DNA of 64,000 bases from Leptotrichia massiliensis (lineage in GTDB: Bacteria > Fusobacteriota > Fusobacteriia > Fusobacteriales > Leptotrichiaceae), in NCBI RefSeq assembly GCF_900104625.1, contig NZ_FNVZ01000005.1:1488001-1552000 (forward strand). The letters run 5' to 3'. Positions 1 to 64,000 of the stretch are shown here, piece after piece. How positions within the stretch are numbered: position 1 is the first letter of the stretch; each line of letters opens with the position of its first letter. The translations under genes were made by a program, and so were the position numbers. Under the pieces are notes generated by a model. It searched no databases. It worked only from the letters and a program-made list of their open reading frames with translations, and was not told where the DNA came from.

Positions 1-330
1 TGTTATAAGATTTAAAATACTTTTTTGTTCCTCAACTTCCACTAATTTTAAAAGTTCCAAAAGTCCATCTAAAAATTCATCGCTATCATCACCTAGCAAT
101 CTTTTTCCAATATCTCTAGGTAACATACTAGCAAATATTTGTTCTCTTTCTTTTTTATTCAAGCCTAATGCTTTAGATAATGTATCTACTGTAGCAATTG
201 TAGACTTATTTTTTCCTGTTTCAATATCTCCTATTGTTCCTCTTCCTAGTCCTGCTTTAGTTGCAAGTTCAGCAATTGTTAAATTTCTACTCTCTCTTAA
301 TTTTTTTAAAGTTATACCTAAAGTTTCCAT
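1..330 (-). CDS. XRE-family HTH repressor (C-terminus off window)
   Basis: The frame opens at ATG 330-328 on the minus strand, preceded by GGAG at 337-340, and runs open to base 1, so the C-terminus lies outside the window. Residues about 5-60 form a Cro/C1-type helix-turn-helix (LKKLRESRNLTIAELATKAG, then GTIGDIETGKN). It is divergently transcribed from the phage-like early operon across a region with two matching palindromes, which is the arrangement of a lysogeny repressor. That role is inferred from position; the HTH family call is clear. Confidence 0.88.
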   Translation of the reverse strand, partial: METLGITLKKLRESRNLTIAELATKAGLGRGTIGDIETGKNKSTIATVDTLSKALGLNKKEREQIFASMLPRDIGKRLLGDDSDEFLDGLLELLKLVEVEEQKSILNLIT

Positions 331-362
331 AATTTTCTCCATTCTATAAGGCTCTTTAATAT

Positions 363-392
363 ATTATACTTTATTTTTTCAAAATTTATCAA
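363..392 (-). promoter_or_regulatory. Repressor promoter
   Basis: On the minus strand TTGATA (387-392) and TATAAT (363-368) are separated by 18 bp and point into the XRE gene. The adjacent operator at 408-422 lies just upstream, as in a divergent lysogeny switch. Confidence 0.55.
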
Positions 393-399
393 AAAAAAC

Positions 400-428
400 T
401 TGACATTTCCGATTTTATCGGATATAAT
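400..428 (+). promoter_or_regulatory. Early rightward promoter
   Basis: Consensus TTGACA (400-405), 17-bp spacer, consensus TATAAT (423-428). The spacer contains the perfect operator palindrome at 408-422, so repressor binding there should block this promoter. It is the only strong promoter seen ahead of the small-gene chain from 514 onward. Confidence 0.8.
408..422. promoter_or_regulatory. Operator O1 (repressor site)
   Basis: Perfect palindrome TCCGAT-TTT-ATCGGA between the -35 and -10 boxes of the rightward promoter. A near-identical site with the same 3-bp centre is at 479-493. Assignment to the adjacent XRE repressor is inference. Confidence 0.7.
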
Positions 429-478
429 ATATTTGTAAGATAAATAAATAGGCTCTTTAATTTTTTTTATTAAATTAA

Positions 479-493
479 TCCGATTAAAACGGA
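479..493. promoter_or_regulatory. Operator O2 (second repressor site)
   Basis: TCCGAT-TAA-AACGGA has the same half-site and 3-bp centre as O1, with one mismatch in the right half. It lies downstream of the -10 box, in the leader of the first early gene. Two equal-geometry sites in one intergenic region support a shared regulator. Confidence 0.6.
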
Positions 494-513
494 TGAAAAG
501 GAGATGATAAAAA

Positions 514-831
514 ATGACTGAAAAAGAAAAAATAATTGAAAAATGGGCAAAAGAAAATTGCTTTGGTTACCCACAACAAGGCATAGCCAAAATGGAATAC
601 TATGATAGTGGTTTCAAAGAGCTGAAAAAGAAAATTCCTGACATAACAGAAGACGAAATAAAAGGTTTTGAATACGACGGAATATACGATGAATACGAAT
701 TAAGCCCATCAGAATATGGAAACGAAGATTTGGTAAAGATTATGAAAAAATCCGATATGATTCACAATGTATCGAATATAAAATGTGTAATTGTAGGAAG
801 AAAACGAAAATTTAGTTTAGGAGAGATGTGA
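514..831 (+). CDS. Phage-type early protein, unknown
   Basis: This 105-aa acidic, soluble protein has no signal peptide or membrane segment and no family that I recognise. The start is supported by AAGGAG 12-16 bp upstream. It is the first gene after the switch promoter, a position that in temperate phages often holds Cro-like or anti-repressor functions, but no HTH is visible, so no function is proposed. Its stop directly abuts the start of the next small gene (the next ATG begins 2 bp after the TGA starts being read out). Confidence 0.6.
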   Translation: MTEKEKIIEKWAKENCFGYPQQGIAKMEYYDSGFKELKKKIPDITEDEIKGFEYDGIYDEYELSPSEYGNEDLVKIMKKSDMIHNVSNIKCVIVGRKRKFSLGEM

Positions 832-832
832 A

Positions 833-1003
833 ATGAAATACACTTTATACAAAAACGATAAGTTTATAATGCAAAGAAAACATTTTTATCCCATAAAAAT
901 GTATCTTATAAAAACTTTGGGAATAAAAAATATTTATATACCATATACCAATTTAATGGATATGGCTAAGAAAAACAATTACAAAATGGAGGTAGAAAGA
1001 TGA
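833..1003 (+). CDS. Small basic phage-type protein (56 aa)
   Basis: The frame starts at ATG 833, with GGAGAG from the end of the preceding gene as ribosome-binding site, and ends TGA 1001-1003. The product is basic, with many Lys/Tyr residues and no recognisable domain. It is translationally coupled on both sides: it starts 1 bp after the upstream stop, and its stop overlaps the next start in an ATGA arrangement at 1000-1003. This tight packing is the main evidence that it is a gene. Confidence 0.5.
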   Translation: MKYTLYKNDKFIMQRKHFYPIKMYLIKTLGIKNIYIPYTNLMDMAKKNNYKMEVER

Positions 1004-1107
1004 AATTTGAAGCGTTACAAATAGTAAACGAAAACAACAAAAAGGTTTTAAAGGAAAGAGAAAACAAAAAACTGAAAAACAGAATCAAAAAATTATTTAA
1101 AAAGTAA
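1000..1107 (+). CDS. Very small basic protein (35 aa)
   Basis: The ATG at 1000-1002 overlaps the previous stop (ATGA) and AGGT/GGAGGT lies at about 989-993. The product is a Lys/Asn/Glu-rich helix ending in KNRIKKLFKK. There is no homology that I recognise. Coupling and ribosome-binding site are the only evidence. Confidence 0.42.
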   Translation: MKFEALQIVNENNKKVLKERENKKLKNRIKKLFKK

Positions 1108-1141
1108 TTGATGTTTTACCAAGCTTATAACAATTACTGTT

Positions 1142-1276
1142 GTGGGTTTGGATAAGATATTAATAAACAAGATTTTTACAGCCTTTAAAAGCAAGTCTGG
1201 TAACAAAAAAAGCATATCAATATATCAAATTAAACTTATCTATAATGCTGTTAAAAATCTAAAATTAGGAGGCTAA
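1142..1276 (+). CDS. Possible small protein (44 aa, GTG start)
   Basis: An open frame from GTG 1142 ends with TAA 1274-1276, immediately followed by the ATG of the next gene at 1277. The translation (…DKILINKIFTAFKSKSG…) is lysine-rich and plausible for a phage small protein, but no good ribosome-binding site precedes the GTG and a shorter or absent product is possible. It fills the otherwise unexplained 169-bp gap after 1107. Confidence 0.28.
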   Translation: MGLDKILINKIFTAFKSKSGNKKSISIYQIKLIYNAVKNLKLGG

Positions 1277-1525
1277 ATGGAATATAAAAAAGAAGAAAAG
1301 CAAGCAATAGAGGAATTTAGAAAACTTAGAGGAAATAATCCTCAAGTATCAGTTACAATCGAACTTACAAATTATGGATTCTGGCTAAGAGGATTTAAGA
1401 AAAAACAGAAATACTTTAAACCTGTTCGATATTCAGACTGTGAAGTTTCTTGTTTTTATGGAAAAGAAGATGTATTACAAAAAATTAAGGAATTTAAACT
1501 AAAAATAAAAGAATTAGGAGAGTGA
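1277..1525 (+). CDS. Small phage-type protein, unknown (82 aa)
   Basis: AGGAGG sits 5-10 bp before ATG 1277. The protein is basic at both ends with a central aromatic-rich strand region (NYGFWLRGFKKKQKYF) and a C-terminal amphipathic helix. I recognise no family. The stop TGA 1523-1525 overlaps the GTG start of the next frame (GTGA), continuing the coupled early-operon pattern. Confidence 0.6.
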   Translation: MEYKKEEKQAIEEFRKLRGNNPQVSVTIELTNYGFWLRGFKKKQKYFKPVRYSDCEVSCFYGKEDVLQKIKEFKLKIKELGE

Positions 1526-1775
1526 TTAAAACGAATGAAAAATTAATAAAAGAATTGAACAGCTTAAAAGCAACTGAATTAATACAGATTGCAAAAAAGT
1601 AAAATCAATTTTCAGAAAATATTATTCTGTTGAGTCTTATACACTTGACAGGAATAAAAGAACACTGGAATTGGAAACAAAAGATAGAAATATAATCAAA
1701 GTTAAATTTAAAAAGATAACAAATAAAAATAAATTTAAAATAGTAAATTACAATATAGAAAGAGAGGAGATATGA
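1522..1775 (+). CDS. Small protein requiring a -1 frameshift at A_AAA_AAG
   Basis: GTG 1522 opens a 26-codon frame that stops at TAA 1600-1602 (…ATELIQIAKK). The last two codons form the heptamer A AAA AAG (1593-1599 in GCA-AAA-AAG), a classical -1 slippery site, directly followed by the stop. The -1 frame is open from there to TGA 1773-1775 and adds 58 residues (VKSIFRKYYSVESYTLD…), with no good start codon of its own. The fused product would be 84 aa. Its stop overlaps ATG 1772 of the next gene. This may be programmed frameshifting or a simple frameshift mutation; no convincing downstream stimulatory stem is visible. Confidence 0.42.
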
Positions 1776-1906
1776 GCATAAGAGAACAACTGGAAAAAGA
1801 AATGGATAAGGAAGAAATCAAGGAACTGGAGGAAGAAAATGCTAACAACAGCGAATGCAACAAAATGGATGATTTTGATACTGACATCAATTTGGATTCA
1901 GATTGA
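1772..1906 (+). CDS. Acidic small protein (44 aa)
   Basis: ATG 1772 follows GAGAGGAG at 1761-1768 and overlaps the previous stop. The product is a Glu/Lys-rich N-terminal helix with an Asp-rich tail. It overlaps the next gene by 68 bp in another frame. No family is recognised. Confidence 0.42.
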   Translation: MSIREQLEKEMDKEEIKELEEENANNSECNKMDDFDTDINLDSD

Positions 1907-2039
1907 AGTAATTAGAGTTAAAGGGCATTGGATAGCAGGAGGCAATGTGGTATCTCCATTTTTGGTGGCTATGTTGCTGTGGTATATGCCTAATAGATTT
2001 AAAGATTTTAAAGGAGAAATATGCAATATAAAGAAATAA
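1839..2039 (+). CDS. Small membrane protein of the prophage (66 aa)
   Basis: GGAGGA lies 8-13 bp before ATG 1839. Two hydrophobic segments are visible, residues about 10-26 (WMILILTSIWIQIEVI) and 36-50 (NVVSPFLVAMLLWYMP), separated by a short polar turn, with a basic C-terminus. It starts inside the preceding gene and ends 19 bp into the exonuclease gene. Its role is unknown; small membrane proteins of this kind are common beside phage recombination genes, but a holin function cannot be claimed. Confidence 0.55.
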   Translation: MLTTANATKWMILILTSIWIQIEVIRVKGHWIAGGNVVSPFLVAMLLWYMPNRFKDFKGEICNIKK

Positions 2040-2668
2040 GTTATAAAAACGAAGAAGAATGGCACAACATAAGGCGAAAGCACATTGGAGGAAGCGATGT
2101 GAGTGTCATAATGGGTTATAATGAATACAAAAATCCCGTAACTTTATGGGAAGAAAAAACAGGCAGGCGTGAACAGGAAGATTTAAGTGATAACGAGGCA
2201 GTACAACGTGGCAAATTGAGCGAAAATCTGCTTATAGAACACTTTAAAATCAATAACCCTAGTTACATTGTGGGTAAACTTGAAAAAACGCTTGAAAGTC
2301 TTAAATTTAGTTTTATGAGTGCTAATCTTGACGGAACCCTAAAAAACGAAATGGGAGAAATGGGAGTTCTGGAAATTAAGACGGCAACGTGCCATTCATA
2401 TCAAATTTACAAGGATAAATGGCAAAATGATATTCCGATTGAATATTATCTGCAAATCCAGCATTATCTGTATGTAACTGGATGGAAATATTCGATATTG
2501 TATGCTGATATAAAATTAGCTTTTGCAGATAATAAACACGAAATTAAGCAATATTTCATTGAACGTGACGAAGAAGATATTGAGTTGATAAAGCAAAAAG
2601 AAATTGAATTTAACAGTTTCATAGTCAATGACATTAAACCGCCGTTGACAATAAAATTAGCAGTATAG
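2021..2668 (+). CDS. YqaJ-like phage exonuclease
   Basis: This 215-aa protein belongs to the YqaJ/lambda-Exo-type recombinase nuclease family. Landmarks in order are the N-terminal RRKHIGGSDVSVIMGYNEY (family motif IGGSD..AI.G.S.Y), LWEEKTGR, the glutamate helix QRGKLSENLLIEHF, the catalytic core (SANLDGTL and then GVLEIKTAT, i.e. D..E.K) and the YYLQIQHYLYVTGW motif. The family resects dsDNA 5'-3' to give 3' tails for a partner annealase, here the Bet/RecT protein two genes downstream. The start has AAAGGAG upstream and overlaps the preceding membrane-protein gene. Confidence 0.9.
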   Translation: MQYKEISYKNEEEWHNIRRKHIGGSDVSVIMGYNEYKNPVTLWEEKTGRREQEDLSDNEAVQRGKLSENLLIEHFKINNPSYIVGKLEKTLESLKFSFMSANLDGTLKNEMGEMGVLEIKTATCHSYQIYKDKWQNDIPIEYYLQIQHYLYVTGWKYSILYADIKLAFADNKHEIKQYFIERDEEDIELIKQKEIEFNSFIVNDIKPPLTIKLAV

Positions 2669-2677
2669 GAGGATAAG

Positions 2678-3598
2678 ATGAGTGAAACACAAACATTGGA
2701 ATTGGTAATTAAAAAAATTACTCCAGCACAAGTTGAAAGTAATATTGAACAGCTGGATACATATATGTCAAATGTTACAGAACATTACAAAAATTGGATT
2801 GTAACAGAGGATAGCTTAAAAGAAGCCGCAACAGAAAGAACAAAATTAAATAAACTTGAAAAAAATCTTGCTGAATTTAGAAAAAGAGTTCAAGAAGAAG
2901 GACTAAAAGATATTAACGCTTTTATTCAAAAATTAAAAGATTCGGAAAAAGAAGTAAAAACATTGTCAAATAACATTAAAACACAGATTGATGAATTTGA
3001 AGAAAAACAATGGGAAGAAAAACAAAAAGAAATACAGAAAAAAATTAACGGAATGTTCGTAACAAATGAAAATTTAAAGCAGTTCGTTGTGCAGAATCCG
3101 AAATGGAAAAATAAAACTTTTACTATGAATAAAATAGAATCTGAATTATCCGAGCAACTAGAAAATTTGGTAAACAAGAAGCAGTTTATCGAAAATGAAT
3201 TAGAAAAAGCTAATAAGGGAATTGAATTTAAAATAGTTTTTGAAGCTGTACAATTTTTAATGAACTCAGAATATTCAGAAATAGTTAAGGAGATCGAGAA
3301 AAAGAGAAACGAAACTCAAAAAACTGAGGAAAATTTAAAACAGAAAGCCGAAGAAGAAAAACAAAGAGAACTGGCTGAACTTGAAGCAAAAAAAGAACGA
3401 GAAAAAGAAGAAGCAATCAAGGCTGCACAACAACAAAACGATGAAATAAAGGAAACTCAAAAAACAGCTGTAAACAGTAAGTATTACGATATTACATTAA
3501 GATTTCCAAAAGTTCCAAGCCAATTTCTGAAAGACTTTAAAAAATTGGTGGATAGTTACGGATTGGAATATATAAAAATAGAAAGCAAACAAATTTAG
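2678..3598 (+). CDS. DUF1351 phage protein
   Basis: This 306-aa protein matches the DUF1351 pattern: an N-terminal region ITPAQVESNIEQLDTYM…, then a long Lys/Glu-rich coiled coil (residues about 60-250) and a short folded C-terminal domain beginning at about 265 (YYDITLRFPKVPSQFLKDFK). DUF1351 proteins typically lie between phage exonuclease and single-strand annealing protein genes, as here, and are presumed recombination accessories of unknown mechanism. AGGAGG precedes the start; the flanking gaps are 9 and 12 bp. Confidence 0.82.
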   Translation: MSETQTLELVIKKITPAQVESNIEQLDTYMSNVTEHYKNWIVTEDSLKEAATERTKLNKLEKNLAEFRKRVQEEGLKDINAFIQKLKDSEKEVKTLSNNIKTQIDEFEEKQWEEKQKEIQKKINGMFVTNENLKQFVVQNPKWKNKTFTMNKIESELSEQLENLVNKKQFIENELEKANKGIEFKIVFEAVQFLMNSEYSEIVKEIEKKRNETQKTEENLKQKAEEEKQRELAELEAKKEREKEEAIKAAQQQNDEIKETQKTAVNSKYYDITLRFPKVPSQFLKDFKKLVDSYGLEYIKIESKQI

Positions 3599-3610
3599 GA
3601 GGATATAGAA

Positions 3611-4345
3611 ATGGGAAGACTAGGAAACGAAAAACACAAAAATGATGATAGATTAATGGTATTTAGAGTAGGAAATGACGAAGTAAAGTTAAGCAATAAT
3701 CTTGTAAAAAGATATTTGGTAAGTGGACAGGGAAATGTAACAGATCAGGAAATTATGTATTTTATGAAACTGTGTAAGGCAAGAAATTTAAATCCTTTTG
3801 TCAAGGACGCCTATTTAATCAAATATACTGATAAAGACCCTGCAACAGTGGTTGTTGCAAAGGACGCTATCGAAAAAAGGGCAATACAACATCCACAATA
3901 TAATGGTAAAAAAGTTGGGATATATGTGGAAAATAAAGAAACTGGAGAATTAATAAAACGTGAAGGCTCTATATTTAGAAAAGATAAAGAAGAATTGGTT
4001 GGGGCTTGGTGTACTGTTTATCGAAAAGATTGGGATAACCCTGTTACTGCTGAAGTGAATTTTGATGAATATATAGGAACTAAAAAAGACGGAACACCAA
4101 ACACAAACTGGAAAAATCGACCAGTCACAATGATAACAAAAGTAGCAAAAGCACAAGCATTAAGAGAAGCATTTATTGAAGAATTAAGCGGAATGTACGA
4201 AGCAGAAGAAAGCGGAGTAAATACGAGCGAATTAGATGATACCCCAGTCCATGTTGAAGTTGATGAAAACGAAACTTACAACAAAGATGATATAGAAGAT
4301 GCAGTTGAAGTTACGGAAAATGAAGATAGCGGAGACCCGTTTTAA
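3611..4345 (+). CDS. bet: Phage single-strand annealing protein (Bet/RecT)
   Basis: This 244-aa protein has Bet/RecT-type landmarks: YFMKLCKARNLNPFVKDAYLIKY, then [32 protein letters not shown] and the C-terminal VTMITKVAKAQALREAF. The last 45 residues form an acidic tail. The family anneals complementary ssDNA exposed by its partner exonuclease (2021-2668). It lies in the same operon, 12 bp after the DUF1351 gene, with AGGAGG before the ATG. Confidence 0.9.
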   Translation: MGRLGNEKHKNDDRLMVFRVGNDEVKLSNNLVKRYLVSGQGNVTDQEIMYFMKLCKARNLNPFVKDAYLIKYTDKDPATVVVAKDAIEKRAIQHPQYNGKKVGIYVENKETGELIKREGSIFRKDKEELVGAWCTVYRKDWDNPVTAEVNFDEYIGTKKDGTPNTNWKNRPVTMITKVAKAQALREAFIEELSGMYEAEESGVNTSELDDTPVHVEVDENETYNKDDIEDAVEVTENEDSGDPF

Positions 4346-4405
4346 TAAAAGAGAGGGTTAATTGAAAAGGGTACTTTTTGTAACAAAATAATTAGGAGGA
4401 TTAAA

Positions 4406-4921
4406 ATGGAAAAAGAAGATGTATTAGAATTAAAAATAATAGATACACTAATCACAGAAGACGGAATTGATTATATAATATGCAAATTATCACAAAATAC
4501 AGAAGTTTTAAAAAGAGGAGTAAATACAGAGTATTCCAAAAGTTTTGAATATCCTGGATGGGATATTAGAAATAAACAACTTTATACTTTAGGAGTTGTA
4601 AAAAAATATGACAATCTCCCATTCGCTGTACCAACTTCTGATATAGAACTTTTGAAAGAAAAAGTAAGAGTAATAAATGAAAAATATGGTATTAAGAAAC
4701 GTTGGAGAGCGGAACGAGGAGGATATTTTTATTACATCGACTTTCTTTTTGAAGTCGAACAGACAGTTGAGACTTTTGTGGAAGGAGATGACGCTATATA
4801 TAAGTCAGGCAATTACTTCGAAACAAAAGAAGAAGCACAAGAATATGCAGAATATATGAAAAAATGTAGCCTTGAATGGCACGAAAAGAGGGATAATGAA
4901 GATAAAAAAATATTTTTATAA
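4406..4921 (+). CDS. Phage-type hypothetical protein (171 aa)
   Basis: It is preceded by AGGAGG (4394-4399). No named family is recognised. The C-terminal half has the pattern RAERGGYFYYIDFLFEVEQ … YKSGNYFETKEEAQEYAEYM, like many phage proteins that end in a 'GNYF.T.EEAE.Y' helix, thought to be structural rather than enzymatic. Soluble and mildly acidic. It overlaps the downstream HTH gene by 26 bp. Confidence 0.65.
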   Translation: MEKEDVLELKIIDTLITEDGIDYIICKLSQNTEVLKRGVNTEYSKSFEYPGWDIRNKQLYTLGVVKKYDNLPFAVPTSDIELLKEKVRVINEKYGIKKRWRAERGGYFYYIDFLFEVEQTVETFVEGDDAIYKSGNYFETKEEAQEYAEYMKKCSLEWHEKRDNEDKKIFL

Positions 4922-5075
4922 TGCTAGTGATATTATGAAAATACTAGAAGTAAGTTTAAGCCAAGCATATAAAGTGATTAGGGAGTTAAATGAAGAATTG
5001 AAACAAAAAGGAATACGTGTGCAACGTGGAAAAGTGGCAATTGAATATTTCAATGAACGCTACAAAATTGCTTAG
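4896..5075 (+). CDS. Excisionase-like HTH protein
   Basis: A 59-aa protein beginning MKIKKYFYNASDIMKILEVS. ATG 4896 is chosen over an upstream ATG at 4872 because AAGAGGGA precedes 4896 at proper spacing while 4872 has no ribosome-binding site. The sequence YNASDIMKILEVSLSQAYKVIRELNEEL is a MerR/Xis-type winged HTH, followed by a short wing (GIRVQRGKVAIEYF). It sits 11 bp before the integrase and is therefore the likely recombination directionality factor, although a regulator is also possible. Confidence 0.72.
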   Translation: MKIKKYFYNASDIMKILEVSLSQAYKVIRELNEELKQKGIRVQRGKVAIEYFNERYKIA

Positions 5076-5086
5076 GAGGTATTCGT

Positions 5087-6136
5087 ATGTCCGTTTATAA
5101 AGAAAAGAATGATAAAAAATGGAAAGTTGAAATAAGAACTGTTGATTCCACAGGAAAAGCAATTAGAAAAAGGAAAAGCGGTTTTAATACAAAAAAAGAA
5201 GCAGTATTGTGGGAACAAGAATTTTTAAACAAACTTGCTTCAAATTCAAATATAACATTTAAAACTATGTGGGAAATTTACTTGGAAGATTGCAGACTAA
5301 AAGTAAAAGACAGTACAATTATTAGAAAAATACAGTTAATGAATAATTATATACTGCCTACTTTTGGAAATATTTTGATGAACGAGATAAATACAAACCA
5401 CATCAGGAACTTTCAAAATGAACTTCTGGGAAAAAACCTTTCCAAAAATACCCTTAGAATTATTGAAAGCCAAGCGAAATGTGTTTTTAATTTTGCAGTA
5501 AAATATTACAATCTTGAATCTAATCCTATGTCTAAAGTAAAAACGATTGGTTCAAGAAAAAATACTAGGGAGTTTTCCATTTGGAGTTTGGAAGAGTTTC
5601 AAAAGTTTATATCAATTATAGAGGATATACAGGATGTTGTGTTTTTTTCACTGCTATTCTGGACAGGTATGAGAGTTGGCGAAGCAATAGCTTTGAATAT
5701 TAAAGATGTGGATTTTGAAAATAAGAAATTAAATATTAATAAAACAGTTTCAAGAAGTTTTAATGGAGATATTATAACAAAGACAAAAACAGAGAGTAGC
5801 ATTCGTAAAATTGCACTTACAAATAAAACACTTGAATTATTAAAAAAACAAATAAATAGAATTTATAAGCCAGCAAACAGCCAAAGATTGTTTGATTTTG
5901 GAAGAGGATATGCTAGAAAAAGGTTTCTTGAATATATAGAGCTATCTAAAGTTAAAAAAATAAGAATGCACGATTTAAGGCACTCTCACGCAAGTTTTTT
6001 AATTCAGAAAGGTGTAAATATTTTAGCCATTTCCAAAAGGCTTGGACACGAGGACATCAAAATGACATTAAATACCTATGCTCACTTGTATGAAGAAGAA
6101 AATAAAAGAATGATAGATATTTTGAACAAAATTTAA
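5087..6136 (+). CDS. int: Tyrosine integrase of the prophage
   Basis: This 349-aa site-specific recombinase has three parts: an N-terminal arm-type DNA-binding domain (residues about 1-45), a SAM-like core-binding domain (about 55-150) and a catalytic domain. Catalytic residues visible are Arg in TGMRVGEA (about 195), HxxR in HDLRHSHASFL (about 294-297), His in LGHEDI and the nucleophile Tyr in LNTYAHLYEE (about 330). AGGAGG precedes ATG. It is the last gene of the early operon and marks the right edge of the element; the following gene is chromosomal and converges on it. Confidence 0.92.
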   Translation: MSVYKEKNDKKWKVEIRTVDSTGKAIRKRKSGFNTKKEAVLWEQEFLNKLASNSNITFKTMWEIYLEDCRLKVKDSTIIRKIQLMNNYILPTFGNILMNEINTNHIRNFQNELLGKNLSKNTLRIIESQAKCVFNFAVKYYNLESNPMSKVKTIGSRKNTREFSIWSLEEFQKFISIIEDIQDVVFFSLLFWTGMRVGEAIALNIKDVDFENKKLNINKTVSRSFNGDIITKTKTESSIRKIALTNKTLELLKKQINRIYKPANSQRLFDFGRGYARKRFLEYIELSKVKKIRMHDLRHSHASFLIQKGVNILAISKRLGHEDIKMTLNTYAHLYEEENKRMIDILNKI

Positions 6137-6198
6137 AAATTCAATTCTGCCCCTTTTTTACCCCTTTTAGTAAAATAAAAAAGTTGTATAGTTCTCTA
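6137..6198. other. Probable right boundary of integrated element
   Basis: Immediately after int lies a C-rich patch unusual for this genome, with CCCCTTTTTTA followed by CCCCTTTTAG (6147-6170). Attachment cores usually lie just beyond int, so the att site is expected here. The partner site would be beyond the left edge, so no core can be defined. Confidence 0.3.
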
Positions 6199-6236
6199 AA
6201 ATAAAAGGGATATTCATTTTTAATGGAATATCCCAA
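6199..6236 (-). terminator. Terminator of the L,D-transpeptidase operon
   Basis: Arms GGGATATTC and GAATATCCC (6207-6215, 6226-6234) pair; read on the minus strand the stem is followed by TTTTATTTT. It ends the leftward operon and insulates it from int. Confidence 0.75.
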
Positions 6237-6260
6237 ACATCTGAATTAATTTTTAATTTA

Positions 6261-8042
6261 TTATTTAACTAACATAACTGTAGGAACACTAGGCACTCTA
6301 AATCCTTCTGAATGTCCAGGTGTCGAATTTCCTAACCATTCATAGATAAACTTAATCTGATCATCATAATGTCTTATACATTTATGAGATTCTGGATAAG
6401 TTCCTATTTTTTTAGCTGTTGCAGCTTTTCTTTGTTCTCTTGTGTTTTTTGGTTCAAAAACCGATGGTATACTGTGCATGTAACCTCCACCACTAAATCT
6501 TACGGCATTTTTTGCATCTCCTACAACTGTCTTATTATCTGAGCCTGTATATTGCATTACAGGTTTAGAATAAGCGATTAAAAAAGTTCCGTAAGGTGTA
6601 GCAAATGAGTTTCCAGCATCTTTTCCAGTTGTTACGAATGAAGAAGTTACTACATTCCAGTTATCTCCAGCTTTTTCTATAACCATTTCATTCTGACTGC
6701 CTCTGTCAACATAGATAAATCTTGTTATTTCTCCGTTAATTCCCGCATCTTTTAAATATTTTCTTGCAGCAGGCTTTAAATAATAAACGCCATTATCATA
6801 AGCATCTATTTTTACTTTTATGTATTTATCTGTCTCCTCTTCTATAACCATAATTGTTCTATCTGGAATGTTTATGTAGTCTTTAAAACTCTTATCAGTG
6901 TATCCATATTCACTTTGATTTGGACGGTTTCCAAATTTATCTCTATTTCCTGACTTGCTTCCGCCAAGAGGTATATAGTTATCTAAAACGTATAATTTTT
7001 TATTTGATGAAACTGCATTTTTTATAAATTTATTTGTTTTATCAACTTTTTTCATCATATCGTTCCAGTCAAATTCACGTTTTTCAACAGCTGATTTTGG
7101 AATATACCCAAGCTGATTATCAAAAAATACTTCATACCATTCATCTGATTTATTTCCAGTATTAGTTTTAACAATTCCTGTTGTTCTGTATTTATGAGAA
7201 TATGCTGCTGACTTTATGGCTTTAGCATTAGAATTTGGTTCTTTTCTTATGCTTGTCGCTGTTTTTACAAATACAAACTCATCCATTTCTCTTGGAGAAT
7301 GCTTATCATATTGAAAATTAAATGTCAAATTTTTTGGTCTTTGACTATTAAATTCCTTAACATATGAATACTGCCCTCTCAATGAATTTGTATTTTTACG
7401 TTCTTCTACTGTCTCTTTTATTTCTTTTTCTTTAGGTTCATCTTCTTTTTTTTCAATTACAGAATTTTGAGCCTTTTCCATATTAGATTGTTTTAAAATT
7501 TCTTCTGGCTTATTATTTTCTACGGCTGGGCTGTTTTTCTGATTTCCTTTAGAATCCTCTGTATTTTTTTTTTGCGAAACAGGTTTTTTGTCTGTTTCGT
7601 TAGTTTTAGTCTCTTTTGCTGGTAATACTATTTCTTGTTTTTTCTCTGGTTTTGGAGTCTGTGTTTTTTGATTTTGTGCAGACGGTACTCCGCCTTTTTT
7701 AGGATATTCGGCTATAAATCCTTTTATAAAGGTATCAAGTTTTGCTTCAAATTCAGATTTAGTTATTGTTTTTTCTACACTTTTTCCTTTTGTAAATTTA
7801 GCTTTTTCATTAAATACATATGGAGTAAATTTTAAATACACATTATTTCCTTCTACTGCATAATCCACATCTATTTTATCCTTAACTCCATCTCCATCTA
7901 AGTCAGGTTCGAGCGAAATCTGCTTCCATTCTAATTTTTTTGCTTCTTTTGGTGCTGAAAAAGTATTAGTTGATATTACAGAAAGTATTATCAATGCTAC
8001 TATTGAAAATTTTATTTTTTGTAAATTTATTTTATTTATCAT
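6261..8042 (-). CDS. Secreted L,D-transpeptidase-like (YkuD) protein with SH3 domain
   Basis: 593 aa. An N-terminal hydrophobic signal (residues about 9-29, ending NTFSA) is followed by a calcium-loop-like DLDGDGVKDKID near 48-58, a Lys/Glu/Pro-rich low-complexity linker (about 120-225) and an SH3b-like domain (about 250-320, VKTATSIRKEP… WYEVFF…GYIP). The C-terminal YkuD-like domain has YGTFLIAYSKP, GGGYMHSIP and ESHKCIRHYDDQ (about 554). The catalytic-type Cys and following Arg are present but the usual S-H-G-C reads S-H-K-C. YkuD enzymes make 3-3 peptidoglycan crosslinks or attach proteins; whether this variant is active is unknown. It is paralogous to the adjacent upstream gene, 37 bp away. 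Confidence 0.8.
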   Translation of the reverse strand: MINKINLQKIKFSIVALIILSVISTNTFSAPKEAKKLEWKQISLEPDLDGDGVKDKIDVDYAVEGNNVYLKFTPYVFNEKAKFTKGKSVEKTITKSEFEAKLDTFIKGFIAEYPKKGGVPSAQNQKTQTPKPEKKQEIVLPAKETKTNETDKKPVSQKKNTEDSKGNQKNSPAVENNKPEEILKQSNMEKAQNSVIEKKEDEPKEKEIKETVEERKNTNSLRGQYSYVKEFNSQRPKNLTFNFQYDKHSPREMDEFVFVKTATSIRKEPNSNAKAIKSAAYSHKYRTTGIVKTNTGNKSDEWYEVFFDNQLGYIPKSAVEKREFDWNDMMKKVDKTNKFIKNAVSSNKKLYVLDNYIPLGGSKSGNRDKFGNRPNQSEYGYTDKSFKDYINIPDRTIMVIEEETDKYIKVKIDAYDNGVYYLKPAARKYLKDAGINGEITRFIYVDRGSQNEMVIEKAGDNWNVVTSSFVTTGKDAGNSFATPYGTFLIAYSKPVMQYTGSDNKTVVGDAKNAVRFSGGGYMHSIPSVFEPKNTREQRKAATAKKIGTYPESHKCIRHYDDQIKFIYEWLGNSTPGHSEGFRVPSVPTVMLVK

Positions 8043-8079
8043 AAATTTATTTCTCCTTATTGTTTATTTTAAGGTTATC

Positions 8080-9729
8080 TTATAAAACTACTGCTATTAC
8101 AGGCTCTTCAGGTATCGTGTTATCTCTATCCTTGATTTTACTGTCTGCATTTATCCATCCAACAATAAATTCAATCTGATCATCAAAGTGTCTTACACAT
8201 TTGTGAGAATCTTTGTATGTTCCTATTTTATGAGCCGTTCCTGTATTCAATGTTGATCCTCTGAAATTAAGTCCTACAGGAATTCCATGCATATAACCTC
8301 CACCACTGAATCTTACTGCATATCTAGCACTTCCTCCGATAGTTAAGTCTGATCTTCCAGGAAGAGTTTTATCCCCTTCTCTTGCGTGTCTTGTAAATGT
8401 CATATACGGTCTTGTGAAAGCTACTAGGAATGCTCCATGTGGCGTTTCATAAGAACCCCACCCATCTTTTCCTGTCGTTACATACGAATATGTAACTACT
8501 TCATATTTCCCAGTTTCAGGATTTCTTTGGAAAAGTGCTTCAGTTTGACTATGTGGATCAATCGCAATAAATTTATTTACTTCATCTTTTATATTTTCTA
8601 CTTGTTTATAGGTTCCTTCTTTTTTCTCAATAAAGTAAGGTCCTCCATAAAATGGTGTTTCAATTTTTAACATATTATTTTCTTCACCAATTATTTTAAA
8701 AATTGTCTGGTCAGGAATATTAATAATTTCGCCTTCTTTTTTAGAATTTGCATAACCTATGATACTTTGATTATTTTTATTTCCAAATTTATCCTTTTCA
8801 CTTGGTTTATCACGCGATAAAGGTTTGTATTCTGTAATAATATATAATGCCTCTTTCCCTTTAATTGCTGTATCAATGAATTTATTTACAATCTCAATTT
8901 TTTTTATCATTTTATCCCAATAGAATCCTCTTGGCGAAACCATATCTTCGTTTCCAGCTATGAACCCTTTAACAGTTGTAGGATTTTCGGCAACAACCTT
9001 TCCATCCTTATCTTTATTAGTTTTTCTGCTTACATTTGTACTGGCTCTTTTTGTAAATTCTGTAAAATACCATTTTGTTTGGTTATTTGCAGCGTCTGAT
9101 ACCATATCAAATAATATTTCAGGTTTTTCACTAAAGCTAAGATGTGCCACAGCATTCCCATTTGGTGCTTCTAATAAACTTGATCCTTTTTTTATAAATA
9201 AAAAATTATTCGTATTATCTGGCGAATGATTAGTAAACTTCATTTTATCAAAAGTTATGTCACTATTTTTATTATCTCCATAAATTGTAATATATCTTGT
9301 TTCATTTGGTTGAATATTTTTAGAATATTCAGGATAATATTCCTTCACTTTATCAAACATTTGTTGCATTGCTTGAAGTTCCATAACATTAAATTTTTTA
9401 TCAAAAGCTATTTGATAAGTTAATATTTCTTTCCCACCTTGATTTGTGTAAATTGAAACAACTGCTCCTATCAAATTATCGACTACATTATAAGTTACAA
9501 CGACTTTTTCATTTATTCCATCGCTATTAAAATCATAATCAAATACATCTTTTTCCTGCCCTTTTACCGTAATATTTTCAGAATATTCCTTTGGTAAATT
9601 TAATGGCTCTGCACTTGCATTAAATGCTACAACTGTATTAATCAATGCTAGTGCTGCTATTTCCATTTTCTTCCATTTTTTAATTTTTTCTTTTCCAGCT
9701 TCCATAATACTATCCAATTTTTTTGTCAC
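8080..9729 (-). CDS. Secreted L,D-transpeptidase-like (YkuD) protein, paralogue
   Basis: 549 aa from GTG 9729, chosen because AGGAGGGG (9735-9742) lies 5 bp upstream; upstream ATGs at 9750 and 9777 overlap or precede this Shine-Dalgarno. An N-terminal signal segment (IAALALINTVVAFNASA) and a calcium-loop-like DFNSDGINEK (about 60) are followed by a degenerate SH3-like region and a C-terminal YkuD-like domain: YETPHGAFLVAFTRPY, FSGGGYMHGIP and DSHKCVRHFDDQ (about 510). It shares the S-H-K-C variant with its downstream paralogue but lacks the long charged linker. The two form one leftward operon and probably act on the cell wall. Confidence 0.8.
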   Translation of the reverse strand: MTKKLDSIMEAGKEKIKKWKKMEIAALALINTVVAFNASAEPLNLPKEYSENITVKGQEKDVFDYDFNSDGINEKVVVTYNVVDNLIGAVVSIYTNQGGKEILTYQIAFDKKFNVMELQAMQQMFDKVKEYYPEYSKNIQPNETRYITIYGDNKNSDITFDKMKFTNHSPDNTNNFLFIKKGSSLLEAPNGNAVAHLSFSEKPEILFDMVSDAANNQTKWYFTEFTKRASTNVSRKTNKDKDGKVVAENPTTVKGFIAGNEDMVSPRGFYWDKMIKKIEIVNKFIDTAIKGKEALYIITEYKPLSRDKPSEKDKFGNKNNQSIIGYANSKKEGEIINIPDQTIFKIIGEENNMLKIETPFYGGPYFIEKKEGTYKQVENIKDEVNKFIAIDPHSQTEALFQRNPETGKYEVVTYSYVTTGKDGWGSYETPHGAFLVAFTRPYMTFTRHAREGDKTLPGRSDLTIGGSARYAVRFSGGGYMHGIPVGLNFRGSTLNTGTAHKIGTYKDSHKCVRHFDDQIEFIVGWINADSKIKDRDNTIPEEPVIAVVL

Positions 9730-9864
9730 AATTTCCCCTCCTATATTCATCCTTTTTAAAACATTTCCACTCGTCAATCCAAAAGTTACTCACTTTTTTC
9801 ATTTTAATATCTCTCCATCCTTTTTTAAAATTTTTTTAAGTAGAAAATTTTAGTTTTCTCGTAT

Positions 9865-9873
9865 ATTATACCA
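9865..9873 (-). promoter_or_regulatory. Extended -10 promoter of the YkuD operon
   Basis: On the minus strand TGG-TATAAT (TATAAT at 9865-9870) is an extended -10 element about 135 bp before the GTG start. No good -35 box is visible, as is usual for extended -10 promoters. Confidence 0.5.
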
Positions 9874-9909
9874 TAATATCCCTAAAAAAGTAAAATATAA
9901 AATCAAATT

Positions 9910-11130
9910 CTATTTACAAAATTGTGGAAATTCTGCCTTTAACACTTCATAAAGCCTTTCCAGCATTTTCTTCAGATATTTCGTTGGCACAGCCAGATTT
10001 ACCCTCTCAAATCCATCTCCAGCCTTTCCAAATGTATATCCCTCACTAAAAAATATTTTTGATTTTTTATTCATAAATTCCTTGAGTTCTGTATTTTTAA
10101 GCCCCAATGCCCGAAAATCTAGCCATTGCAAATAAGTCCCTTGTATTAGTGATGCCTTCAAATCTACAAATCTTTCTTCAAAAAATTTATTTACCAATTT
10201 CTGATTTTTATCAATTAACAGTAAAAATTCATCTAACCATTCTTCTGACTCTGTATAAGCCAATTCACATGCCTTATATGCTAATGTTGAAAAAACATGC
10301 ATCGACATTTTTTCCATCTCTGCCTTGAATTTTTTACGTAGTTTCTCATTTTTGATAATTATATTTGAGATTCCTGATCCAGCTAGATTAAAACTCTTTG
10401 TAGGGGCAGTACACGTTATTGTAATTTCAGCAAGTTCCTCTGATAAAGTCTGAAAAACCGTATGTTTATGCCCAGCCATCACAATATCAAAATGAATCTC
10501 ATCAGAAATCACAATCAAATCATTCTCAACCGCAATTTTCCCAATCTTTTCCAATTCTTCCCTGCTCCACACAATCCCAAGGGGATTATGAGGACTGCAC
10601 AAAAGCAATATTTTATTATTTTTATCTTTTGCAAACTCTTCAAATTTTTCAAAATCAATAGAATACTTGACTTCGCCATTCTCATTTTTACTCTCAACTA
10701 ATCCACAATCCACCAATTTTCTCTTATTTGAAGTAATTGCACTATAAAACGGATAATAAACAGGCGTAAATGTAATCACACCTTCATTTTCCTTCGCAAA
10801 AGCCTTAATCGCGACATATATAGCTGAAACCACTCCAGGAGTACACAAAATCCAGTCTTTTTTCACCTTAAAACCGTGCCTTCTCTCCATCCATCCTATA
10901 ACAGCCTTATAATATTTCGGATAAGTCCCCGAATACCCCAAAACCGCTTCATCAATATACTTTTTCAGTCCTCCCGTTATCTCAGTAGCAATCTTTAACT
11001 CCATATCCGCCACAGAAAACGGAACAATATCGTCTTCCAGCTCTGGAAGCACTTCATACATCTGCTCCCATTTGTACGAGCCTTGCCCTTTTCTGCTTAG
11101 GATTGTTTCAAAATCATATTTTTTTGACAT
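9910..11130 (-). CDS. patB: PatB/MalY-type C-S lyase (PLP aminotransferase fold)
   Basis: 406 aa, fold-type I PLP enzyme of the MalY/PatB cystathionine beta-lyase group. Landmarks are N-terminal DFETILSRKGQGSYKWEQM and VPFSVADMELK (family N-terminus), SSxHNP-type LLCSPHNPLGIVWSREEL, the PLP-phosphate and aspartate region VISDEIHFDIVM, and the Schiff-base lysine in APTKSFNLAG. The reaction is beta-elimination of cystathionine or cysteine to pyruvate, ammonia and thiol or sulfide. In oral anaerobes these enzymes release H2S, which is inference here. It is 25 bp downstream of the STAND gene in the same direction. Confidence 0.88.
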   Translation of the reverse strand: MSKKYDFETILSRKGQGSYKWEQMYEVLPELEDDIVPFSVADMELKIATEITGGLKKYIDEAVLGYSGTYPKYYKAVIGWMERRHGFKVKKDWILCTPGVVSAIYVAIKAFAKENEGVITFTPVYYPFYSAITSNKRKLVDCGLVESKNENGEVKYSIDFEKFEEFAKDKNNKILLLCSPHNPLGIVWSREELEKIGKIAVENDLIVISDEIHFDIVMAGHKHTVFQTLSEELAEITITCTAPTKSFNLAGSGISNIIIKNEKLRKKFKAEMEKMSMHVFSTLAYKACELAYTESEEWLDEFLLLIDKNQKLVNKFFEERFVDLKASLIQGTYLQWLDFRALGLKNTELKEFMNKKSKIFFSEGYTFGKAGDGFERVNLAVPTKYLKKMLERLYEVLKAEFPQFCK

Positions 11131-11155
11131 TTTCTAACCTTTCATATTCTAGAAT

Positions 11156-13891
11156 TTATAAGTTTTTTTCAAATAATTCTATAATTTTTTCTTTTTCCTG
11201 ATTATGTTCTAACTCTTGTCTAAATATTTTATTAAACAATTCTTCGAATTTACTAATCTCCACTTTTTTTATATCTTTTTTTTCAAATATTATGTTGAAT
11301 TCTTTGATTATTAATTTTAGACATTTCAAGTCTTCAATTTCTATATTAAAATTATAAAATTGTTCTTCAAGAAATTTTTCTAAAATTATATTTTTCTGAT
11401 TTTCTTTAAATATTTCATAAGAAAAATTAAAAATATCTTCTAAATGAGACTGATCTATTTTTTTTAAGTTCTCAAAATTACTACAATATACATTCTCTAT
11501 TTCATTTTTCTCTATACTATATTCTTTAAATAAATTATAACAGTAAGCTATACTTTCTTCTATTTCATCCTTTGATATTTTTATACCCCAAACCTCGTTT
11601 ATATGTTCTATTAAATTTTTTATACATTCTTCTTGAGAATCTGAAATTGAAATTTCCATATTTTTATAATCATCATCTGAAATTAATTCTTCTATTTCTT
11701 TATTGTTTTTTATTATTTTTTCTAAATCATTTTGTATTTTTAAGATAATCTCTTTTTCTTGATTTTTCAAATAAATCTGTACTTCTTTATTTTTTAGAAT
11801 ATTTTGGAGCTCTTCGTTATTCCAGTTATAGTTATAAATTTTATCCAATAAATCCCAAATCTCTTCTCTTTCTTCTTCTATGTATTGTTCTATTTTTTCT
11901 CCTAATTCATTTTCAATATGAGACAACATAATATCTTTTATATCTATAAATTCTATATTAATTTTTTCTCTTTTTAGAAAATCTAAAATTTGAATATACT
12001 CTTCTAATTCTATATCATCTAATAAAAATCTTTTAAATTCATCTTTTTCTCTATGAATTACTAGTAAAAATTCTTTTTTTAAATTATAAAATTTATAAAG
12101 TGCAAAAAATTTTTCTCCTATCAGCTCATAATCAAATAAAAATTTTTTATATTTAACTATAAGTCTTTTTACCTTTTTTTCTATATCTTTATTTTTTACT
12201 TCATACTCTATAATTTTTCTTAAATATTCTTCTTCTATAAAATTATTATCATCATAGATTGTTTTTAATTCCAAGAATTCCTTATTCATTAATATTTCTT
12301 CTATAAGTTCTTTTATTTTTGAGGTATTTTTTACTTCTTCAAATGTCAAAATTTTTAACACCTGCTCTATATACATTGAATTTTCAATAATATCAGAACA
12401 TTCATTTAAGTTATTTTTTAATTCATTTTTAAAAAAATCGTTAACAGAAGGATTTAAAACTGATATTAAAGTCCTGTTATCATGTAATTTTACTGTTATT
12501 AGCGAATCTATTAATTTTTTCAATGATTTCTCGAAAAAATTTAAAGTAGTGTCTTTATTTCGAGCTGTTAATCTTTTATTGACTGCATCTTTTAATATTC
12601 TTTCTTCTATACCATAATTTGTAAGAGAATATAATGTAAACAAAAAAATTCTATCTTCTTCATTCATTTTTTTAAACTGACTTTTCCAAATTTGACTCGG
12701 ATTTTCTAAATTTTTCAAAAACTCTTTTATATATTTTTTAGGTTCTTTAAATCTATTATTTATTGTCATATATTCAATAATCCGAGGGTTATAATTTTTA
12801 TGTTCTATAATTTTAAAATAATTTTCATCTCTTTTTATTTCTTCAAAAAAATCATTTCCCATTCCAGAAAAATATAAATGATTGTATAAAATTTTAGCTT
12901 TATCTAAATAAGAAATTTCATTGGTATCTACTAAAATTCTTTTGTTTTCTTCTTCAGTTATAAAATCATTAAATTTATTTTCTTCTTCCTTAGCTTCATT
13001 TAAAATTATTATTCTGCTATTTAAAATCATTTTTGTATTTTTATAATTTTTTTTAATATTTTTTACTGTTGAATACACTTCTTTAATTTTTTTATTATCT
13101 AATTCCAAATAATGCTGTCCTAAAAAATCATCTAATAAAATTAATTGTTTTTCTTCTTTATTTAACGATAAACTTTGTTTTATTTTTGAAATATCATTAA
13201 TACTTGAAATTTTTATTTTATAGCCTTCTGCTATATAATTTAATACTAACATCTTAGATAAAGTAGTTTTTCCAGTTCCAGGATTACCAGTAATTATTAC
13301 TAAATTTTCTTTATTTAATATTTTTAATATTTTTTCATAAAAATCTGTTTTTACAAATTTACGACTCTCCTCTTCAATTTCACACATAAACATTTCTTCA
13401 TCAAATAAAATATCTCTACTTTGTATTAGCTCAAATACATTAGTAGAAAAAAGCCATAGTTTATAATGTTTTTTTAAAATATCTATATTTTGAGGGTCAT
13501 CTAAAAACCTATTTATATCTTCATAAGATATTATGTGAGAAATATCTTTCATGAAATTCTCACCTATAATTTCAATTATTTCTATTTTATTATTTTTACT
13601 AAGTTTTAAACTTGTTATCAAATAATAATTTTTGGGATTAATATTTTGAACCTTTTCTTTTTCATTATTCATTACTTTTTTTAAATCTGAAAATTTTGAT
13701 CCTATATAATGTTTAGCTTGTATCATTACTTTAGGACTATCAATTTCTAAACTACAAATATCAATTCCACGATCTTTTCCAGCTTTAAATGTAAAAAGTT
13801 CTGTATCTAGCCCTAACTTTTTCTTCATAATATCTCGACACAATAATTCAAAATCATAACTACTTAAATTATTTAAATTAAAGTTCTCCAC
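11156..13891 (-). CDS. Mrr-type nuclease fused to STAND NTPase; candidate anti-phage protein
   Basis: 911 aa. Residues 1-120 form a restriction-endonuclease (Mrr-like PD-(D/E)xK) domain: DFELLCRDIMKKK (Glu), KAGKDRGIDI (catalytic Asp about 43) and KVMIQAKHY (Q-x-K about 57-59). A P-loop follows: Walker A ITGNPGTGKTTLS (about 198-210) and Walker B LILLDDFLGQHYLE (about 248-260), whose DDFLG is typical of the nSTAND3 group. The remaining ~500 residues are a charged, helical-repeat-like region without a recognised family, suited to target sensing. STAND proteins with an N-terminal nuclease resemble Avs-type defence proteins, which recognise a phage protein and then degrade DNA. Gene composition is even more AT-rich than neighbours, hinting at acquisition. 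It is set in line between the flavoprotein gene and patB. Confidence 0.85.
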   Translation of the reverse strand: MENFNLNNLSSYDFELLCRDIMKKKLGLDTELFTFKAGKDRGIDICSLEIDSPKVMIQAKHYIGSKFSDLKKVMNNEKEKVQNINPKNYYLITSLKLSKNNKIEIIEIIGENFMKDISHIISYEDINRFLDDPQNIDILKKHYKLWLFSTNVFELIQSRDILFDEEMFMCEIEEESRKFVKTDFYEKILKILNKENLVIITGNPGTGKTTLSKMLVLNYIAEGYKIKISSINDISKIKQSLSLNKEEKQLILLDDFLGQHYLELDNKKIKEVYSTVKNIKKNYKNTKMILNSRIIILNEAKEEENKFNDFITEEENKRILVDTNEISYLDKAKILYNHLYFSGMGNDFFEEIKRDENYFKIIEHKNYNPRIIEYMTINNRFKEPKKYIKEFLKNLENPSQIWKSQFKKMNEEDRIFLFTLYSLTNYGIEERILKDAVNKRLTARNKDTTLNFFEKSLKKLIDSLITVKLHDNRTLISVLNPSVNDFFKNELKNNLNECSDIIENSMYIEQVLKILTFEEVKNTSKIKELIEEILMNKEFLELKTIYDDNNFIEEEYLRKIIEYEVKNKDIEKKVKRLIVKYKKFLFDYELIGEKFFALYKFYNLKKEFLLVIHREKDEFKRFLLDDIELEEYIQILDFLKREKINIEFIDIKDIMLSHIENELGEKIEQYIEEEREEIWDLLDKIYNYNWNNEELQNILKNKEVQIYLKNQEKEIILKIQNDLEKIIKNNKEIEELISDDDYKNMEISISDSQEECIKNLIEHINEVWGIKISKDEIEESIAYCYNLFKEYSIEKNEIENVYCSNFENLKKIDQSHLEDIFNFSYEIFKENQKNIILEKFLEEQFYNFNIEIEDLKCLKLIIKEFNIIFEKKDIKKVEISKFEELFNKIFRQELEHNQEKEKIIELFEKNL

Positions 13892-13927
13892 TTTTTATTC
13901 CTTTCAATCTCTTATATAAAGTTTTAC

Positions 13928-14422
13928 TCACTCATGCTGCTTACAACTCATCTCCTCAACCACAAGTTTAAACACACAAACCGCTTTCAACATTTGCTCG
14001 TCAAACTCCCATTCTGTTTTTCCAGTATTATGTTTCATCAATTCGAGCAGTGCCTTCATTTTTTCCTGTGAATCTTCAATAATCTCAACTTTCCCATTTC
14101 CAATCACACTTTGGAATCTCGTAGTGTAATCACAGGCTTTATCACCTTTTGTGTAAATTTTGTGATTTGTGTCAAGTTCAAATCCTACGTAGTTATTTTG
14201 TTTTATTATATCAAGTTTTCTCCCTGTTCTTGCACCGTGAAAGTAAAATGTATAGTTTCCATTTTCTTCGGTAAAGCCAAAATTTAGTGGTACAATGTAG
14301 ACTTTTCCCTTGTCATTTAAGCCAAGACGGCAACAGTCACAGGCTTTTATAATTTCTTTTATTTTTTCATTGTCTGTAATTTCTCTGTCCCGTCTTCGCA
14401 TTTTTACTTTTGTATTTCCCAT
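13928..14422 (-). CDS. Pyridoxamine 5'-phosphate oxidase-like flavoprotein (NimA-like)
   Basis: 164 aa, split-barrel flavin-binding fold. Landmarks are the N-terminal MRRRDREITDNEKIKEIIKACDCCRLGL, then YIVPLNFGF, YFHGARTGRKLDIIKQNNYVGFEL and TRFQSVIGNGKVEII. This is the family that includes 5-nitroimidazole reductase NimA; substrate here cannot be told. AAAGGAT precedes the start. It lies 15 bp after fhs in the same direction, so is probably co-transcribed. Confidence 0.82.
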   Translation of the reverse strand: MGNTKVKMRRRDREITDNEKIKEIIKACDCCRLGLNDKGKVYIVPLNFGFTEENGNYTFYFHGARTGRKLDIIKQNNYVGFELDTNHKIYTKGDKACDYTTRFQSVIGNGKVEIIEDSQEKMKALLELMKHNTGKTEWEFDEQMLKAVCVFKLVVEEMSCKQHE

Positions 14423-14437
14423 TTTTGTATCCTTTTT

Positions 14438-16108
14438 CTAAAATAATCCTGAAATTACTCCATTTTCATCAATGTCAATTAACTCTGCCGCTGGCTTTCT
14501 CGGTAATCCCGGCATATCTATAATTTCTCCAGCCATTGCTACTAAGAATCCTGCTCCAGCTGATAGTCTTACTTCATTGATTGTAATTGTGAAGCCTGTT
14601 GGTCGTCCTAGCAGATTTGGGTTGTCTGACAATGATTTTTGTGTTTTTGAGATACATATTGGCAATTTGTCGTAGCCGTTTTCTACGTATTTTTTAATAT
14701 TGTTAAGTGCTTTTGGTGCAAAGTTCACTCCATCTGCTCCGTAAATTTCTTTTGCAATTTTTTCAATTTTTTCCTGAATTGACAAGTTCAAATCATAAAG
14801 TGGAGTGTATTTTTTATCTGATTTTTCATTCTTTTCAATGGCGTTCATAACTTTTTCCACAAGCTCTTTTCCACCTTCTCCACCTTTTTCCCAGATTTCG
14901 CAGTTAGCAACTTCCACGTCCATTTTTGCACAGAAGTCTTTTATCACTTGAATTTCAGCATCAGTATCAGTTATAAATTTGTTAATTGCCACAACAACTG
15001 GCAAATTGTACTTTTGCATGCTTTCAATATGTTTTTCAAGGTTTACAAGCCCTTTTGTCAATGTTTCAATATTTTCCGACTTCAAATCCTTGTCTCCGCC
15101 GTGATGCTTTAACGCACGAACTGTCGCAACGATTACAATAACATTTGGCTCCAAGTTCCCAAGCCTAGCTTTTATATCCAAAAATTTCTCAGCCCCCAAA
15201 TCAGCCGCAAATCCAGCTTCCGTAACCACATAGTCAGACAATTTCAATGCCATTTTTGTAGCCAGCAACGAATTACATCCATGTGCAATATTTGCAAAAG
15301 GCCCACCATGAATAAATACAGGCGTGTTTTCCAAAGTCTGTACCAAATTAGGCTTTATCGCATCTTTTAGTAGTGCCGCTACTGCTCCTTGAATATTAAG
15401 CTGCTTAACTTTGAGCATTTCTCCTTTTCTGTTGTACGCAAAAACTATTTCCCCAATTCTTTCCTTCAAGTCAGTAATAGAGTCAGCAAGACAGAAAATC
15501 GCCATAATTTCTGAAGCAACTGTTATCTGAAACGAATTTTCACGAGGCACGCCATTCACTTTTGGTCCAAGCCCAACAACAATACTTCTCAAATTTCTGT
15601 CATTCATATCAAGCACACGTTTAAAAGTAATATTATTCACATCAATATCAAGTTCATTTCCAAAATGTATATGATTGTCAATACACGCAGAAATCAAGTT
15701 ATGTGCAGCCGAAATTGCATGAATATCCCCTGTAAAATGTAAATTTATCTCTTCCATAGGCACCACTTGCGACATTCCACCACCGGCAGCTCCACCTTTC
15801 ATACCAAACACAGGTCCCAAAGACGGCTCCCTAAGTGCCGCAATCGATTTATACCCAAACTTGTTCAACGCCTGAGTCAATCCAACAGTAACAGTAGACT
15901 TCCCTTCCCCCGGAGGCGTAGGAGTAACAGCCGTCATCAAAATCAATTTCCCATCTTTTTTCCCTGCATTTTTCTTCAATACTTCCAAACTAACCTTAGC
16001 CTTATACTTCCCGTACGTCTCAAAATCATCCTCTGTAAGTCCAATACTTTCTGCAATCTCACCGATTTTTTTCAATTTCGCATTTTGAGCAATTTCAATA
16101 TCCGTCAT
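14438..16108 (-). CDS. fhs: Formate-tetrahydrofolate ligase
   Basis: 556 aa, full family length. The ATP-binding loop is [16 protein letters not shown] (about 63-78), followed by the conserved [19 protein letters not shown] and the Asp/His-rich [12 protein letters not shown]. The cytosolic enzyme condenses formate with THF using ATP to give 10-formyl-THF for purine and fMet synthesis. Start is supported by AGGAGG. It begins a leftward run (fhs, NimA-like, STAND, patB). Confidence 0.97.
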
Positions 16109-16142
16109 CCTAACATCCTCCTGTATTTTTTATTATTTATAT

Positions 16143-16186
16143 AAAAATCGAAAAAGTCATGTTAATTAAAAGACTTTTCCGATATT
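16143..16186 (-). terminator. Terminator downstream of polC
   Basis: Arms at 16147-16158 and 16172-16183 (12 bp, one mismatch, core AAAAGTC/GACTTTT) form a hairpin; on the minus strand it is followed by a TTTTTAT tract. It ends polC transcription before fhs. The rest of the 16109-16375 gap shows no gene. Confidence 0.7.
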
Positions 16187-16375
16187 CATTTATAATTTGT
16201 TCATTTTTTATAACTTTTTCTTTAGAAATTCATATTAGTTCTTAACTTCTACAAGTGAAACTATTTTTCTAAACCAATTTACAATTCTAAATAACATCAT
16301 CTTCTCGTAAATACATCATATTATATCTTTTTATAATTGTCAATATTGAAAATAGAGATAATTTTGTATTATTTT

Positions 16376-19300
16376 CTAAAATAATGTCTGCTGATTTGTT
16401 GCTGACAAATCCTTTAAACATCCATATTCTTTCATCAGTTCCACAATCGTTTTATTCAATTTTGTACGTTTTACCAAATCTTCGATTGATAAAAAGTCAA
16501 CTTTTCGTTCAGAAACAATATTTTCAGCAACAGCATCTCCTAGTCCATCCATTGCGATTAATGGCATTCTAATTTTGCCATCCTGTATTGTGAAAAGTTT
16601 TGCTTCTGATTTATAGATGTCAATTTGTTCCAGTTCGATTTTACGGTAGTGCATTTCAATTAAAATTTCATATAAAAATAATTCTTGCTTTTCTTTAGCG
16701 TTTAAGTTTCCTTTTCTGTCCATTTCCATTTTTGCACGTTTCAATTCTTCTACTGGTCTGAACATTGCTGTCATTTTAAAATCTCCAACTTTTCTATTTA
16801 GGAAAGCTGTGTAAAATTCGATTGGATAATGCACTTTAAAATAAGCGATTCTTACTGCCATCATTACGTAAGCAACCGCATGCCCTTTCGGGAACATATA
16901 TTTTATTTTTTCGCATGAATCAATATACCACTGCTCTACACCGTGTTCTTTCATTGTTTTAGAATATTCCTGCCACTTTTCACGATTTTTAGTAGGCTGT
17001 CCTTTTCTGACAAATTCCATTATGGAAAAGGCTAATGATTTATCAAGTCCATCGTCAATCAGCTTATTCATAATGTCATCCCGCACCGTGATAATCTGAC
17101 TCAAGGTTGCAATTCCACTTCTTACGTAATCCTGTGCATTATTCAGCCAAACGTCCGTTCCGTGTGAAAGTCCAGAAATTCTGACTAATTCTGCAAAAGT
17201 TTTTGGACGTGTGTCAACTAACATCTGTTTTACGAAAGATGTTCCAAATTCAGGTATTCCTGATGTACCTGTCGGAGAGCCGATTTCATCTGGAGTTACA
17301 CCAAGTGCTTCTGTCCCGCTGAATAAACTCATTACTTCCTTATCATCAAGCGGAATCGTATAAATATCAACCCCTGTCAAATCCTGTAAAATTCTAAGCG
17401 TTGTCGGATCGTCGTGTCCCAGTATATCCAGTTTTACAAGCTGTTCGTCCATTACGTGATAATCAAAATGGGTTGTCTTGGAAGCTGATTTCATATCATT
17501 TGCTGGGCGCTGGATTGGACAGAAATCGTAAATTGACTTGTCCTTTGGAACGACTATCATTCCACCAGGATGCTGTCCAGTTGTTTTTCTAGCCCCTTCA
17601 CAGCCTTTTGCGATTCTCATAACTTCTGCTTTTCTCTCCTTTATTTCAGGCGTTCCTTCGACTTCTTCAAGATACTTTTTCACATACCCAAAAGCATTCT
17701 TTTCAGCAAGTGTAGAAATCGTTCCAGCACGAAAGACATTGTCACTTCCAAACAGCTCTTCTGTATATTTATGAATCTCCCCTTGATATTCTCCAGAAAA
17801 GTTCAAGTCAATATCTGGCACTTTATCCCCATTAAATCCCATAAACACTTCAAATGGGATGGCATGTCCATCTTTTATATACTTTGTACCACATTCTGGG
17901 CAATTTTTGTCAGGATAGTCAACTCCACTTCCTTCCTCGTTCATAAATTCCGTATGCTTACATTTAGGACATCTGTAATGTGGATAAAGTCCGTTCACTT
18001 CGGTAATTCCCATAAGATAGGCAACTATTGAAGATCCAACCGAACCACGTGAACCTACAAGATAACCTGCGTCCACCGATTTATGCACAAGTTTCTGTGC
18101 AATCAGATAAAGCACCGCAAATCCATTTTGAATAATCGAATTAAGCTCCTTTTCCACTCTTTCCTTCAGGCTTTCATCAATATTTTCCCCATAAAGTTCC
18201 TCAAGTTTCTTGTAAGTCATTTCCCTTACTTCATCTTCTGCCCCATCAATTTTCGGCGGATAGAATCCAGTTGGAATTGGACGCACCTGTTCTATCATAT
18301 CGCTTATTTTATGCGTATTTTCCACAACGACTTCCTGAGCCACTTCTTCTCCCAGATAATCAAACGCCTCCAACATTTCTTCAGTAGTTTTAAAATACAA
18401 TTTTCTGTTGAAAAACTCATATCCTCTAACTCCCTCCGAAGTTTCAGTTTTCCACATTGTTCCACTTCCTAAAAGAAGAACATTCCTGTTAATTGCTTCA
18501 CGCTCTTCAAGATAATGGGTATCTCCTGTCGCAACTACAATTTTATTCTGACTTTTTCCAAGTTCATAAAAATACTTGTTCATTTCCTTTATTATATCGT
18601 AACTTTCAATTTCCTTGCTCGTTCTTTTCACCATGTCAGCATAGTTTGTATGTGGGTGAATCTCGATATAATCATAAAATCTCGCTTTTTCCTCAATGTC
18701 GTCTTTTTCTGCCCCACGTAAATAAAGATTTACAAGTTCCCCCTTATTTCTTTCAGAAGCCGAAGCCGAACTTGCAATTAAAAGATTTTCCCTCATGCTG
18801 TTTAACAAAGTTTTTGGTATTCTAGGTCTTCTCATTCCAAAAAATTCTATGTTGGAACGTGATACAAGCTCGTACAGGTCACGAAGCCCAGGCTGATTTT
18901 TTACCAAAATCATCGTGTTCAATGTTTCAGAATTTTGAATATTCGGCTGTAAATCCGTATTAATCTCAATCAATTTCAAAATCCCTTTACTTAAAATCAT
19001 ATTTAAAAATTTCTGAAAAACTTCCGCAGTAGCCTTTGCATCATCAACAGCCCTATGGTGTGTTTCAAGCGTAATCCGGAAATATTTTACTAGATTAGCA
19101 AGTCCATATCCTCTCGAATCAGGAAGCAATGTTCTAGCCAAAGGCAATGTATCAATTACGCTCGGAGAATACTCAAGCCCTTGCTCAATAGTTTTTTGCT
19201 TGATAAATCCCACGTCAAATTTCGCATTGTGGGCGACTACTGTCGTATCAGTACAAAATTCTAGAAATCTTGGAAGTACAGTTTCTATTTTTTCAGCATT

Positions 19301-20773
19301 TGCAACCATTTCATCAGTAATTGTTGTAAGTTCTGTTATTTTTGGCGGAATTGGAATTTCAGGATTTACAAATTCAGAAAATTCTCCAATAATCTCCCTT
19401 CCACGCATTTTTACAGCCCCAATTTCAATTATCTTGTCATTAAACGGATCAAATCCTGTGGTTTCAATATCGAATACAACATAAATTTCATCTTCAATCA
19501 TCTTGTCCTTAGGATTTGTAATCAAGTCTTGCTCATCATCGACTACATACGCCTCCATCCCAAAAATAACTTTAAAATCCTCATTTGCTTCCTTAAACGC
19601 AAACGGAAATGAATGCACTACTCCGTAATCTGTCACAGCAATCCCACTATGCCCAAATTCTTTAGCTCTTTTTGCATAATCCTTAATCGACATAACTCCG
19701 CTCATTTCACTCATATTCGTATGTGCATGAAGTTCTATTCTTTTTTTCGTAGCATTATCTTCTTTTTTTATATCTTTAGATTCAATAGCTTCCACTCTTT
19801 GAGTTCTGACATATTTTTCCCCACTATACATATCTGCCTCAAAACTTCCAGTAACCTTTACCCACTCCCCAAGTTTTACCTGAATATCCTCATCTGTATT
19901 AAAGAATATTCTACAACTAACAGAATCTGTATAATCTGTAATCATAAAATCACACATTAACTTCCCATTCTTAGTTTCCTTCATATCTACATTAAAAATT
20001 TTTCCTTCTAGTGCTACATCATCACCATTGTTCAAAATATCAAGTGTAGAAAATGGCATTGCATCTATATCAGGAATTTTTTTCCATTTGTAATTACCTT
20101 TATTGTTGCCTCCATTAGCATTCCCGCCATTTGAATAACCGTTTCCGTTATTTCCGTTATTAAAATTTCCGTTTCCTCCGTAATGATTTCCATTACCATT
20201 GCTCATACTAACATTTTCATACTTTGGGAGTTCGCTTGCCTTTACCGAATTTAACTCATTTTGAGCCTTAATTTTAGCCTTCACTTCCTCAAAATCCCCA
20301 TTTACAAACTCAATTTTTATCGAATTGTCCATACATTCATAAATTTTTCTTGTAAGTTCTTCCTTTGCCTCAGTTCTTTTTGCCTCTTCTATCAAATGGT
20401 GCGATGGTAATTTTATAAACACCGTATTTTCAAGACTTTCCACTTCATAACTTGCAAAAATATACTGATACCTCTTGCTCTCATGCTTATAATTCTCAAT
20501 CGCAAATTTTACAAACCCAACAACATCCTTCTGTATCAGCTCAGGATTAACATCCATCTTAATCTTCAATTTCAACCCATTCTCAAAACTCTTATAAAGC
20601 AGCTGCCTCAAGTCCTGTATCTCACTATGTGCAACCAGACTGCTTACCTTTATAAATATCTCCATCTCCTTTTTCCTAGAAAAAAGATTAACGTACTCAA
20701 TCTCAAAATTTTTAATTCCATATTTTCTAAAAAAATCTTCTGATGGCTTAACCTTCAAATACTTCGTACTCAT
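16376..20773 (-). CDS. polC: DNA polymerase III alpha subunit, PolC type
   Basis: 1465 aa, the replicative polymerase of the Gram-positive PolC type. Order of domains: N-terminal domain (1-190), an unusual Asn/Gly-rich linker (about 190-228), OB fold (about 235-335), PHP domain beginning RIELHAHTNMSEM (about 346), inserted DEDDh 3'-5' proofreading exonuclease (YVVFDIETTGF about 430 to HHRAVDDAKAT about 574), then the polymerase core with a zinc ribbon (CPKCKH…CPECGTKY, about 937-965) and the metal-binding VPDIDLNFSG (about 988). It acts with the beta clamp at the fork. A separate DnaE is encoded at the right edge of the window. AGGGGG precedes the ATG. Confidence 0.97.
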   Translation of the reverse strand: MSTKYLKVKPSEDFFRKYGIKNFEIEYVNLFSRKKEMEIFIKVSSLVAHSEIQDLRQLLYKSFENGLKLKIKMDVNPELIQKDVVGFVKFAIENYKHESKRYQYIFASYEVESLENTVFIKLPSHHLIEEAKRTEAKEELTRKIYECMDNSIKIEFVNGDFEEVKAKIKAQNELNSVKASELPKYENVSMSNGNGNHYGGNGNFNNGNNGNGYSNGGNANGGNNKGNYKWKKIPDIDAMPFSTLDILNNGDDVALEGKIFNVDMKETKNGKLMCDFMITDYTDSVSCRIFFNTDEDIQVKLGEWVKVTGSFEADMYSGEKYVRTQRVEAIESKDIKKEDNATKKRIELHAHTNMSEMSGVMSIKDYAKRAKEFGHSGIAVTDYGVVHSFPFAFKEANEDFKVIFGMEAYVVDDEQDLITNPKDKMIEDEIYVVFDIETTGFDPFNDKIIEIGAVKMRGREIIGEFSEFVNPEIPIPPKITELTTITDEMVANAEKIETVLPRFLEFCTDTTVVAHNAKFDVGFIKQKTIEQGLEYSPSVIDTLPLARTLLPDSRGYGLANLVKYFRITLETHHRAVDDAKATAEVFQKFLNMILSKGILKLIEINTDLQPNIQNSETLNTMILVKNQPGLRDLYELVSRSNIEFFGMRRPRIPKTLLNSMRENLLIASSASASERNKGELVNLYLRGAEKDDIEEKARFYDYIEIHPHTNYADMVKRTSKEIESYDIIKEMNKYFYELGKSQNKIVVATGDTHYLEEREAINRNVLLLGSGTMWKTETSEGVRGYEFFNRKLYFKTTEEMLEAFDYLGEEVAQEVVVENTHKISDMIEQVRPIPTGFYPPKIDGAEDEVREMTYKKLEELYGENIDESLKERVEKELNSIIQNGFAVLYLIAQKLVHKSVDAGYLVGSRGSVGSSIVAYLMGITEVNGLYPHYRCPKCKHTEFMNEEGSGVDYPDKNCPECGTKYIKDGHAIPFEVFMGFNGDKVPDIDLNFSGEYQGEIHKYTEELFGSDNVFRAGTISTLAEKNAFGYVKKYLEEVEGTPEIKERKAEVMRIAKGCEGARKTTGQHPGGMIVVPKDKSIYDFCPIQRPANDMKSASKTTHFDYHVMDEQLVKLDILGHDDPTTLRILQDLTGVDIYTIPLDDKEVMSLFSGTEALGVTPDEIGSPTGTSGIPEFGTSFVKQMLVDTRPKTFAELVRISGLSHGTDVWLNNAQDYVRSGIATLSQIITVRDDIMNKLIDDGLDKSLAFSIMEFVRKGQPTKNREKWQEYSKTMKEHGVEQWYIDSCEKIKYMFPKGHAVAYVMMAVRIAYFKVHYPIEFYTAFLNRKVGDFKMTAMFRPVEELKRAKMEMDRKGNLNAKEKQELFLYEILIEMHYRKIELEQIDIYKSEAKLFTIQDGKIRMPLIAMDGLGDAVAENIVSERKVDFLSIEDLVKRTKLNKTIVELMKEYGCLKDLSATNQQTLF

Positions 20774-20890
20774 TTTTCTATCTATTCCCCCTATTTCTTT
20801 TTCTATTTTTTATCAAATAACTTTAAATCAACTTCTACTCTCAAATCTTTTCACTAAGTTATTTTCTAAATTTTTTTAGATTTTTTTGAT

Positions 20891-21120
20891 TAATAAATGT
20901 TTTTTCGTATTTTATTTAATATTAGTTTTTTTTAACGCAGAGGTATCAGACGCCATACCTCTGCACTCCCGCTACCGAATTTCAATTTTACAGCAAAAGA
21001 CAAAACTCGCTTTTAACAAAAGTTATTTTAATCTCGCAAAGTTTTATCAATTTAAATATGATAGAAAAGCTCAAACAAGTTGTCTTTTACTGAAAAATTA
21101 AAATCTCGAAAAATCATAAC
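20891..21120 (+). repeat. Structured intergenic repeat, copy A1
   Basis: Hairpin 1 has arms GCAGAGGTAT / ATACCTCTGC (20937-20946, 20955-20964) around the loop CAGACGCC. Hairpin 2 has arms AAAAGACAA / TTGTCTTTT (20995-21003, 21080-21088), extended by CAG/CTG beyond one C-A mismatch; its loop begins AACTCGCT and ends GCTCAAACAAG. Copy B at 35390 has the same loops but different, still complementary stems. Transcription is not shown. Confidence 0.6.
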
Positions 21121-21186
21121 AAATATTTTTTTGACAAAATTTTTACTAATTTTTGTTTTAGTTAAATTAACCATTATAATTAAACT

Positions 21187-21392
21187 AAAAAGTGTCGTGA
21201 TTTTTTGGAAATAAAATCGACTAAACACATTTATGTGTTTCTTTCGCCATAACTTTTATAGCAAATTTATTTTATACAATTAAATTTAGTCTGTATTTGC
21301 GAAAGTGAGCGAAGTTTTACGCAACGAGTTTCGATTTTGTTTTCAAAAAATGCTTAGACAAGCTGAGATTAGTGCGTAGCACTTTCGCCAAA
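21187..21392 (-). repeat. Structured intergenic repeat, copy A2 (inverted)
   Basis: Read on the minus strand it contains CTTGTCTAAGCATTTTTTG (21342-21362 region), then hairpin 2 with arms AAAATCGA-type / TCGATTTT (21331-21338 with 21213-21220) and the tail CCAAAAAATCACGACA (21193-21208). The first and last blocks are nearly identical to copy B, while the stem sequence differs and remains complementary. The loop carries an extra ~90 bp relative to copy B, and hairpin 1 is replaced by a short AGTGC-TAC-GCACT stem. Confidence 0.55.
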
Positions 21393-21613
21393 ATCTTCAG
21401 ATGTTATAATTTGAAGAAATTGAAATAACTAATATTGCGAAATAAAAGGGGATGGTGACTAATTCCCTTTACGTAAAAAAATATAAATTAATAGAAAAAT
21501 CTTTATTAACTAAAATAATCTAAAAAAAAATTTAGAAAATAAATTAATTTACAAAGTAACTTTATTATATAATTTTTACAAAATTTTAGCAACACAATTT
21601 TCTCAAATAAAAA

Positions 21614-21650
21614 AATATAAGGACACAGTAATAATGCCCTTATATTGGGT
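21614..21650 (-). terminator. Terminator of efe-tat operon
   Basis: Arms AATATAAGG (21614-21622) and CCTTATATT (21638-21646) are perfect complements; on the minus strand the stem runs into TTTTTTTATTT. It lies about 60 bp after the tatA stop. Confidence 0.75.
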
Positions 21651-21707
21651 AAAATGAAAAAATTGGTTATAAAATTATATTAATTAATTTATTTTAAAAA
21701 TAATTTT

Positions 21708-21908
21708 TTATTTATCTTCTTTTTTATCCTCTATATTTTTAGTTTCATCACTTTCTGACTCAATTCCAGAAACTGACTTTTTAAATTCTCGAATCATTTT
21801 TCCGATGGATTCTCCCAGTTCAGGCAGTCTTTTTGGTCCGAAAATAAGTAATGCCCCAAGTATAAGAACTATTAGTCCTGGCGCTCCTATATCTCTAAAA
21901 ATTCCCAT
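21708..21908 (-). CDS. tatA: Sec-independent translocase TatA
   Basis: 66 aa with the classical TatA layout: short N-terminus, one transmembrane helix (residues about 9-24, GLIVLILGALLIFG), the conserved FGPKRLPELG hinge, an amphipathic helix (about 30-46) and an acidic tail. It oligomerises into the twin-arginine export pore. It is 2 bp downstream of tatC and in the same operon as efeB, whose product has a twin-arginine signal. No tatB is seen, as in minimal TatAC systems. Confidence 0.95.
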   Translation of the reverse strand: MGIFRDIGAPGLIVLILGALLIFGPKRLPELGESIGKMIREFKKSVSGIESESDETKNIEDKKEDK

Positions 21909-21910
21909 TT

Positions 21911-22624
21911 TTAATCATCCCTCCTTCTTTTATAGACATATTTACAAACAGAAATACTCACTTCATAAAGTAAGATCAATGGTGCCGCCATCGTTAAATC
22001 GCTTATAAAATCAGCTGGCGTCAGAACGACTGCGACTACCAGCAAAATAAAATAGCCATATCGCCTATTTTTTATCAAATATTGCGGCGTTAAGATATGC
22101 AGCGATGTTAGAAATGCTACAGCAACAGGCAATTCAAATATTACAGCAAGCGGTAATGATGTATGTAATACAAATGTTAAATAATTATTTGCTGTAAGCT
22201 GAATATTAAACAAATCATTGCCAAAAGACAGTAAAACATTTAATAACGCAGGTGTTACTATAAAAAATCCAAAAGAAAGTCCTGTAACAAATAATATAAA
22301 AGTTGCAGGCACATAAGATAAAATTGCCTTAGCTTCCTTTTCCTTAAGAGCAGGACGGATAAAAGCCCATAGCTGATAACTTGTAAAAGGCAATGTCAAA
22401 CTAAAAGCACATATTCCAGCCAGCATTAAATAAATGCTCAAAATATCATTAGGCCCAAGAACTGTGAGCTTCTGCTTGAATGAAGCTGTCAGTAATTTGT
22501 AAATATCGGAGCAAAATAGCAAACTTACTAAAAAAGCCGCAATAAAAAATATAATTGTAACAATGAGTCTTTTCCTAAATTCGCTCAAATGTTCTACAAG
22601 CGTCTGTTCGTCAATTTTAGCCAT
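21911..22624 (-). CDS. tatC: Twin-arginine translocase subunit TatC
   Basis: 237 aa, six predicted membrane helices. The N-terminal motif TLVEHLSEFRKRLIVTI and the SYQLWAFIRPALKEKE loop are the TatC signal-peptide receptor signatures, followed by YVPATFILFVTGLSFGFF. It recognises RR-signal peptides and recruits TatA. It lies 34 bp after efeU and is the fourth gene of the operon. Confidence 0.95.
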   Translation of the reverse strand: MAKIDEQTLVEHLSEFRKRLIVTIIFFIAAFLVSLLFCSDIYKLLTASFKQKLTVLGPNDILSIYLMLAGICAFSLTLPFTSYQLWAFIRPALKEKEAKAILSYVPATFILFVTGLSFGFFIVTPALLNVLLSFGNDLFNIQLTANNYLTFVLHTSLPLAVIFELPVAVAFLTSLHILTPQYLIKNRRYGYFILLVVAVVLTPADFISDLTMAAPLILLYEVSISVCKYVYKRRRDD

Positions 22625-22658
22625 TCTATTCCTTTCCGATACTTTATCTTTTAAAATG

Positions 22659-24356
22659 TTATTTATCTTTTCTCTTTTTTATCAATGCGGCAATCACGAT
22701 AATCACAATTAAAATTAATTGACTAATAAATACTTCCATATTTGCATAAATTCCCAAAATTTCCATTGTAGGTATAAAATGAACTACGTGCAACGGTAAA
22801 ATCCCAACAACTTGCAGCATGTGAATACTTGTTCCAAGCATTTTAAATGCAAGGAAATAAATTGTCCACGTAAGTACAAAAAACACTTGATGTATTTTTA
22901 TTTTTGAAGAAGCGTATATTAAAACAAGTGCAATTATAATTAATATCAATATCGCACTTACAATACCGATAATCAAATTCTGCAATGAAATTAATGGTAA
23001 AATTCCTACATAAAACAATATTGTTTCTGCCCCTTCTCTAAATACCGCAAGAAAACTAAGTACAAACATTGAAATAAAACTTCCTGTACTTAATACAATA
23101 TCCATTTTTCTGTCAATATAATCTTGCCAAGATTTCAAGGATGATTTACTATGCAGCCAAAATCCAATCCCAATCATCATTATAACCGCAAAAATTCCTA
23201 CAAATCCTTCCAGAATTTCACGGTTTGTTCCTGAAGATACGGCAGGAAATAAAGCCTGAAGAGCAAATGCTATTACCACACTTGCCAAAATTCCAGCAGC
23301 AGCTCCTGCGTACACCCAACGTAATCCTTTTTTCTGATTTGCAGCTTTTAGACTGCTTACCAATGCCAGAACGATAAGAAGTGCTTCCACACCTTCACGA
23401 AGAAGTATAAACATTGCATCAATAAACGTATATTGTGCTTTTGTATCAATTTGTGATAATTCTGTAATTAATCCTTGTAATTGTTCCTGATACTCTTTTT
23501 CGCTACCTTTTACCATGATTATTGGAGTCTGCGTTTCCACTTTTGTATATAAAGCCGAATTTCTCGTACTTACATCGCCTTCAACCGTAGGCCATACCTG
23601 AATAAACTCTTTCACTTTTGACTGACCTTTAGATTTATTTCCATTTTTAAAGGCTTCCAACGCATCTTTCAACATATCTACAGCTTCTTTTAGTGTAATT
23701 GTGCTTGAAACATTATTTTCTATCTTCTTTCCATCTAAATAGTCTCGTATTGTTGATTTCAAGTCATTAAAAGAATTGATTGTGTTGTCATAATCAAATG
23801 GCTCCATTTCCATAGAGCTTCTCAAAAACGACATTGCAGTTTCTACTTTTCCATAATAAGCAATGCTTCTACTTCTTATAAAACTTTCATTTCTTGTCCA
23901 TACGCCATTAAATTTCAGATATTCTTTTTTCATAAGTTCCACATCTTTAGATTGAATTGCCTTTTCCAGGACATCTAAAGCAGGATTCATTCTTGACTGA
24001 AATTTTTTCTTTTCCTCATTATCGTCAACAGGATTCTGCTCTTTTTCAAAAGCTAATAGTGCTGTTGTAACTTCTCTCAGATCCTCTTCTGACAATGTGG
24101 ACTTTTCTTTGTTTAAAAGTTCCTGTACTTTTTTTCCTTTTACTGAATCAGCATTTTTCACCTTTTTAAATTCATCTCTTACTTCGGAAAAAAGTTTTTT
24201 TGCTTCATTTTGATTATTGTTTCTTATTGCAGTCGTCGTATCTGTTATTTTTATATAAAGGCTGCTATAACTTTCCTTTGCGATAACATTTGTGAAGAAT
24301 AATATAAAACACAAAAATAGCAATATATTTATTTTATTCAAATAATTTCTGCCCAA
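22659..24356 (-). CDS. efeU: FTR1-family iron permease (EfeU) with long periplasmic N-domain
   Basis: 565 aa. The TTG start at 24356 lies inside the end of efeB and is supported by AAAGGAG 6 bp upstream. A signal/anchor (about 8-26) precedes a ~280-residue extracytoplasmic helical domain. Seven membrane helices follow, carrying both iron-translocation R-E-x-x-E motifs: LLREGVEALLIVL (about 313) and FREGAETILFYVG (about 430). The family imports ferric/ferrous iron; EfeU works with EfeO and EfeB, both encoded upstream. The 23-bp overlap implies translational coupling. Confidence 0.92.
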   Translation of the reverse strand: MGRNYLNKINILLFLCFILFFTNVIAKESYSSLYIKITDTTTAIRNNNQNEAKKLFSEVRDEFKKVKNADSVKGKKVQELLNKEKSTLSEEDLREVTTALLAFEKEQNPVDDNEEKKKFQSRMNPALDVLEKAIQSKDVELMKKEYLKFNGVWTRNESFIRSRSIAYYGKVETAMSFLRSSMEMEPFDYDNTINSFNDLKSTIRDYLDGKKIENNVSSTITLKEAVDMLKDALEAFKNGNKSKGQSKVKEFIQVWPTVEGDVSTRNSALYTKVETQTPIIMVKGSEKEYQEQLQGLITELSQIDTKAQYTFIDAMFILLREGVEALLIVLALVSSLKAANQKKGLRWVYAGAAAGILASVVIAFALQALFPAVSSGTNREILEGFVGIFAVIMMIGIGFWLHSKSSLKSWQDYIDRKMDIVLSTGSFISMFVLSFLAVFREGAETILFYVGILPLISLQNLIIGIVSAILILIIIALVLIYASSKIKIHQVFFVLTWTIYFLAFKMLGTSIHMLQVVGILPLHVVHFIPTMEILGIYANMEVFISQLILIVIIVIAALIKKRKDK

Positions 24357-25572
24357 TGTATTCTCCTTTCTTTATCCCTCCAAAACACGCAAAAATTCCT
24401 GTTCCAATGTGAGTAATGTATTCATTCAGTTTATCTTCATTTCCTAAGCTGTTCTGAATCTTTATAAACTGATCAGGATGTTTTTGGAAACATATAAATA
24501 GCAGTCCTGCGTCAAACTGTCCGCTCACTTCATCTATTCCATTAGAATAAGAAAAGGCACGGCGTGCTATTTTAACGTCAGCTTTTTTGGCAAGATAAAC
24601 ATGTGAATCAATAGGAAGAATTGGTTTTCCGTCTGGACCTTTTTTATTTATGTCAATTGTTGCAAATTCATCTGTTTCTCCAAAAGGAGCCCCGCTTTCC
24701 TTATACCTTCCAAACGTATTTTCCTGCTCCTGCAAATTAGTTCTATCCCACGTTTCAAGATGCATTTGAATACGTCTTACAATAAGAAAAGTCCCATTTT
24801 TCAGCCAATTATCTTTATCATACCAAACAACATTTTTAAAATCATTATCATTTTTCGGATTTTCCGTTCCATCTTTAAATCCAAAAAGATTTCTTGGAGT
24901 TTCTTTTCCATTACCAATTGGTAAAAAACCAGCTTGAGTCCATTTTAAAGTAATTAAGGCACGACCTTTACGAACAAGATTTCTCACAGCGTGAAATGCT
25001 ACCTGTGCATCATCTGCACAAGCCTGAATACAAATATCTCCGCCTTTATACTTGTCCTTTATTTGGTCTCTCGGAAAATGTGGCAAATCCTTAAATTCTT
25101 CCATTTTCTTATTATCCATCTTCAATTTATCCAAAAAAGATGGACTTATTCCAAAAGTTATTGTCAAACGGTATGGATTTAATCCCACTGTTTCTCCTGT
25201 ATCCAGTGGAGGAACTAAATGATTTGCAAGTTCTGGAGCTACAAGTTCACCTTTCATAAGTTTTTCAGAATAATCTGTCCAGTCCTTAAACATCTGCTTT
25301 ATTTCTTCCCTATCCGTAGAATGTAAATCTAATACCGCAAAATAGACGTTTTTTTGAACAGGAGTAGCAATTCCTGACTGATGTTCCCCATAAAACGAAA
25401 TCTTTTCATTTCCAACAACCTGATTTGCTTTACCGCTGAACATGTTGGCAAAAATCGCACTAGCTCCACTTGCTCCAATTGCGGCTCCAGCTCCTACCAT
25501 TCCAGCTTTTTTCAAAAAATCACGACGTGATATTTTTTTGTCAAACCATTTTTTATCATTTTCGTCACTCAT
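24334..25572 (-). CDS. efeB: Tat-exported Dyp-type haem peroxidase EfeB
   Basis: 412 aa. The N-terminus has a twin-arginine signal, KKISRRDFLKKAGMVGAGAA (about 12-31). The Dyp peroxidase signatures are GFKDGTENP (GxxDG motif, about 228) and ETWDRTNLQEQENTFGR (about 280-296), typical of EfeB. EfeB has been described as oxidising ferrous iron for EfeU or removing iron from haem. It is the only clear RR-signal protein in the window and is in one operon with tatC and tatA. Confidence 0.94.
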   Translation of the reverse strand: MSDENDKKWFDKKISRRDFLKKAGMVGAGAAIGASGASAIFANMFSGKANQVVGNEKISFYGEHQSGIATPVQKNVYFAVLDLHSTDREEIKQMFKDWTDYSEKLMKGELVAPELANHLVPPLDTGETVGLNPYRLTITFGISPSFLDKLKMDNKKMEEFKDLPHFPRDQIKDKYKGGDICIQACADDAQVAFHAVRNLVRKGRALITLKWTQAGFLPIGNGKETPRNLFGFKDGTENPKNDNDFKNVVWYDKDNWLKNGTFLIVRRIQMHLETWDRTNLQEQENTFGRYKESGAPFGETDEFATIDINKKGPDGKPILPIDSHVYLAKKADVKIARRAFSYSNGIDEVSGQFDAGLLFICFQKHPDQFIKIQNSLGNEDKLNEYITHIGTGIFACFGGIKKGEYIGQKLFE

Positions 25573-25699
25573 TATTTTACCTCTTTTATACTGTAAGTTA
25601 TTTTAAGATGTATTCGATAATCTAAATGTTAATTTTAACAAGGGGGAATTAACTCCCTATCTAATAATACTTAAACATATTAGTTACCGAATAAGTATA

Positions 25700-26581
25700 T
25701 TATTTCTTAGGAGTTGCATCTATTACAATTCCCATTTGTGATAAAGGTTCTCCCAGTTTTGTAACTGCTTCTGCTAGTGCTTTTGTATCCTCAGGCTTCA
25801 ATTCTGTATATAATTTGTAATGCTTATCATCAGTCATATATTTATCAAGAAGAGCATTTACAGCTTTAAATTCAGTATCTAAAGTTGTTACGAGCTTAGC
25901 ATCTTTTTGTTCTAATTTAGGTCTGAATAATTCAAAAATTTTCTGAGCTCCTTCGATGTTTGCTCTAAAGTCGTATAAATCAGTGTGCGAGAACACTTCT
26001 TCTTCTCCAGTAATTTTTTGAGTCGAAACTTCATTTAACAAGTCAATCGCTCCTGTAACCATTAAATCAGGCGTTACTTCAATTGTGGCAATTTTTGCCT
26101 TTAGCTCCTTAATGTCGTTTACAAGATCGTCTGCGTATTTTTCAGTTCCTTTTGTAGTGTTTTGCTCCCATAATATTTTTTCAATTCTATGAAAACCTTT
26201 CCATCCTTCTTCATTTTTAAATTCTTCCTTAAAGTCTACAAGACGATAATCTATCTTAATATCAGATTCTCCAAAACTTTCAGCAATAGGTTCAGATCTT
26301 TCATAAGCCATACGGATTAATGGATAAACTTTTTTAGCTTCATCCAATTTCCCTTCCTTCAATAATTTTGCAAAGTTTTCTGTATCCTTTAAAAGCATGT
26401 CAATCTGACCTTCAACATATTTCTTATATTCAGCAGTTTCTTTGCTCAAATCAGCTTTTCCTTGTTCAGCAGTTTGCCCTGCTGTCGTTCCAGTTTTCCC
26501 AGTTTCCTTTGCTCCAGCGTCTTTCCCGCAGCTTACCACCACTAATGCTCCAATGATTAGTAAAATTCCCATTTTTTTCAT
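25700..26581 (-). CDS. efeO: EfeO/EfeM-type iron-binding lipoprotein (imelysin, M75 fold)
   Basis: 293 aa. The lipobox VVVSC (Cys 18) predicts a lipoprotein. The imelysin-like domain shows the characteristic G-x-H-x-x-E (GWKGFHRIEKILWEQ, about 130) and YxxxxxEP-like helices. There is no N-terminal cupredoxin domain, so it is the short EfeM type. It is presumed to bind iron outside the membrane and pass it to EfeU/EfeB. It opens the operon and has AGGAGG before its start. Confidence 0.88.
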   Translation of the reverse strand: MKKMGILLIIGALVVVSCGKDAGAKETGKTGTTAGQTAEQGKADLSKETAEYKKYVEGQIDMLLKDTENFAKLLKEGKLDEAKKVYPLIRMAYERSEPIAESFGESDIKIDYRLVDFKEEFKNEEGWKGFHRIEKILWEQNTTKGTEKYADDLVNDIKELKAKIATIEVTPDLMVTGAIDLLNEVSTQKITGEEEVFSHTDLYDFRANIEGAQKIFELFRPKLEQKDAKLVTTLDTEFKAVNALLDKYMTDDKHYKLYTELKPEDTKALAEAVTKLGEPLSQMGIVIDATPKK

Positions 26582-26615
26582 AAAAAAATTCCTCCTAGTT
26601 TATATTTATGATATA

Positions 26616-26644
26616 ATTATACTTTTTATTCTTTTATTTGTAAA
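26616..26644 (-). promoter_or_regulatory. Promoter of the efe-tat operon
   Basis: On the minus strand TTTACA (26639-26644), 17 bp, TATAAT (26616-26621), about 35 bp before efeO. No convincing Fur box overlaps it. Confidence 0.65.
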
Positions 26645-26979
26645 GCAAAATTATTTGATTTTCAAAATTTTTTGATTTATTTGAACACTAGACTTAAAAA
26701 AATTAAAGTTACATTGCTCAAACTAAAAAAGTTTGATTATATAATAAAATGGATTTAAAACCGAAAGAAAAAGTTATAACTATTTTACTCAATCCCTAAA
26801 TTTATAAGTTTAATTTTAAATAGGTTTGAGTATATATTATAAAAACATTAGAAACCTTCTATAACACACATGATAATAAAAGGAAAATATATTGAAAAAA
26901 TGAATACTAAATGATAAAATATGTATATACTTTTTAAAATTAAAATAAATTTTATATAAATAAAATAAGGAGAGAGATT
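26645..26979. other. Intergenic region efeO / 26980 gene
   Basis: This AT-rich divergent gap holds the promoter for the rightward gene (26892-26920) and a perfect 7-bp hairpin TCAAACT/AGTTTGA at 26718-26736 of unknown role. No coding frame is credible. Confidence 0.5.
26892..26920 (+). promoter_or_regulatory. Promoter for 26980 gene
   Basis: TTGAAA (26892-26897), 17 bp, TAAAAT (26915-26920) with an extended TG (26912-26913). Confidence 0.55.
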
Positions 26980-27459
26980 ATGAAGAAAAATAGTGTACAA
27001 CTTTTATTTATCCTTTGCGTATTTTTGGTTTCATTTAATATTTTTGCTAAAAGTACATCATTTAAAGCTGATAGTATTTTATTTACAAAAACAATTCCAT
27101 TTGAAAAACTGCCAGAAAATATAGAACAAGATATGAAAAATGGAAGTATGAACTATCTCAAAAATCAACAATGCCTTATCTCAACTTACAGAACGTTTTA
27201 TAAGGATTCCACTCTTGATCACATAAATATTTATGCAACTTGTATGGAAGTAAATCCAGATAAAAAAATAAATTGGGATTATCCTCAAATCCCTAATAAT
27301 GCTGAAATCAAAACAATTCATGTTTTAGGGAAAAATTATCCAAAATCACTTTTAAATGATTTGAAAAAAGGGAAAAGTACATTTTTTGGAGAAAAATTAG
27401 CTTATTACAAACCTTCTCACAAAAATTATAAACAAAATGAATATTTTTATTCTAAATAA
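26980..27459 (+). CDS. Secreted protein of unknown function (159 aa)
   Basis: AAGGAGAG precedes the ATG. A clear signal peptide (KKNSVQLLFILCVFLVSFNIFA, cleavage after FAK or A) leaves a ~135-residue soluble domain with two cysteines (QQCLIS and ATCME) that could form a disulfide. No family is recognised. It is monocistronic, with its own promoter and a probable terminator at 27588. Confidence 0.75.
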   Translation: MKKNSVQLLFILCVFLVSFNIFAKSTSFKADSILFTKTIPFEKLPENIEQDMKNGSMNYLKNQQCLISTYRTFYKDSTLDHINIYATCMEVNPDKKINWDYPQIPNNAEIKTIHVLGKNYPKSLLNDLKKGKSTFFGEKLAYYKPSHKNYKQNEYFYSK

Positions 27460-27587
27460 CTAAAAAAATTTTTTTATTTAAGATTTGTCTATTATTAAAC
27501 AAAAGGTATAATATAATTTTAACATATTCTCAAACATTATTAAAATTAGACTACTACTTTTTAAAATTCAAAATTATAAAATTAAAT

Positions 27588-27636
27588 AAAATTATGAGTT
27601 CTTATTTTTATAGTACTGGCTCATAATTTTTTATTT
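27588..27636 (+). terminator. Rho-independent terminator
   Basis: Arms AAAATTATGAG (27588-27598) and CTCATAATTTT (27620-27630) are perfect 11-bp complements followed by TTATTTAT. It is the likely terminator of the 26980 gene despite a ~130-nt 3' region. The rest of the 27460-27837 gap is featureless AT-rich sequence. Confidence 0.6.
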
Positions 27637-27837
27637 ATATGTAGAAGGTATTTTTGATTAAATTAGTTTTAAAAAATTTAGAAAAACATTCAATAAATCT
27701 AATAAAAAATATTTTTTAAGAATTAATGGAAAAAAATCTTTAAAAATGTTACAATAATTCACAAAGATAAAAATTTGAAATGTTGATTTTTGATATTTAA
27801 TTTTAAATATTTTAATCATAGAAAAAGAGGTTTTATT

Positions 27838-28680
27838 ATGGAAAATTTCGAAAAAAAAGGAAATAATGATAATCTAAATAAAAAAAATAAAGTAAAAAAA
27901 GTACGAATTATAAAAAATGGATACGGTAATGAAAAATTGTTAAAAGATTTTTATGATTATTTGGAAAAAAATGATATTCAAGAAGTTTTTGGTGTGGAGA
28001 AAGCTGACTTAATAATTTCGCTTGGCGGAGATGGAACAATGCTAATTTCTGCAAAAGAGGCAATTACAAGTGATATTCCAGTTCTTGCAATAAATATGGG
28101 ATCTCTTGGCTATCTTGCGGAAGTTAATCCAAAAGATGCAGTTAAAATGTTACAAGACTATGAAAACGGTAATTATAAAGTAGAAGAAAGAACTTTTCTT
28201 GAAGTAAAGTATCAAGACAATATATTTTATGCTTTAAATGAACTTGTAATAACTAAAGGTGGACACGAAGCACATTTAATACAGGTTGAAGTTTACTCAA
28301 ATGATATTTTTGTAAACAAGTACAGAGCTGATGGCGTAATAGTAGCAACTCCTACAGGCTCAACAGCCTATTCACTTTCAGCAGGTGGTTCGATCGTTCA
28401 TCCTGGTTTAAATGCTCTTTCAATAACGCCACTAGCTCCACAAAGCCTAACAGCTCGTCCAATTATTGTAAATGGTTGTGAAGTACTTAGTTTTAAAGCA
28501 ACTTCAAGAGATGATGCCGTTCATCTAAATATTGATGGAAATCAATGGCTTCAAATACAGCCAAATGATCTAGTATCTGCAAGATTATCAAAGAAAAAAA
28601 TTCGAATAATAAAACCTACAAATAGTGATTATTACAGTATCTTAAGACAAAAACTAAAATGGGGAGATTCTGTATTATAA
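27838..28680 (+). CDS. nadK: NAD kinase
   Basis: 280 aa from ATG 27838, which has AAAGAGG upstream; an in-frame ATG at 27790 lacks a ribosome-binding site. Signatures are LIISLGGDGTMLISA (GGDGT, catalytic Asp), the NE/D-type ALNELVITKGG and DGVIVATPTGSTAYSLSAGG. The cytosolic enzyme phosphorylates NAD to NADP. recN follows 61 bp downstream in the same direction, a pairing common in bacteria. Confidence 0.95.
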   Translation: MENFEKKGNNDNLNKKNKVKKVRIIKNGYGNEKLLKDFYDYLEKNDIQEVFGVEKADLIISLGGDGTMLISAKEAITSDIPVLAINMGSLGYLAEVNPKDAVKMLQDYENGNYKVEERTFLEVKYQDNIFYALNELVITKGGHEAHLIQVEVYSNDIFVNKYRADGVIVATPTGSTAYSLSAGGSIVHPGLNALSITPLAPQSLTARPIIVNGCEVLSFKATSRDDAVHLNIDGNQWLQIQPNDLVSARLSKKKIRIIKPTNSDYYSILRQKLKWGDSVL

Positions 28681-28741
28681 TTAGTAATCTGAATAATTCA
28701 AAAAATAAAGTTATAAAAAATAAAATAGTGAAAGGAAAAAA

Positions 28742-30421
28742 ATGCTAAGGGAATTAAGATTAAATAATCTAGCAATAATAAAAAATTTGGATTTGGAATT
28801 TAACGAAAAATTTATTGCATTAACTGGAGAAACAGGAGCTGGGAAATCAATTATTTTGGATGGAATTTCACTATTAATTGGTGAAAGAAGTCACACTGAT
28901 ATGATTAGAAATGGTGAAGAAAGCCTTTTTGCAGAAGGTATTTTTGAATTAAATGAAAACCAAAAGAAAAGGTTGAATGAACTTGGGTTTGAGATTGATG
29001 ATGATGAACTTATTATAACTAGACATTTTGATAGAAATGCAAAATCAAAAATAACAGTAAATGGAGCAAGACTGACTTTATCTCGACTAAAGGAACTTAT
29101 GGTAAATATTATTGATTTAGTCGGACAACATGAGCATCAGTTTTTGCTAAATAATGAGTATCATTTACATCTTTTGGACAGATTTTTAGATGATGAAGGA
29201 AGGGCACTTTCTAGAAAAATACGAGAAAATGTAAATAAAATAAAAGCATTAAATGCAAAAATAAAAAATATTGAAGATGAAAAAGCCAAAATTGCTGAAA
29301 AAAAAGATATTTTAGAATTTCAATTTAATGAAATCGAAAGTTTGGAACTAGAAGAAAATGAGGATGAAGAACTGGAAGAAGAGTACAAAATACTTTTTAA
29401 TGCTGGAAAAATTAGTGAAAAGTTAGATGAAACATCACAGTTACTAAAAGAAGGTGAATTTTCGATTTTAACAGCACTTGGCAGAGCAAGAAGAAATCTC
29501 GAACAACTTTCAGACTTGTCTGAATCATATAGTGAACTGTATGATAAAATTGAGTCAGTTTTGTATGAAGTTGAGGATATTTCCTATTCTGTGGATAATC
29601 TAGCTGGAGATGTTGAAATAGATGATGACAGGCTGGAAAAAGTTGTGGAAAGAATTAATGCAATTAATAAGCTAAAATTAAAATATGGCTCTACAATTAA
29701 AGAAATTTTGGAACATCGGGACAAAATCGAAAAAGATTTATCACTTGTTGAATTTGAAAATGAGGAACTAAAAAATTTAAAACTTCTAAAAAAAGAACTA
29801 GTGAATCAATATTTTATTGATAGTGAAAAACTTAGTGAAATCCGTATGGAAATTTCAGAAAGCCTTCAAAATACGATTGATATTCAGTTGAGCGACTTAA
29901 ATATGGAAAATGCAAAATTTAAAGTGGAAATTACAAAGACAGAAGAAATTACATCTCATGGAATAAATAATGCAGAATTTATGATTACAACAAATGTTGG
30001 AGAAACATTTAAGCCACTTGCCAAAATAGCATCTGGCGGAGAAATTTCACGTATAATGCTAGCTCTTAAAACCGTATTTTCTACAGTTGATAATATTTCT
30101 GTACTGATTTTTGATGAAATTGATACTGGAATTTCTGGAGAAACTGTCAGAAGAGTTGCTGAAAAATTACGGGAACTTTCGAGAAATACACAAATTATCT
30201 GTGTAACACATTCTCCACAAATTGCTGGAAAAGCACAGCAGCAGTTTTTCATCAAAAAGGAAATTGAAAATAACTTTACAGAAACAAAAGTACGGGAATT
30301 AAATACGGAAGAAAGAATAAGGGAAATTGCAAGAATTATTTCAGGAGACAACATTACAGAAGCGTCTGTTAATCATGCTAAGGAGATAATGGGGCTATGG
30401 GACAAAAAAGTATTAATTTAA
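28742..30421 (+). CDS. recN: DNA repair protein RecN
   Basis: 559 aa, SMC-like ATPase. The N-terminal Walker A is TGETGAGKSIILDGI (about 29-43), followed by a central coiled coil (about 150-375), with ABC signature LASGGEISRIMLALK (about 428) and Walker B VLIFDEIDTGISGET (about 455) at the C-terminus. RecN holds broken DNA ends during double-strand-break repair. Start has AAAGGA upstream. The 3' end overlaps the recombinase gene by 25 bp. Confidence 0.96.
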   Translation: MLRELRLNNLAIIKNLDLEFNEKFIALTGETGAGKSIILDGISLLIGERSHTDMIRNGEESLFAEGIFELNENQKKRLNELGFEIDDDELIITRHFDRNAKSKITVNGARLTLSRLKELMVNIIDLVGQHEHQFLLNNEYHLHLLDRFLDDEGRALSRKIRENVNKIKALNAKIKNIEDEKAKIAEKKDILEFQFNEIESLELEENEDEELEEEYKILFNAGKISEKLDETSQLLKEGEFSILTALGRARRNLEQLSDLSESYSELYDKIESVLYEVEDISYSVDNLAGDVEIDDDRLEKVVERINAINKLKLKYGSTIKEILEHRDKIEKDLSLVEFENEELKNLKLLKKELVNQYFIDSEKLSEIRMEISESLQNTIDIQLSDLNMENAKFKVEITKTEEITSHGINNAEFMITTNVGETFKPLAKIASGGEISRIMLALKTVFSTVDNISVLIFDEIDTGISGETVRRVAEKLRELSRNTQIICVTHSPQIAGKAQQQFFIKKEIENNFTETKVRELNTEERIREIARIISGDNITEASVNHAKEIMGLWDKKVLI

Positions 30422-31401
30422 AAAATATGGCAAAAGAAAATTTAAATTTAACTGAACATATTTCCAAAACAGAAGAAAAAAATAATGAAAATAATTCAAA
30501 AAGCAAAAGAAAAGTTCAAAAGAAAAAAATATCACGTGAAAATAAAACGCAAATTAGAGAATTTCTTGATTTTCTTGAATTTGAAAAAGGAAGTTCCAAA
30601 AATACTATTACTGGATACAATCGTGATTTGCTACAATTTTTTCAGTTTGCTCAAAAAAATTTTTCTGAAATTGAAGAAAAGGATATTTTTGAATATATAG
30701 AAAATTTGAATGAAAAATTGAGAAGAAATTCGGTATTGAGAAAAGTTTCAGCCTTAAAGACATTTTATAAATTTTGTTATTTAAATAAAGACGTGGAAAA
30801 GGATCCGACAGGAATGATAAAAACTTTGAAACGTGAACAAAGGCTTCCTGAAATTTTAACACTAAAGGAAATGAAACAAATTGTCGATAATTGTCCTCAT
30901 ACGCCTGAAGGAATGCAAAACAAGCTCATTATCAAAATTCTCATTGCAACTGGAGCAAGAATTTCAGAAACCTTAAATCTGGAAATAAAAGATGTGGAAA
31001 ATCAGGACTATGAATTTATAAAAGTGCTTGGAAAAGGTTCAAAATATCGTATAATACCAATTTATGACAGTCTTGAAAATGAAATAAAAAACTATTTGGC
31101 TACTTACAGACCAAAATTAAAAAATTCGAGCGAAAGTTTTAAGATTTTTCCAAATACTCGACGGGAAAAGTTTTGGAAAGATTTAAAAACCATTGCAAAA
31201 AATGCAAAAATTGAAAAAAATGTTTATCCTCATATTTTTAGACATTCACTTGCGACAATTTTACTTGGAAATGGTGCAGATGTGCGTATTGTCCAAGAAA
31301 TATTAGGACACGCCAACATTACAACAACTGAAATTTACACACATGTGGAAAAGTCCAAACTAAAAATGATTTATGATAACATAAAGTTAGGAGATGATTA
31401 G
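30397..31401 (+). CDS. Xer-type tyrosine recombinase
   Basis: 334 aa. An N-terminal Lys/Glu/Asn-rich extension (about 1-45) precedes a SAM-like core-binding domain (EFLDFLEFEKGSSKNTITGY). Catalytic residues are Arg in TGARISETLNL (about 189), Lys in LGKGSKYRIIPI, HxxR in HIFRHSLATILL (about 279-282), His in LGHANI and Tyr in EIYTHV (about 313). This is the XerC/XerD architecture for chromosome-dimer resolution, but which paralogue cannot be told. AGGAG precedes ATG 30397; a later ATG at 30427 is an alternative start. Confidence 0.88.
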   Translation: MGQKSINLKNMAKENLNLTEHISKTEEKNNENNSKSKRKVQKKKISRENKTQIREFLDFLEFEKGSSKNTITGYNRDLLQFFQFAQKNFSEIEEKDIFEYIENLNEKLRRNSVLRKVSALKTFYKFCYLNKDVEKDPTGMIKTLKREQRLPEILTLKEMKQIVDNCPHTPEGMQNKLIIKILIATGARISETLNLEIKDVENQDYEFIKVLGKGSKYRIIPIYDSLENEIKNYLATYRPKLKNSSESFKIFPNTRREKFWKDLKTIAKNAKIEKNVYPHIFRHSLATILLGNGADVRIVQEILGHANITTTEIYTHVEKSKLKMIYDNIKLGDD

Positions 31402-31406
31402 ACAAA

Positions 31407-31826
31407 ATGAGAGACAATCGTGAATTAAAAAGACATAAAGATGAAAAATTGCGAGTATTATTAATTACAATCGTTACATATTTTGTATTTTTAGTAATAA
31501 AAAAAATGGATATAGTAACTCCATATTTGGGAATTACCATGCTAATACTGCTTTATCTATACGCAAACTATAATTTAATAAATATGTTTTTTACAAGCAA
31601 AAGAACAACTTTCAAAATTTATGCCTTTCTTTTACTGGAAGTAATTTATTTGTATACATTTAATATTTCTATTGCTGGTGCTATTTTATATGTTATTTTC
31701 TTTTCACTTTTATTTTTTTCCATAAGAAAAGATGAAGGAAGAGAAGAAATACCAAAAATAACTAAATTTGTTCAAATATTTCTTATATTTAAAATCGTTT
31801 TTGTATTAACTATGTTAATTTTTTAA
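31407..31826 (+). CDS. Small integral membrane protein, unknown (139 aa)
   Basis: Four hydrophobic helices are visible (about 17-33, 40-55, 67-100 as two, 113-138), with a charged N-terminus. It starts 5 bp after the recombinase gene with AGGAG upstream, so is co-transcribed. No family is recognised. Confidence 0.72.
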   Translation: MRDNRELKRHKDEKLRVLLITIVTYFVFLVIKKMDIVTPYLGITMLILLYLYANYNLINMFFTSKRTTFKIYAFLLLEVIYLYTFNISIAGAILYVIFFSLLFFSIRKDEGREEIPKITKFVQIFLIFKIVFVLTMLIF

Positions 31827-31927
31827 TTTTTTTATACAAAAAATTTTTGAAAACATGCTTATAAGTCCAATGAAAATAGCATTTATAGACTATTTTATTA
31901 AAAATACATAAAAGTTAGAAAAAATGG

Positions 31928-31956
31928 TTGAGAAATGTAAAAAAAAGTAGTATAAT
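31928..31956 (+). promoter_or_regulatory. Promoter of DUF1694-murA
   Basis: TTGAGA (31928-31933), 17 bp, TATAAT (31951-31956), 55 bp before the start. Confidence 0.7.
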
Positions 31957-32011
31957 GACAAAATGTAATAAATTTTTAAAAATTGAATATTAAATGAATT
32001 GGAGAAATAAA

Positions 32012-32608
32012 ATGGCTATTAGCGTTAATAGAAATAATACAGATGACGTTATGAAAAGTATGGAAGAAGCAACAGATAGGGCTGTAAATGCACAGGCTGA
32101 AAAAAATTTATTTCTTGGAGAATACAAAGAACGAATTATAAAAGCTCTTACTTTTGATGAAATAAAGGAAAAAGGAATTTATTATGAAATAGAAAAAGCT
32201 TTGGATAATAAATATGCGGCTAAAATGGTTATTTCACGTCATGTAAACTTTAATGATATAAAAAAATATATTGAAATAGCTAAAAAGAAAAAAATATCAT
32301 ATAAAATGATAGACAATCTAGCCTGCTCAGGACAAATCGCACTTGTAGTAGTAGCAAAAGATGCAATTATACATGAAGCTGGTGATGAAATTGTGGTAAC
32401 ATCAAAATTAGAAAAGTTTCATCTAAAACACTTGTCAGACGCATATTATGAGGCAATGGAAAATTCCATTTGCAATTTTCATATGGATATTATAAAAAAA
32501 GAAATGCCAGAATATGCTCAAAATTATAAGGAATTAACTTTTATGGATAAACTATTTGGATCAAGATGTCCAATATGTCAAAAATTAGGAGGAAAAAAAC
32601 GTGGTTGA
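32012..32608 (+). CDS. DUF1694 (YueI-like) protein
   Basis: 198 aa from ATG 32012, chosen over 31994 because GGAG sits just before it. The N-terminal pattern [24 protein letters not shown]…IYYEIEKAL matches the DUF1694/YueI family, whose fold resembles ribosomal L7Ae-type or flavin-like proteins but whose function is unknown. The C-terminus has a CPICQK pair of cysteines. The gene overlaps murA by 8 bp. Confidence 0.8.
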
Positions 32609-33869
32609 TGGATTTAGAATAAAAGGAAAAACACCTTTAAATGGTATAATTAAAGTAAGTGGAGCAAAAAATGCAGCACTACCAATAATTATTGCAACAC
32701 TTGTTGCCAAGGGAGAATATATTTTAAAAAATGTACCAAATTTACGTGATATTAGAGTTACAATGAGATTACTTGAAGATTTGGGAATGCAGACTGAAAA
32801 ACTAGATGATAACTCTTATAAAATAATAAACAATGGTTTTAAAAGAAATGAAGCAAGTTATGAAATTGTAAAACAGATGAGAGCATCATTTTTAGTAATG
32901 GGACCTATGATTGCCAACTTGGATGAAGCTGTAGTTTCATTACCTGGAGGATGTGCAATTGGTTCACGTCCAGTTGATTTACATTTAAAAGGTTTTGAAA
33001 TGTTAGGTGCAGAAATTACAAGAGTTCACGGATACATTCATGCAAAATCAGATAATTTAAAAGGTGCAGAAATACCTTTAGGTTTCCCGAGTGTTGGAGC
33101 TACACAGAATATTATGATGGCAGCAGTAAAAACACCTGGAAAAACTATTATTTCAAATGCAGCAAGAGAGCCTGAGATTGTTGATTTAGGAAACTTCCTA
33201 AACAAAATGGGAGCTAAAATTACAGGACTTGGTACACCTAATATCGAAATTGAAGGTGTTGAAGAACTTCACGCTGTGGAATATTCAATCATGCCAGATA
33301 GAATCGAGGCTGGAACTTATGTAATAGCTTCATTAGTTACAGAAGGAGATTTGAAAATACAAGATGCAAGACTTGAAGATTTGGGAGTATTTAAATCTGA
33401 ATTGGAAACTATGGGAGTAAAATTTGAACAAAACGGTGATATTTTAACTGTAATAGGAAAAGCAAAAGACTTGAAGCCATCAAAAGTAAAAACATTGCCA
33501 CATCCTGGATTTCCAACAGATATGCAACCTCAAATGATGTTGCTGCAAACTCTTGTAAATGGTGGAAGTTCAATGGAAGAAACGGTGTTTGAAAACAGAT
33601 TTATGCATGTGCCTGAATTTAATCGGATGGGAGCAGATATTACTATAAAACATGGTATAGCCTTTATAAATGGAGGACTTCCATTAACAGGTGCAGAAGT
33701 AATGTCTTCAGACTTGAGAGCGGGAGCGGCACTGGTTTTAGCAGCACTTGCAGCAGATGGTGAAACTATTGTAAATAGAGTTTACCATATTGACAGAGGA
33801 TATGACAAACTAGAATTAAAATTAAATACAGTTGGTGCTCAAATTGAAAGAATCAAACTAGATGTTTAA
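32601..33869 (+). CDS. murA: UDP-N-acetylglucosamine 1-carboxyvinyltransferase
   Basis: 422 aa from GTG 32601, with AGGAGG upstream. First committed step of peptidoglycan synthesis: transfers enolpyruvate from PEP to UDP-GlcNAc. The landmarks are [18 protein letters not shown], the catalytic loop [14 protein letters not shown] with Cys at about 117 (the fosfomycin-reactive residue, so the fosfomycin-sensitive type) and [13 protein letters not shown]. It is translationally coupled to the DUF1694 gene. Confidence 0.97.
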
Positions 33870-33893
33870 CAGAATATAATATTTTAAATTATT

Positions 33894-33925
33894 AAAAGTC
33901 CTTAAAGTTAGAGGACTTTTTTTGT
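33894..33925 (+). terminator. Terminator after murA
   Basis: AAAAGTCC (33894-33901) pairs with GGACTTTT (33913-33920), followed by TTTG. Confidence 0.8.
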
Positions 33926-34030
33926 TGCTTTGTTACATATTTTTGAAAAAATTTTATAAAAATCAAATTTAAAAATTATGGTTATTTTAGCAAAATTTTA
34001 CTTCAATTTAAAATAAATATAATATTGGAC

Positions 34031-34058
34031 TTGAAAAATGAAAAAAGTGTAGTATAAT
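34031..34058 (+). promoter_or_regulatory. Promoter of the alcohol dehydrogenase
   Basis: TTGAAA (34031-34036), 16 bp, TATAAT (34053-34058). Confidence 0.6.
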
Positions 34059-34103
34059 TAGAATGAAAATATTTACTAAAAAAAATTGAAAAGAGGTAAA
34101 AAA

Positions 34104-35252
34104 ATGGCACAAAGAATTATTTTGAACGAAATTTCGTATCATGGTTTTGGAGCAATAAACCATATCCCAGAGGAAGTTAAGAAAAATAAATTCAAAAAAG
34201 CGCTTATATGTACAGATAAAGGGCTTTTAGAATTTGGTGGAGTATCAAAAATTACAGATTTGCTGGATAAGGAAAATTTAGCTTATGAAGTTTTTTCTGA
34301 TATTCAGCCAAATCCAACTATTGAAAATGTAAAAGATGGTGTTGAAAAGTACAAATCTGCAGGTGCTGACTACATTATCGCAATTGGTGGAGGTTCACCA
34401 ATGGATACTGCAAAAGCAGTTGCCATTATTATCAACAATCCAGAATTTTCTGATGTAAGAAGCCTTGAAGGTGTTGCAGACACTAAAAATAAATGTGTAC
34501 CAATTATCGCTGTTGCGACAACAGCTGGAACTGCTGCAGAAGTTACAATTAACTATGTAATCACAGATGTTGAAAAAGACAGAAAATTTGTATGCGTTGA
34601 TCCACATGATTTACCAATTGTAGCAATTGTTGATCCTGGAATGATGACAAGCATGCCAAAAGAACTTACTGCTGCAACTGGACTAGATGCTTTAACTCAT
34701 GCAATTGAAGGATTTACAACAAAAGCTGCTTGGGAAATGACTGATATGTTTCATTTAAAAGCCATTGAATTAATTGCAAAATATTTGAGAAGCGCTGTAA
34801 ATAATGAACCTGAAGGACGTGAAAAAATGGCACTTGCTTCATATTTAGCTGGAATGGGATTCTCAAATGTAGGACTTGGAATTGTACATTCAATGGCACA
34901 TCCGCTAGGAGCATTTTATGGTACTCCACATGGAATTGCAAATGCAATAATTCTTCCAACTGTAATGGAATACAATGCTGAATTTACTGGAGAAAAATTT
35001 AAAGCTATCGCAAAAGCATTTGGTGTAAAACATACAAGAACAATGTCACCAGAAGAATATAGAAAAGCTGCAGTTGATAAAGTAAGAGAATTAGCAAGCG
35101 ATGTTGGAATTCCAAACAACTTAAAAGGAATTATGGATATAAAAGATTTAGACTTTATTGCTGAATCTGCATTAAATGACGTTTGTACAGGTGGAAATCC
35201 ACGAGATACAAATTTAGAAGACATAAAAGAATTATATAAGAAATTATTATAA
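34104..35252 (+). CDS. Iron-containing alcohol dehydrogenase (FucO-like)
   Basis: 382 aa from ATG 34104 (AGAGGT upstream; the ATG at 34086 overlaps that site). Group III metal-dependent alcohol dehydrogenase: NAD-binding AIGGGSPMDTAKAVAI, TTAGTAAEVT, and metal ligands in GLDALTHAIEGF and HSMAHPLGAFYGTPHGIANA. Overall wording is closest to lactaldehyde reductase FucO. It probably recycles NADH in fermentation by reducing a short aldehyde; the substrate is not determined. Confidence 0.9.
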   Translation: MAQRIILNEISYHGFGAINHIPEEVKKNKFKKALICTDKGLLEFGGVSKITDLLDKENLAYEVFSDIQPNPTIENVKDGVEKYKSAGADYIIAIGGGSPMDTAKAVAIIINNPEFSDVRSLEGVADTKNKCVPIIAVATTAGTAAEVTINYVITDVEKDRKFVCVDPHDLPIVAIVDPGMMTSMPKELTAATGLDALTHAIEGFTTKAAWEMTDMFHLKAIELIAKYLRSAVNNEPEGREKMALASYLAGMGFSNVGLGIVHSMAHPLGAFYGTPHGIANAIILPTVMEYNAEFTGEKFKAIAKAFGVKHTRTMSPEEYRKAAVDKVRELASDVGIPNNLKGIMDIKDLDFIAESALNDVCTGGNPRDTNLEDIKELYKKLL

Positions 35253-35349
35253 TTTTTGAATTATACTAAATTCCATTTAAAATAGTGATAAAATTTTATA
35301 ATAAATGTATTTGATAATTTCAAAAAATTAAATCTACTCCTTAGTATCC

Positions 35350-35376
35350 ATCTAAATAATTTTTATTTAGATTTTG
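35350..35376 (+). terminator. Terminator after alcohol dehydrogenase
   Basis: ATCTAAAT (35350-35357) pairs with ATTTAGAT (35365-35372), followed by TTTG. The stem is AT-rich, so termination may be partial. Confidence 0.45.
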
Positions 35377-35389
35377 AAAAAGTGTTTAT

Positions 35390-35560
35390 TATTAATAAAT
35401 ATTTTTTCTATAACTTTTATGTTTTTTCTTTTTATAAAGCAAGGGAAATCAGTCGCCATTTCCCTTGCATCCCTGGCTTGTCTAAGCATTTTTTTGAAAT
35501 AAAAATGAAACTCGCTAACGCTCAAACAATCATTTTCATTCCAAAAAAATCACGACATTT
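35390..35560 (+). repeat. Structured intergenic repeat, copy B
   Basis: Hairpin 1 has arms GCAAGGGAAAT / ATTTCCCTTGC (35439-35449, 35458-35468) and loop CAGTCGCC. Then CTTGTCTAAGCATTTTTTTG, hairpin 2 with arms AAAATGA / TCATTTT (35502-35508, 35530-35536) and a 21-nt loop starting AACTCGCT and ending GCTCAAACAA, and the tail CCAAAAAAATCACGAC. Compared with A1 and A2, loops and linkers are conserved while stems change in compensatory fashion. Confidence 0.6.
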
Positions 35561-35680
35561 TTACATTAAATATAAAGATTGTTATGTTTAAATTTCAATT
35601 TTTTAATCTGTTAAAAATATAAATAGGAAAATATTTAAATTTAATTTTTTAAATACTAAAAGATGTATTCTAAAATTTTT

Positions 35681-36409
35681 TTATTTATACAAATTCTCAA
35701 CATATTCACTTCTTCTTCCATTTTCATCATAAACAAAAATTGGCATTTCAATAGAAAATCCTTTCTTTGCATCTTTTATTGCTTCTAAAAGGCAAATTTT
35801 TGAGTTTTCATTCCATTTTGTATAGCAGTTTTTCATTCGTTTTGGCTCTAAATTATATTTTTGTAAAAGTGATAGAACTTCTACTAGACGTTCGCTTCGG
35901 AATACAATTGAGAAACTTCCCATATTTTTTAATAAGTAAGAAGAAATTTTTATTATTTCTTCAAGTGTTAAATTAATATTATGTCTTGCGTTTGCCAGTT
36001 GTTCCAAATTGTTTGTTTGGGAAATATCGCCAGTAAATTCAAAATATGGGGGATTTGTAACGATAGTGTCAAATTCGTCACGGTTAAAAATATCTTTATA
36101 ATTTTTTATATCTTCGTTTATTATTTTAACCTGATTTTCAAATTTATTGCCATTAATATTTCTTATGGCAATTTCTGCCATTGTTTCTTGTAATTCTATG
36201 CCTGTAATTCGAGCTTTTGACCGCTGTGCCAGAAGTAAAGCGATAATTCCACAGCCAGTCCCAATATCAAGGATTTTTTTAGTTTTTCGATTAATTTTTA
36301 CAAAGTCTGCAAGCAAGACAGAATCAAGTGTAAAATTTTGAAAGTCATTTCGTTGAATAACTTTCATATTTTTTATTGAGGTAACTGTTTCTTCTCCGTT
36401 TTTTTTCAT
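35681..36409 (-). CDS. trmN6: tRNA1(Val) (adenine37-N6)-methyltransferase, TrmN6/YfiC type
   Basis: 242 aa class I SAM methyltransferase. SAM site ILDIGTGCGIIALLLAQRS (about 45-63), the acidic loop ITGIELQ, and the adenine-N6 motif TNPPYFE (about 118-124). N-terminal QRNDFQNFTLDSVLLADFV is the YfiC/TrmN6 signature, so it most likely methylates A37 of tRNA-Val; other adenine targets cannot be excluded. AAGGAG precedes the ATG. Confidence 0.85.
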   Translation of the reverse strand: MKKNGEETVTSIKNMKVIQRNDFQNFTLDSVLLADFVKINRKTKKILDIGTGCGIIALLLAQRSKARITGIELQETMAEIAIRNINGNKFENQVKIINEDIKNYKDIFNRDEFDTIVTNPPYFEFTGDISQTNNLEQLANARHNINLTLEEIIKISSYLLKNMGSFSIVFRSERLVEVLSLLQKYNLEPKRMKNCYTKWNENSKICLLEAIKDAKKGFSIEMPIFVYDENGRRSEYVENLYK

Positions 36410-36443
36410 AAAATGTAACTCCTTTTTCTTTTTATACTAATAC

Positions 36444-36467
36444 TATTCCCCATTTAAATAGGGAATA
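36444..36467. promoter_or_regulatory. Palindrome upstream of trmN6
   Basis: A 24-bp near-perfect palindrome with arms TATTCCC and GGGAATA around an ATTTAAAT core (one mismatched pair). It is 35 bp before the trmN6 start, so may be an operator or an RNA hairpin. Confidence 0.4.
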
Positions 36468-36546
36468 TTTAATAAATTTTGTAAAATCTTAATATTGTAA
36501 TTTATTATAATAAAAAATATGAATTTAGTTTCCTTATAAATAAAAA

Positions 36547-36575
36547 ATAAATGCGGAAAATAATTCCCGCAATTA
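36547..36575 (-). terminator. Terminator after yebC
   Basis: TGCGGAA/TTCCCGCA arms (36552-36558, 36564-36571, one bulge); on the minus strand followed by TTTATTTTTTA. Confidence 0.65.
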
Positions 36576-36600
36576 AAATTTGTAAATTCATAAATATTTA

Positions 36601-37320
36601 TTATAATTCTCCAGCATAGTTATGATGAACTTTTTGAACATCATCGTCATTTTCCAGAGTGTCAATTAATTTTTTAAGTTTTTGCAAATCCTCTTCACCA
36701 AGAGTATCAACTTCGATAGAAGGCAAATATTGAATATCTGCTTCCAGCAATGTGTATCCTGCATTTCTTAAAGCATCTGCTACTGCATCAAAGTTAGATG
36801 GTTCAGTTGTGATGTAAAAACTGTCTTCCAGAGTTTCCATATCTTCCATTCCAGATTCAAGTGCTACTTCCATTAATGCTTCCTCATCAATATCATCAGT
36901 TTTTTCAATAATAATCTCACCTTTTCTTCCAAACATATACGAAACTGATCCAGAAACACCAAGATTTCCGCCATTTCTATCAAAAGCTACTTTTACAGAT
37001 GAAGCAGTTCTATTTTTATTATCAGTAAGAGCTTCTACAATAATAGCAACTCCTGCTGGTCCGTATCCTTCGTAATTTAACGTTTCAAAAGCTGTCGAAC
37101 CGTCAGTTCCTGCTCCTTTCTTGATTGCCCTGTTAATATTGTCGTTAGGCATATTAATCGCTTTTGCTTTTTCGATTGCGTGTTTTAGGGCTACGTTAAA
37201 TTCAGGATTTTCTCCGCCTCTTGCTGCCACTGTTATAAGTCTAACAAGTTTTGTGAATGATGCAGCTCTTTTTTTATCCTGTGCTTCCTTACGCCCTGCT
37301 ATTGTACCATGTCTTCCCAT
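36601..37320 (-). CDS. yebC: YebC/PmpR-family protein
   Basis: 239 aa, full length. N-terminal MGRHGTIAGRKEAQDKKRAASFTKL (family: GHSKW..I..RK...D..R.K.F.K), then AKAINMPNDNINRAIKKG and YEGYGPAGVAIIVEALTDNKNR. YebC proteins were long called transcriptional regulators; recent work assigns some to translation, relieving stalling at proline tracts. AGGAGG precedes the ATG. Monocistronic. Confidence 0.93.
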   Translation of the reverse strand: MGRHGTIAGRKEAQDKKRAASFTKLVRLITVAARGGENPEFNVALKHAIEKAKAINMPNDNINRAIKKGAGTDGSTAFETLNYEGYGPAGVAIIVEALTDNKNRTASSVKVAFDRNGGNLGVSGSVSYMFGRKGEIIIEKTDDIDEEALMEVALESGMEDMETLEDSFYITTEPSNFDAVADALRNAGYTLLEADIQYLPSIEVDTLGEEDLQKLKKLIDTLENDDDVQKVHHNYAGEL

Positions 37321-37454
37321 TTTTTCCTCCTAAATTAATTATATGAAAATTATATCATAAAAAAAAAGTCTAATCAATGGGGAAATTAAAGGAATTTTTT
37401 ATAATGAATTATTCTAAAGTTTGAATAGTGCAATTATTCATTTTAAATTTGTAA

Positions 37455-37483
37455 AAAAAAACTCAAAACTTTAATTTTGAGAG
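37455..37483 (-). terminator. Terminator of the tRNA operon
   Basis: CTCAAAA (37462-37468) pairs with TTTTGAG (37475-37481); on the minus strand followed by TTTTTTTTTAC. Confidence 0.75.
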
Positions 37484-37518
37484 TGATTATCGTTATTATT
37501 TTTAGTTAATTTATTTAA

Positions 37519-37595
<77 letters not shown>

Positions 37596-37634
37596 ATTTG
37601 TTTTTATCGAATTAATTCGTCTATTAAAAAAAAA

Positions 37635-37728
37635 TGGCGGAGAAGGAGGGATTTGAACCCTCGATCCAAGTTTTAGCCCGGATACTCCCTTAGCAGGGGA
37701 GCGCATTCGGCCTCTCTGCCACTTCTCC
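37635..37728 (-). tRNA. tRNA-Ser(GCT)
   Basis: 94 nt including CCA, class II with a long variable arm. Acceptor GGAGAAG pairs with CTTCTCC; anticodon stem CTCCC/GGGAG with loop CTGCTAA gives anticodon GCT. T-arm GGTTCAAATCC is seen. Confidence 0.93.
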
Positions 37729-37746
37729 AAAAATATAAATTTTAAA

Positions 37747-37833
37747 TGGCGGGTGAACTGGGATTCGAACCCAGACATCTTGCGATTTCGCCGGTTTTCA
37801 AGACCGGTCCCTTAGCCGTTCGGACATCCACCC
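37747..37833 (-). tRNA. tRNA-Ser(TGA)
   Basis: 87 nt including CCA, class II. Acceptor GGGTGGA pairs with TTCACCC (one G-T); anticodon stem CCGGT/ACCGG with loop CTTGAAA gives anticodon TGA. T-arm GGTTCGAATCC is present. First gene of the tRNA operon. Confidence 0.93.
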
Positions 37834-37848
37834 ATACGTTACTCAGTT

Positions 37849-37878
37849 AGTATATCATATATTTTTATAATTTGTCAA
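37849..37878 (-). promoter_or_regulatory. tRNA operon promoter
   Basis: On the minus strand TTGACA (37873-37878), 18 bp, TATACT (37849-37854), 15 bp before tRNA-Ser(TGA). Confidence 0.75.
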
Positions 37879-37947
37879 TAACTTTTTCATAAATTTTATT
37901 AAAATTTGTGTACAGGGGTATAAAATAACCTACACCCCTTATTTCTA

Positions 37948-38358
37948 TTAGTCTACAAATAGTAAATCCGTAATTTTTTCTATAAAAGGAATTTTAAATT
38001 CTTTTTTCAAAACTGATGATACTGTTGCGATAATTTGGAAAACAGATAATATTACAAAAATTACGAAAAATAAGATATTTCCCACTACTATAATAATATT
38101 TAAAAATGTCGAAATTAACAATAGCACTGTTACTGCCAATGTCTGTTTTGCATAGGCTCTTACAAATCCATTCTCCTGCTCCAGAATTAATGCAATTATT
38201 GGTATTAATAGGCTAAATCCCATTGAAAAACTTAATTTTATTGGAAATGAAGCGGCTTCGATTCTAAATCCTGCAAAAAAGCTTAGATTTATAAGAAAAG
38301 CTGCAGCATAAGCTCTTAATCCTGCAATTGATTTTTTTTCACCAATATTATTGTCCAT
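37948..38358 (-). CDS. Small membrane protein (DUF4870-like)
   Basis: 136 aa with four hydrophobic stretches. The motif EQENGFVRAYAKQTLAVTV resembles the 'FVRFHA.Q' signature of DUF4870/Tic20-like small membrane proteins, whose role is unknown. AGGAGG lies before the ATG. It is monocistronic, upstream of the tRNA operon promoter. Confidence 0.65.
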   Translation of the reverse strand: MDNNIGEKKSIAGLRAYAAAFLINLSFFAGFRIEAASFPIKLSFSMGFSLLIPIIALILEQENGFVRAYAKQTLAVTVLLLISTFLNIIIVVGNILFFVIFVILSVFQIIATVSSVLKKEFKIPFIEKITDLLFVD

Positions 38359-38468
38359 ATACTCCTCCTAATCTTAATATATTTTTAGATTTTATTTACT
38401 TTAATTACTTAAAAGAATTTTAACATAAAAGATATAAAAAATCAAATTGAAAAATTCGTGTATTAGCA

Positions 38469-38497
38469 TTGATAAAAAAAGCAATATGTGATAAAAT
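38469..38497 (+). promoter_or_regulatory. tpiA promoter
   Basis: TTGATA (38469-38474), 17 bp, TAAAAT (38492-38497) with extended TG. Confidence 0.7.
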
Positions 38498-38540
38498 AAA
38501 AGAAAATGTAAAATATTAAATAAATAATGGAGGAGAAACT

Positions 38541-39308
38541 ATGAGAAAAGTAATAGTAGCTGGAAACTGGAAAATGAACAAAACTGCAAAAGAGGCTGCA
38601 CAATTCTTCAATGAATTAAAACCTTTAGTAGCAGATGTGAAAAATGCAGGAATCGTAATTGGAGCACCTTTCACTGCACTAGAAACAGCAACTAGAGAAA
38701 CTGCAGGAAGCAACATTAAAATCGCTGCTGAAAATATGAACGCTAAAGAAAGCGGAGCATATACTGGAGAAGTTTCACCATTGATGTTAAAAGATTTAGG
38801 TGTAGAATATGTAATTTTAGGACATTCTGAAAGAAGAGAATATTATCACGAAACTGATGAAATCATCAATGAAAAAGTAAAATCAGCATTGGCTCACGAT
38901 TTAAAACCAATCTTATGTTTCGGAGAAACTTTGGAAGAAAGAGAAGCTGGAACTACTAACGATGTTGTAAAAACTCAAATTACTGGTGGATTAAAAGACG
39001 TAACAGCCGCTGAAATGGCAAACGTTGTACTTGCTTACGAACCAGTATGGGCAATTGGAACAGGTAAAACTGCTACTCCAGAACAAGCTCAAGAAGTTCA
39101 TGCATTCATCAGAGGATTATTAACTGATTTATACGGAAAAGAAGTTGCAGAAAACGTAACAGTTCAATATGGTGGATCAATGAACGATGCAAATGCAGCT
39201 GACTTAATCGCTCAAACAGACATTGACGGCGGATTAGTAGGAGGAGCAAGTTTAATTCCTGAAAAATTCGCTGTAATAATAAAAGCCGGAGATACAGCAG
39301 CTAAATAA
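38541..39308 (+). CDS. tpiA: Triosephosphate isomerase
   Basis: 255 aa, TIM barrel. Catalytic residues visible: Lys in GNWKMNKT (about 12), His in ILGHSERREY (about 95) and Glu in LAYEPVWAIGTGK (about 168), with loop-8 phosphate binder GGLVGGASL. It interconverts DHAP and GAP in glycolysis. Codon choice is more balanced than in neighbours, as expected of a highly expressed gene. Start has GGAGGAG upstream. Confidence 0.98.
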   Translation: MRKVIVAGNWKMNKTAKEAAQFFNELKPLVADVKNAGIVIGAPFTALETATRETAGSNIKIAAENMNAKESGAYTGEVSPLMLKDLGVEYVILGHSERREYYHETDEIINEKVKSALAHDLKPILCFGETLEEREAGTTNDVVKTQITGGLKDVTAAEMANVVLAYEPVWAIGTGKTATPEQAQEVHAFIRGLLTDLYGKEVAENVTVQYGGSMNDANAADLIAQTDIDGGLVGGASLIPEKFAVIIKAGDTAAK

Positions 39309-39373
39309 TTATTTTGCAATAAAAATTAATTGGCTATTCTCTTGTTTTGTAAATTATAGGAGGAAGTAATAAC

Positions 39374-39580
39374 GTGTTAGAAAATTTATTAATTATAGCT
39401 CTAGTAATTTTATCAATCATCATGATAAGCGTAATTTTACTACAGCCAGACAGAAGCCAAGGTTTAGCAAAAAGTTCTGCTAACATATTGGATGAAGAAA
39501 AAGAAGGAATTGAAAAATTTACAGAAGTAGTTGCAACATTATTTCTAGTTGTTGCAATCTTATTCCAAATTGTAAGATAA
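39374..39580 (+). CDS. secG: Preprotein translocase subunit SecG
   Basis: 68 aa from GTG 39374, with AGGAGGAAG upstream. Two membrane helices (about 4-23 and 49-67) flank the conserved cytoplasmic loop LLQPDRSQGLAKSSANIL (family: LLQ..KG.GL....G). Stabilises SecYE during export. Located 65 bp after tpiA, a common pairing. Confidence 0.92.
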   Translation: MLENLLIIALVILSIIMISVILLQPDRSQGLAKSSANILDEEKEGIEKFTEVVATLFLVVAILFQIVR

Positions 39581-39620
39581 TTTTTAAAAAGTAAATTTTT
39601 TGGATTTTTTATAAAAATAT

Positions 39621-39657
39621 AAAAATCACAGTTGAAAACATTGGCTGTGATTTTTTC
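39621..39657 (+). terminator. Terminator after secG
   Basis: AAAAATCACAG (39621-39631) pairs with CTGTGATTTTT (39645-39655). It separates secG from hicA. Confidence 0.85.
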
Positions 39658-39679
39658 TAAAAAAATTTTTTTAAAGTTA

Positions 39680-39708
39680 TTGACAATGTGTTGAATACGT
39701 GTTATAAT
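39680..39708 (+). promoter_or_regulatory. hicA promoter with operator half-site
   Basis: Consensus TTGACA (39680-39685), exactly 17 bp, consensus TATAAT (39703-39708). The spacer ends AATACGTGT, i.e. an ACGTGTT half-site (39697-39703) directly 5' of the -10 box, the same position as the full palindrome in the hicB-cas13a promoter. Confidence 0.8.
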
Positions 39709-39819
39709 GAATTTATAAGTTGAAAATGATTTTTTGTAAAACTTTTCGACTCTCCCTAATTTTCAAATACTTTCTATTAGAAGTTATTATTAACGTTATT
39801 TTAGAAGGGAATGATATTT

Positions 39820-40002
39820 ATGTCATATAGAAAAATCGAAAAAAGATTTAGAAAATTAGGTGGAAAAGTTGTACGTATAAAAGGAAGTCATTATCAATGG
39901 ATGATCCCAGGTGTAAAAGGTGTGGTCACAGTACCATATTCAAAAGATATACCTGTAGGAACATTAAAAAGTATTGAAAAACAAGTCGGGATTAAACTCT
40001 AG
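39820..40002 (+). CDS. hicA: HicA-type mRNA interferase toxin
   Basis: 60 aa from ATG 39820; AGAAGGGA is 9 bp upstream, whereas ATG 39811 abuts it. The HicA dsRBD-like pattern is complete: KLGGKVVRIKGSHYQWMIPG, with the catalytic His in GSHYQW, then VVTVPYSKDIPVGTLKSIEKQVGIKL (consensus TVP.H..KDI..GTL..I.KQ.G). HicA cleaves mRNA when free of HicB. Here the antitoxin is not adjacent: a CRISPR mini-array (40049-40210) lies between it and hicB (40430). The leader is about 105 nt and has two mutually exclusive hairpins. Confidence 0.9.
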   Translation: MSYRKIEKRFRKLGGKVVRIKGSHYQWMIPGVKGVVTVPYSKDIPVGTLKSIEKQVGIKL

Positions 40003-40030
40003 TCCCTTCTTGCTTTCATCAAAAATTATT

Positions 40031-40051
40031 ATCCCATAATTTGGATGGGAT
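40031..40051. promoter_or_regulatory. Leader-repeat inverted repeat, mini-array
   Basis: ATCCCAT (40031-40037) and ATGGGAT (40045-40051) are inverted, with a 7-nt loop; the right arm overlaps the first three bases of the first CRISPR repeat. The same arms occur at the main array. It may be the integration or processing signal. Confidence 0.6.
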
Positions 40052-40215
40052 TTAGAGCACCCCAAAAATGAAGGGGACTAAAACAAAAATATTTCTTATT
40101 ATGAACATCTTTAAATGATTTAGAGCACCTCAAAAATGAAGGGGACTAAAACTCAATTTTAATTATTTGTCCGGGATATATCGGATTTAGAGAACCCCAA
40201 AAGTAAGGAAAATTT
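40049..40215 (+). CRISPR. Type VI-A CRISPR mini-array between hicA and hicB
   Basis: Two good 36-nt repeats (40049-40084 and 40117-40152) begin GATTTAGAGCACC and end GGGGACTAAAAC; the second has a C-to-T change. A degenerate third repeat starts at 40184 (GATTTAGAGAACCCC) and decays by about 40210. Spacers are 40085-40116 (32 nt) and 40153-40183 (31 nt). It has the same orientation as cas13a and the main array but carries GC where the main array has GT in GAG[C/T]AC. No promoter fits in the 46 bp after hicA, so it is probably transcribed as the 3' part of hicA mRNA. Confidence 0.92.
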
Positions 40216-40296
40216 GTAATTAGGTAAGGAGTATTAAAAAAATGTAATTTTAAAAAAATTGAAGAAATTAAATGAAAAATTGTACAAGTAAAAAAG

Positions 40297-40369
40297 AATC
40301 ACTAACAATGAGTGATTAAGGAATAGAAAAATTTGAAAAAATTGTTTTATTTTAGCAGAGATGCTAAAA
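40297..40369 (+). other. Two hairpins upstream of hicB
   Basis: AATCACT/AGTGATT (40297-40303, 40311-40317) and TTTTAGCA-GAGA-TGCTAAAA (40350-40369) are perfect short hairpins between mini-array and hicB promoter. Neither is followed by a strong T-run, so neither is a sure terminator. No coding frame is seen in 40216-40385. Confidence 0.4.
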
Positions 40370-40385
40370 AATTTTATAAATATTT

Positions 40386-40414
40386 TTAAATACGTGTTTA
40401 ACACGTGATATAGA
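40386..40414 (+). promoter_or_regulatory. hicB-cas13a promoter with palindromic operator
   Basis: Weak TTAAAT (40386-40391) and TATAGA (40409-40414) are 17 bp apart. The spacer is almost filled by the perfect palindrome ACGTGTT-T-AACACGT (40392-40406). HicB-family antitoxins normally bind such palindromes through their C-terminal domain, so autoregulation of hicB and cas13a is inferred. Confidence 0.65.
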
Positions 40415-40429
40415 TTGGAGATAATTAAA

Positions 40430-40846
40430 ATGGATGTATTTTATCCAGCAGTGATAACTAAGGAAGATGGAATTTATTATAGTTGTCTTGTTGATTTTGA
40501 CAAGTTTGAAGATGGAAGTATAAATTATTATGCTACATTTGGAGATAATATGGAGAGAGCTGTTTCTAATTTAAGGGAAACATTGGGTTTGCATCTGGCT
40601 GATTTACTGGATGTAAGAAAAAATTTTCCTGAACCTTCAAGAGTAGAAGATATAAAATTGAAAGAAAATCAGTATTTGTATATTATTTCTGTTGATCCAG
40701 TGTATGAAGTGGCAAAAGTTACAAATGCACTTAAAAAGAAAACTTTAACAATTCCTGTTTGGTTAGATATATTGGCACAGGAAAAAAATCTGAATTTTTC
40801 ACAAATTTTACAAAAAGCATTGAAAAAAGAATTAGGTATTGAGTAG
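40430..40846 (+). CDS. hicB: HicB-type antitoxin
   Basis: 138 aa from ATG 40430 (TTGGAG 9 bp upstream). The N-terminal HicB domain is recognisable: MDVFYPAVITKEDGIYYSCLVDFDKF…YATFGDNMERAVSNLRETLGLHLADLL. The C-terminal ~40 residues (LTIPVWLDILAQEKNLNFSQILQKALKKELG) look like a ribbon-helix-helix DNA-binding domain. HicB neutralises HicA and represses its own promoter. It is separated from hicA by the mini-array and ends only 29 bp before cas13a, with no terminator between, so the two are probably co-transcribed. Confidence 0.88.
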   Translation: MDVFYPAVITKEDGIYYSCLVDFDKFEDGSINYYATFGDNMERAVSNLRETLGLHLADLLDVRKNFPEPSRVEDIKLKENQYLYIISVDPVYEVAKVTNALKKKTLTIPVWLDILAQEKNLNFSQILQKALKKELGIE

Positions 40847-40875
40847 TAAAGAAAATATTAGGAGGTTTTTTGTAT

Positions 40876-43800
40876 ATGAAAATCACAAAAATTGATGGAA
40901 TTTCACATAAAAAATATATTAAAGAAGGAAAATTGGTAAAAAGTACGAGTGAAGAAAATAAGACTGATGAAAGATTGTCAGAACTTTTAACTATAAGACT
41001 TGATACGTATATAAAAAATCCTGATAATGCAAGTGAAGAAGAAAATAGAATAAGAAGAGAAAATTTAAAAGAATTTTTTTCAAATAAAGTATTGTATTTA
41101 AAAGATGGTATTCTGTATTTAAAGGATAGGAGAGAAAAAAATCAATTACAGAATAAAAATTATTCTGAAGAAGATATTTCAGAATATGATTTAAAAAACA
41201 AAAATAATTTTTTGGTTTTAAAGAAAATACTGTTAAATGAAGATATAAATTCTGAAGAATTAGAAATATTTAGAAACGATTTTGAGAAAAAATTGGATAA
41301 GATAAATTCTTTAAAATATTCACTTGAAGAAAATAAAGCTAATTATCAAAAGATTAATGAAAATAATATAAAAAAAGTTGAAGGAAAAAGCAAAAGAAAC
41401 ATTTTTTACAATTATTACAAAGACTCAGCAAAACGTAATGATTATATAAATAATATACAAGAAGCATTTGATAAATTATACAAAAAAGAAGATATTGAGA
41501 ATTTATTTTTTTTAATAGAAAATTCAAAAAAACATGAAAAATATAAAATAAGGGAATGCTATCACAAAATAATTGGAAGAAAAAATGATAAAGAAAATTT
41601 TGCAACAATTATTTATGAAGAAATACAGAATGTAAATAATATGAAAGAATTAATTGAGAAAGTTCCAAATGTAAGCGAATTAAAAAAATCTCAAGTATTT
41701 TATAAATATTATTTGAATAAAGAGAAACTTAATGATGAAAATATAAAATATGTTTTTTGTCATTTTGTAGAAATTGAAATGAGTAAACTTCTGAAAAATT
41801 ATGTGTATAAAAAACCAAGTAATATAAGTAATGATAAAGTGAAAAGAATATTTGAATATCAGAGTTTAAAAAAATTAATAGAAAATAAATTACTAAATAA
41901 ATTGGATACTTATGTAAGAAATTGTGGAAAATACAGTTTTTATTTACAGGATGGAGAAATTGCGACAAGTGATTTTATTGTTGGGAATAGACAAAATGAA
42001 GCATTTTTACGAAATATAATTGGGGTTTCTTCTACTGCATATTTTTCATTGAGAAATATTCTTGAAACTGAAAATGAGAATGATATTACAGGAAGAATGA
42101 GAGGAAAGACTGTAAAAAATAATAAGGGCGAAGAAAAATATATTTCTGGAGAAATTGATAAATTATATGATAATAATAAACAAAATGAAGTGAAAAAAAA
42201 TTTAAAAATGTTCTATAGTTATGATTTTAATATGAATAGCAAAAAGGAAATTGAAGATTTTTTTTCAAATATTGATGAAGCTATTAGCAGTATTAGACAT
42301 GGGATTGTGCATTTTAATTTGGAATTAGAAGGGAAAGATATATTTACATTTAAAAATATAGTTCCTTCTCAAATTTCAAAAAAAATGTTTCACGATGAAA
42401 TAAATGAGAAAAAATTGAAATTGAAGATATTTAAGCAGTTAAATAGTGCAAATGTATTTAGATATTTGGAAAAATATAAAATATTAAATTATTTAAATAG
42501 AACACGATTTGAGTTTGTTAATAAAAATATTCCATTTGTTCCGTCATTTACAAAATTGTACAGCAGGATAGATGATTTAAAAAATAGTCTAGGTATTTAT
42601 TGGAAAACTCCGAAAACAAATGATGATAATAAAACTAAAGAAATTACAGATGCTCAGATATATCTTTTAAAAAATATTTATTATGGTGAATTTTTAAATT
42701 ATTTTATGAGCAATAATGGGAATTTTTTTGAGATAACCAAAGAAATAATTGAGTTAAATAAAAATGATAAAAGAAATTTAAAAACTGGATTTTATAAACT
42801 TCAAAAATTTGAAAATCTTCAAGAAAAAACTCCTAAAGAATATCTTGCAAATATACAAAGCCTTTATATGATTAATGCTGGAAATCAGGATGAAGAGGAA
42901 AAAGATACATATATTGACTTTATACAAAAAATATTTTTAAAAGGATTTATGACTTACTTAGCAAATAACGGAAGATTAAGCCTTATATATATTGGAAGCG
43001 ATGAAGAAACAAATACTTCTTTAGCAGAAAAAAAACAAGAGTTTGATAAATTCTTGAAAAAATATGAACAAAATAATAATATTGAAATTCCATATGAAAT
43101 AAATGAATTTGTAAGAGAGATAAAATTAGGAAAGATATTAAAATACACTGAAAGATTGAATATGTTTTATCTAATTCTAAAATTACTTAATCATAAAGAA
43201 TTGACTAATTTGAAAGGAAGTCTTGAAAAATATCAGAGTGCAAATAAAGAAGAGGCTTTTTCAGATCAACTTGAACTTATAAATCTTTTAAACTTAGATA
43301 ATAATAGAGTAACAGAAGATTTTGAATTAGAAGCGGATGAAATTGGGAAGTTTTTAGATTTTAATGGAAATAAGGTAAAAGATAATAAAGAATTGAAGAA
43401 ATTTGACACAAATAAAATATATTTTGATGGAGAAAATATTATAAAGCATAGAGCTTTTTATAATATAAAAAAATACGGGATGTTAAATTTACTTGAGAAA
43501 ATATCTGATGAGGCAAAGTACAAAATAAGTATTGAAGAATTAAAAAATTACAGTAAGAAAAAAAATGAAATAGAAGAAAATCATACAACCCAGGAAAATT
43601 TACATAGAAAATATGCAAGACCTAGAAAAGATGAAAAATTTACTGATGAAGATTATAAAAAATATGAGAAGGCAATCAGAAATATACAGCAATATACTCA
43701 TTTGAAAAATAAAGTTGAATTTAATGAATTAAATTTATTGCAAAGTTTACTATTAAGAATACTTCATAGGCTTGTAGGATATACTTCAATTTGGGAAAGG

Positions 43801-44382
43801 GATCTAAGATTTAGATTAAAAGGTGAATTTCCTGAAAATCAGTATATTGAAGAAATATTTAATTTTGATAATAGCAAGAATGTAAAATATAAAAATGGGC
43901 AGATTGTTGAAAAGTATATAAATTTTTATAAAGAATTATATAAAGACGATACAGAAAAAATAAGTATCTATTCTGATAAAAAAGTAAAAGAATTAAAAAA
44001 AGAGAAAAAAGATTTGTATATAAGAAATTATATAGCACATTTTAACTATATTCCGAATGCTGAAATTTCACTTTTAGAAATGTTGGAAAATCTAAGAAAA
44101 CTACTTTCTTATGACAGAAAACTTAAAAATGCAATTATGAAATCAATAGTGGATATATTGAAAGAATATGGTTTTGTGGTAACATTTAAGATAGAAAAGG
44201 ATAAAAAGATAAGAATAGAAAGTTTAAAATCAGAAGAAGTTGTACATTTGAAAAAACTGAAACTAAAAGATAATGATAAAAAGAAAGAACCGATAAAAAC
44301 CTATAGAAATTCAAAAGAATTGTGTAAACTTGTGAAAGTTATGTTTGAGTATAAAATGAAAGAAAAAAAATCTGAAAACTAA
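40876..44382 (+). CDS. cas13a: CRISPR RNA-guided RNase Cas13a (C2c2)
   Basis: 1168 aa from ATG 40876 (MKITKIDGISHKKY matches the known N-terminus; AGGAGG at 40860-40865; a TTG at 40870 is an unlikely start). Both HEPN nuclease motifs R-x4-H are intact: SSIRHGIVHF (Arg about 474, His about 479) and YIRNYIAHFN (about 1050 and 1055). The NTD/Helical-1 lobe that binds and processes crRNA is full length. Cas13a matures its own crRNAs and, on binding target RNA, cleaves target and bystander RNA. From memory the N-terminal part reads like L. wadei Cas13a and the Helical-2/linker part like L. buccalis Cas13a. No cas1/cas2 is nearby. Confidence 0.98.
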   Translation: MKITKIDGISHKKYIKEGKLVKSTSEENKTDERLSELLTIRLDTYIKNPDNASEEENRIRRENLKEFFSNKVLYLKDGILYLKDRREKNQLQNKNYSEEDISEYDLKNKNNFLVLKKILLNEDINSEELEIFRNDFEKKLDKINSLKYSLEENKANYQKINENNIKKVEGKSKRNIFYNYYKDSAKRNDYINNIQEAFDKLYKKEDIENLFFLIENSKKHEKYKIRECYHKIIGRKNDKENFATIIYEEIQNVNNMKELIEKVPNVSELKKSQVFYKYYLNKEKLNDENIKYVFCHFVEIEMSKLLKNYVYKKPSNISNDKVKRIFEYQSLKKLIENKLLNKLDTYVRNCGKYSFYLQDGEIATSDFIVGNRQNEAFLRNIIGVSSTAYFSLRNILETENENDITGRMRGKTVKNNKGEEKYISGEIDKLYDNNKQNEVKKNLKMFYSYDFNMNSKKEIEDFFSNIDEAISSIRHGIVHFNLELEGKDIFTFKNIVPSQISKKMFHDEINEKKLKLKIFKQLNSANVFRYLEKYKILNYLNRTRFEFVNKNIPFVPSFTKLYSRIDDLKNSLGIYWKTPKTNDDNKTKEITDAQIYLLKNIYYGEFLNYFMSNNGNFFEITKEIIELNKNDKRNLKTGFYKLQKFENLQEKTPKEYLANIQSLYMINAGNQDEEEKDTYIDFIQKIFLKGFMTYLANNGRLSLIYIGSDEETNTSLAEKKQEFDKFLKKYEQNNNIEIPYEINEFVREIKLGKILKYTERLNMFYLILKLLNHKELTNLKGSLEKYQSANKEEAFSDQLELINLLNLDNNRVTEDFELEADEIGKFLDFNGNKVKDNKELKKFDTNKIYFDGENIIKHRAFYNIKKYGMLNLLEKISDEAKYKISIEELKNYSKKKNEIEENHTTQENLHRKYARPRKDEKFTDEDYKKYEKAIRNIQQYTHLKNKVEFNELNLLQSLLLRILHRLVGYTSIWERDLRFRLKGEFPENQYIEEIFNFDNSKNVKYKNGQIVEKYINFYKELYKDDTEKISIYSDKKVKELKKEKKDLYIRNYIAHFNYIPNAEISLLEMLENLRKLLSYDRKLKNAIMKSIVDILKEYGFVVTFKIEKDKKIRIESLKSEEVVHLKKLKLKDNDKKKEPIKTYRNSKELCKLVKVMFEYKMKEKKSEN

Positions 44383-44484
44383 AAAATGTAAAGTAATTTA
44401 GTTCAAAAAAGAAAATCATATCCGGAGAAATAAGTATCAGAGAAAAAATCATAAGAAAAGAAGCAAAAATTTTGGAATATTAGT

Positions 44485-44512
44485 TTGCATTATCAAAAAA
44501 ATATGATAAAAT
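44485..44512 (+). promoter_or_regulatory. Promoter of the main CRISPR array
   Basis: TTGCAT (44485-44490), 16 bp, TAAAAT (44507-44512) with extended TG (44504-44505). It would give a leader of about 120 nt before the first repeat. Confidence 0.55.
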
Positions 44513-44537
44513 AAATTAACGGGGTAATCTAAATCGC

Positions 44538-44591
44538 TAGAGTGTGTCTGGAAACTATTAAAATACATTTAATTTTTTCAGACACACTCTA
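44538..44591. mobile_element. TA-flanked inverted-repeat remnant
   Basis: TAGAGTGTGTCTG (44538-44550) and CAGACACACTCTA (44579-44591) are perfect 13-bp inverted repeats around a 28-bp AT-rich core. The TA flanks suit an IS630/mariner-type target duplication, so it could be a minimal MITE or an internally deleted IS. A regulatory hairpin in the leader is the alternative. Confidence 0.45.
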
Positions 44592-44621
44592 AATAAACAA
44601 GTAAATAAAATATAAAATATT

Positions 44622-44641
44622 ATCCCATAATTCGATGGGAT
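44622..44641. promoter_or_regulatory. Leader-repeat inverted repeat, main array
   Basis: ATCCCAT (44622-44628) and ATGGGAT (44635-44641) flank a 6-nt loop; the right arm includes the first bases of repeat 1. The arms are identical to those at the mini-array while the loop differs by one base in length. Confidence 0.6.
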
Positions 44642-45013
44642 TTAGAGTACCCCAAAAATGAAGGGGACTAAAACAATAAGAACTAACATTATCAAAGGAC
44701 CTTAAGATTTAGAGTACCCCAAAAATGAAGGGGACTAAAACCCGAGAAAAATTTTTCTCTATTAAAATATTTTGATTTAGAGTACCCCAAAAATGAAGGG
44801 GACTAAAACTCAATATCTCTCTCCATGTAAGGAGCTAATTTGATTTAGAGTACCCCAAAAATGAAGGGGACTAAAACTCAACAACTCTACCATTATATTG
44901 TTTTATAATGATTTAGAGTACCCCAAAAATGAAGGGGACTAAAACACTAGGAATTCAATTTGACATCCTCGAGTCTTGATTTAGACTACCCCAAAAATGA
45001 AAAGTACTGAAAT
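44639..45013 (+). CRISPR. Type VI-A CRISPR array (five spacers)
   Basis: 36-nt repeats start at 44639, 44706, 44774, 44842 and 44910; they are identical (GATTTAGAGTACCCC … GGGGACTAAAAC) and predict the usual Cas13a stem CCCC/GGGG. A degenerate last repeat is at 44978-45013, fixing the array direction as rightward. Spacers: 44675-44705 (31 nt), 44742-44773, 44810-44841, 44878-44909 and 44946-44977 (32 nt each). The spacer at 44742 contains a perfect palindrome GAGAAAAATTTTTCTC. No spacer matched elsewhere in the window by eye. Confidence 0.98.
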
Positions 45014-45078
45014 ATATATAGGTTTCTAAATTTAATGTTGTCTAAGTTTGTTAACAAAATAAAAATATTGATTTTAAT

Positions 45079-45103
45079 AAAGAGCTTTACAGCTCTTTTT
45101 TGT
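45079..45103 (+). terminator. Terminator of the CRISPR locus
   Basis: AAAGAGCT (45079-45086), TTAC loop, AGCTCTTT (45091-45098), then TTTG. Confidence 0.85.
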
Positions 45104-45143
45104 TTAACTTTTCAATAAAAAATTTTTTAAATAAGTATTTTTC

Positions 45144-45166
45144 CCGTATTTAATACGTGCTAAAAT
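45144..45166 (+). promoter_or_regulatory. Third copy of the HicB-like operator with -10 box
   Basis: CCGTATT-T-AATACGT (45144-45158) matches the hicB-promoter palindrome with the same centre and is followed by GC-TAAAAT, a -10-like box at the same offset as in the hicA promoter. It lies beyond the terminator, about 155 bp before addB. Either it drives addB or it is a duplicated relic. Confidence 0.5.
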
Positions 45167-45321
45167 TGTTTTGTAATTTAGAAGTTGCACAATAAAAACA
45201 GATATAGAAGTTTATAAAAATTGATTTTTTAACTTTTTAGATGATTTTGGTATGCTTTTACAATTTTTTAGAAAAAATGTTATAATAATAATAAATCTTC
45301 AATTTAAGGAGAAAGAATATT

Positions 45322-48192
45322 ATGAAAATTAGTTATAAAGGGATTGGCTCTGATTTAAAGAATATATTGTTTAAAGAGTTTGAAAAGAATGAAAATACGC
45401 TTTTTGTCTTTGAAAATATGGCTTCGTTTTTTGAGATAAAAAGGGAATTTTTACAGAATGAGGAAATACAGCAGGAATTAGGGATTTTTCAGAATTTTAA
45501 GATGATGAATAGTTATGATTTTTATGAGAATGTATTTGTTACTGATAAAATTGTGGTAAAAGAAGAGAAACAGGTTGTGCTGTTTTACAATGCTTTGACT
45601 GAGAAGCTGAAAAGGGATATGAAGGTTAATAATTATTATGATATTATTGATGTTGCCTATAATTACTACAATTTATTTGCAGAATTGCAGGAATATAAGA
45701 TTGATTTGGAAAAAATTGAGCTGGAGAAATGGCAAGTTGAAACTTTTGGAACTTTGGTTGAGATTGATAATGAGATGAAAAAAGTTGTGCACCAGAAAGG
45801 GCTTATTTTGCCGTATATGCTTAGAAATGTAGAAAATATTTCGGACAATTTTTTGAATAAATTTTCTAAAATTTGCTTTGTGAATAAAGTTAAAATTACT
45901 CCATTTGAAAAGGAGTTAATTGGAGAAATTGAAAATAGAGGGATTACTGTTGAAAATATTTTGCAGCTTTCGGAAAATGATTTTAATGAGGAAAAGTTGA
46001 AAATAAAGGACAGTTTTTCATTGCCCGCAAGAGAGATTTTTGAGTCAAAAAATATAAATGTGGAAATTCATGAATTTAGCAGTAAATTTGGAGAATTATT
46101 AGGATTAGTGAAAAAATTAGAACAAGTTGAGAAGGATAGTAAAAAGGCAAGTAAGAAAAATGAAGATGCGAGAGAAAATTATAGAATTTTTGAGGCTAAG
46201 GAAAATTCTGAAGAGGTAAAAAGTGATTATCAGCTTTTAAAACAGAAAAAAATTTCTTCAAATTTAGAAATAACTATGAAAGATACGAAAATATACAAAA
46301 TACTGAATTTAATTTACAATTTGCTAGACAATCTGAGGGAAATCGATAGAAAAGACAAGGAAAAACTGTTTCTGTTTAGAACGAAAGACTTTTATGACGC
46401 ATACAAATCCAATGATTTACTTAATATTTTTAATTTGAAAGAAAGCTATCAGATTTTTCAAGATTTGGTTTCAAAAGATTATAAATACATTTCACGAGAG
46501 GAATTGGAACGAATTAATCAAGAAGATTTGAAAAAATTGGAAAAAGAAACTCAAAAAGCGAAATTTAAAGAAATTTATAAGCAAAGAATGACTGCTATCA
46601 GTAAAATTATTGAATTTGTCAAAGAGCTGGAAAAGATTTATGAATACACGACATTGGCGGAATATAGCGATTATTTGGAAAAAATCTATCTAAATAACGA
46701 AAGGAAAGTAAAAGAAGATAAAAATGTGAAAGATAAATACTTTGAAGCTTTATCCGAAATGCTCGTGTTAGAAGATTTTAGCTTTGATAATTTGTGGGAT
46801 AAATTTTTTAACGAAAATATTTCAGCCAATTTGTTGAAATTATTTTTGAAATATTTGGATAAAAAATCGATTGGACTGAATTTGGAGGACAGTGCAGAAG
46901 AAGATTTGGAAAACAGATTTGCAATAAACTCATTTGAAAATATTTCAGAAACAACCAAGGAAAATATAATTATTTTAAATTTACAGGATTCATTTCCAAA
47001 AATAAAAATGAATAATTTTTTATTCTCAAAAATTCAACGTTCAAAAATGGGACTTCCAACAAGTGATGACAAGAAGCTGATTGGAATGTTTAAAATTTAC
47101 CAAAATATACTTAGTGCAAAAAATGTATATTTAGCCTATATTAAAGACTTGGAAAACAATATTGATTCAGCAAGTGTTATCGAGGAATTGAAACTGAAGT
47201 ATGGAATTGGAGTTATAAAAGGTGAAATAAGCGAGGCTGAAGAACTTTATTTTGTAAAAAAATATTTTTTAAAAGATAGAAAAGAAAAATGGGAAAAAAG
47301 GGAAATTGGAGATTTTATTCCGTCAAAACTGGAAAAAGATCTTAATAAAATAAAAAATGAAAAATTGAAATTGGGGTATTATTCATTTCAAGAAATGAGA
47401 GACTGTGAGTACGGATATTATCTGAAAAAATCAATTGGAGAGCAGGAAGTTGAAGAGATTGAAGATGAAATAAATGTTAAAATATTTGGAACAATAATTC
47501 ACTCTTTTTATGAAAATGTCGTTATGAAAAACAAAGCAGACTTGGAGAATAAAACTTTCAAAATTGATAGAAACCAGCTGGCAGAAATTTTGGAAAAAGT
47601 GCTTAATTCATTTGATTATAAAGTTCCTAAAGAATATTTGGAGTTTTATAAAAAAGTGTCGTTTGAGGAAATTTTAAAATCAGCAGAAAAATATTTTGAT
47701 GAATTAATTAAGAAACTGGAAACAGAAAACGATATTGAAATTTACTTTGAGGAAAGAATAAAATTATCTTCAGAAAAAGAACTGTTTGAAAATGTGTCTA
47801 TTAATGGAGTTACAGATTTGCATATAAAAACGAGTAATAAAAATTACTTATTTGATTATAAGTCAGGGAAATTGAGAGATGGACAAAAGGGTTATAAAAC
47901 TGATAAAGTTTATAAAGCAATGGAACAGCTGGATTATTATTCATTAATGCTAGAAAATGACAATAATGAAAATATTGAAAAAATTATTGTAGATACTTGG
48001 GAAGGTAAGTTAGTGCCAGACGAGAGATCGGATGATAAAATACTAACTTCAAAAGATGTTGAAGATGTGATTTATAAATATCGAAATGAAGAATTTTATG
48101 ATTTAGGTAATATCAAAAACCAAAAAAATTATCTTTACAAAGAATACATAAATATTTGTAGAGGGGAGGATGAATTAAGCGATGATGAATAA
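45322..48192 (+). CDS. addB: AddB-like helicase/nuclease subunit
   Basis: 956 aa. The N-terminal helicase-like half has no intact Walker A (inactive-helicase type, as in AddB/RexB). The C-terminal PDDEXK_1 nuclease domain begins LGYYSFQEMRDCEYGYYLKKS (about 690) with FGTIIHSFYEN, then NGVTDLHIKTSNKNYLFDYKSG (D…D-Y-K catalytic core, about 835-855) and QLDYYSLML. The iron-sulfur cysteines of classical AddB are not evident. With AddA it processes double-strand breaks to 3' tails for RecA. AAGGAG precedes ATG; it overlaps addA by 11 bp. Confidence 0.82.
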   Translation: MKISYKGIGSDLKNILFKEFEKNENTLFVFENMASFFEIKREFLQNEEIQQELGIFQNFKMMNSYDFYENVFVTDKIVVKEEKQVVLFYNALTEKLKRDMKVNNYYDIIDVAYNYYNLFAELQEYKIDLEKIELEKWQVETFGTLVEIDNEMKKVVHQKGLILPYMLRNVENISDNFLNKFSKICFVNKVKITPFEKELIGEIENRGITVENILQLSENDFNEEKLKIKDSFSLPAREIFESKNINVEIHEFSSKFGELLGLVKKLEQVEKDSKKASKKNEDARENYRIFEAKENSEEVKSDYQLLKQKKISSNLEITMKDTKIYKILNLIYNLLDNLREIDRKDKEKLFLFRTKDFYDAYKSNDLLNIFNLKESYQIFQDLVSKDYKYISREELERINQEDLKKLEKETQKAKFKEIYKQRMTAISKIIEFVKELEKIYEYTTLAEYSDYLEKIYLNNERKVKEDKNVKDKYFEALSEMLVLEDFSFDNLWDKFFNENISANLLKLFLKYLDKKSIGLNLEDSAEEDLENRFAINSFENISETTKENIIILNLQDSFPKIKMNNFLFSKIQRSKMGLPTSDDKKLIGMFKIYQNILSAKNVYLAYIKDLENNIDSASVIEELKLKYGIGVIKGEISEAEELYFVKKYFLKDRKEKWEKREIGDFIPSKLEKDLNKIKNEKLKLGYYSFQEMRDCEYGYYLKKSIGEQEVEEIEDEINVKIFGTIIHSFYENVVMKNKADLENKTFKIDRNQLAEILEKVLNSFDYKVPKEYLEFYKKVSFEEILKSAEKYFDELIKKLETENDIEIYFEERIKLSSEKELFENVSINGVTDLHIKTSNKNYLFDYKSGKLRDGQKGYKTDKVYKAMEQLDYYSLMLENDNNENIEKIIVDTWEGKLVPDERSDDKILTSKDVEDVIYKYRNEEFYDLGNIKNQKNYLYKEYINICRGEDELSDDE

Positions 48193-51100
48193 TATAATTT
48201 TGAAAGCTAGTGCAGGAACTGGAAAAACATACAGACTATCGCTAGAGTTTATAGCTAATCTGATACGAGGTGTTAATTACAAAAACATAGTTGTAATGAC
48301 TTTTACAAAAAAAGCTACAGCTGAAATTAAAGAGAGAATTTTTGATTTTTTATATCAAATCGCTTTTGATAAAGGAAATAGCACAGAATTAGAAAAAAAT
48401 TTAAAAGAAATTTATAAATTTGATAATTTGAATAAAAAAGAATTACAAAATATTTATTTTGAAATGATAAAAAATAAAGAGGACATTCGGATTTCTACCA
48501 TTGACCGTTTTACTAACCAAATCTTTAAAAATGCGATAGCACCGTATTTTAATATTTACAATTATGAGATTTTTGAGAAGGAAACAGATGAATTTTATTC
48601 AAAAGTTTTGATAAAAATAATTGAAAATGAAGAAGTTTTTCAAAAATTCAAATTTATTTTTGATGAAAAAAAAGAGAAAAAAAATATCGCAGTCTATATA
48701 AAAATTATTGAAGAAATATTGGAAATGCATCCAAAATTTGTTTTGGCAGGGGACTTAAATAAAATAGAAGAAAATACAGAAAAAGTATCGTATAATTTTT
48801 TAAATAGTTTAGATGATATTGTAGAAACATTAGAAGAGGCCTCTAATAAAAAAGAAAGTAAAAGCATCTATAAAAAAGAATATGAAACTTTTTTTCTTGA
48901 ATATACAAAAGTTTTAAAAAATCAAGAGTTTAATGAAAATGAAAAATTAAAAGAAAAATTAGAATTGGTTCAACAAAATAAAGATCTATTAATAATGATT
49001 AAAGAGGACGAGACATATTGGAAAAAGGCGGTTGTAAACGATACTAAAAAAATAGATATGTCAGCAGAGAGAGAAAGTGTTGAAAAAAGTAAAGAGCAAC
49101 TTAAAGAAAGATTATCTAAATACATCTATTTGACGGAAGTACTGCCATTAGACAAAAAATTAAAAAATATTGCTCAAATTATATTTAATATTGCTCAAAA
49201 AATCAAAATTTCTTCAAAAAGATTTACTTACAACGATATTTTGGTGTACACGTATGAATTTATTTTCAATAAAGAACTAAAATTTGTGGAAAATGATAAA
49301 GTTACAGAAGAATTTCTTGAATTAATCGGCGGGAAAATAGACACAATCATGATTGATGAATTTCAAGATACGAGCATTTTGCAGTGGAAAATTTTGAAAT
49401 TAATGATGAATACTTCGGAAAATATTATTTGTGTTGGTGATGAAAAACAGAGCATTTATAATTGGCGTGGTGGAGAAAAGGAATTATTTGAAAAATTAGA
49501 AACAATGATTCAAGGAAATATTCAAACTCTAGATAAATCGTATAGAAGTTACAAGCAAATTATCGAGAATGTTAATAAAATATTTAATGGCTATGATTCT
49601 AATTGGAATTATACAGATTCTGGCTATAGGGAAGATGAAGAGTATCAAAGAGGATATTTTGGATATTTTATTCAAGATACAAAGGAAGACAAAGAAAAAA
49701 TTTATACAAAAATTATTGACATGATAAAAGATGGTCAAATAAAAAATCTGGGAAAGAGTGCAATTATCTGTCGTAAAAATATTCATTTAAAAGAAATTGC
49801 GACAGCGTTGAATGAGGCAAAAATTCCGTATACACTTGAAAGTAAGGCAACTATTTTGGAGTACAAGCCTATTGTTCCAATGTATCAACTAATTAAATTT
49901 TTTGCATTTGATAATTTTAAATATTTGTTAGAATTTGTGAGAAGTGACTTAGTTGGTGGATTAAATAGCCATGTAAAATATCTGCTAGAAAATAAAAATG
50001 AGATTATGAAGTATATTGCCGGAAATTCTAAAATAAATAGCTTTGAAGAGTTTATTAATATTCAAAAAGATGATAAGATAAAAGAAAAACTTTTAGAATA
50101 TAAAAAAGTTAATACTTTAGAAAGAAATGGACTAATTTTTGAGGAAATTATCAATAAAATTAGGGATTTGAAAGTCTTGTCAATAAACTTAAATGATAAA
50201 TATCAAAAAGAAAATTTTTCAAGAAAACTTGTTGAGAAATTTGAAATAACAAAATTTTATTCAACAAACAGTGATTTGAAAAACATTTTTATATTTTTTA
50301 ACATTTTGAAAAAATACAGTAATTTATATGAATTTATAACATTTGCCGAAGAAGAAAAGGAAAATTTGAAACAGGTTAGCAGCAAGGATATAAATGCGAT
50401 AAATTTGCTGACGATTCATGCTTCAAAAGGATTAGAATTTGATACGGTATTTTATTATAAAAGAGAAACAAATAAGGGGCGTACAGATAAAGATAATTTT
50501 AAAAGCTATTTAGATTTTGATGAAAAATTTAATATTGTAAAAAAATTTATTGTGCTTTTTACAGATTATAATAAAAAAATGTTTGAGAATGAATTGAGTG
50601 AAATGAGAGATAATAATTCTCAAAAAGAAATGATGGAAGAAATTAACAATGATTATGTTGCATTGACTCGTGCTAAAAAAAATCTGATATTATTATTTGA
50701 CGCTGAAATAACAAAAGACAAACGATATGCTGATTCTTTAGTGAAAAGAGTGGTTGATGTTTATGAAGATGAAAACAGATATGAAATAGGTGAAATTGTA
50801 GAATCGGAAATTCCTGAAGAAACAACAGATACTTCAGATGTAAAAGTGAGCAATAATTTATTTGAAACGTATTTTGATGATGATAAATTTGTTGTAAAAA
50901 AATCTTCAAATACATTGGAAAATGAGTTTAAACGTAAAAAAGGGCTTGCAATGCACTACTACTTTGAACATATTTCAAATAATCTGGAAAATGATAAATT
51001 AATTGCAAAATCTGCACTTTTGAGCCGATATGGAAATATGCTTGGGAAAAAGATTGTAGAAGAATTAATTGTCAGAATGGAAAAATTCATTGAAAAAAAT

Positions 51101-51352
51101 AGCGATATTTATGATGAGAAATACAAAGTTTATACAGAATTTGAAATTTATGATTCTGAAGGGAAAAAACGTATCATTGATAGAATTAACATTGATGAAA
51201 ATAACAAGAAAATCTATATTTATGATTATAAGACTGGATTTGAGCCTGAAACAAATGAGAAATATCAGGAACAGATTAATGAATATAGGGATATTTTAAG
51301 CAAAAAAGTTTCGGCAGATTATGAAATTGATGTTCAATTGTTAGAAGTTTAA
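48182..51352 (+). CDS. addA: AddA-like UvrD helicase/nuclease
   Basis: 1056 aa, superfamily 1 helicase. Motif I LKASAGTGKTYRLSLEF (about 6-22), Ia VVMTFTKKATAEIKERI, motif II TIMIDEFQDTSILQW (about 388), motif III ICVGDEKQSIYNWRGGEK and motif V-VI INLLTIHASKGLEFDTVF / YVALTRAKKNL. The C-terminal nuclease motif is RIIDRINIDENNKKIYIYDYKTG (about 1000-1025). It forms the motor and a nuclease of AddAB. Translationally coupled to addB. Confidence 0.92.
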   Translation: MMNNIILKASAGTGKTYRLSLEFIANLIRGVNYKNIVVMTFTKKATAEIKERIFDFLYQIAFDKGNSTELEKNLKEIYKFDNLNKKELQNIYFEMIKNKEDIRISTIDRFTNQIFKNAIAPYFNIYNYEIFEKETDEFYSKVLIKIIENEEVFQKFKFIFDEKKEKKNIAVYIKIIEEILEMHPKFVLAGDLNKIEENTEKVSYNFLNSLDDIVETLEEASNKKESKSIYKKEYETFFLEYTKVLKNQEFNENEKLKEKLELVQQNKDLLIMIKEDETYWKKAVVNDTKKIDMSAERESVEKSKEQLKERLSKYIYLTEVLPLDKKLKNIAQIIFNIAQKIKISSKRFTYNDILVYTYEFIFNKELKFVENDKVTEEFLELIGGKIDTIMIDEFQDTSILQWKILKLMMNTSENIICVGDEKQSIYNWRGGEKELFEKLETMIQGNIQTLDKSYRSYKQIIENVNKIFNGYDSNWNYTDSGYREDEEYQRGYFGYFIQDTKEDKEKIYTKIIDMIKDGQIKNLGKSAIICRKNIHLKEIATALNEAKIPYTLESKATILEYKPIVPMYQLIKFFAFDNFKYLLEFVRSDLVGGLNSHVKYLLENKNEIMKYIAGNSKINSFEEFINIQKDDKIKEKLLEYKKVNTLERNGLIFEEIINKIRDLKVLSINLNDKYQKENFSRKLVEKFEITKFYSTNSDLKNIFIFFNILKKYSNLYEFITFAEEEKENLKQVSSKDINAINLLTIHASKGLEFDTVFYYKRETNKGRTDKDNFKSYLDFDEKFNIVKKFIVLFTDYNKKMFENELSEMRDNNSQKEMMEEINNDYVALTRAKKNLILLFDAEITKDKRYADSLVKRVVDVYEDENRYEIGEIVESEIPEETTDTSDVKVSNNLFETYFDDDKFVVKKSSNTLENEFKRKKGLAMHYYFEHISNNLENDKLIAKSALLSRYGNMLGKKIVEELIVRMEKFIEKNSDIYDEKYKVYTEFEIYDSEGKKRIIDRINIDENNKKIYIYDYKTGFEPETNEKYQEQINEYRDILSKKVSADYEIDVQLLEV

Positions 51353-51445
51353 AGTGATTTTTGAAAAAAACGGATTTTTCTATTTCAAAAATAAGATTAA
51401 TAGGTTATAATAATATGAAATGATTAAAATTTAGGAGGAAAAAAT

Positions 51446-52366
51446 ATGTCAATATTAGTTTTTGGACACAAAAATCCAGATACAGATACAATTTGTTCAG
51501 CAATTACTTATGCGGAACTGAAAAATAAATTAGGAAAAGATGTTAAGGCTGTAAGACTTGGGGAAATTAATGAGGAAACTAAGTATGCCTTGAACTATTT
51601 TAAAGTTGAAAAGCCTGAATTAGTGGAAAATGTGGCTGGAAAAGAAATAATTCTGGTAGATCACAATGAGAGAACTCAAACTGCTGAAGGATTTGAAGAA
51701 GCAAAAGTTCTGGAACTAATTGATCATCACAGAATTTCAAACTTCAATGTGGATGAGCCTTTATATGCAAGATTAGAGCCTGTTGGATGTACTGCGACAA
51801 TTATCTTAAAATTATTTAAGGAAAACAATCTTGTACCAAGTAAGGAAACTGCGGGACTTATGTTAAGCGCCATTATTTCAGATACATTATTGTTCAAATC
51901 GCCAACTTGTACAGAATGTGATGTGAAGGCTGGTAAGGAACTGGCTGAAATCGCTGGAGTAAATGCGGATGAGTATGGGCTTGAAATGTTAAAGGCTGGA
52001 ACTGCACTTGGAGATAAATCTGAAGCAGAACTGTTAAATATGGATATGAAAATCTTTGAAATTGATGGTGCAAAAATCGGTGTTGCACAAGTTAATACTG
52101 TAAATGAAGCAGAAGTTTTGGAAAGAAAAGAAAAATTACTTGCTGAAATTGATAATATTATTACAAAAGAAGGATTAAAATTCTTTACGTTTGCAATTAC
52201 AAATATTTTATCAAATGATTCTGTGGCTCTAGTTTCAGGAGATGGAAATGATATTATTGAAAAAGCATTTGGAGAAAAAGTCGACAGCAACTTAGTAACT
52301 TTGAAAGGTGTTGTTTCAAGAAAGAAACAAATTATTCCGCCATTGACAAAAGCAATTCAAGGGTAA
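51446..52366 (+). CDS. ppaC: Manganese-dependent inorganic pyrophosphatase
   Basis: 306 aa, DHH family II pyrophosphatase. Metal ligands: FGHKNPDTDTICSA (His 8, Asp 12, Asp 14), VDHNE (about 71), the DHH motif ELIDHHRISNF (about 92-94) and the C-terminal substrate loop SRKKQIIPPL. It hydrolyses PPi to drive biosynthesis. AGGAGG precedes the ATG. Confidence 0.96.
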   Translation: MSILVFGHKNPDTDTICSAITYAELKNKLGKDVKAVRLGEINEETKYALNYFKVEKPELVENVAGKEIILVDHNERTQTAEGFEEAKVLELIDHHRISNFNVDEPLYARLEPVGCTATIILKLFKENNLVPSKETAGLMLSAIISDTLLFKSPTCTECDVKAGKELAEIAGVNADEYGLEMLKAGTALGDKSEAELLNMDMKIFEIDGAKIGVAQVNTVNEAEVLERKEKLLAEIDNIITKEGLKFFTFAITNILSNDSVALVSGDGNDIIEKAFGEKVDSNLVTLKGVVSRKKQIIPPLTKAIQG

Positions 52367-52398
52367 ATTTATAAAAATAAAAAATAAGGATTTGAAAA

Positions 52399-52758
52399 AT
52401 GGCAATAGTAAAATTTAAGAAAAGAGAAGAATTAAAAATATTATTTGCAATAAAACTGCCTCCAATAATTTCTGAACTTTATAAGGAAGTTAGAAGTAAA
52501 AAGACAGCGAATGAAATAATAAGAAATTCTCTTAATATGAAAAAAAATCGTGTAATTAACACGCTAGAGCTTGTGGATGGCTTTGGAAACCAATTTTCTG
52601 TACTTGTTATTTATGATAATATTATGGAAGAAAAGGAGCTTTTAAAATACAATATGGAAATTGAAGATATTGATTTTAGAATTCTGGAATTTGATTTTAA
52701 TGGCAAAATGGAAATTGAAGAAATGATAATGCACGTAAAACGATTGTACAATAAATAG
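52399..52758 (+). CDS. Hypothetical soluble protein (119 aa)
   Basis: AAGGA precedes the ATG. Alternating basic and acidic residues, mixed alpha/beta pattern, no signal or membrane segment and no recognised family. It is 32 bp after ppaC and probably in its operon. Confidence 0.68.
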   Translation: MAIVKFKKREELKILFAIKLPPIISELYKEVRSKKTANEIIRNSLNMKKNRVINTLELVDGFGNQFSVLVIYDNIMEEKELLKYNMEIEDIDFRILEFDFNGKMEIEEMIMHVKRLYNK

Positions 52759-52843
52759 TTATATAATTTGGTACAATTTATTTGAGTAATAAATTTTTAT
52801 ATTTTGACTAAAATTATAACTTAATGTAAAGCGAGGAATGTTT

Positions 52844-53479
52844 ATGAAGAAAAAAATGGTAATATTGGTTAGTATTTTGATGTTGTTAATGGCAACTGTT
52901 GTAAATGCTAAAGGAAAAAAATCAAAAGAAGAAAAAAAATTTGAAAAGGCAATGCAAGGTTTTCAATTGGAAGCAGTAATAAAAACAACAAAAGGAGAGA
53001 TTTCATTTTATCTATATCCTGAAGCTGCTCCCAAAAACGTTGCAAGCTTTGTATTTTTAGCAAAAAATGATTTCTACAATGGATTAACTTTCTTTAGAGT
53101 TGTTCCAAATGCACTTGTTCAAGGTGGGGATCCTTCTGGAAATGGAACTGGTACTGCTGGGTATTTTCTATCAGATGAATTTACAAAGTGGCTTACTTTT
53201 GATGTTGAAGGAATATTGGCAATGGCAAATTCAGGCCCAAACACAAACAGCAGCCAATTTTTTATAACTATGCAAGCAATGCCAAACTTAAATGGAAAAC
53301 ACACAATTATCGGTGGAACAAAAAATCGTGAAGATTTAAGTATATTAAGAACTTTACGACAAGATGATAAAATATTAAACATCGACATTAAAGGAAAAAA
53401 AGTTGATAAATTTCTAGATTATTTCCCAGAAGAAGTTATTGAATGGGAATCTAAACTACAAAAACCTGAAAATAAGTAA
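52844..53479 (+). CDS. Secreted cyclophilin-type peptidyl-prolyl isomerase
   Basis: 211 aa from ATG 52844 (GAGGA 6 bp upstream; ATG 52838 abuts it). The signal peptide is MVILVSILMLLMATVVNA. Cyclophilin landmarks are LYPEAAPKNVASFVFLAKNDFYNGLTFFRVV, VQGGDPSGNGTGTAGY, LAMANSGPNTNSSQFFITM and LNGKHTIIGG. It catalyses proline isomerisation outside the cytoplasm. The insertion between the signal and domain is short and lysine-rich. Confidence 0.9.
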   Translation: MKKKMVILVSILMLLMATVVNAKGKKSKEEKKFEKAMQGFQLEAVIKTTKGEISFYLYPEAAPKNVASFVFLAKNDFYNGLTFFRVVPNALVQGGDPSGNGTGTAGYFLSDEFTKWLTFDVEGILAMANSGPNTNSSQFFITMQAMPNLNGKHTIIGGTKNREDLSILRTLRQDDKILNIDIKGKKVDKFLDYFPEEVIEWESKLQKPENK

Positions 53480-53484
53480 GCAAA

Positions 53485-53516
53485 AAAACTCTCAATTTAT
53501 GGTTGGGAGTTTTTCT
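53485..53516 (+). terminator. Terminator after the cyclophilin gene
   Basis: AAAACTCTCAA (53485-53495) pairs with TTGGGAGTTTT (53503-53513, one G-T), followed by TTCTTTTT. Confidence 0.75.
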
Positions 53517-53613
53517 TTTTTGTATTACTTGTAAAACTTGTAAACTTAGTTCACAACTCCCAGTAAAAATGATATAATATTACATAACTTAAATTAAAGA
53601 AATGAGGAAACCA

Positions 53614-54354
53614 ATGCATAAGGAATTTGCCGAAATTTATGATATTTTTATGAAACATGTAGATTACGATAAATGGTATGAATTTTTGAAAATGTTTATT
53701 AAAAAAAAAGGAACTGTCTTGGATTTGGGATGTGGAACTGGAGAATTTTTATGGCGGTTCTTAAAAGATGGATTTTCTGTAGTTGGAGTAGATTTATCCA
53801 AAAAAATGTTGGAAATATCTGAAAAAAAATTATTAAAAAATAATTTAGTAAATAATTACAAATTAGTAAAAGAAAATATTATAAATTATGATAATATAAA
53901 TAAAAAGAATGAAATTCAAGAAGTTGATTATATTATTTGTAATTTTGACACAGTAAATTATTTAAAAAATGAAAAAGAATTTTTAAAATTTATTGAAAAA
54001 TCTAACCAAAATTTGAAAAAAGATGGTTATTTGATTTTTGATGCTGTGACGGTGGATATTTTTGAGGAAATATTTGAAAATGATATTTTTCTAGACGAAG
54101 AGCCTGAATATACAAGTATTTGGCGACATGAGCAATTAAGTGAAAATAAACATTTGATCGAAATTGATTTATTTATCCGTGAGAATGAAAATGATAATTT
54201 ATTTAGAAAATATAACGAAGTTCAGCATAAATTTATTTATGAGCCTGAGTGGATTGTGGAAACTGTTCAAAATAATGGTTTTGAAATATTTGATACTGCT
54301 TCTAATCCTGAATTTGGAGAAAGTAGAATATTTTTTGTACTAAAAAAATTGTAA
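53614..54354 (+). CDS. Class I SAM-dependent methyltransferase
   Basis: 246 aa from ATG 53614 (GAGGAAA upstream; ATG 53602 precedes that site). SAM-binding motif TVLDLGCGTGEFLWRF (about 34-49), acidic motif GVDLSKKMLEI and motif III-like VDYIICNFDTVNYL. The substrate is unknown; the family includes small-molecule and tRNA methylases. Separate transcription unit. Confidence 0.85.
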   Translation: MHKEFAEIYDIFMKHVDYDKWYEFLKMFIKKKGTVLDLGCGTGEFLWRFLKDGFSVVGVDLSKKMLEISEKKLLKNNLVNNYKLVKENIINYDNINKKNEIQEVDYIICNFDTVNYLKNEKEFLKFIEKSNQNLKKDGYLIFDAVTVDIFEEIFENDIFLDEEPEYTSIWRHEQLSENKHLIEIDLFIRENENDNLFRKYNEVQHKFIYEPEWIVETVQNNGFEIFDTASNPEFGESRIFFVLKKL

Positions 54355-54400
54355 TTATCGTTAAATCAAATTGATAAAAATTTAAAAAGGAAGTAATTTT

Positions 54401-54769
54401 ATGGAACTTGAAAAGGAAAAGGAAAAAGAAACTTTAGAAAATGAAATAACTGAAGAAGTCAAAATTGCACAACTAGAAGAAGAAAAGCGAAAACAGAGAC
54501 TTTTTGAAATAGAAAAGAAGTTGGGTAGACATAACAACGAAAAAGAATTACGAAATAGAAAAAACAACAAATTAATGAAGTATTTTGCACTTGCAACAAA
54601 TATGGTTTATATTCTAGCATTACCGATATTGCTTATGTTAGGATTTTATTTGCTTTTGAAAAAATATCTTTTTAAAACCGATCAACCACTTGTTTTAATT
54701 ATTTTCTTAATAATCGGAGCTATTTCTGGATACTGGTCGCTTATAAAACAAGTAAATAACATAAAATAA
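54401..54769 (+). CDS. AtpZ/AtpI-like membrane protein (122 aa)
   Basis: A Glu/Lys-rich coiled-coil N-terminus (about 1-60) is followed by two membrane helices, FALATNMVYILALPILLMLGFYLLL and PLVLIIFLIIGAISGYWSLI, with the GxxxGxxx pattern of AtpZ-type proteins that sit at the front of F0F1 operons. A second ATP-synthase-I-like gene follows 42 bp later, supporting the call. No ATP synthase structural genes follow in this window. Confidence 0.6.
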   Translation: MELEKEKEKETLENEITEEVKIAQLEEEKRKQRLFEIEKKLGRHNNEKELRNRKNNKLMKYFALATNMVYILALPILLMLGFYLLLKKYLFKTDQPLVLIIFLIIGAISGYWSLIKQVNNIK

Positions 54770-54811
54770 CTAAAAATTTCAAAAATGATTTTAGAAAGGG
54801 AAAAAAGAAAA

Positions 54812-55213
54812 ATGTTTGAAAAGATGCCAGAAGAAATAAAAAAAGCATACATCATTTCTATTTTTACAATGATACTACTTTCTATTTTAGGAATAATTTT
54901 TAACTGTGTCGAGCTTTATTTTGGGTACTTGATTGGTGCCATAATTTCTACTATAAATATAAATTTACTTGTGACTGGAGTACACAACATTTTATATTTT
55001 CAAGACAAGGGAAAATTGCGTGGAAATTTTGAATATTTGAAAAGAATGATAATATTTTGTGTGGGAATGTTTATTGTTGGAAAAGTAAGCCAGAAATATT
55101 TTGAAAATCATGTTTTAACAAATATTCTGGCAACTGGAATTGGAGCATTAAATTTTAAAATTTCATATTTTTTATATCATTGGACTAAAAAATTATTTAT
55201 ACAAAAAAAATAA
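54812..55213 (+). CDS. atpI: ATP synthase subunit I-like protein
   Basis: 133 aa from ATG 54812 (AAAGGGA upstream). Four membrane helices and the family layout of ATP_synt_I: a first pair ISIFTMILLSILGIIF and ELYFGYLIGAIISTININLL, a loop, then RMIIFCVGMFIVG and a C-terminal helix. It is thought to aid assembly of the c-ring. It ends 6 bp before the convergent cbiB. Confidence 0.68.
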   Translation: MFEKMPEEIKKAYIISIFTMILLSILGIIFNCVELYFGYLIGAIISTININLLVTGVHNILYFQDKGKLRGNFEYLKRMIIFCVGMFIVGKVSQKYFENHVLTNILATGIGALNFKISYFLYHWTKKLFIQKK

Positions 55214-55219
55214 TTTACT

Positions 55220-56224
55220 TTAAAACAGCATATTTACAAAAAAATATGTTACAAAATATGCAACTGAATTAAAAACACCATTAAACATACCGTTTATAAG
55301 TAAATGTATTATAGAAAAACAGAATATCGCTACAAAACTTGTAACATACATCAATAATATATTTTTTTTAATATCTTCTAATCTAAATTCCTTTATCTTA
55401 TCTCCTATTGTGGGCTTTTCCACTTCTTTCCCAAAATATGAAACTTTTCCACCAAACTGAACTCCCAATGCTCCCGCTACTGCACTTTCTGAATGTCCTG
55501 AATTTGGACTCGCATGATTTTTTCTATCTCTTTTAAATATTTTCCATGCATTTTTGTAATTGTATCTTAAAATATAGCTTGCTGCTGTTATAAAAATCCC
55601 AGAAATTCTAGCTGGAATAAAGTTTACCACATCGTCTAATTTTGCTGAAAATGTACCAAACTTTGCATATTTCTCATTTTTGTACCCAACCATTGAATCA
55701 AGTGTATTTATTGCCTTATAGGCCATTGCAAGTGGAAGTCCACCTACAAACATATAAAACATCGGTGCAATCACGCCATCCACCATATTTTCAGAAATTG
55801 TTTCCATTGTACTTCTAATAATCATAACTTTATCCATCTTTTCAGTATCTCTTGAAACCAAATAAGACAATTTTTCCCTTGCCACTTTCAGATTTCCTAA
55901 TTTTAAAATCTTATAAACCCTTTTTCCTTCACGAGCCAATGATTTTACTGAAAATATCGTATACATCAAATAAATTTCAAAAATCTGCAGAACTTTTACA
56001 ATTTTTGTTAATTTGACAAATCCGTACATTACTAAAAATGTACTTATAACTACTAAAATACCTAAAACTGCTCCACCAACAAAGCTTCCCTTTTTCCCAT
56101 ATAATTTTTTCTCTAAAAATGTAATCATTTTACCAATAATCTGGACTGGATGTGTAATTTTTTCTGGATCTCCAAAAATCAAGTCCAAAATAAATGCAAT
56201 CCATATTTTTATTAAAAAATTCAT
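55220..56224 (-). CDS. cbiB: Adenosylcobinamide-phosphate synthase
   Basis: 334 aa integral membrane protein of the CobD/CbiB family. Signatures are FILDLIFGDPEKITHPVQIIGKM, STMETISENMVDGVIAPMFY, AYKAINTLDSMVGYKNEKY and SPNSGHSESAVAGALGVQFGG. It attaches aminopropanol phosphate to cobyric acid in B12 assembly. AGGAG precedes the ATG. No other cobalamin gene is in the window. Confidence 0.92.
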   Translation of the reverse strand: MNFLIKIWIAFILDLIFGDPEKITHPVQIIGKMITFLEKKLYGKKGSFVGGAVLGILVVISTFLVMYGFVKLTKIVKVLQIFEIYLMYTIFSVKSLAREGKRVYKILKLGNLKVAREKLSYLVSRDTEKMDKVMIIRSTMETISENMVDGVIAPMFYMFVGGLPLAMAYKAINTLDSMVGYKNEKYAKFGTFSAKLDDVVNFIPARISGIFITAASYILRYNYKNAWKIFKRDRKNHASPNSGHSESAVAGALGVQFGGKVSYFGKEVEKPTIGDKIKEFRLEDIKKNILLMYVTSFVAIFCFSIIHLLINGMFNGVFNSVAYFVTYFFVNMLF

Positions 56225-56256
56225 TATTATCTCCTATTTTATTTAAAATTATTTTT

Positions 56257-56817
56257 TTAATAAGCTATATCGTCTGTTGCTTTTGTCCCTATTTTTTCCA
56301 TAATTTCTATCATTCCCGCATCATTTTCATCATTTTTATTCCAAAAATCTTTACTGTAAAAACGTTTCCATTCTCCATTTATTGTATCATAAACAATCAG
56401 GTAAGCCATAAATTCTTCTTTATTTTCTGGACTATAAATATACATTCTATATTTATAATATTCTGGAGAATTGCTGTATTCTAATTCTGTTAAGTTTTTC
56501 CAAGGGTATAATTTGTTTACATCATTTTCAAATTTATCAATATAATCAGCAATTTCAATATACGTAATATCTGCTTTACTTCCCCCTTTATTATAAACTA
56601 ACCCGATTTCCAAAGAACTTACGTTTTCTTTGTCTACTGTTTCATATACCATTTTATTTTTTTCTATATCACAATAAATTTTATTTGTTAATTTTGCAGT
56701 TTTTACTAATTCTACCATTTTATTTGCATATCCTGTATTGTTTTCATACCAATTACAATTAGAAGAAAAACCTATTGTTCCCACTACTAAAAATATTAAA
56801 AATAAAACTTTTCTCAT
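56257..56817 (-). CDS. Secreted protein of unknown function (186 aa)
   Basis: Signal peptide KVLFLIFLVVGTIGFSS, then an acidic, Tyr/Asn-rich domain without recognised family. Cys residues at NCNWYE and IYCDIE could pair. GAAAGGAAA precedes the start. It lies between cbiB and the PgeF gene, same strand. Confidence 0.72.
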   Translation of the reverse strand: MRKVLFLIFLVVGTIGFSSNCNWYENNTGYANKMVELVKTAKLTNKIYCDIEKNKMVYETVDKENVSSLEIGLVYNKGGSKADITYIEIADYIDKFENDVNKLYPWKNLTELEYSNSPEYYKYRMYIYSPENKEEFMAYLIVYDTINGEWKRFYSKDFWNKNDENDAGMIEIMEKIGTKATDDIAY

Positions 56818-56848
56818 AATTTCATTTCCTTTCTTTTTTGTTGTTTTT

Positions 56849-57628
56849 TTATTTAAAACTAATCATAGCCGTAGCCCTTCCAGCATTTTTGCCTTCCCTT
56901 CTATAAGAATGAAATTTCTCATCAAATGTACTTTCAGTTGCTACAATCAAATTTTTCTGTTTTATCCCAAGTTTGAGTGCCATAAGTTCATTAAATTTTG
57001 TATTGTCAAAATGATATTTTTCTGTTTTATCATTAAACCAAAATGATTTTTCCACAATTTCTCTGTTACTTTTCCCAAATTTTTCGACAAACTTATCATA
57101 AAATTCATTTCCAACTTCGTAGTCCTTCTGACCAATTCCAATTCCTAATGCCATTACTACATTCTCAACTTGCGTCCCATAATTTTTCTGCATTTCTAAA
57201 AGCCCTGACTTCATCATTTCTTTAAATGTCCCCGGCCATCCTGAATGCCACACTCCTATAACCTGATTTTCCTTATCGTATACAAAAATCGGCAAACAAT
57301 CCGCATAAAATGTAAAAATTGTAATATCTTTCCTTTTTGTCAGAAATCCATCAATATCTTCCTCTTTTTCATAATAATATTTTGTTGTATCTTTATCAAT
57401 AATTTTGACATTGTTAGAATGTGTCTGAAATGCCATCACTTCTTGTTTATCTGTTAAATTCAACTCTTCTAGCAACTTTTCACGATTTTTTTTCTGGATA
57501 CCTTCTATTTGATTTTCAATTGGGCAATAATCAGACATATTTCCAGCGATTTTTTTTGTATAGACCGCTGTAATACCATATTTTTCAAACTCTTCAATAT
57601 AAAAATAATTTTTCTTTTCTATAAACAT
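56849..57628 (-). CDS. pgeF: PgeF/YfiH-type multicopper-domain protein
   Basis: 259 aa from ATG 57628 (TAAGG 9-13 bp upstream; ATG 57637 abuts it). YfiH signatures: VMAFQTHSNNVKIID (His), FYADCLPIFVYD (Cys) and IGVWHSGWPGTFKEMMKSGL (His; usual GWRG reads GWPG), ending SYRREGKNAGRATAMIS. The family removes mis-incorporated L-Ser from peptidoglycan precursors (PgeF) or acts on purine nucleosides. The zinc/copper Cys and His ligands are all visible. Confidence 0.87.
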   Translation of the reverse strand: MFIEKKNYFYIEEFEKYGITAVYTKKIAGNMSDYCPIENQIEGIQKKNREKLLEELNLTDKQEVMAFQTHSNNVKIIDKDTTKYYYEKEEDIDGFLTKRKDITIFTFYADCLPIFVYDKENQVIGVWHSGWPGTFKEMMKSGLLEMQKNYGTQVENVVMALGIGIGQKDYEVGNEFYDKFVEKFGKSNREIVEKSFWFNDKTEKYHFDNTKFNELMALKLGIKQKNLIVATESTFDEKFHSYRREGKNAGRATAMISFK

Positions 57629-57650
57629 AGTTATCATCCTTACCTATTTT

Positions 57651-58358
57651 TTACATACTGTTTTCTAAATTTGACAACACCGCTTCCACCATCTTTATTT
57701 GTTCATCTAGATTTTTTACATGCCAAGTATTATTTACTTTATGCATACCAACAGTTATAGTCATTTCCATATAATTTTCTTCTTTTTTTAATTCATCTTC
57801 TATAACTCTACTTATAGCATCCATAATTTTAGAAAAAGCTTCTTTTTTCTCCATTTTTTTCATTTGAGCCATCATATCGTCTGCATCTTTATATTGTAGT
57901 TTTTTTAAAATAAGTTTAAAAACTTCATATTCATTTTCAAATTTTGAATCACTCTCTTTACTACCAAAAACTTTTACTTTTTGAGTAACTTGTCCTTCTT
58001 CATCATTAAAAAATCTAATTTCTTCTATTTTATTTTTTTGATGCTCAATACTTTTTTCTAACATACTAACCATCATTTGTTTCATTGCCTGAGCACCGAA
58101 TATTTCATCTCCACTAAATGATTGCTTTGATATCGCATTTTCTATAAAGTTTTTAATAATGGCTTTTACTTTATTTTTGTATTTTTTATTGTCCGCTTCA
58201 AAACCTTTTTTTACTTCTAAAGACTCTTTTTTCATTTTTTGTTCAGAAATTTTATAGTTTTCACTTCTTGTAACATTGTAGTCCAATTTAGACTCAAACC
58301 CAAACATTTGTAAAGATAATGTCACTAATAATGTCATCACTAATTTTTTTATTTTCAT
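57651..58358 (-). CDS. Secreted protein of unknown function (235 aa)
   Basis: Signal peptide KKLVMTLLVTLSLQMFG, then a highly charged Lys/Glu-rich helical domain ending in WHVKNLDEQIKMVEAVLSNLENSM. The C-terminal pattern 'KVNNTWHVKNLDE' resembles DUF-type lumazine/lipocalin-like domains but no firm family is recognised. GAGGT precedes the ATG. Confidence 0.7.
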   Translation of the reverse strand: MKIKKLVMTLLVTLSLQMFGFESKLDYNVTRSENYKISEQKMKKESLEVKKGFEADNKKYKNKVKAIIKNFIENAISKQSFSGDEIFGAQAMKQMMVSMLEKSIEHQKNKIEEIRFFNDEEGQVTQKVKVFGSKESDSKFENEYEVFKLILKKLQYKDADDMMAQMKKMEKKEAFSKIMDAISRVIEDELKKEENYMEMTITVGMHKVNNTWHVKNLDEQIKMVEAVLSNLENSM

Positions 58359-58393
58359 AGTACCTCATTTCCTTGTAATTATTTTTGATCTTT

Positions 58394-59326
58394 TTACAAA
58401 AACATCATTATCATATACCCTGAAATTATCGAAAAAATCCAGAGAGTAACACCATACAAAAGATTTTTCCCAGTCATTTTTTTAATAGTCTGAATATTTA
58501 ATGAAGTTCCAATCATATAAAGTGCAAGGGACAGCATCATTTTTCCTATTTGAGTAAGCAAACTATAAATTGCTGGCAAATTTATTATTGTTGCAACAAT
58601 TGAAGCTAAAATGAAAAATAATATAAAAATCGGAAATTTAATCTTCTTATTTTCAGATTTATTTAAAAAGCTAAGAACAATAACTATCGGAATAATCCAA
58701 AGTGTTCTTGTAAGTTTCATAATTGTGGCTATTTTCAAGGCTTCTGTGCTGTGAAAAGCTGCAGCTGATACTACTGAACTTGTATCGTGTATGCTTAATG
58801 CAGTCCATATTCCAGTTTGTTCAGCATTTAACTTAAAATAATTTATAAAAAATGCAAAAAGAAACAATGCAACTGTGTTTAAAATAAATACTATCCCCGT
58901 AGACAAGGCAATATCCTCATCAGAAGCCTCAATTACTGGAGAAGTTGCTGCAATGGCACTTCCACCACAAATTGCAGTTCCAAACACAATTAATTGTGAT
59001 AATTTTTTTTCCATTTTAAAAATTTTTGCCAAAATTAAACCAATACTTATCACTAAAATTAAACTGATTGCAGTCTGAAAAATTCCTTTGCTACCAACAG
59101 CAACAACCTTGCTTATGCTAAGTCCAAATCCAAAAAATACAACAGCTGAATTTAATGTAAATTTTCGTATTTTTCCTAAATTTTTCGGAACCAGAATTAA
59201 ACTAAAACTTGCTAGAATAATTCCCATAAGAAGAGATATTCCCGAAGCAAACGCATGAACACTTTTAATTAATGGAAATATTAACGCAATTAAGCACCCC
59301 ACATAAAATATAATTTTTTTATTCAT
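58394..59326 (-). CDS. YeiH-family putative sulfate exporter (UPF0324)
   Basis: 310 aa from ATG 59326 (AGGGG upstream; a GTG at 59332 overlaps it). About nine to ten membrane helices. Family motifs: LNSAVVFFGFGLSISKV, FGTAICGGSAIAATSPVI (about 120) and IWTALSIHDTSSVVSAAA (about 195). The family is annotated as sulfate exporter on limited evidence. Confidence 0.88.
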   Translation of the reverse strand: MNKKIIFYVGCLIALIFPLIKSVHAFASGISLLMGIILASFSLILVPKNLGKIRKFTLNSAVVFFGFGLSISKVVAVGSKGIFQTAISLILVISIGLILAKIFKMEKKLSQLIVFGTAICGGSAIAATSPVIEASDEDIALSTGIVFILNTVALFLFAFFINYFKLNAEQTGIWTALSIHDTSSVVSAAAFHSTEALKIATIMKLTRTLWIIPIVIVLSFLNKSENKKIKFPIFILFFILASIVATIINLPAIYSLLTQIGKMMLSLALYMIGTSLNIQTIKKMTGKNLLYGVTLWIFSIISGYMIMMFL

Positions 59327-59366
59327 TTTCACCCCTAATTTCTAAAAAATCGTCAAAAGTCTTTTA

Positions 59367-60257
59367 TTATTTTTTTCTATTCCCAAAATAATCAGTTAAT
59401 TCCAAAAATAATTGATTGCCCTCAAACTCATCTTCAATAATCTTTTTTGCTTTTTCCAAGTATTCCTGAAGTAATTTTTTGCTTTTTTCAAGTCCAAAAA
59501 TACTAGGATAAGTCGTCTTTTCATTTTGGACATCATTGGATTTTTTACCAATTTCCTCAAAATTGCCTTCAATATCCAAAATATCATCCTTAATCTGAAA
59601 GGCAATTCCTAATAATTTTGAATATTCTACCATTTTTTCACGCTTTTTACCTTCAATATCCAAAGCAATCATCGGCAATTCTATTGCAGCAGTCAGCAAT
59701 TTCCCAGTCTTATGAGCGTGAATATACTTTAATGTGTCAATTTCCACTTTCTTATTTTCAGACTCCATATCCACAAACTGACCTCCGACCATTCCAAAAA
59801 ATCCTGCATATTCAGACAATTTTGAAATAATTTCAACCTTATTTTTATCTCCTAAACTTTTAGAATTTGCAATTATTCCAAAGGCTTCTGTTAAAAGAAC
59901 ATCTCCCACAAGAACTCCGATTGCTTCATTGTATTTTTTATGAACTGTAAGTTTACCGCGTCTGTAATCATCATTGTCCATCGCCGGCAAATCATCATGA
60001 ACGAGTGAATAGCAATGTATAAACTCAAGTGCAATGGCAATTTCCCTTACTTTATAATAATTTTCAGAATTATTTTTTTCAAACAAATCACAAATCATAT
60101 ACATTAAAACAGGACGTATTCGTTTTCCTCCGTTCATAACCGCATATTCCATTGCTTCCGCCAATTTTTCAGGATATTTATTTCTGTAATTCCCAAGCAA
60201 TTCTATCAGACTTTCTTCCACAATCTTCTTTTTCTCTTCCAAATATTCCCGTAACAT
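59367..60257 (-). CDS. ispA: Short-chain polyprenyl diphosphate synthase
   Basis: 296 aa from ATG 60257 (GGGGG upstream; ATG 60272 would precede it). Both Asp-rich motifs are present: FARM as LVHDDLPAMDNDDYRRGK (about 84-95) and SARM as FQIKDDILDIEGN (about 225-233), plus GGKRIRPVL. Makes geranyl/farnesyl diphosphate for quinone and undecaprenol synthesis. Together with nearby xseB, recalls the common xseB-ispA pairing, here interrupted by a VOC gene. Confidence 0.92.
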   Translation of the reverse strand: MLREYLEEKKKIVEESLIELLGNYRNKYPEKLAEAMEYAVMNGGKRIRPVLMYMICDLFEKNNSENYYKVREIAIALEFIHCYSLVHDDLPAMDNDDYRRGKLTVHKKYNEAIGVLVGDVLLTEAFGIIANSKSLGDKNKVEIISKLSEYAGFFGMVGGQFVDMESENKKVEIDTLKYIHAHKTGKLLTAAIELPMIALDIEGKKREKMVEYSKLLGIAFQIKDDILDIEGNFEEIGKKSNDVQNEKTTYPSIFGLEKSKKLLQEYLEKAKKIIEDEFEGNQLFLELTDYFGNRKK

Positions 60258-60490
60258 TTTATCCCCCGTCACTCAAATTTTTATTTTCATTAACTTTTCT
60301 ATTCCAAGAATCTCCTAAAAATTCATCGCCTTTATCAATTATTAACAATTCATTTTTTCAAATATATTTCTTTTGCTGCTTTAGCTGCTATGAATTTTAC
60401 CTATAATAATCTCTAAAGGAATTATATAGGATTATACTGTTTTTATTTTAAAAATTATCCAAAATAGAATGCTATTTTTTTATAACACAT

Positions 60491-60847
60491 CTATTCTAGT
60501 ACAGAATAATCAGTTATTCCAAATCTATTTCCAAACGGATCTTCAAACTCAACAGCATATCCTGTTCTTATTCTGAAAGGTTCCGATAAAAATTTAATTC
60601 CGCTTTCTTTCATTTGCTGATACTTACGATTTACATTATCTACTTCAAACCATATTGTCTGTTTCAAGTCTTTAAATTTGTTTTTATCTTTTAATATTAT
60701 TGCCGCTTCTTCACCATCAATACTGAATGCTACCATTCCCATATCCGAAAAGTCAAACTTTACTTTTAATCCTAAGTTATTTTTATAATATTTTTTTGCT
60801 ATTTCTAAATCATCAACTGGAACAAAAAAGTTATCGTATTTTTTCAT
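60491..60847 (-). CDS. VOC (glyoxalase-fold) protein
   Basis: 118 aa from ATG 60847, with AGGAGA just upstream. Two beta-alpha-beta-beta-beta modules: FFVPVDDLEIAKKYYKNNLGLKV and IWFEVDNVNRKYQQMKESGIKF, ending FEDPFGNRFGITDYS. Metal-ligand Glu is visible (VEFEDPFGN). The substrate is unknown; the fold covers glyoxalases, dioxygenases and drug-binding proteins. Confidence 0.82.
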   Translation of the reverse strand: MKKYDNFFVPVDDLEIAKKYYKNNLGLKVKFDFSDMGMVAFSIDGEEAAIILKDKNKFKDLKQTIWFEVDNVNRKYQQMKESGIKFLSEPFRIRTGYAVEFEDPFGNRFGITDYSVLE

Positions 60848-60950
60848 CTTAAATCTCCTCATTTTAATTTTGAACAAAATTTACTTCAAAACTAAACTCA
60901 AATATTTTAAATATCCTGCTTCTATTCACTTGAAAATCTATCTTTAATCT

Positions 60951-61172
60951 TTATTCAAACTCTTCCATTTCCACTTTTCCATTTTTTTCAAGCACCTTCA
61001 TAACTTTCCCTTCTCCGACTTCAAGTAATTTCTCCGAATCTTTAATAAGTTTAATCGCCTTCTCGTATTCAGAAATTGAATCATCTAGCGATAATTCCTC
61101 ACTTTCCAATTTTTCCAAAATTTCATCAATTTGTGCAATATTTTCTTCATAACTTTGTTTTTTTACTGCCAT
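60951..61172 (-). CDS. xseB: Exodeoxyribonuclease VII small subunit
   Basis: 73 aa, typical XseB: SYEENIAQIDEILEKLESEELSLDDSISEYEKAIKLI, a two-helix coiled coil. It partners XseA to degrade ssDNA. AAAGGAG precedes the ATG. xseA is not in the window. Confidence 0.93.
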   Translation of the reverse strand: MAVKKQSYEENIAQIDEILEKLESEELSLDDSISEYEKAIKLIKDSEKLLEVGEGKVMKVLEKNGKVEMEEFE

Positions 61173-61199
61173 TTTTATTTTTCTCCTTTATTTTTTTAT

Positions 61200-61754
61200 T
61201 TATCCTTCAAACCTATAAAAACTAACTACCTTCTTATTATAATCTCTTTCATCATATTTCACAAAATCACCTATTTTATCCGCCATTTTCTCATACGTGC
61301 TGTGTTCTGAAATTATAATTCCATCTCGTTCCAAAAGATTTTCTTCTGATATTTTTTCAATCGTTGTTGTTGAGATATTTTCCTTGTAAGGCGGATCCAA
61401 AAATATTATATCAAATGTTTCATTTTTTCTTGAAAGGATTTCTATCGCTCGAAAAACATCATTTTTATAGGCACGACATTTTTCTTCCACTCCAAGATGA
61501 TTCACATTTTCAATAATTACTCTTAGCGCCTCTTTATCTTCCTCAATCATAATCGCTCTTTTTGAACCACGGCTAAGTGCTTCAAATGAGACATTTCCAG
61601 TTCCTGAATATAAGTCCAAAAATTTTGCATCTACTACTTTTTCTCCAATTATACTGAAAATTGCCTCTTTTATTCTTTCTAGCGTAGGTCTAGTTTCTCT
61701 TCCTTCCCTTGATTTTATTCTTCTATTTTTCAATGTTCCTGCTACAATTCTCAT
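61200..61754 (-). CDS. rsmD: 16S rRNA (guanine966-N2)-methyltransferase
   Basis: 184 aa. N-terminal RIVAGTLKNRRIKSREGRETRPTLERIKEAIFSII is the RsmD signature; SAM motif FLDLYSGTGNVSFEALSRG (about 44-62) and catalytic FDIIFLDPPYKE (about 116-127). Methylates G966 in 16S rRNA. 27 bp before xseB in the same direction. Confidence 0.95.
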   Translation of the reverse strand: MRIVAGTLKNRRIKSREGRETRPTLERIKEAIFSIIGEKVVDAKFLDLYSGTGNVSFEALSRGSKRAIMIEEDKEALRVIIENVNHLGVEEKCRAYKNDVFRAIEILSRKNETFDIIFLDPPYKENISTTTIEKISEENLLERDGIIISEHSTYEKMADKIGDFVKYDERDYNKKVVSFYRFEG

Positions 61755-61847
61755 TTTTTCCTCTTTTCAATTTTTATGATTCTCTCTATATTTGAATTAA
61801 TCTGTGTATATTTTACTACATTTCAGGCAAAATTACCAACATTTGCC

Positions 61848-62618
61848 CTACTTAAATTTTATTGAAATTTTTCCATCCAGATTTACTCCACCCTCAAGCA
61901 GTTCATAATGCTCTTTTGTACTATTTTTACTAATATTCTTAAATTCATAATCTTTAAAATTTATACTGGCAATTTTTAAATCTGATTTATTATAAACATT
62001 TACGTACAATATTTCCGCCTTATTTTTGTTAAAAAAATTGTCAACTAACTCAAAACTGTACACAAAATCCTTATTTCTTGAAAATTTTGTATTTACTAAA
62101 TCATAATAAACAGCGATTTTCCCTTCTTCCATCGACGGAATAACCTTTGAAATGGCAAACCATTCACGCTGGATACTATCTGTAACTTGACTTTCATAAA
62201 TATTTTCATCAAATTTTATAACTGCTCTCAAATTTTGTGCCTTTTTATAATCTGTCAAAAACCTTATATTTTTTACAAATTTCCCTCGGTTATTCGTATT
62301 TTTATTACTAAAATCCTCTTTTAAGCTCTTCTCAATATTCGTATCCAGCCAGAACATAAACGTCGATTTCACATTATAATTCCCAATATTCTCAAACGTA
62401 TAAACACTTTCAACCTTTATTGTCTTATTTTTCTCAATCGTAATATTCAAATCTTCCCTCTTTATAACTAACGGCTCCTGTCTTACAATTTTCAAATTTC
62501 CAATTGCCAAAAATTCTGATTTTGCAGAAAATGTTACAATGTTTATTGCAAAAAATATTATCATTATAAATGTTACTTTAAAAGATTTTTTTAATTTCTT
62601 ATTATTCAAAAAAAACAT
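61848..62618 (-). CDS. Exported protein, possibly DUF4424-like
   Basis: 256 aa. An N-terminal signal/anchor is preceded by a basic stretch (KKLKKSFKVTFIMIIFFAINIVTFS). The mature region is beta-rich: VIKREDLNITIEKNKTIKVESVYTFENIGNYNVKSTFMFWL recalls DUF4424, whose proteins start with 'ED/L.I....V.V.Y.F.N', but the match is by pattern only. AAAGGAG precedes the ATG. Lies 24 bp after dnaE, same strand, probably co-transcribed. Confidence 0.6.
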   Translation of the reverse strand: MFFLNNKKLKKSFKVTFIMIIFFAINIVTFSAKSEFLAIGNLKIVRQEPLVIKREDLNITIEKNKTIKVESVYTFENIGNYNVKSTFMFWLDTNIEKSLKEDFSNKNTNNRGKFVKNIRFLTDYKKAQNLRAVIKFDENIYESQVTDSIQREWFAISKVIPSMEEGKIAVYYDLVNTKFSRNKDFVYSFELVDNFFNKNKAEILYVNVYNKSDLKIASINFKDYEFKNISKNSTKEHYELLEGGVNLDGKISIKFK

Positions 62619-62642
62619 ATCTCAACTCCTTTAATTTTTTTA

Positions 62643-64000
62643 TCATTTCAACTTTATTCTCTCAATACCTACCAATTTCGCAACTTTCCTAATAAACTTG
62701 AGCGACAAGTTCACATTATATTTTTCAGACAGTTTTACAACTTCCTTTTTCTCATTCGTTTTAAACGCTAAAAATACTTGATTATCACCTTTATTTTTCA
62801 AAATAAGCTGCTTCAATTCCTGATTTTTTTCTTTCACTTCTTCGTCAATCAAGATGTATAATTTCAGATTCTTGTTTTCTTCCAGATTTTCAATGTTGCA
62901 AATGTTGTTTAAAATAACTGTATTTTTATTTTGCTCGGAATTTACAATTCCTTCCAGCACCATAATCTGATCTTCCGTAATTTTATATCCAAAAGTTATG
63001 TATTCTCTTGGAAAACAGATTACTTCAATGCTTTTTTGAAAATCTTCCATTTCAAATTTTACCATTGGCTCTTTTCCAGCCCGTGTTGCAAATTTTTTTA
63101 CATTTTTTACTATTCCGATAATTCTTACTTTTTTTAGCTCTTTTTGGGAAATTTCTGATATTTTGTTATGGGAAATTATATTTATCAAATTTTTTTTCTC
63201 ATTTAAAGGATGGCTTGAAACGTAGATTCCCAAATATTCCTTTTCGTTTTGAAGTAAAAGTTTTTGAGGAAATTCATCACTTTTTTCCATCTGGAAGTCA
63301 ACTGATATTTCTTTTTTACCGCCGAATAAAATCATTTGCAAATCTTCTTCAGATTCGTATTTTTTCTGGCTGTATTCTAGAACTTTGTCAATAGACTTGT
63401 ATTTTTCAAACCTGTTTCCATCAAGTCCATCTAATGCTCCCGATAAAATTAGCGATTCCAGCTGTTTTTTTGTAATTCCGTTTTGCTTCATCCGATATCC
63501 AAAATCTTTATAGGAAACAAACTTTCCGTTTTTTCGTTCTTTTTTTATTTCATTAATTAAAGCTACCCCCACGCCTTTTATCGCAAAAAGTCCAAATCTT
63601 ATTCCAGCCTTTCCAAAATTTTCTTTATCCTCCTGATTTTCTTCAATTTCAAAATCATAATCAGACAAATTCACATCTGGCAAAAATATATTAATCCCTT
63701 TTTCCTTCGCTTCATTCACAAAAACAACAAATCTATCCAAATTATGCACTTCGGTTGTCATTATCGCAGCAAAAAACTCCAATGGATAATTTGCCTTAAA
63801 ATACGCTGTCCAGTAAACAATCAAGGCGTAAGCCGCCGAATGTGACTTGTTAAATCCATATCCACCAAATTTTTCCACTAAATCATAAATTTCGTTTGCC
63901 TTTTTCGATAAAACTCCGTTTTTTTGAGCATTTGTTACAAATTTTTCACGATTTTTCTTCATTAGTTCAGGATTTTTCTTTCCAATCGCACGCCGCAGCT
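62643..64000 (-). CDS. dnaE: DNA polymerase III alpha subunit DnaE (C-terminal part)
   Basis: The frame stays open through the right edge, so the gene is partial at its 5' end; residues upstream of the first in-frame ATG (63962) still read as DnaE (LRRAIGKKNPEL). Visible parts: the fingers/C-terminal palm EKFGGYGFNKSHSAAYALIVYWTAYFKANYPLEF, the tandem HhH region FGLFAIKGVGVALINEI and LILSGALDGL, and an OB fold (KVRIIGIVKNVKKFATRAGKEPMVKFEMED). With PolC on the same chromosome it is likely the initiation/translesion-type DnaE. Confidence 0.95.
   Translation of the reverse strand, partial: LRRAIGKKNPELMKKNREKFVTNAQKNGVLSKKANEIYDLVEKFGGYGFNKSHSAAYALIVYWTAYFKANYPLEFFAAIMTTEVHNLDRFVVFVNEAKEKGINIFLPDVNLSDYDFEIEENQEDKENFGKAGIRFGLFAIKGVGVALINEIKKERKNGKFVSYKDFGYRMKQNGITKKQLESLILSGALDGLDGNRFEKYKSIDKVLEYSQKKYESEEDLQMILFGGKKEISVDFQMEKSDEFPQKLLLQNEKEYLGIYVSSHPLNEKKNLINIISHNKISEISQKELKKVRIIGIVKNVKKFATRAGKEPMVKFEMEDFQKSIEVICFPREYITFGYKITEDQIMVLEGIVNSEQNKNTVILNNICNIENLEENKNLKLYILIDEEVKEKNQELKQLILKNKGDNQVFLAFKTNEKKEVVKLSEKYNVNLSLKFIRKVAKLVGIERIKLK

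Follow-up and report, generated by a model that had tools for sequence, protein, structure and literature searches.

HicB, the antitoxin of a HicAB pair, probably controls both hicA and hicB-cas13a in Leptotrichia massiliensis, the last of these genes encoding a type VI-A CRISPR effector. The DNA analysed was a 64,000-nucleotide stretch of contig NZ_FNVZ01000005.1 (positions 1,488,001 to 1,552,000; termed the window); the genome comprises 2.54 Mb on five contigs. What is new here is a 15-bp dyad common to the hicA promoter, the region upstream of hicB-cas13a and a promoter-like site behind the main CRISPR array. On the most likely reading of this locus, hicA and hicB-cas13a form a regulon under HicB control, an arrangement that joins two known kinds of system. 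The matching dyads suggest that the antitoxin sets the amount of Cas13a in at least two Leptotrichia species, the evidence for the regulon being drawn from two genomes.

The genes and arrays all lie in one direction, in the order tpiA, secG, hicA, a mini CRISPR array, hicB, cas13a, the main CRISPR array, a terminator, addB and addA. An earlier sequence-only reading of this DNA had described the hicA-array-hicB-cas13a-array order, and both the order and the coordinates proved correct to within a few bases. The features are listed below together with their state in a second Leptotrichia species, G001, which judging from its Cas13a sequence is probably L. buccalis C-1013-b.

39656 to 45255, plus strand: cassette, inferred extent, bounded by the terminator of secG and the native promoter of addB; edges approximate
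39680 to 39708, plus strand: P1, hicA promoter, TTGACA-17-TATAAT (12 of 12 consensus positions matched; position conserved in G001)
39686 to 39700, plus strand: P1 dyad, ATGTGTTGAATACGT, in the promoter spacer (one mismatch to the pattern)
39820 to 40002, plus strand: hicA, toxin mRNA interferase (PF07927, Pfam HicA_toxin, E 2e-16; 9svk_A, E 1e-33)
39988 to 40006, plus strand: hairpin at the hicA end, possible attenuator (terminator-like scan; sequence kept in G001)
40049 to 40218, plus strand: mini CRISPR array with two spacers; two of its repeats are intact and the third is degenerate (array scan; decayed in G001)
40352 to 40406, plus strand: P2, proposed hicB-cas13a promoter, TTAGCA-17-TATAAA (hexamers read by eye)
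40392 to 40406, plus strand: P2 dyad, ACGTGTTTAACACGT (perfect match; the only such site in the genome)
40430 to 40846, plus strand: hicB, antitoxin with a C-terminal ribbon-helix-helix-like end (9svk_B, E 2e-82; 5yrz, E 4e-11)
40876 to 44382, plus strand: cas13a, type VI-A effector of the LbuCas13a lineage (NF038188, E 1e-191; 5xwy and 5xwp over the full length)
44639 to 45013, plus strand: main CRISPR array with five spacers; five repeats followed by a degenerate final copy (array scan)
45079 to 45106, plus strand: terminator 3′ of the main array (terminator-like scan; similar hairpin with a T-run in G001)
45138 to 45166, plus strand: P3, promoter-like site behind the main array, with a dyad within it; reads towards addB
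45144 to 45158, plus strand: P3 dyad, CCGTATTTAATACGT (one mismatch here)

The gene order of G001 was identical, as was the site between secG and addB, and its proteins exhibited identities of 95 to 97% for HicA, 91% for HicB and 84 to 85% for Cas13a. This repetition in a second species of order, site and 84 to 98% protein identity indicates that the arrangement is beyond chance. Comparison with G001 gave dN/dS values of about 0.17 to 0.24 for hicA, hicB and cas13a, indicating that all three genes are kept by purifying selection. In five other Leptotrichia genomes (G003, G004, G008, G009 and G010), secG is located directly before addB without the cassette and only about 125 to 540 bp separate the two genes; these empty sites indicate that the block from ~39656 to 45255 behaves as a single insertable cassette. 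Neither an integrase nor a transposase was seen within it. The secG-addB gap, compared in G002, G003, G004 and G008, is variable across the genus: it is empty, contains an unrelated 400 to 500 bp or, in G002, has the end of a transposase-like gene before addB.

The relationship between the toxin and the antitoxin was assessed by comparison with known structures. The Pfam match of HicB was weak (PF15919, E 1e-4, below the cut-off), and its predicted fold agrees with HicB structures. A near-identical HicA-HicB pair has already been studied by others: PDB entry 9svk contains four HicA and eight HicB chains that are close but not identical to the proteins of either genome. As both proteins match chains of this one solved entry, HicA and HicB are probably cognate partners, even though 427 bp separate their genes. 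The joint presence of both proteins of the near-identical pair in 9svk is consistent with a complex. The locus resembles other HicAB systems with a ribbon-helix-helix-type HicB (S. pneumoniae 5yrz; PDB 9svk) in having a HicA with the conserved GSH motif, hicA before hicB, an N-terminal HicB fold, a ribbon-helix-helix-like end and palindromic operator-like promoter sites, but differs in having a second operator-like site before hicB and cas13a after it. Furthermore, those HicAB pairs inspected elsewhere in the genus are adjacent, whereas here a CRISPR array, or its remains, lies between hicA and hicB.

An alternative in-frame ATG is present upstream of hicA at 39811. The hairpin 3′ of hicA could attenuate read-through, and the stretch from 39980 to 40090, which spans this hairpin, had an RNA fold z of −3.0. 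In both species, near-complementarity exists between the end of hicA (39998 to 40009, TAGTCCCTTC) and the CRISPR repeat (GAAGGGGACTA). A conserved upstream block containing an operator-like site belongs to hicB itself, suggesting that hicB need not rely on the hicA transcript. HicB is the only recognizable DNA-binding regulator encoded within the cassette. Relatives of HicB on plasmids and phages were all under 60% identical; the closest one found outside Leptotrichia was from Fusobacterium phage phiFN37 (47% identical, L059:2001-2435), with no annotated HicA beside it. No Cas13a was detected on plasmids and no close relative of HicB or Cas13a on viral contigs. Spacer targets were also sought: phage records yielded no convincing match (best E 0.3), and four spacers had no exact 22-mer in viral contigs.

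The placing of hicB 29 bp before cas13a without a terminator, as described in the sequence-only reading, was borne out by the sequence and by a terminator-like scan. These 29 bp, from the hicB stop to the cas13a start, contain AGGAGG and no terminator-like hairpin, and the two genes look like one operon. Downstream, the main array has repeats at 44639, 44706, 44774, 44842 and 44910 and a degenerate copy at 44978; other VI-A loci in the genus have repeats of this type too. The region between cas13a and this array contains a 12-bp perfect inverted repeat (44539 to 44590, AGAGTGTGTCTG...CAGACACACTCT) that is absent in G001 and resembles a small insertion. A hairpin is present at the array leader end; the leader-repeat hairpin of type VI systems has been reported as not enriched for VI-A (PMC13187072). 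An Rfam search gave no match.

The 15-bp dyad pattern, ACGTRTTNAAYACGT, was derived by comparing the sequences upstream of hicB in the two species. The hicB-proximal dyad of this genome (ACGTGTTTAACACGT) is replaced by ACGTATTCAATACGT in G001, both arms having changed in step. At P1 and P3 the dyad is located exactly between the −35 and −10 hexamers, while the P2 hexamers would place it just downstream of the transcription start. The dyads are locus specific, as all matches with at most one mismatch fell inside the cassette (three of three in the window's genome and two of two in G001). Both G001 sites, before hicB and behind the array, are perfect, the latter lying inside TTTACT-17-TATAAT and being stronger than P3 of this genome. 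The hicA promoter dyad, by comparison, is imperfect in both species, with two mismatches in G001. The G001 counterpart of the P3 region (45138 to 45321) then has a possible 38-codon frame. Among 11 cassette-free genomes of the genus, nine scattered one-mismatch sites were detected in about 26 Mb; at this background rate, the probability of two further sites within 5.6 kb is about 2e-6, only P1 and P3 counting as independent tests because the P2 sites had served to define the pattern. A generic, less specific shuffle test of dyad clustering was not significant.

The two ACGT ends of the dyad are 11 bp apart, or about one helical turn, a spacing that would suit a pair of ribbon-helix-helix dimers. 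Palindromic operators, as expected of a HicAB system, are predicted from the dyads at P1 and P2 in two species. We infer that the dyads are putative HicB operators through which HicB would repress hicA and hicB-cas13a; P3 may extend this control to the neighboring addBA genes. The earlier suggestion that the level of Cas13a is coupled to toxin state gained support from the apparent hicB-cas13a operon and the occurrence of one cassette in two species, with the shared dyads as a candidate route.

The sequence-only reading had named the occurrence of cas13a without hicAB as a finding that would speak against its proposal; other Cas13a loci were compared. A second cas13a in the same genome, whose product is 53% identical, is accompanied by cas1 and cas2, and its arrays are built from another repeat variant (G000:C4:398573-405252); the repeats of the cassette and this locus differ at 3 of 26 positions. 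More repeats of this variant were present at G000:C5:1068454-1068750, with no Cas13a match there. In a wider survey, one contig scan gave no Cas13a locus and another added two distant ones, and a scan of 389 relatives for Cas13a added one weak match. The hicAB form was present in 2 of 7 Cas13a loci and only in the lineage without cas1-cas2. Cas13a did occur without hicAB at the other five loci, but the four with complete surroundings (the second locus of this genome and those of G004, G011 and G017) are of a different kind: hicAB was absent from the surrounding 17 to 20 kb, and cas1 and cas2 were present (4 of 5 other loci). The fifth, on a G020 contig of <5 kb, had no hicAB or cas1-cas2 on that contig. 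The cassette resembles type VI-A loci of the LbuCas13a lineage in its Cas13a, the kind of repeat and the downstream array. VI-A loci are usually described as cas13a and an array, sometimes with cas1-cas2 (PMC12669027), whereas the cassette includes hicAB and has no cas1-cas2, which is optional in VI-A. New spacers may come from Cas1-Cas2 of the other locus, although the repeats of the two loci are not the same.

The sequence-only reading had taken the mini-array to matter to the interweaving of the two systems, a view that the comparison with G001 did not sustain. Repeats are present at 40049 and 40117, with a degenerate third at ~40184, and the G001 counterpart is one truncated, decayed repeat. 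The mini-array shares a leader-end element with the main array but has its own spacers, none of which matched the hicA transcript region above shuffles. The best reading of the mini-array is a second array in decay rather than a toxin guide. A toxin gene, a degenerate mini-array and a CRISPR effector do adjoin within one locus, as in CreTA (PMC9458426, PMC8501985), and a guide RNA from the mini-array could in principle let Cas13a or its crRNA silence hicA, such that loss of Cas13a would free the toxin. This explanation was rejected as very improbable given the lack of a hicA match and the decay of the array in G001. The cassette also differs from CreTA in having a protein antitoxin as well as a protein toxin, and in CreTA as described, type I effectors repress the transcription of a toxin that is itself an RNA; an RNA-cutting Cas13a and a protein-coding toxin gene argue against repression of that type.

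Two other explanations retain the HicAB pair and assign it less influence over cas13a. A stabilizing role, which is compatible with the same anatomy, would make hicAB an addiction module that holds the cassette in the chromosome, HicB controlling its own genes and cas13a being a downstream passenger; cas13a would be kept because a cell losing the block would be left with persisting HicA and no antitoxin. Addiction is a known toxin-antitoxin role, part of the cassette is bracketed by hicA and hicB, and the cassette occurs in two species and is missing at the same site in five genomes. The genes are chromosomal, however, in a cassette in which no mobility gene was seen, and control of cas13a would still be compatible with addiction since hicB and cas13a share a promoter region. 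We regard this explanation, with cas13a as a passenger kept through addiction, as rather unlikely. The pair and the CRISPR locus might instead be ordinary neighbors that landed in one variable gap, the dyads serving only HicB autoregulation or another regulator. This would agree with the other inserts found in the secG-addB gap of several genomes and with the five other Cas13a loci lacking hicAB. Against it, the conserved order, the 29-bp gap, the missing terminator and the operator-like block that the two species have kept upstream of hicB make co-transcription hard to avoid, and mere proximity appears improbable.

In the preferred reading, HicB control of hicA and hicB-cas13a, the HicAB pair and a type VI-A effector that lacks cas1-cas2 would constitute a compact defence cassette run by the antitoxin as one regulon, with the ribbon-helix-helix end of HicB binding the dyad at P1 (hicA), P2 (hicB-cas13a) and P3 (behind the array). 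HicB autorepression via palindromic operators and its release by excess HicA are known (PMC10865869); applied here, this logic would place hicA under P1 and hicB with cas13a under P2. In E. coli, a repressed promoter yields HicB but no HicA; P2 would be similar, with the difference that Cas13a would be co-produced. Plentiful HicB would neutralize HicA and keep hicA, hicB and cas13a low, while a drop in HicB, or free HicA stripping HicB from the DNA, would open P2 and yield more HicB and Cas13a. As activated Cas13a cleaves tRNAs and halts translation, HicB, if short-lived, could not be replenished and HicA would be freed, deepening the shutdown. Target-activated Cas13a is known to cleave tRNAs and indirectly to activate toxin-antitoxin RNases in E. 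coli (PMC11042736), an effect that a built-in HicAB could make a direct feed-forward. This step, from Cas13a through HicB loss to HicA release, is put forward tentatively. It is likewise possible, although less likely than not, that HicB is a dedicated transcription switch for Cas13a, its loss during phage attack or Cas13a-driven translation arrest inducing Cas13a and freeing HicA, with two RNases producing a self-reinforcing shutdown.

A search of the open literature, which included few subscription journals or preprints, found no paper joining HicAB with Cas13a in Leptotrichia, and HicA and HicB are unmentioned in a 2025 review of links between toxin-antitoxin and CRISPR systems (PMC12737573). 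Few Cas13 enzymes are used as much as LbuCas13a, yet the open papers searched appear to contain no description of how its native locus is regulated. Should HicB control Cas13a, a toxin-antitoxin pair would be linked to an RNA-targeting CRISPR effector through a protein, unlike in CreTA, which is RNA-based, and how Cas13a dormancy is triggered, reinforced and reversed would become testable.
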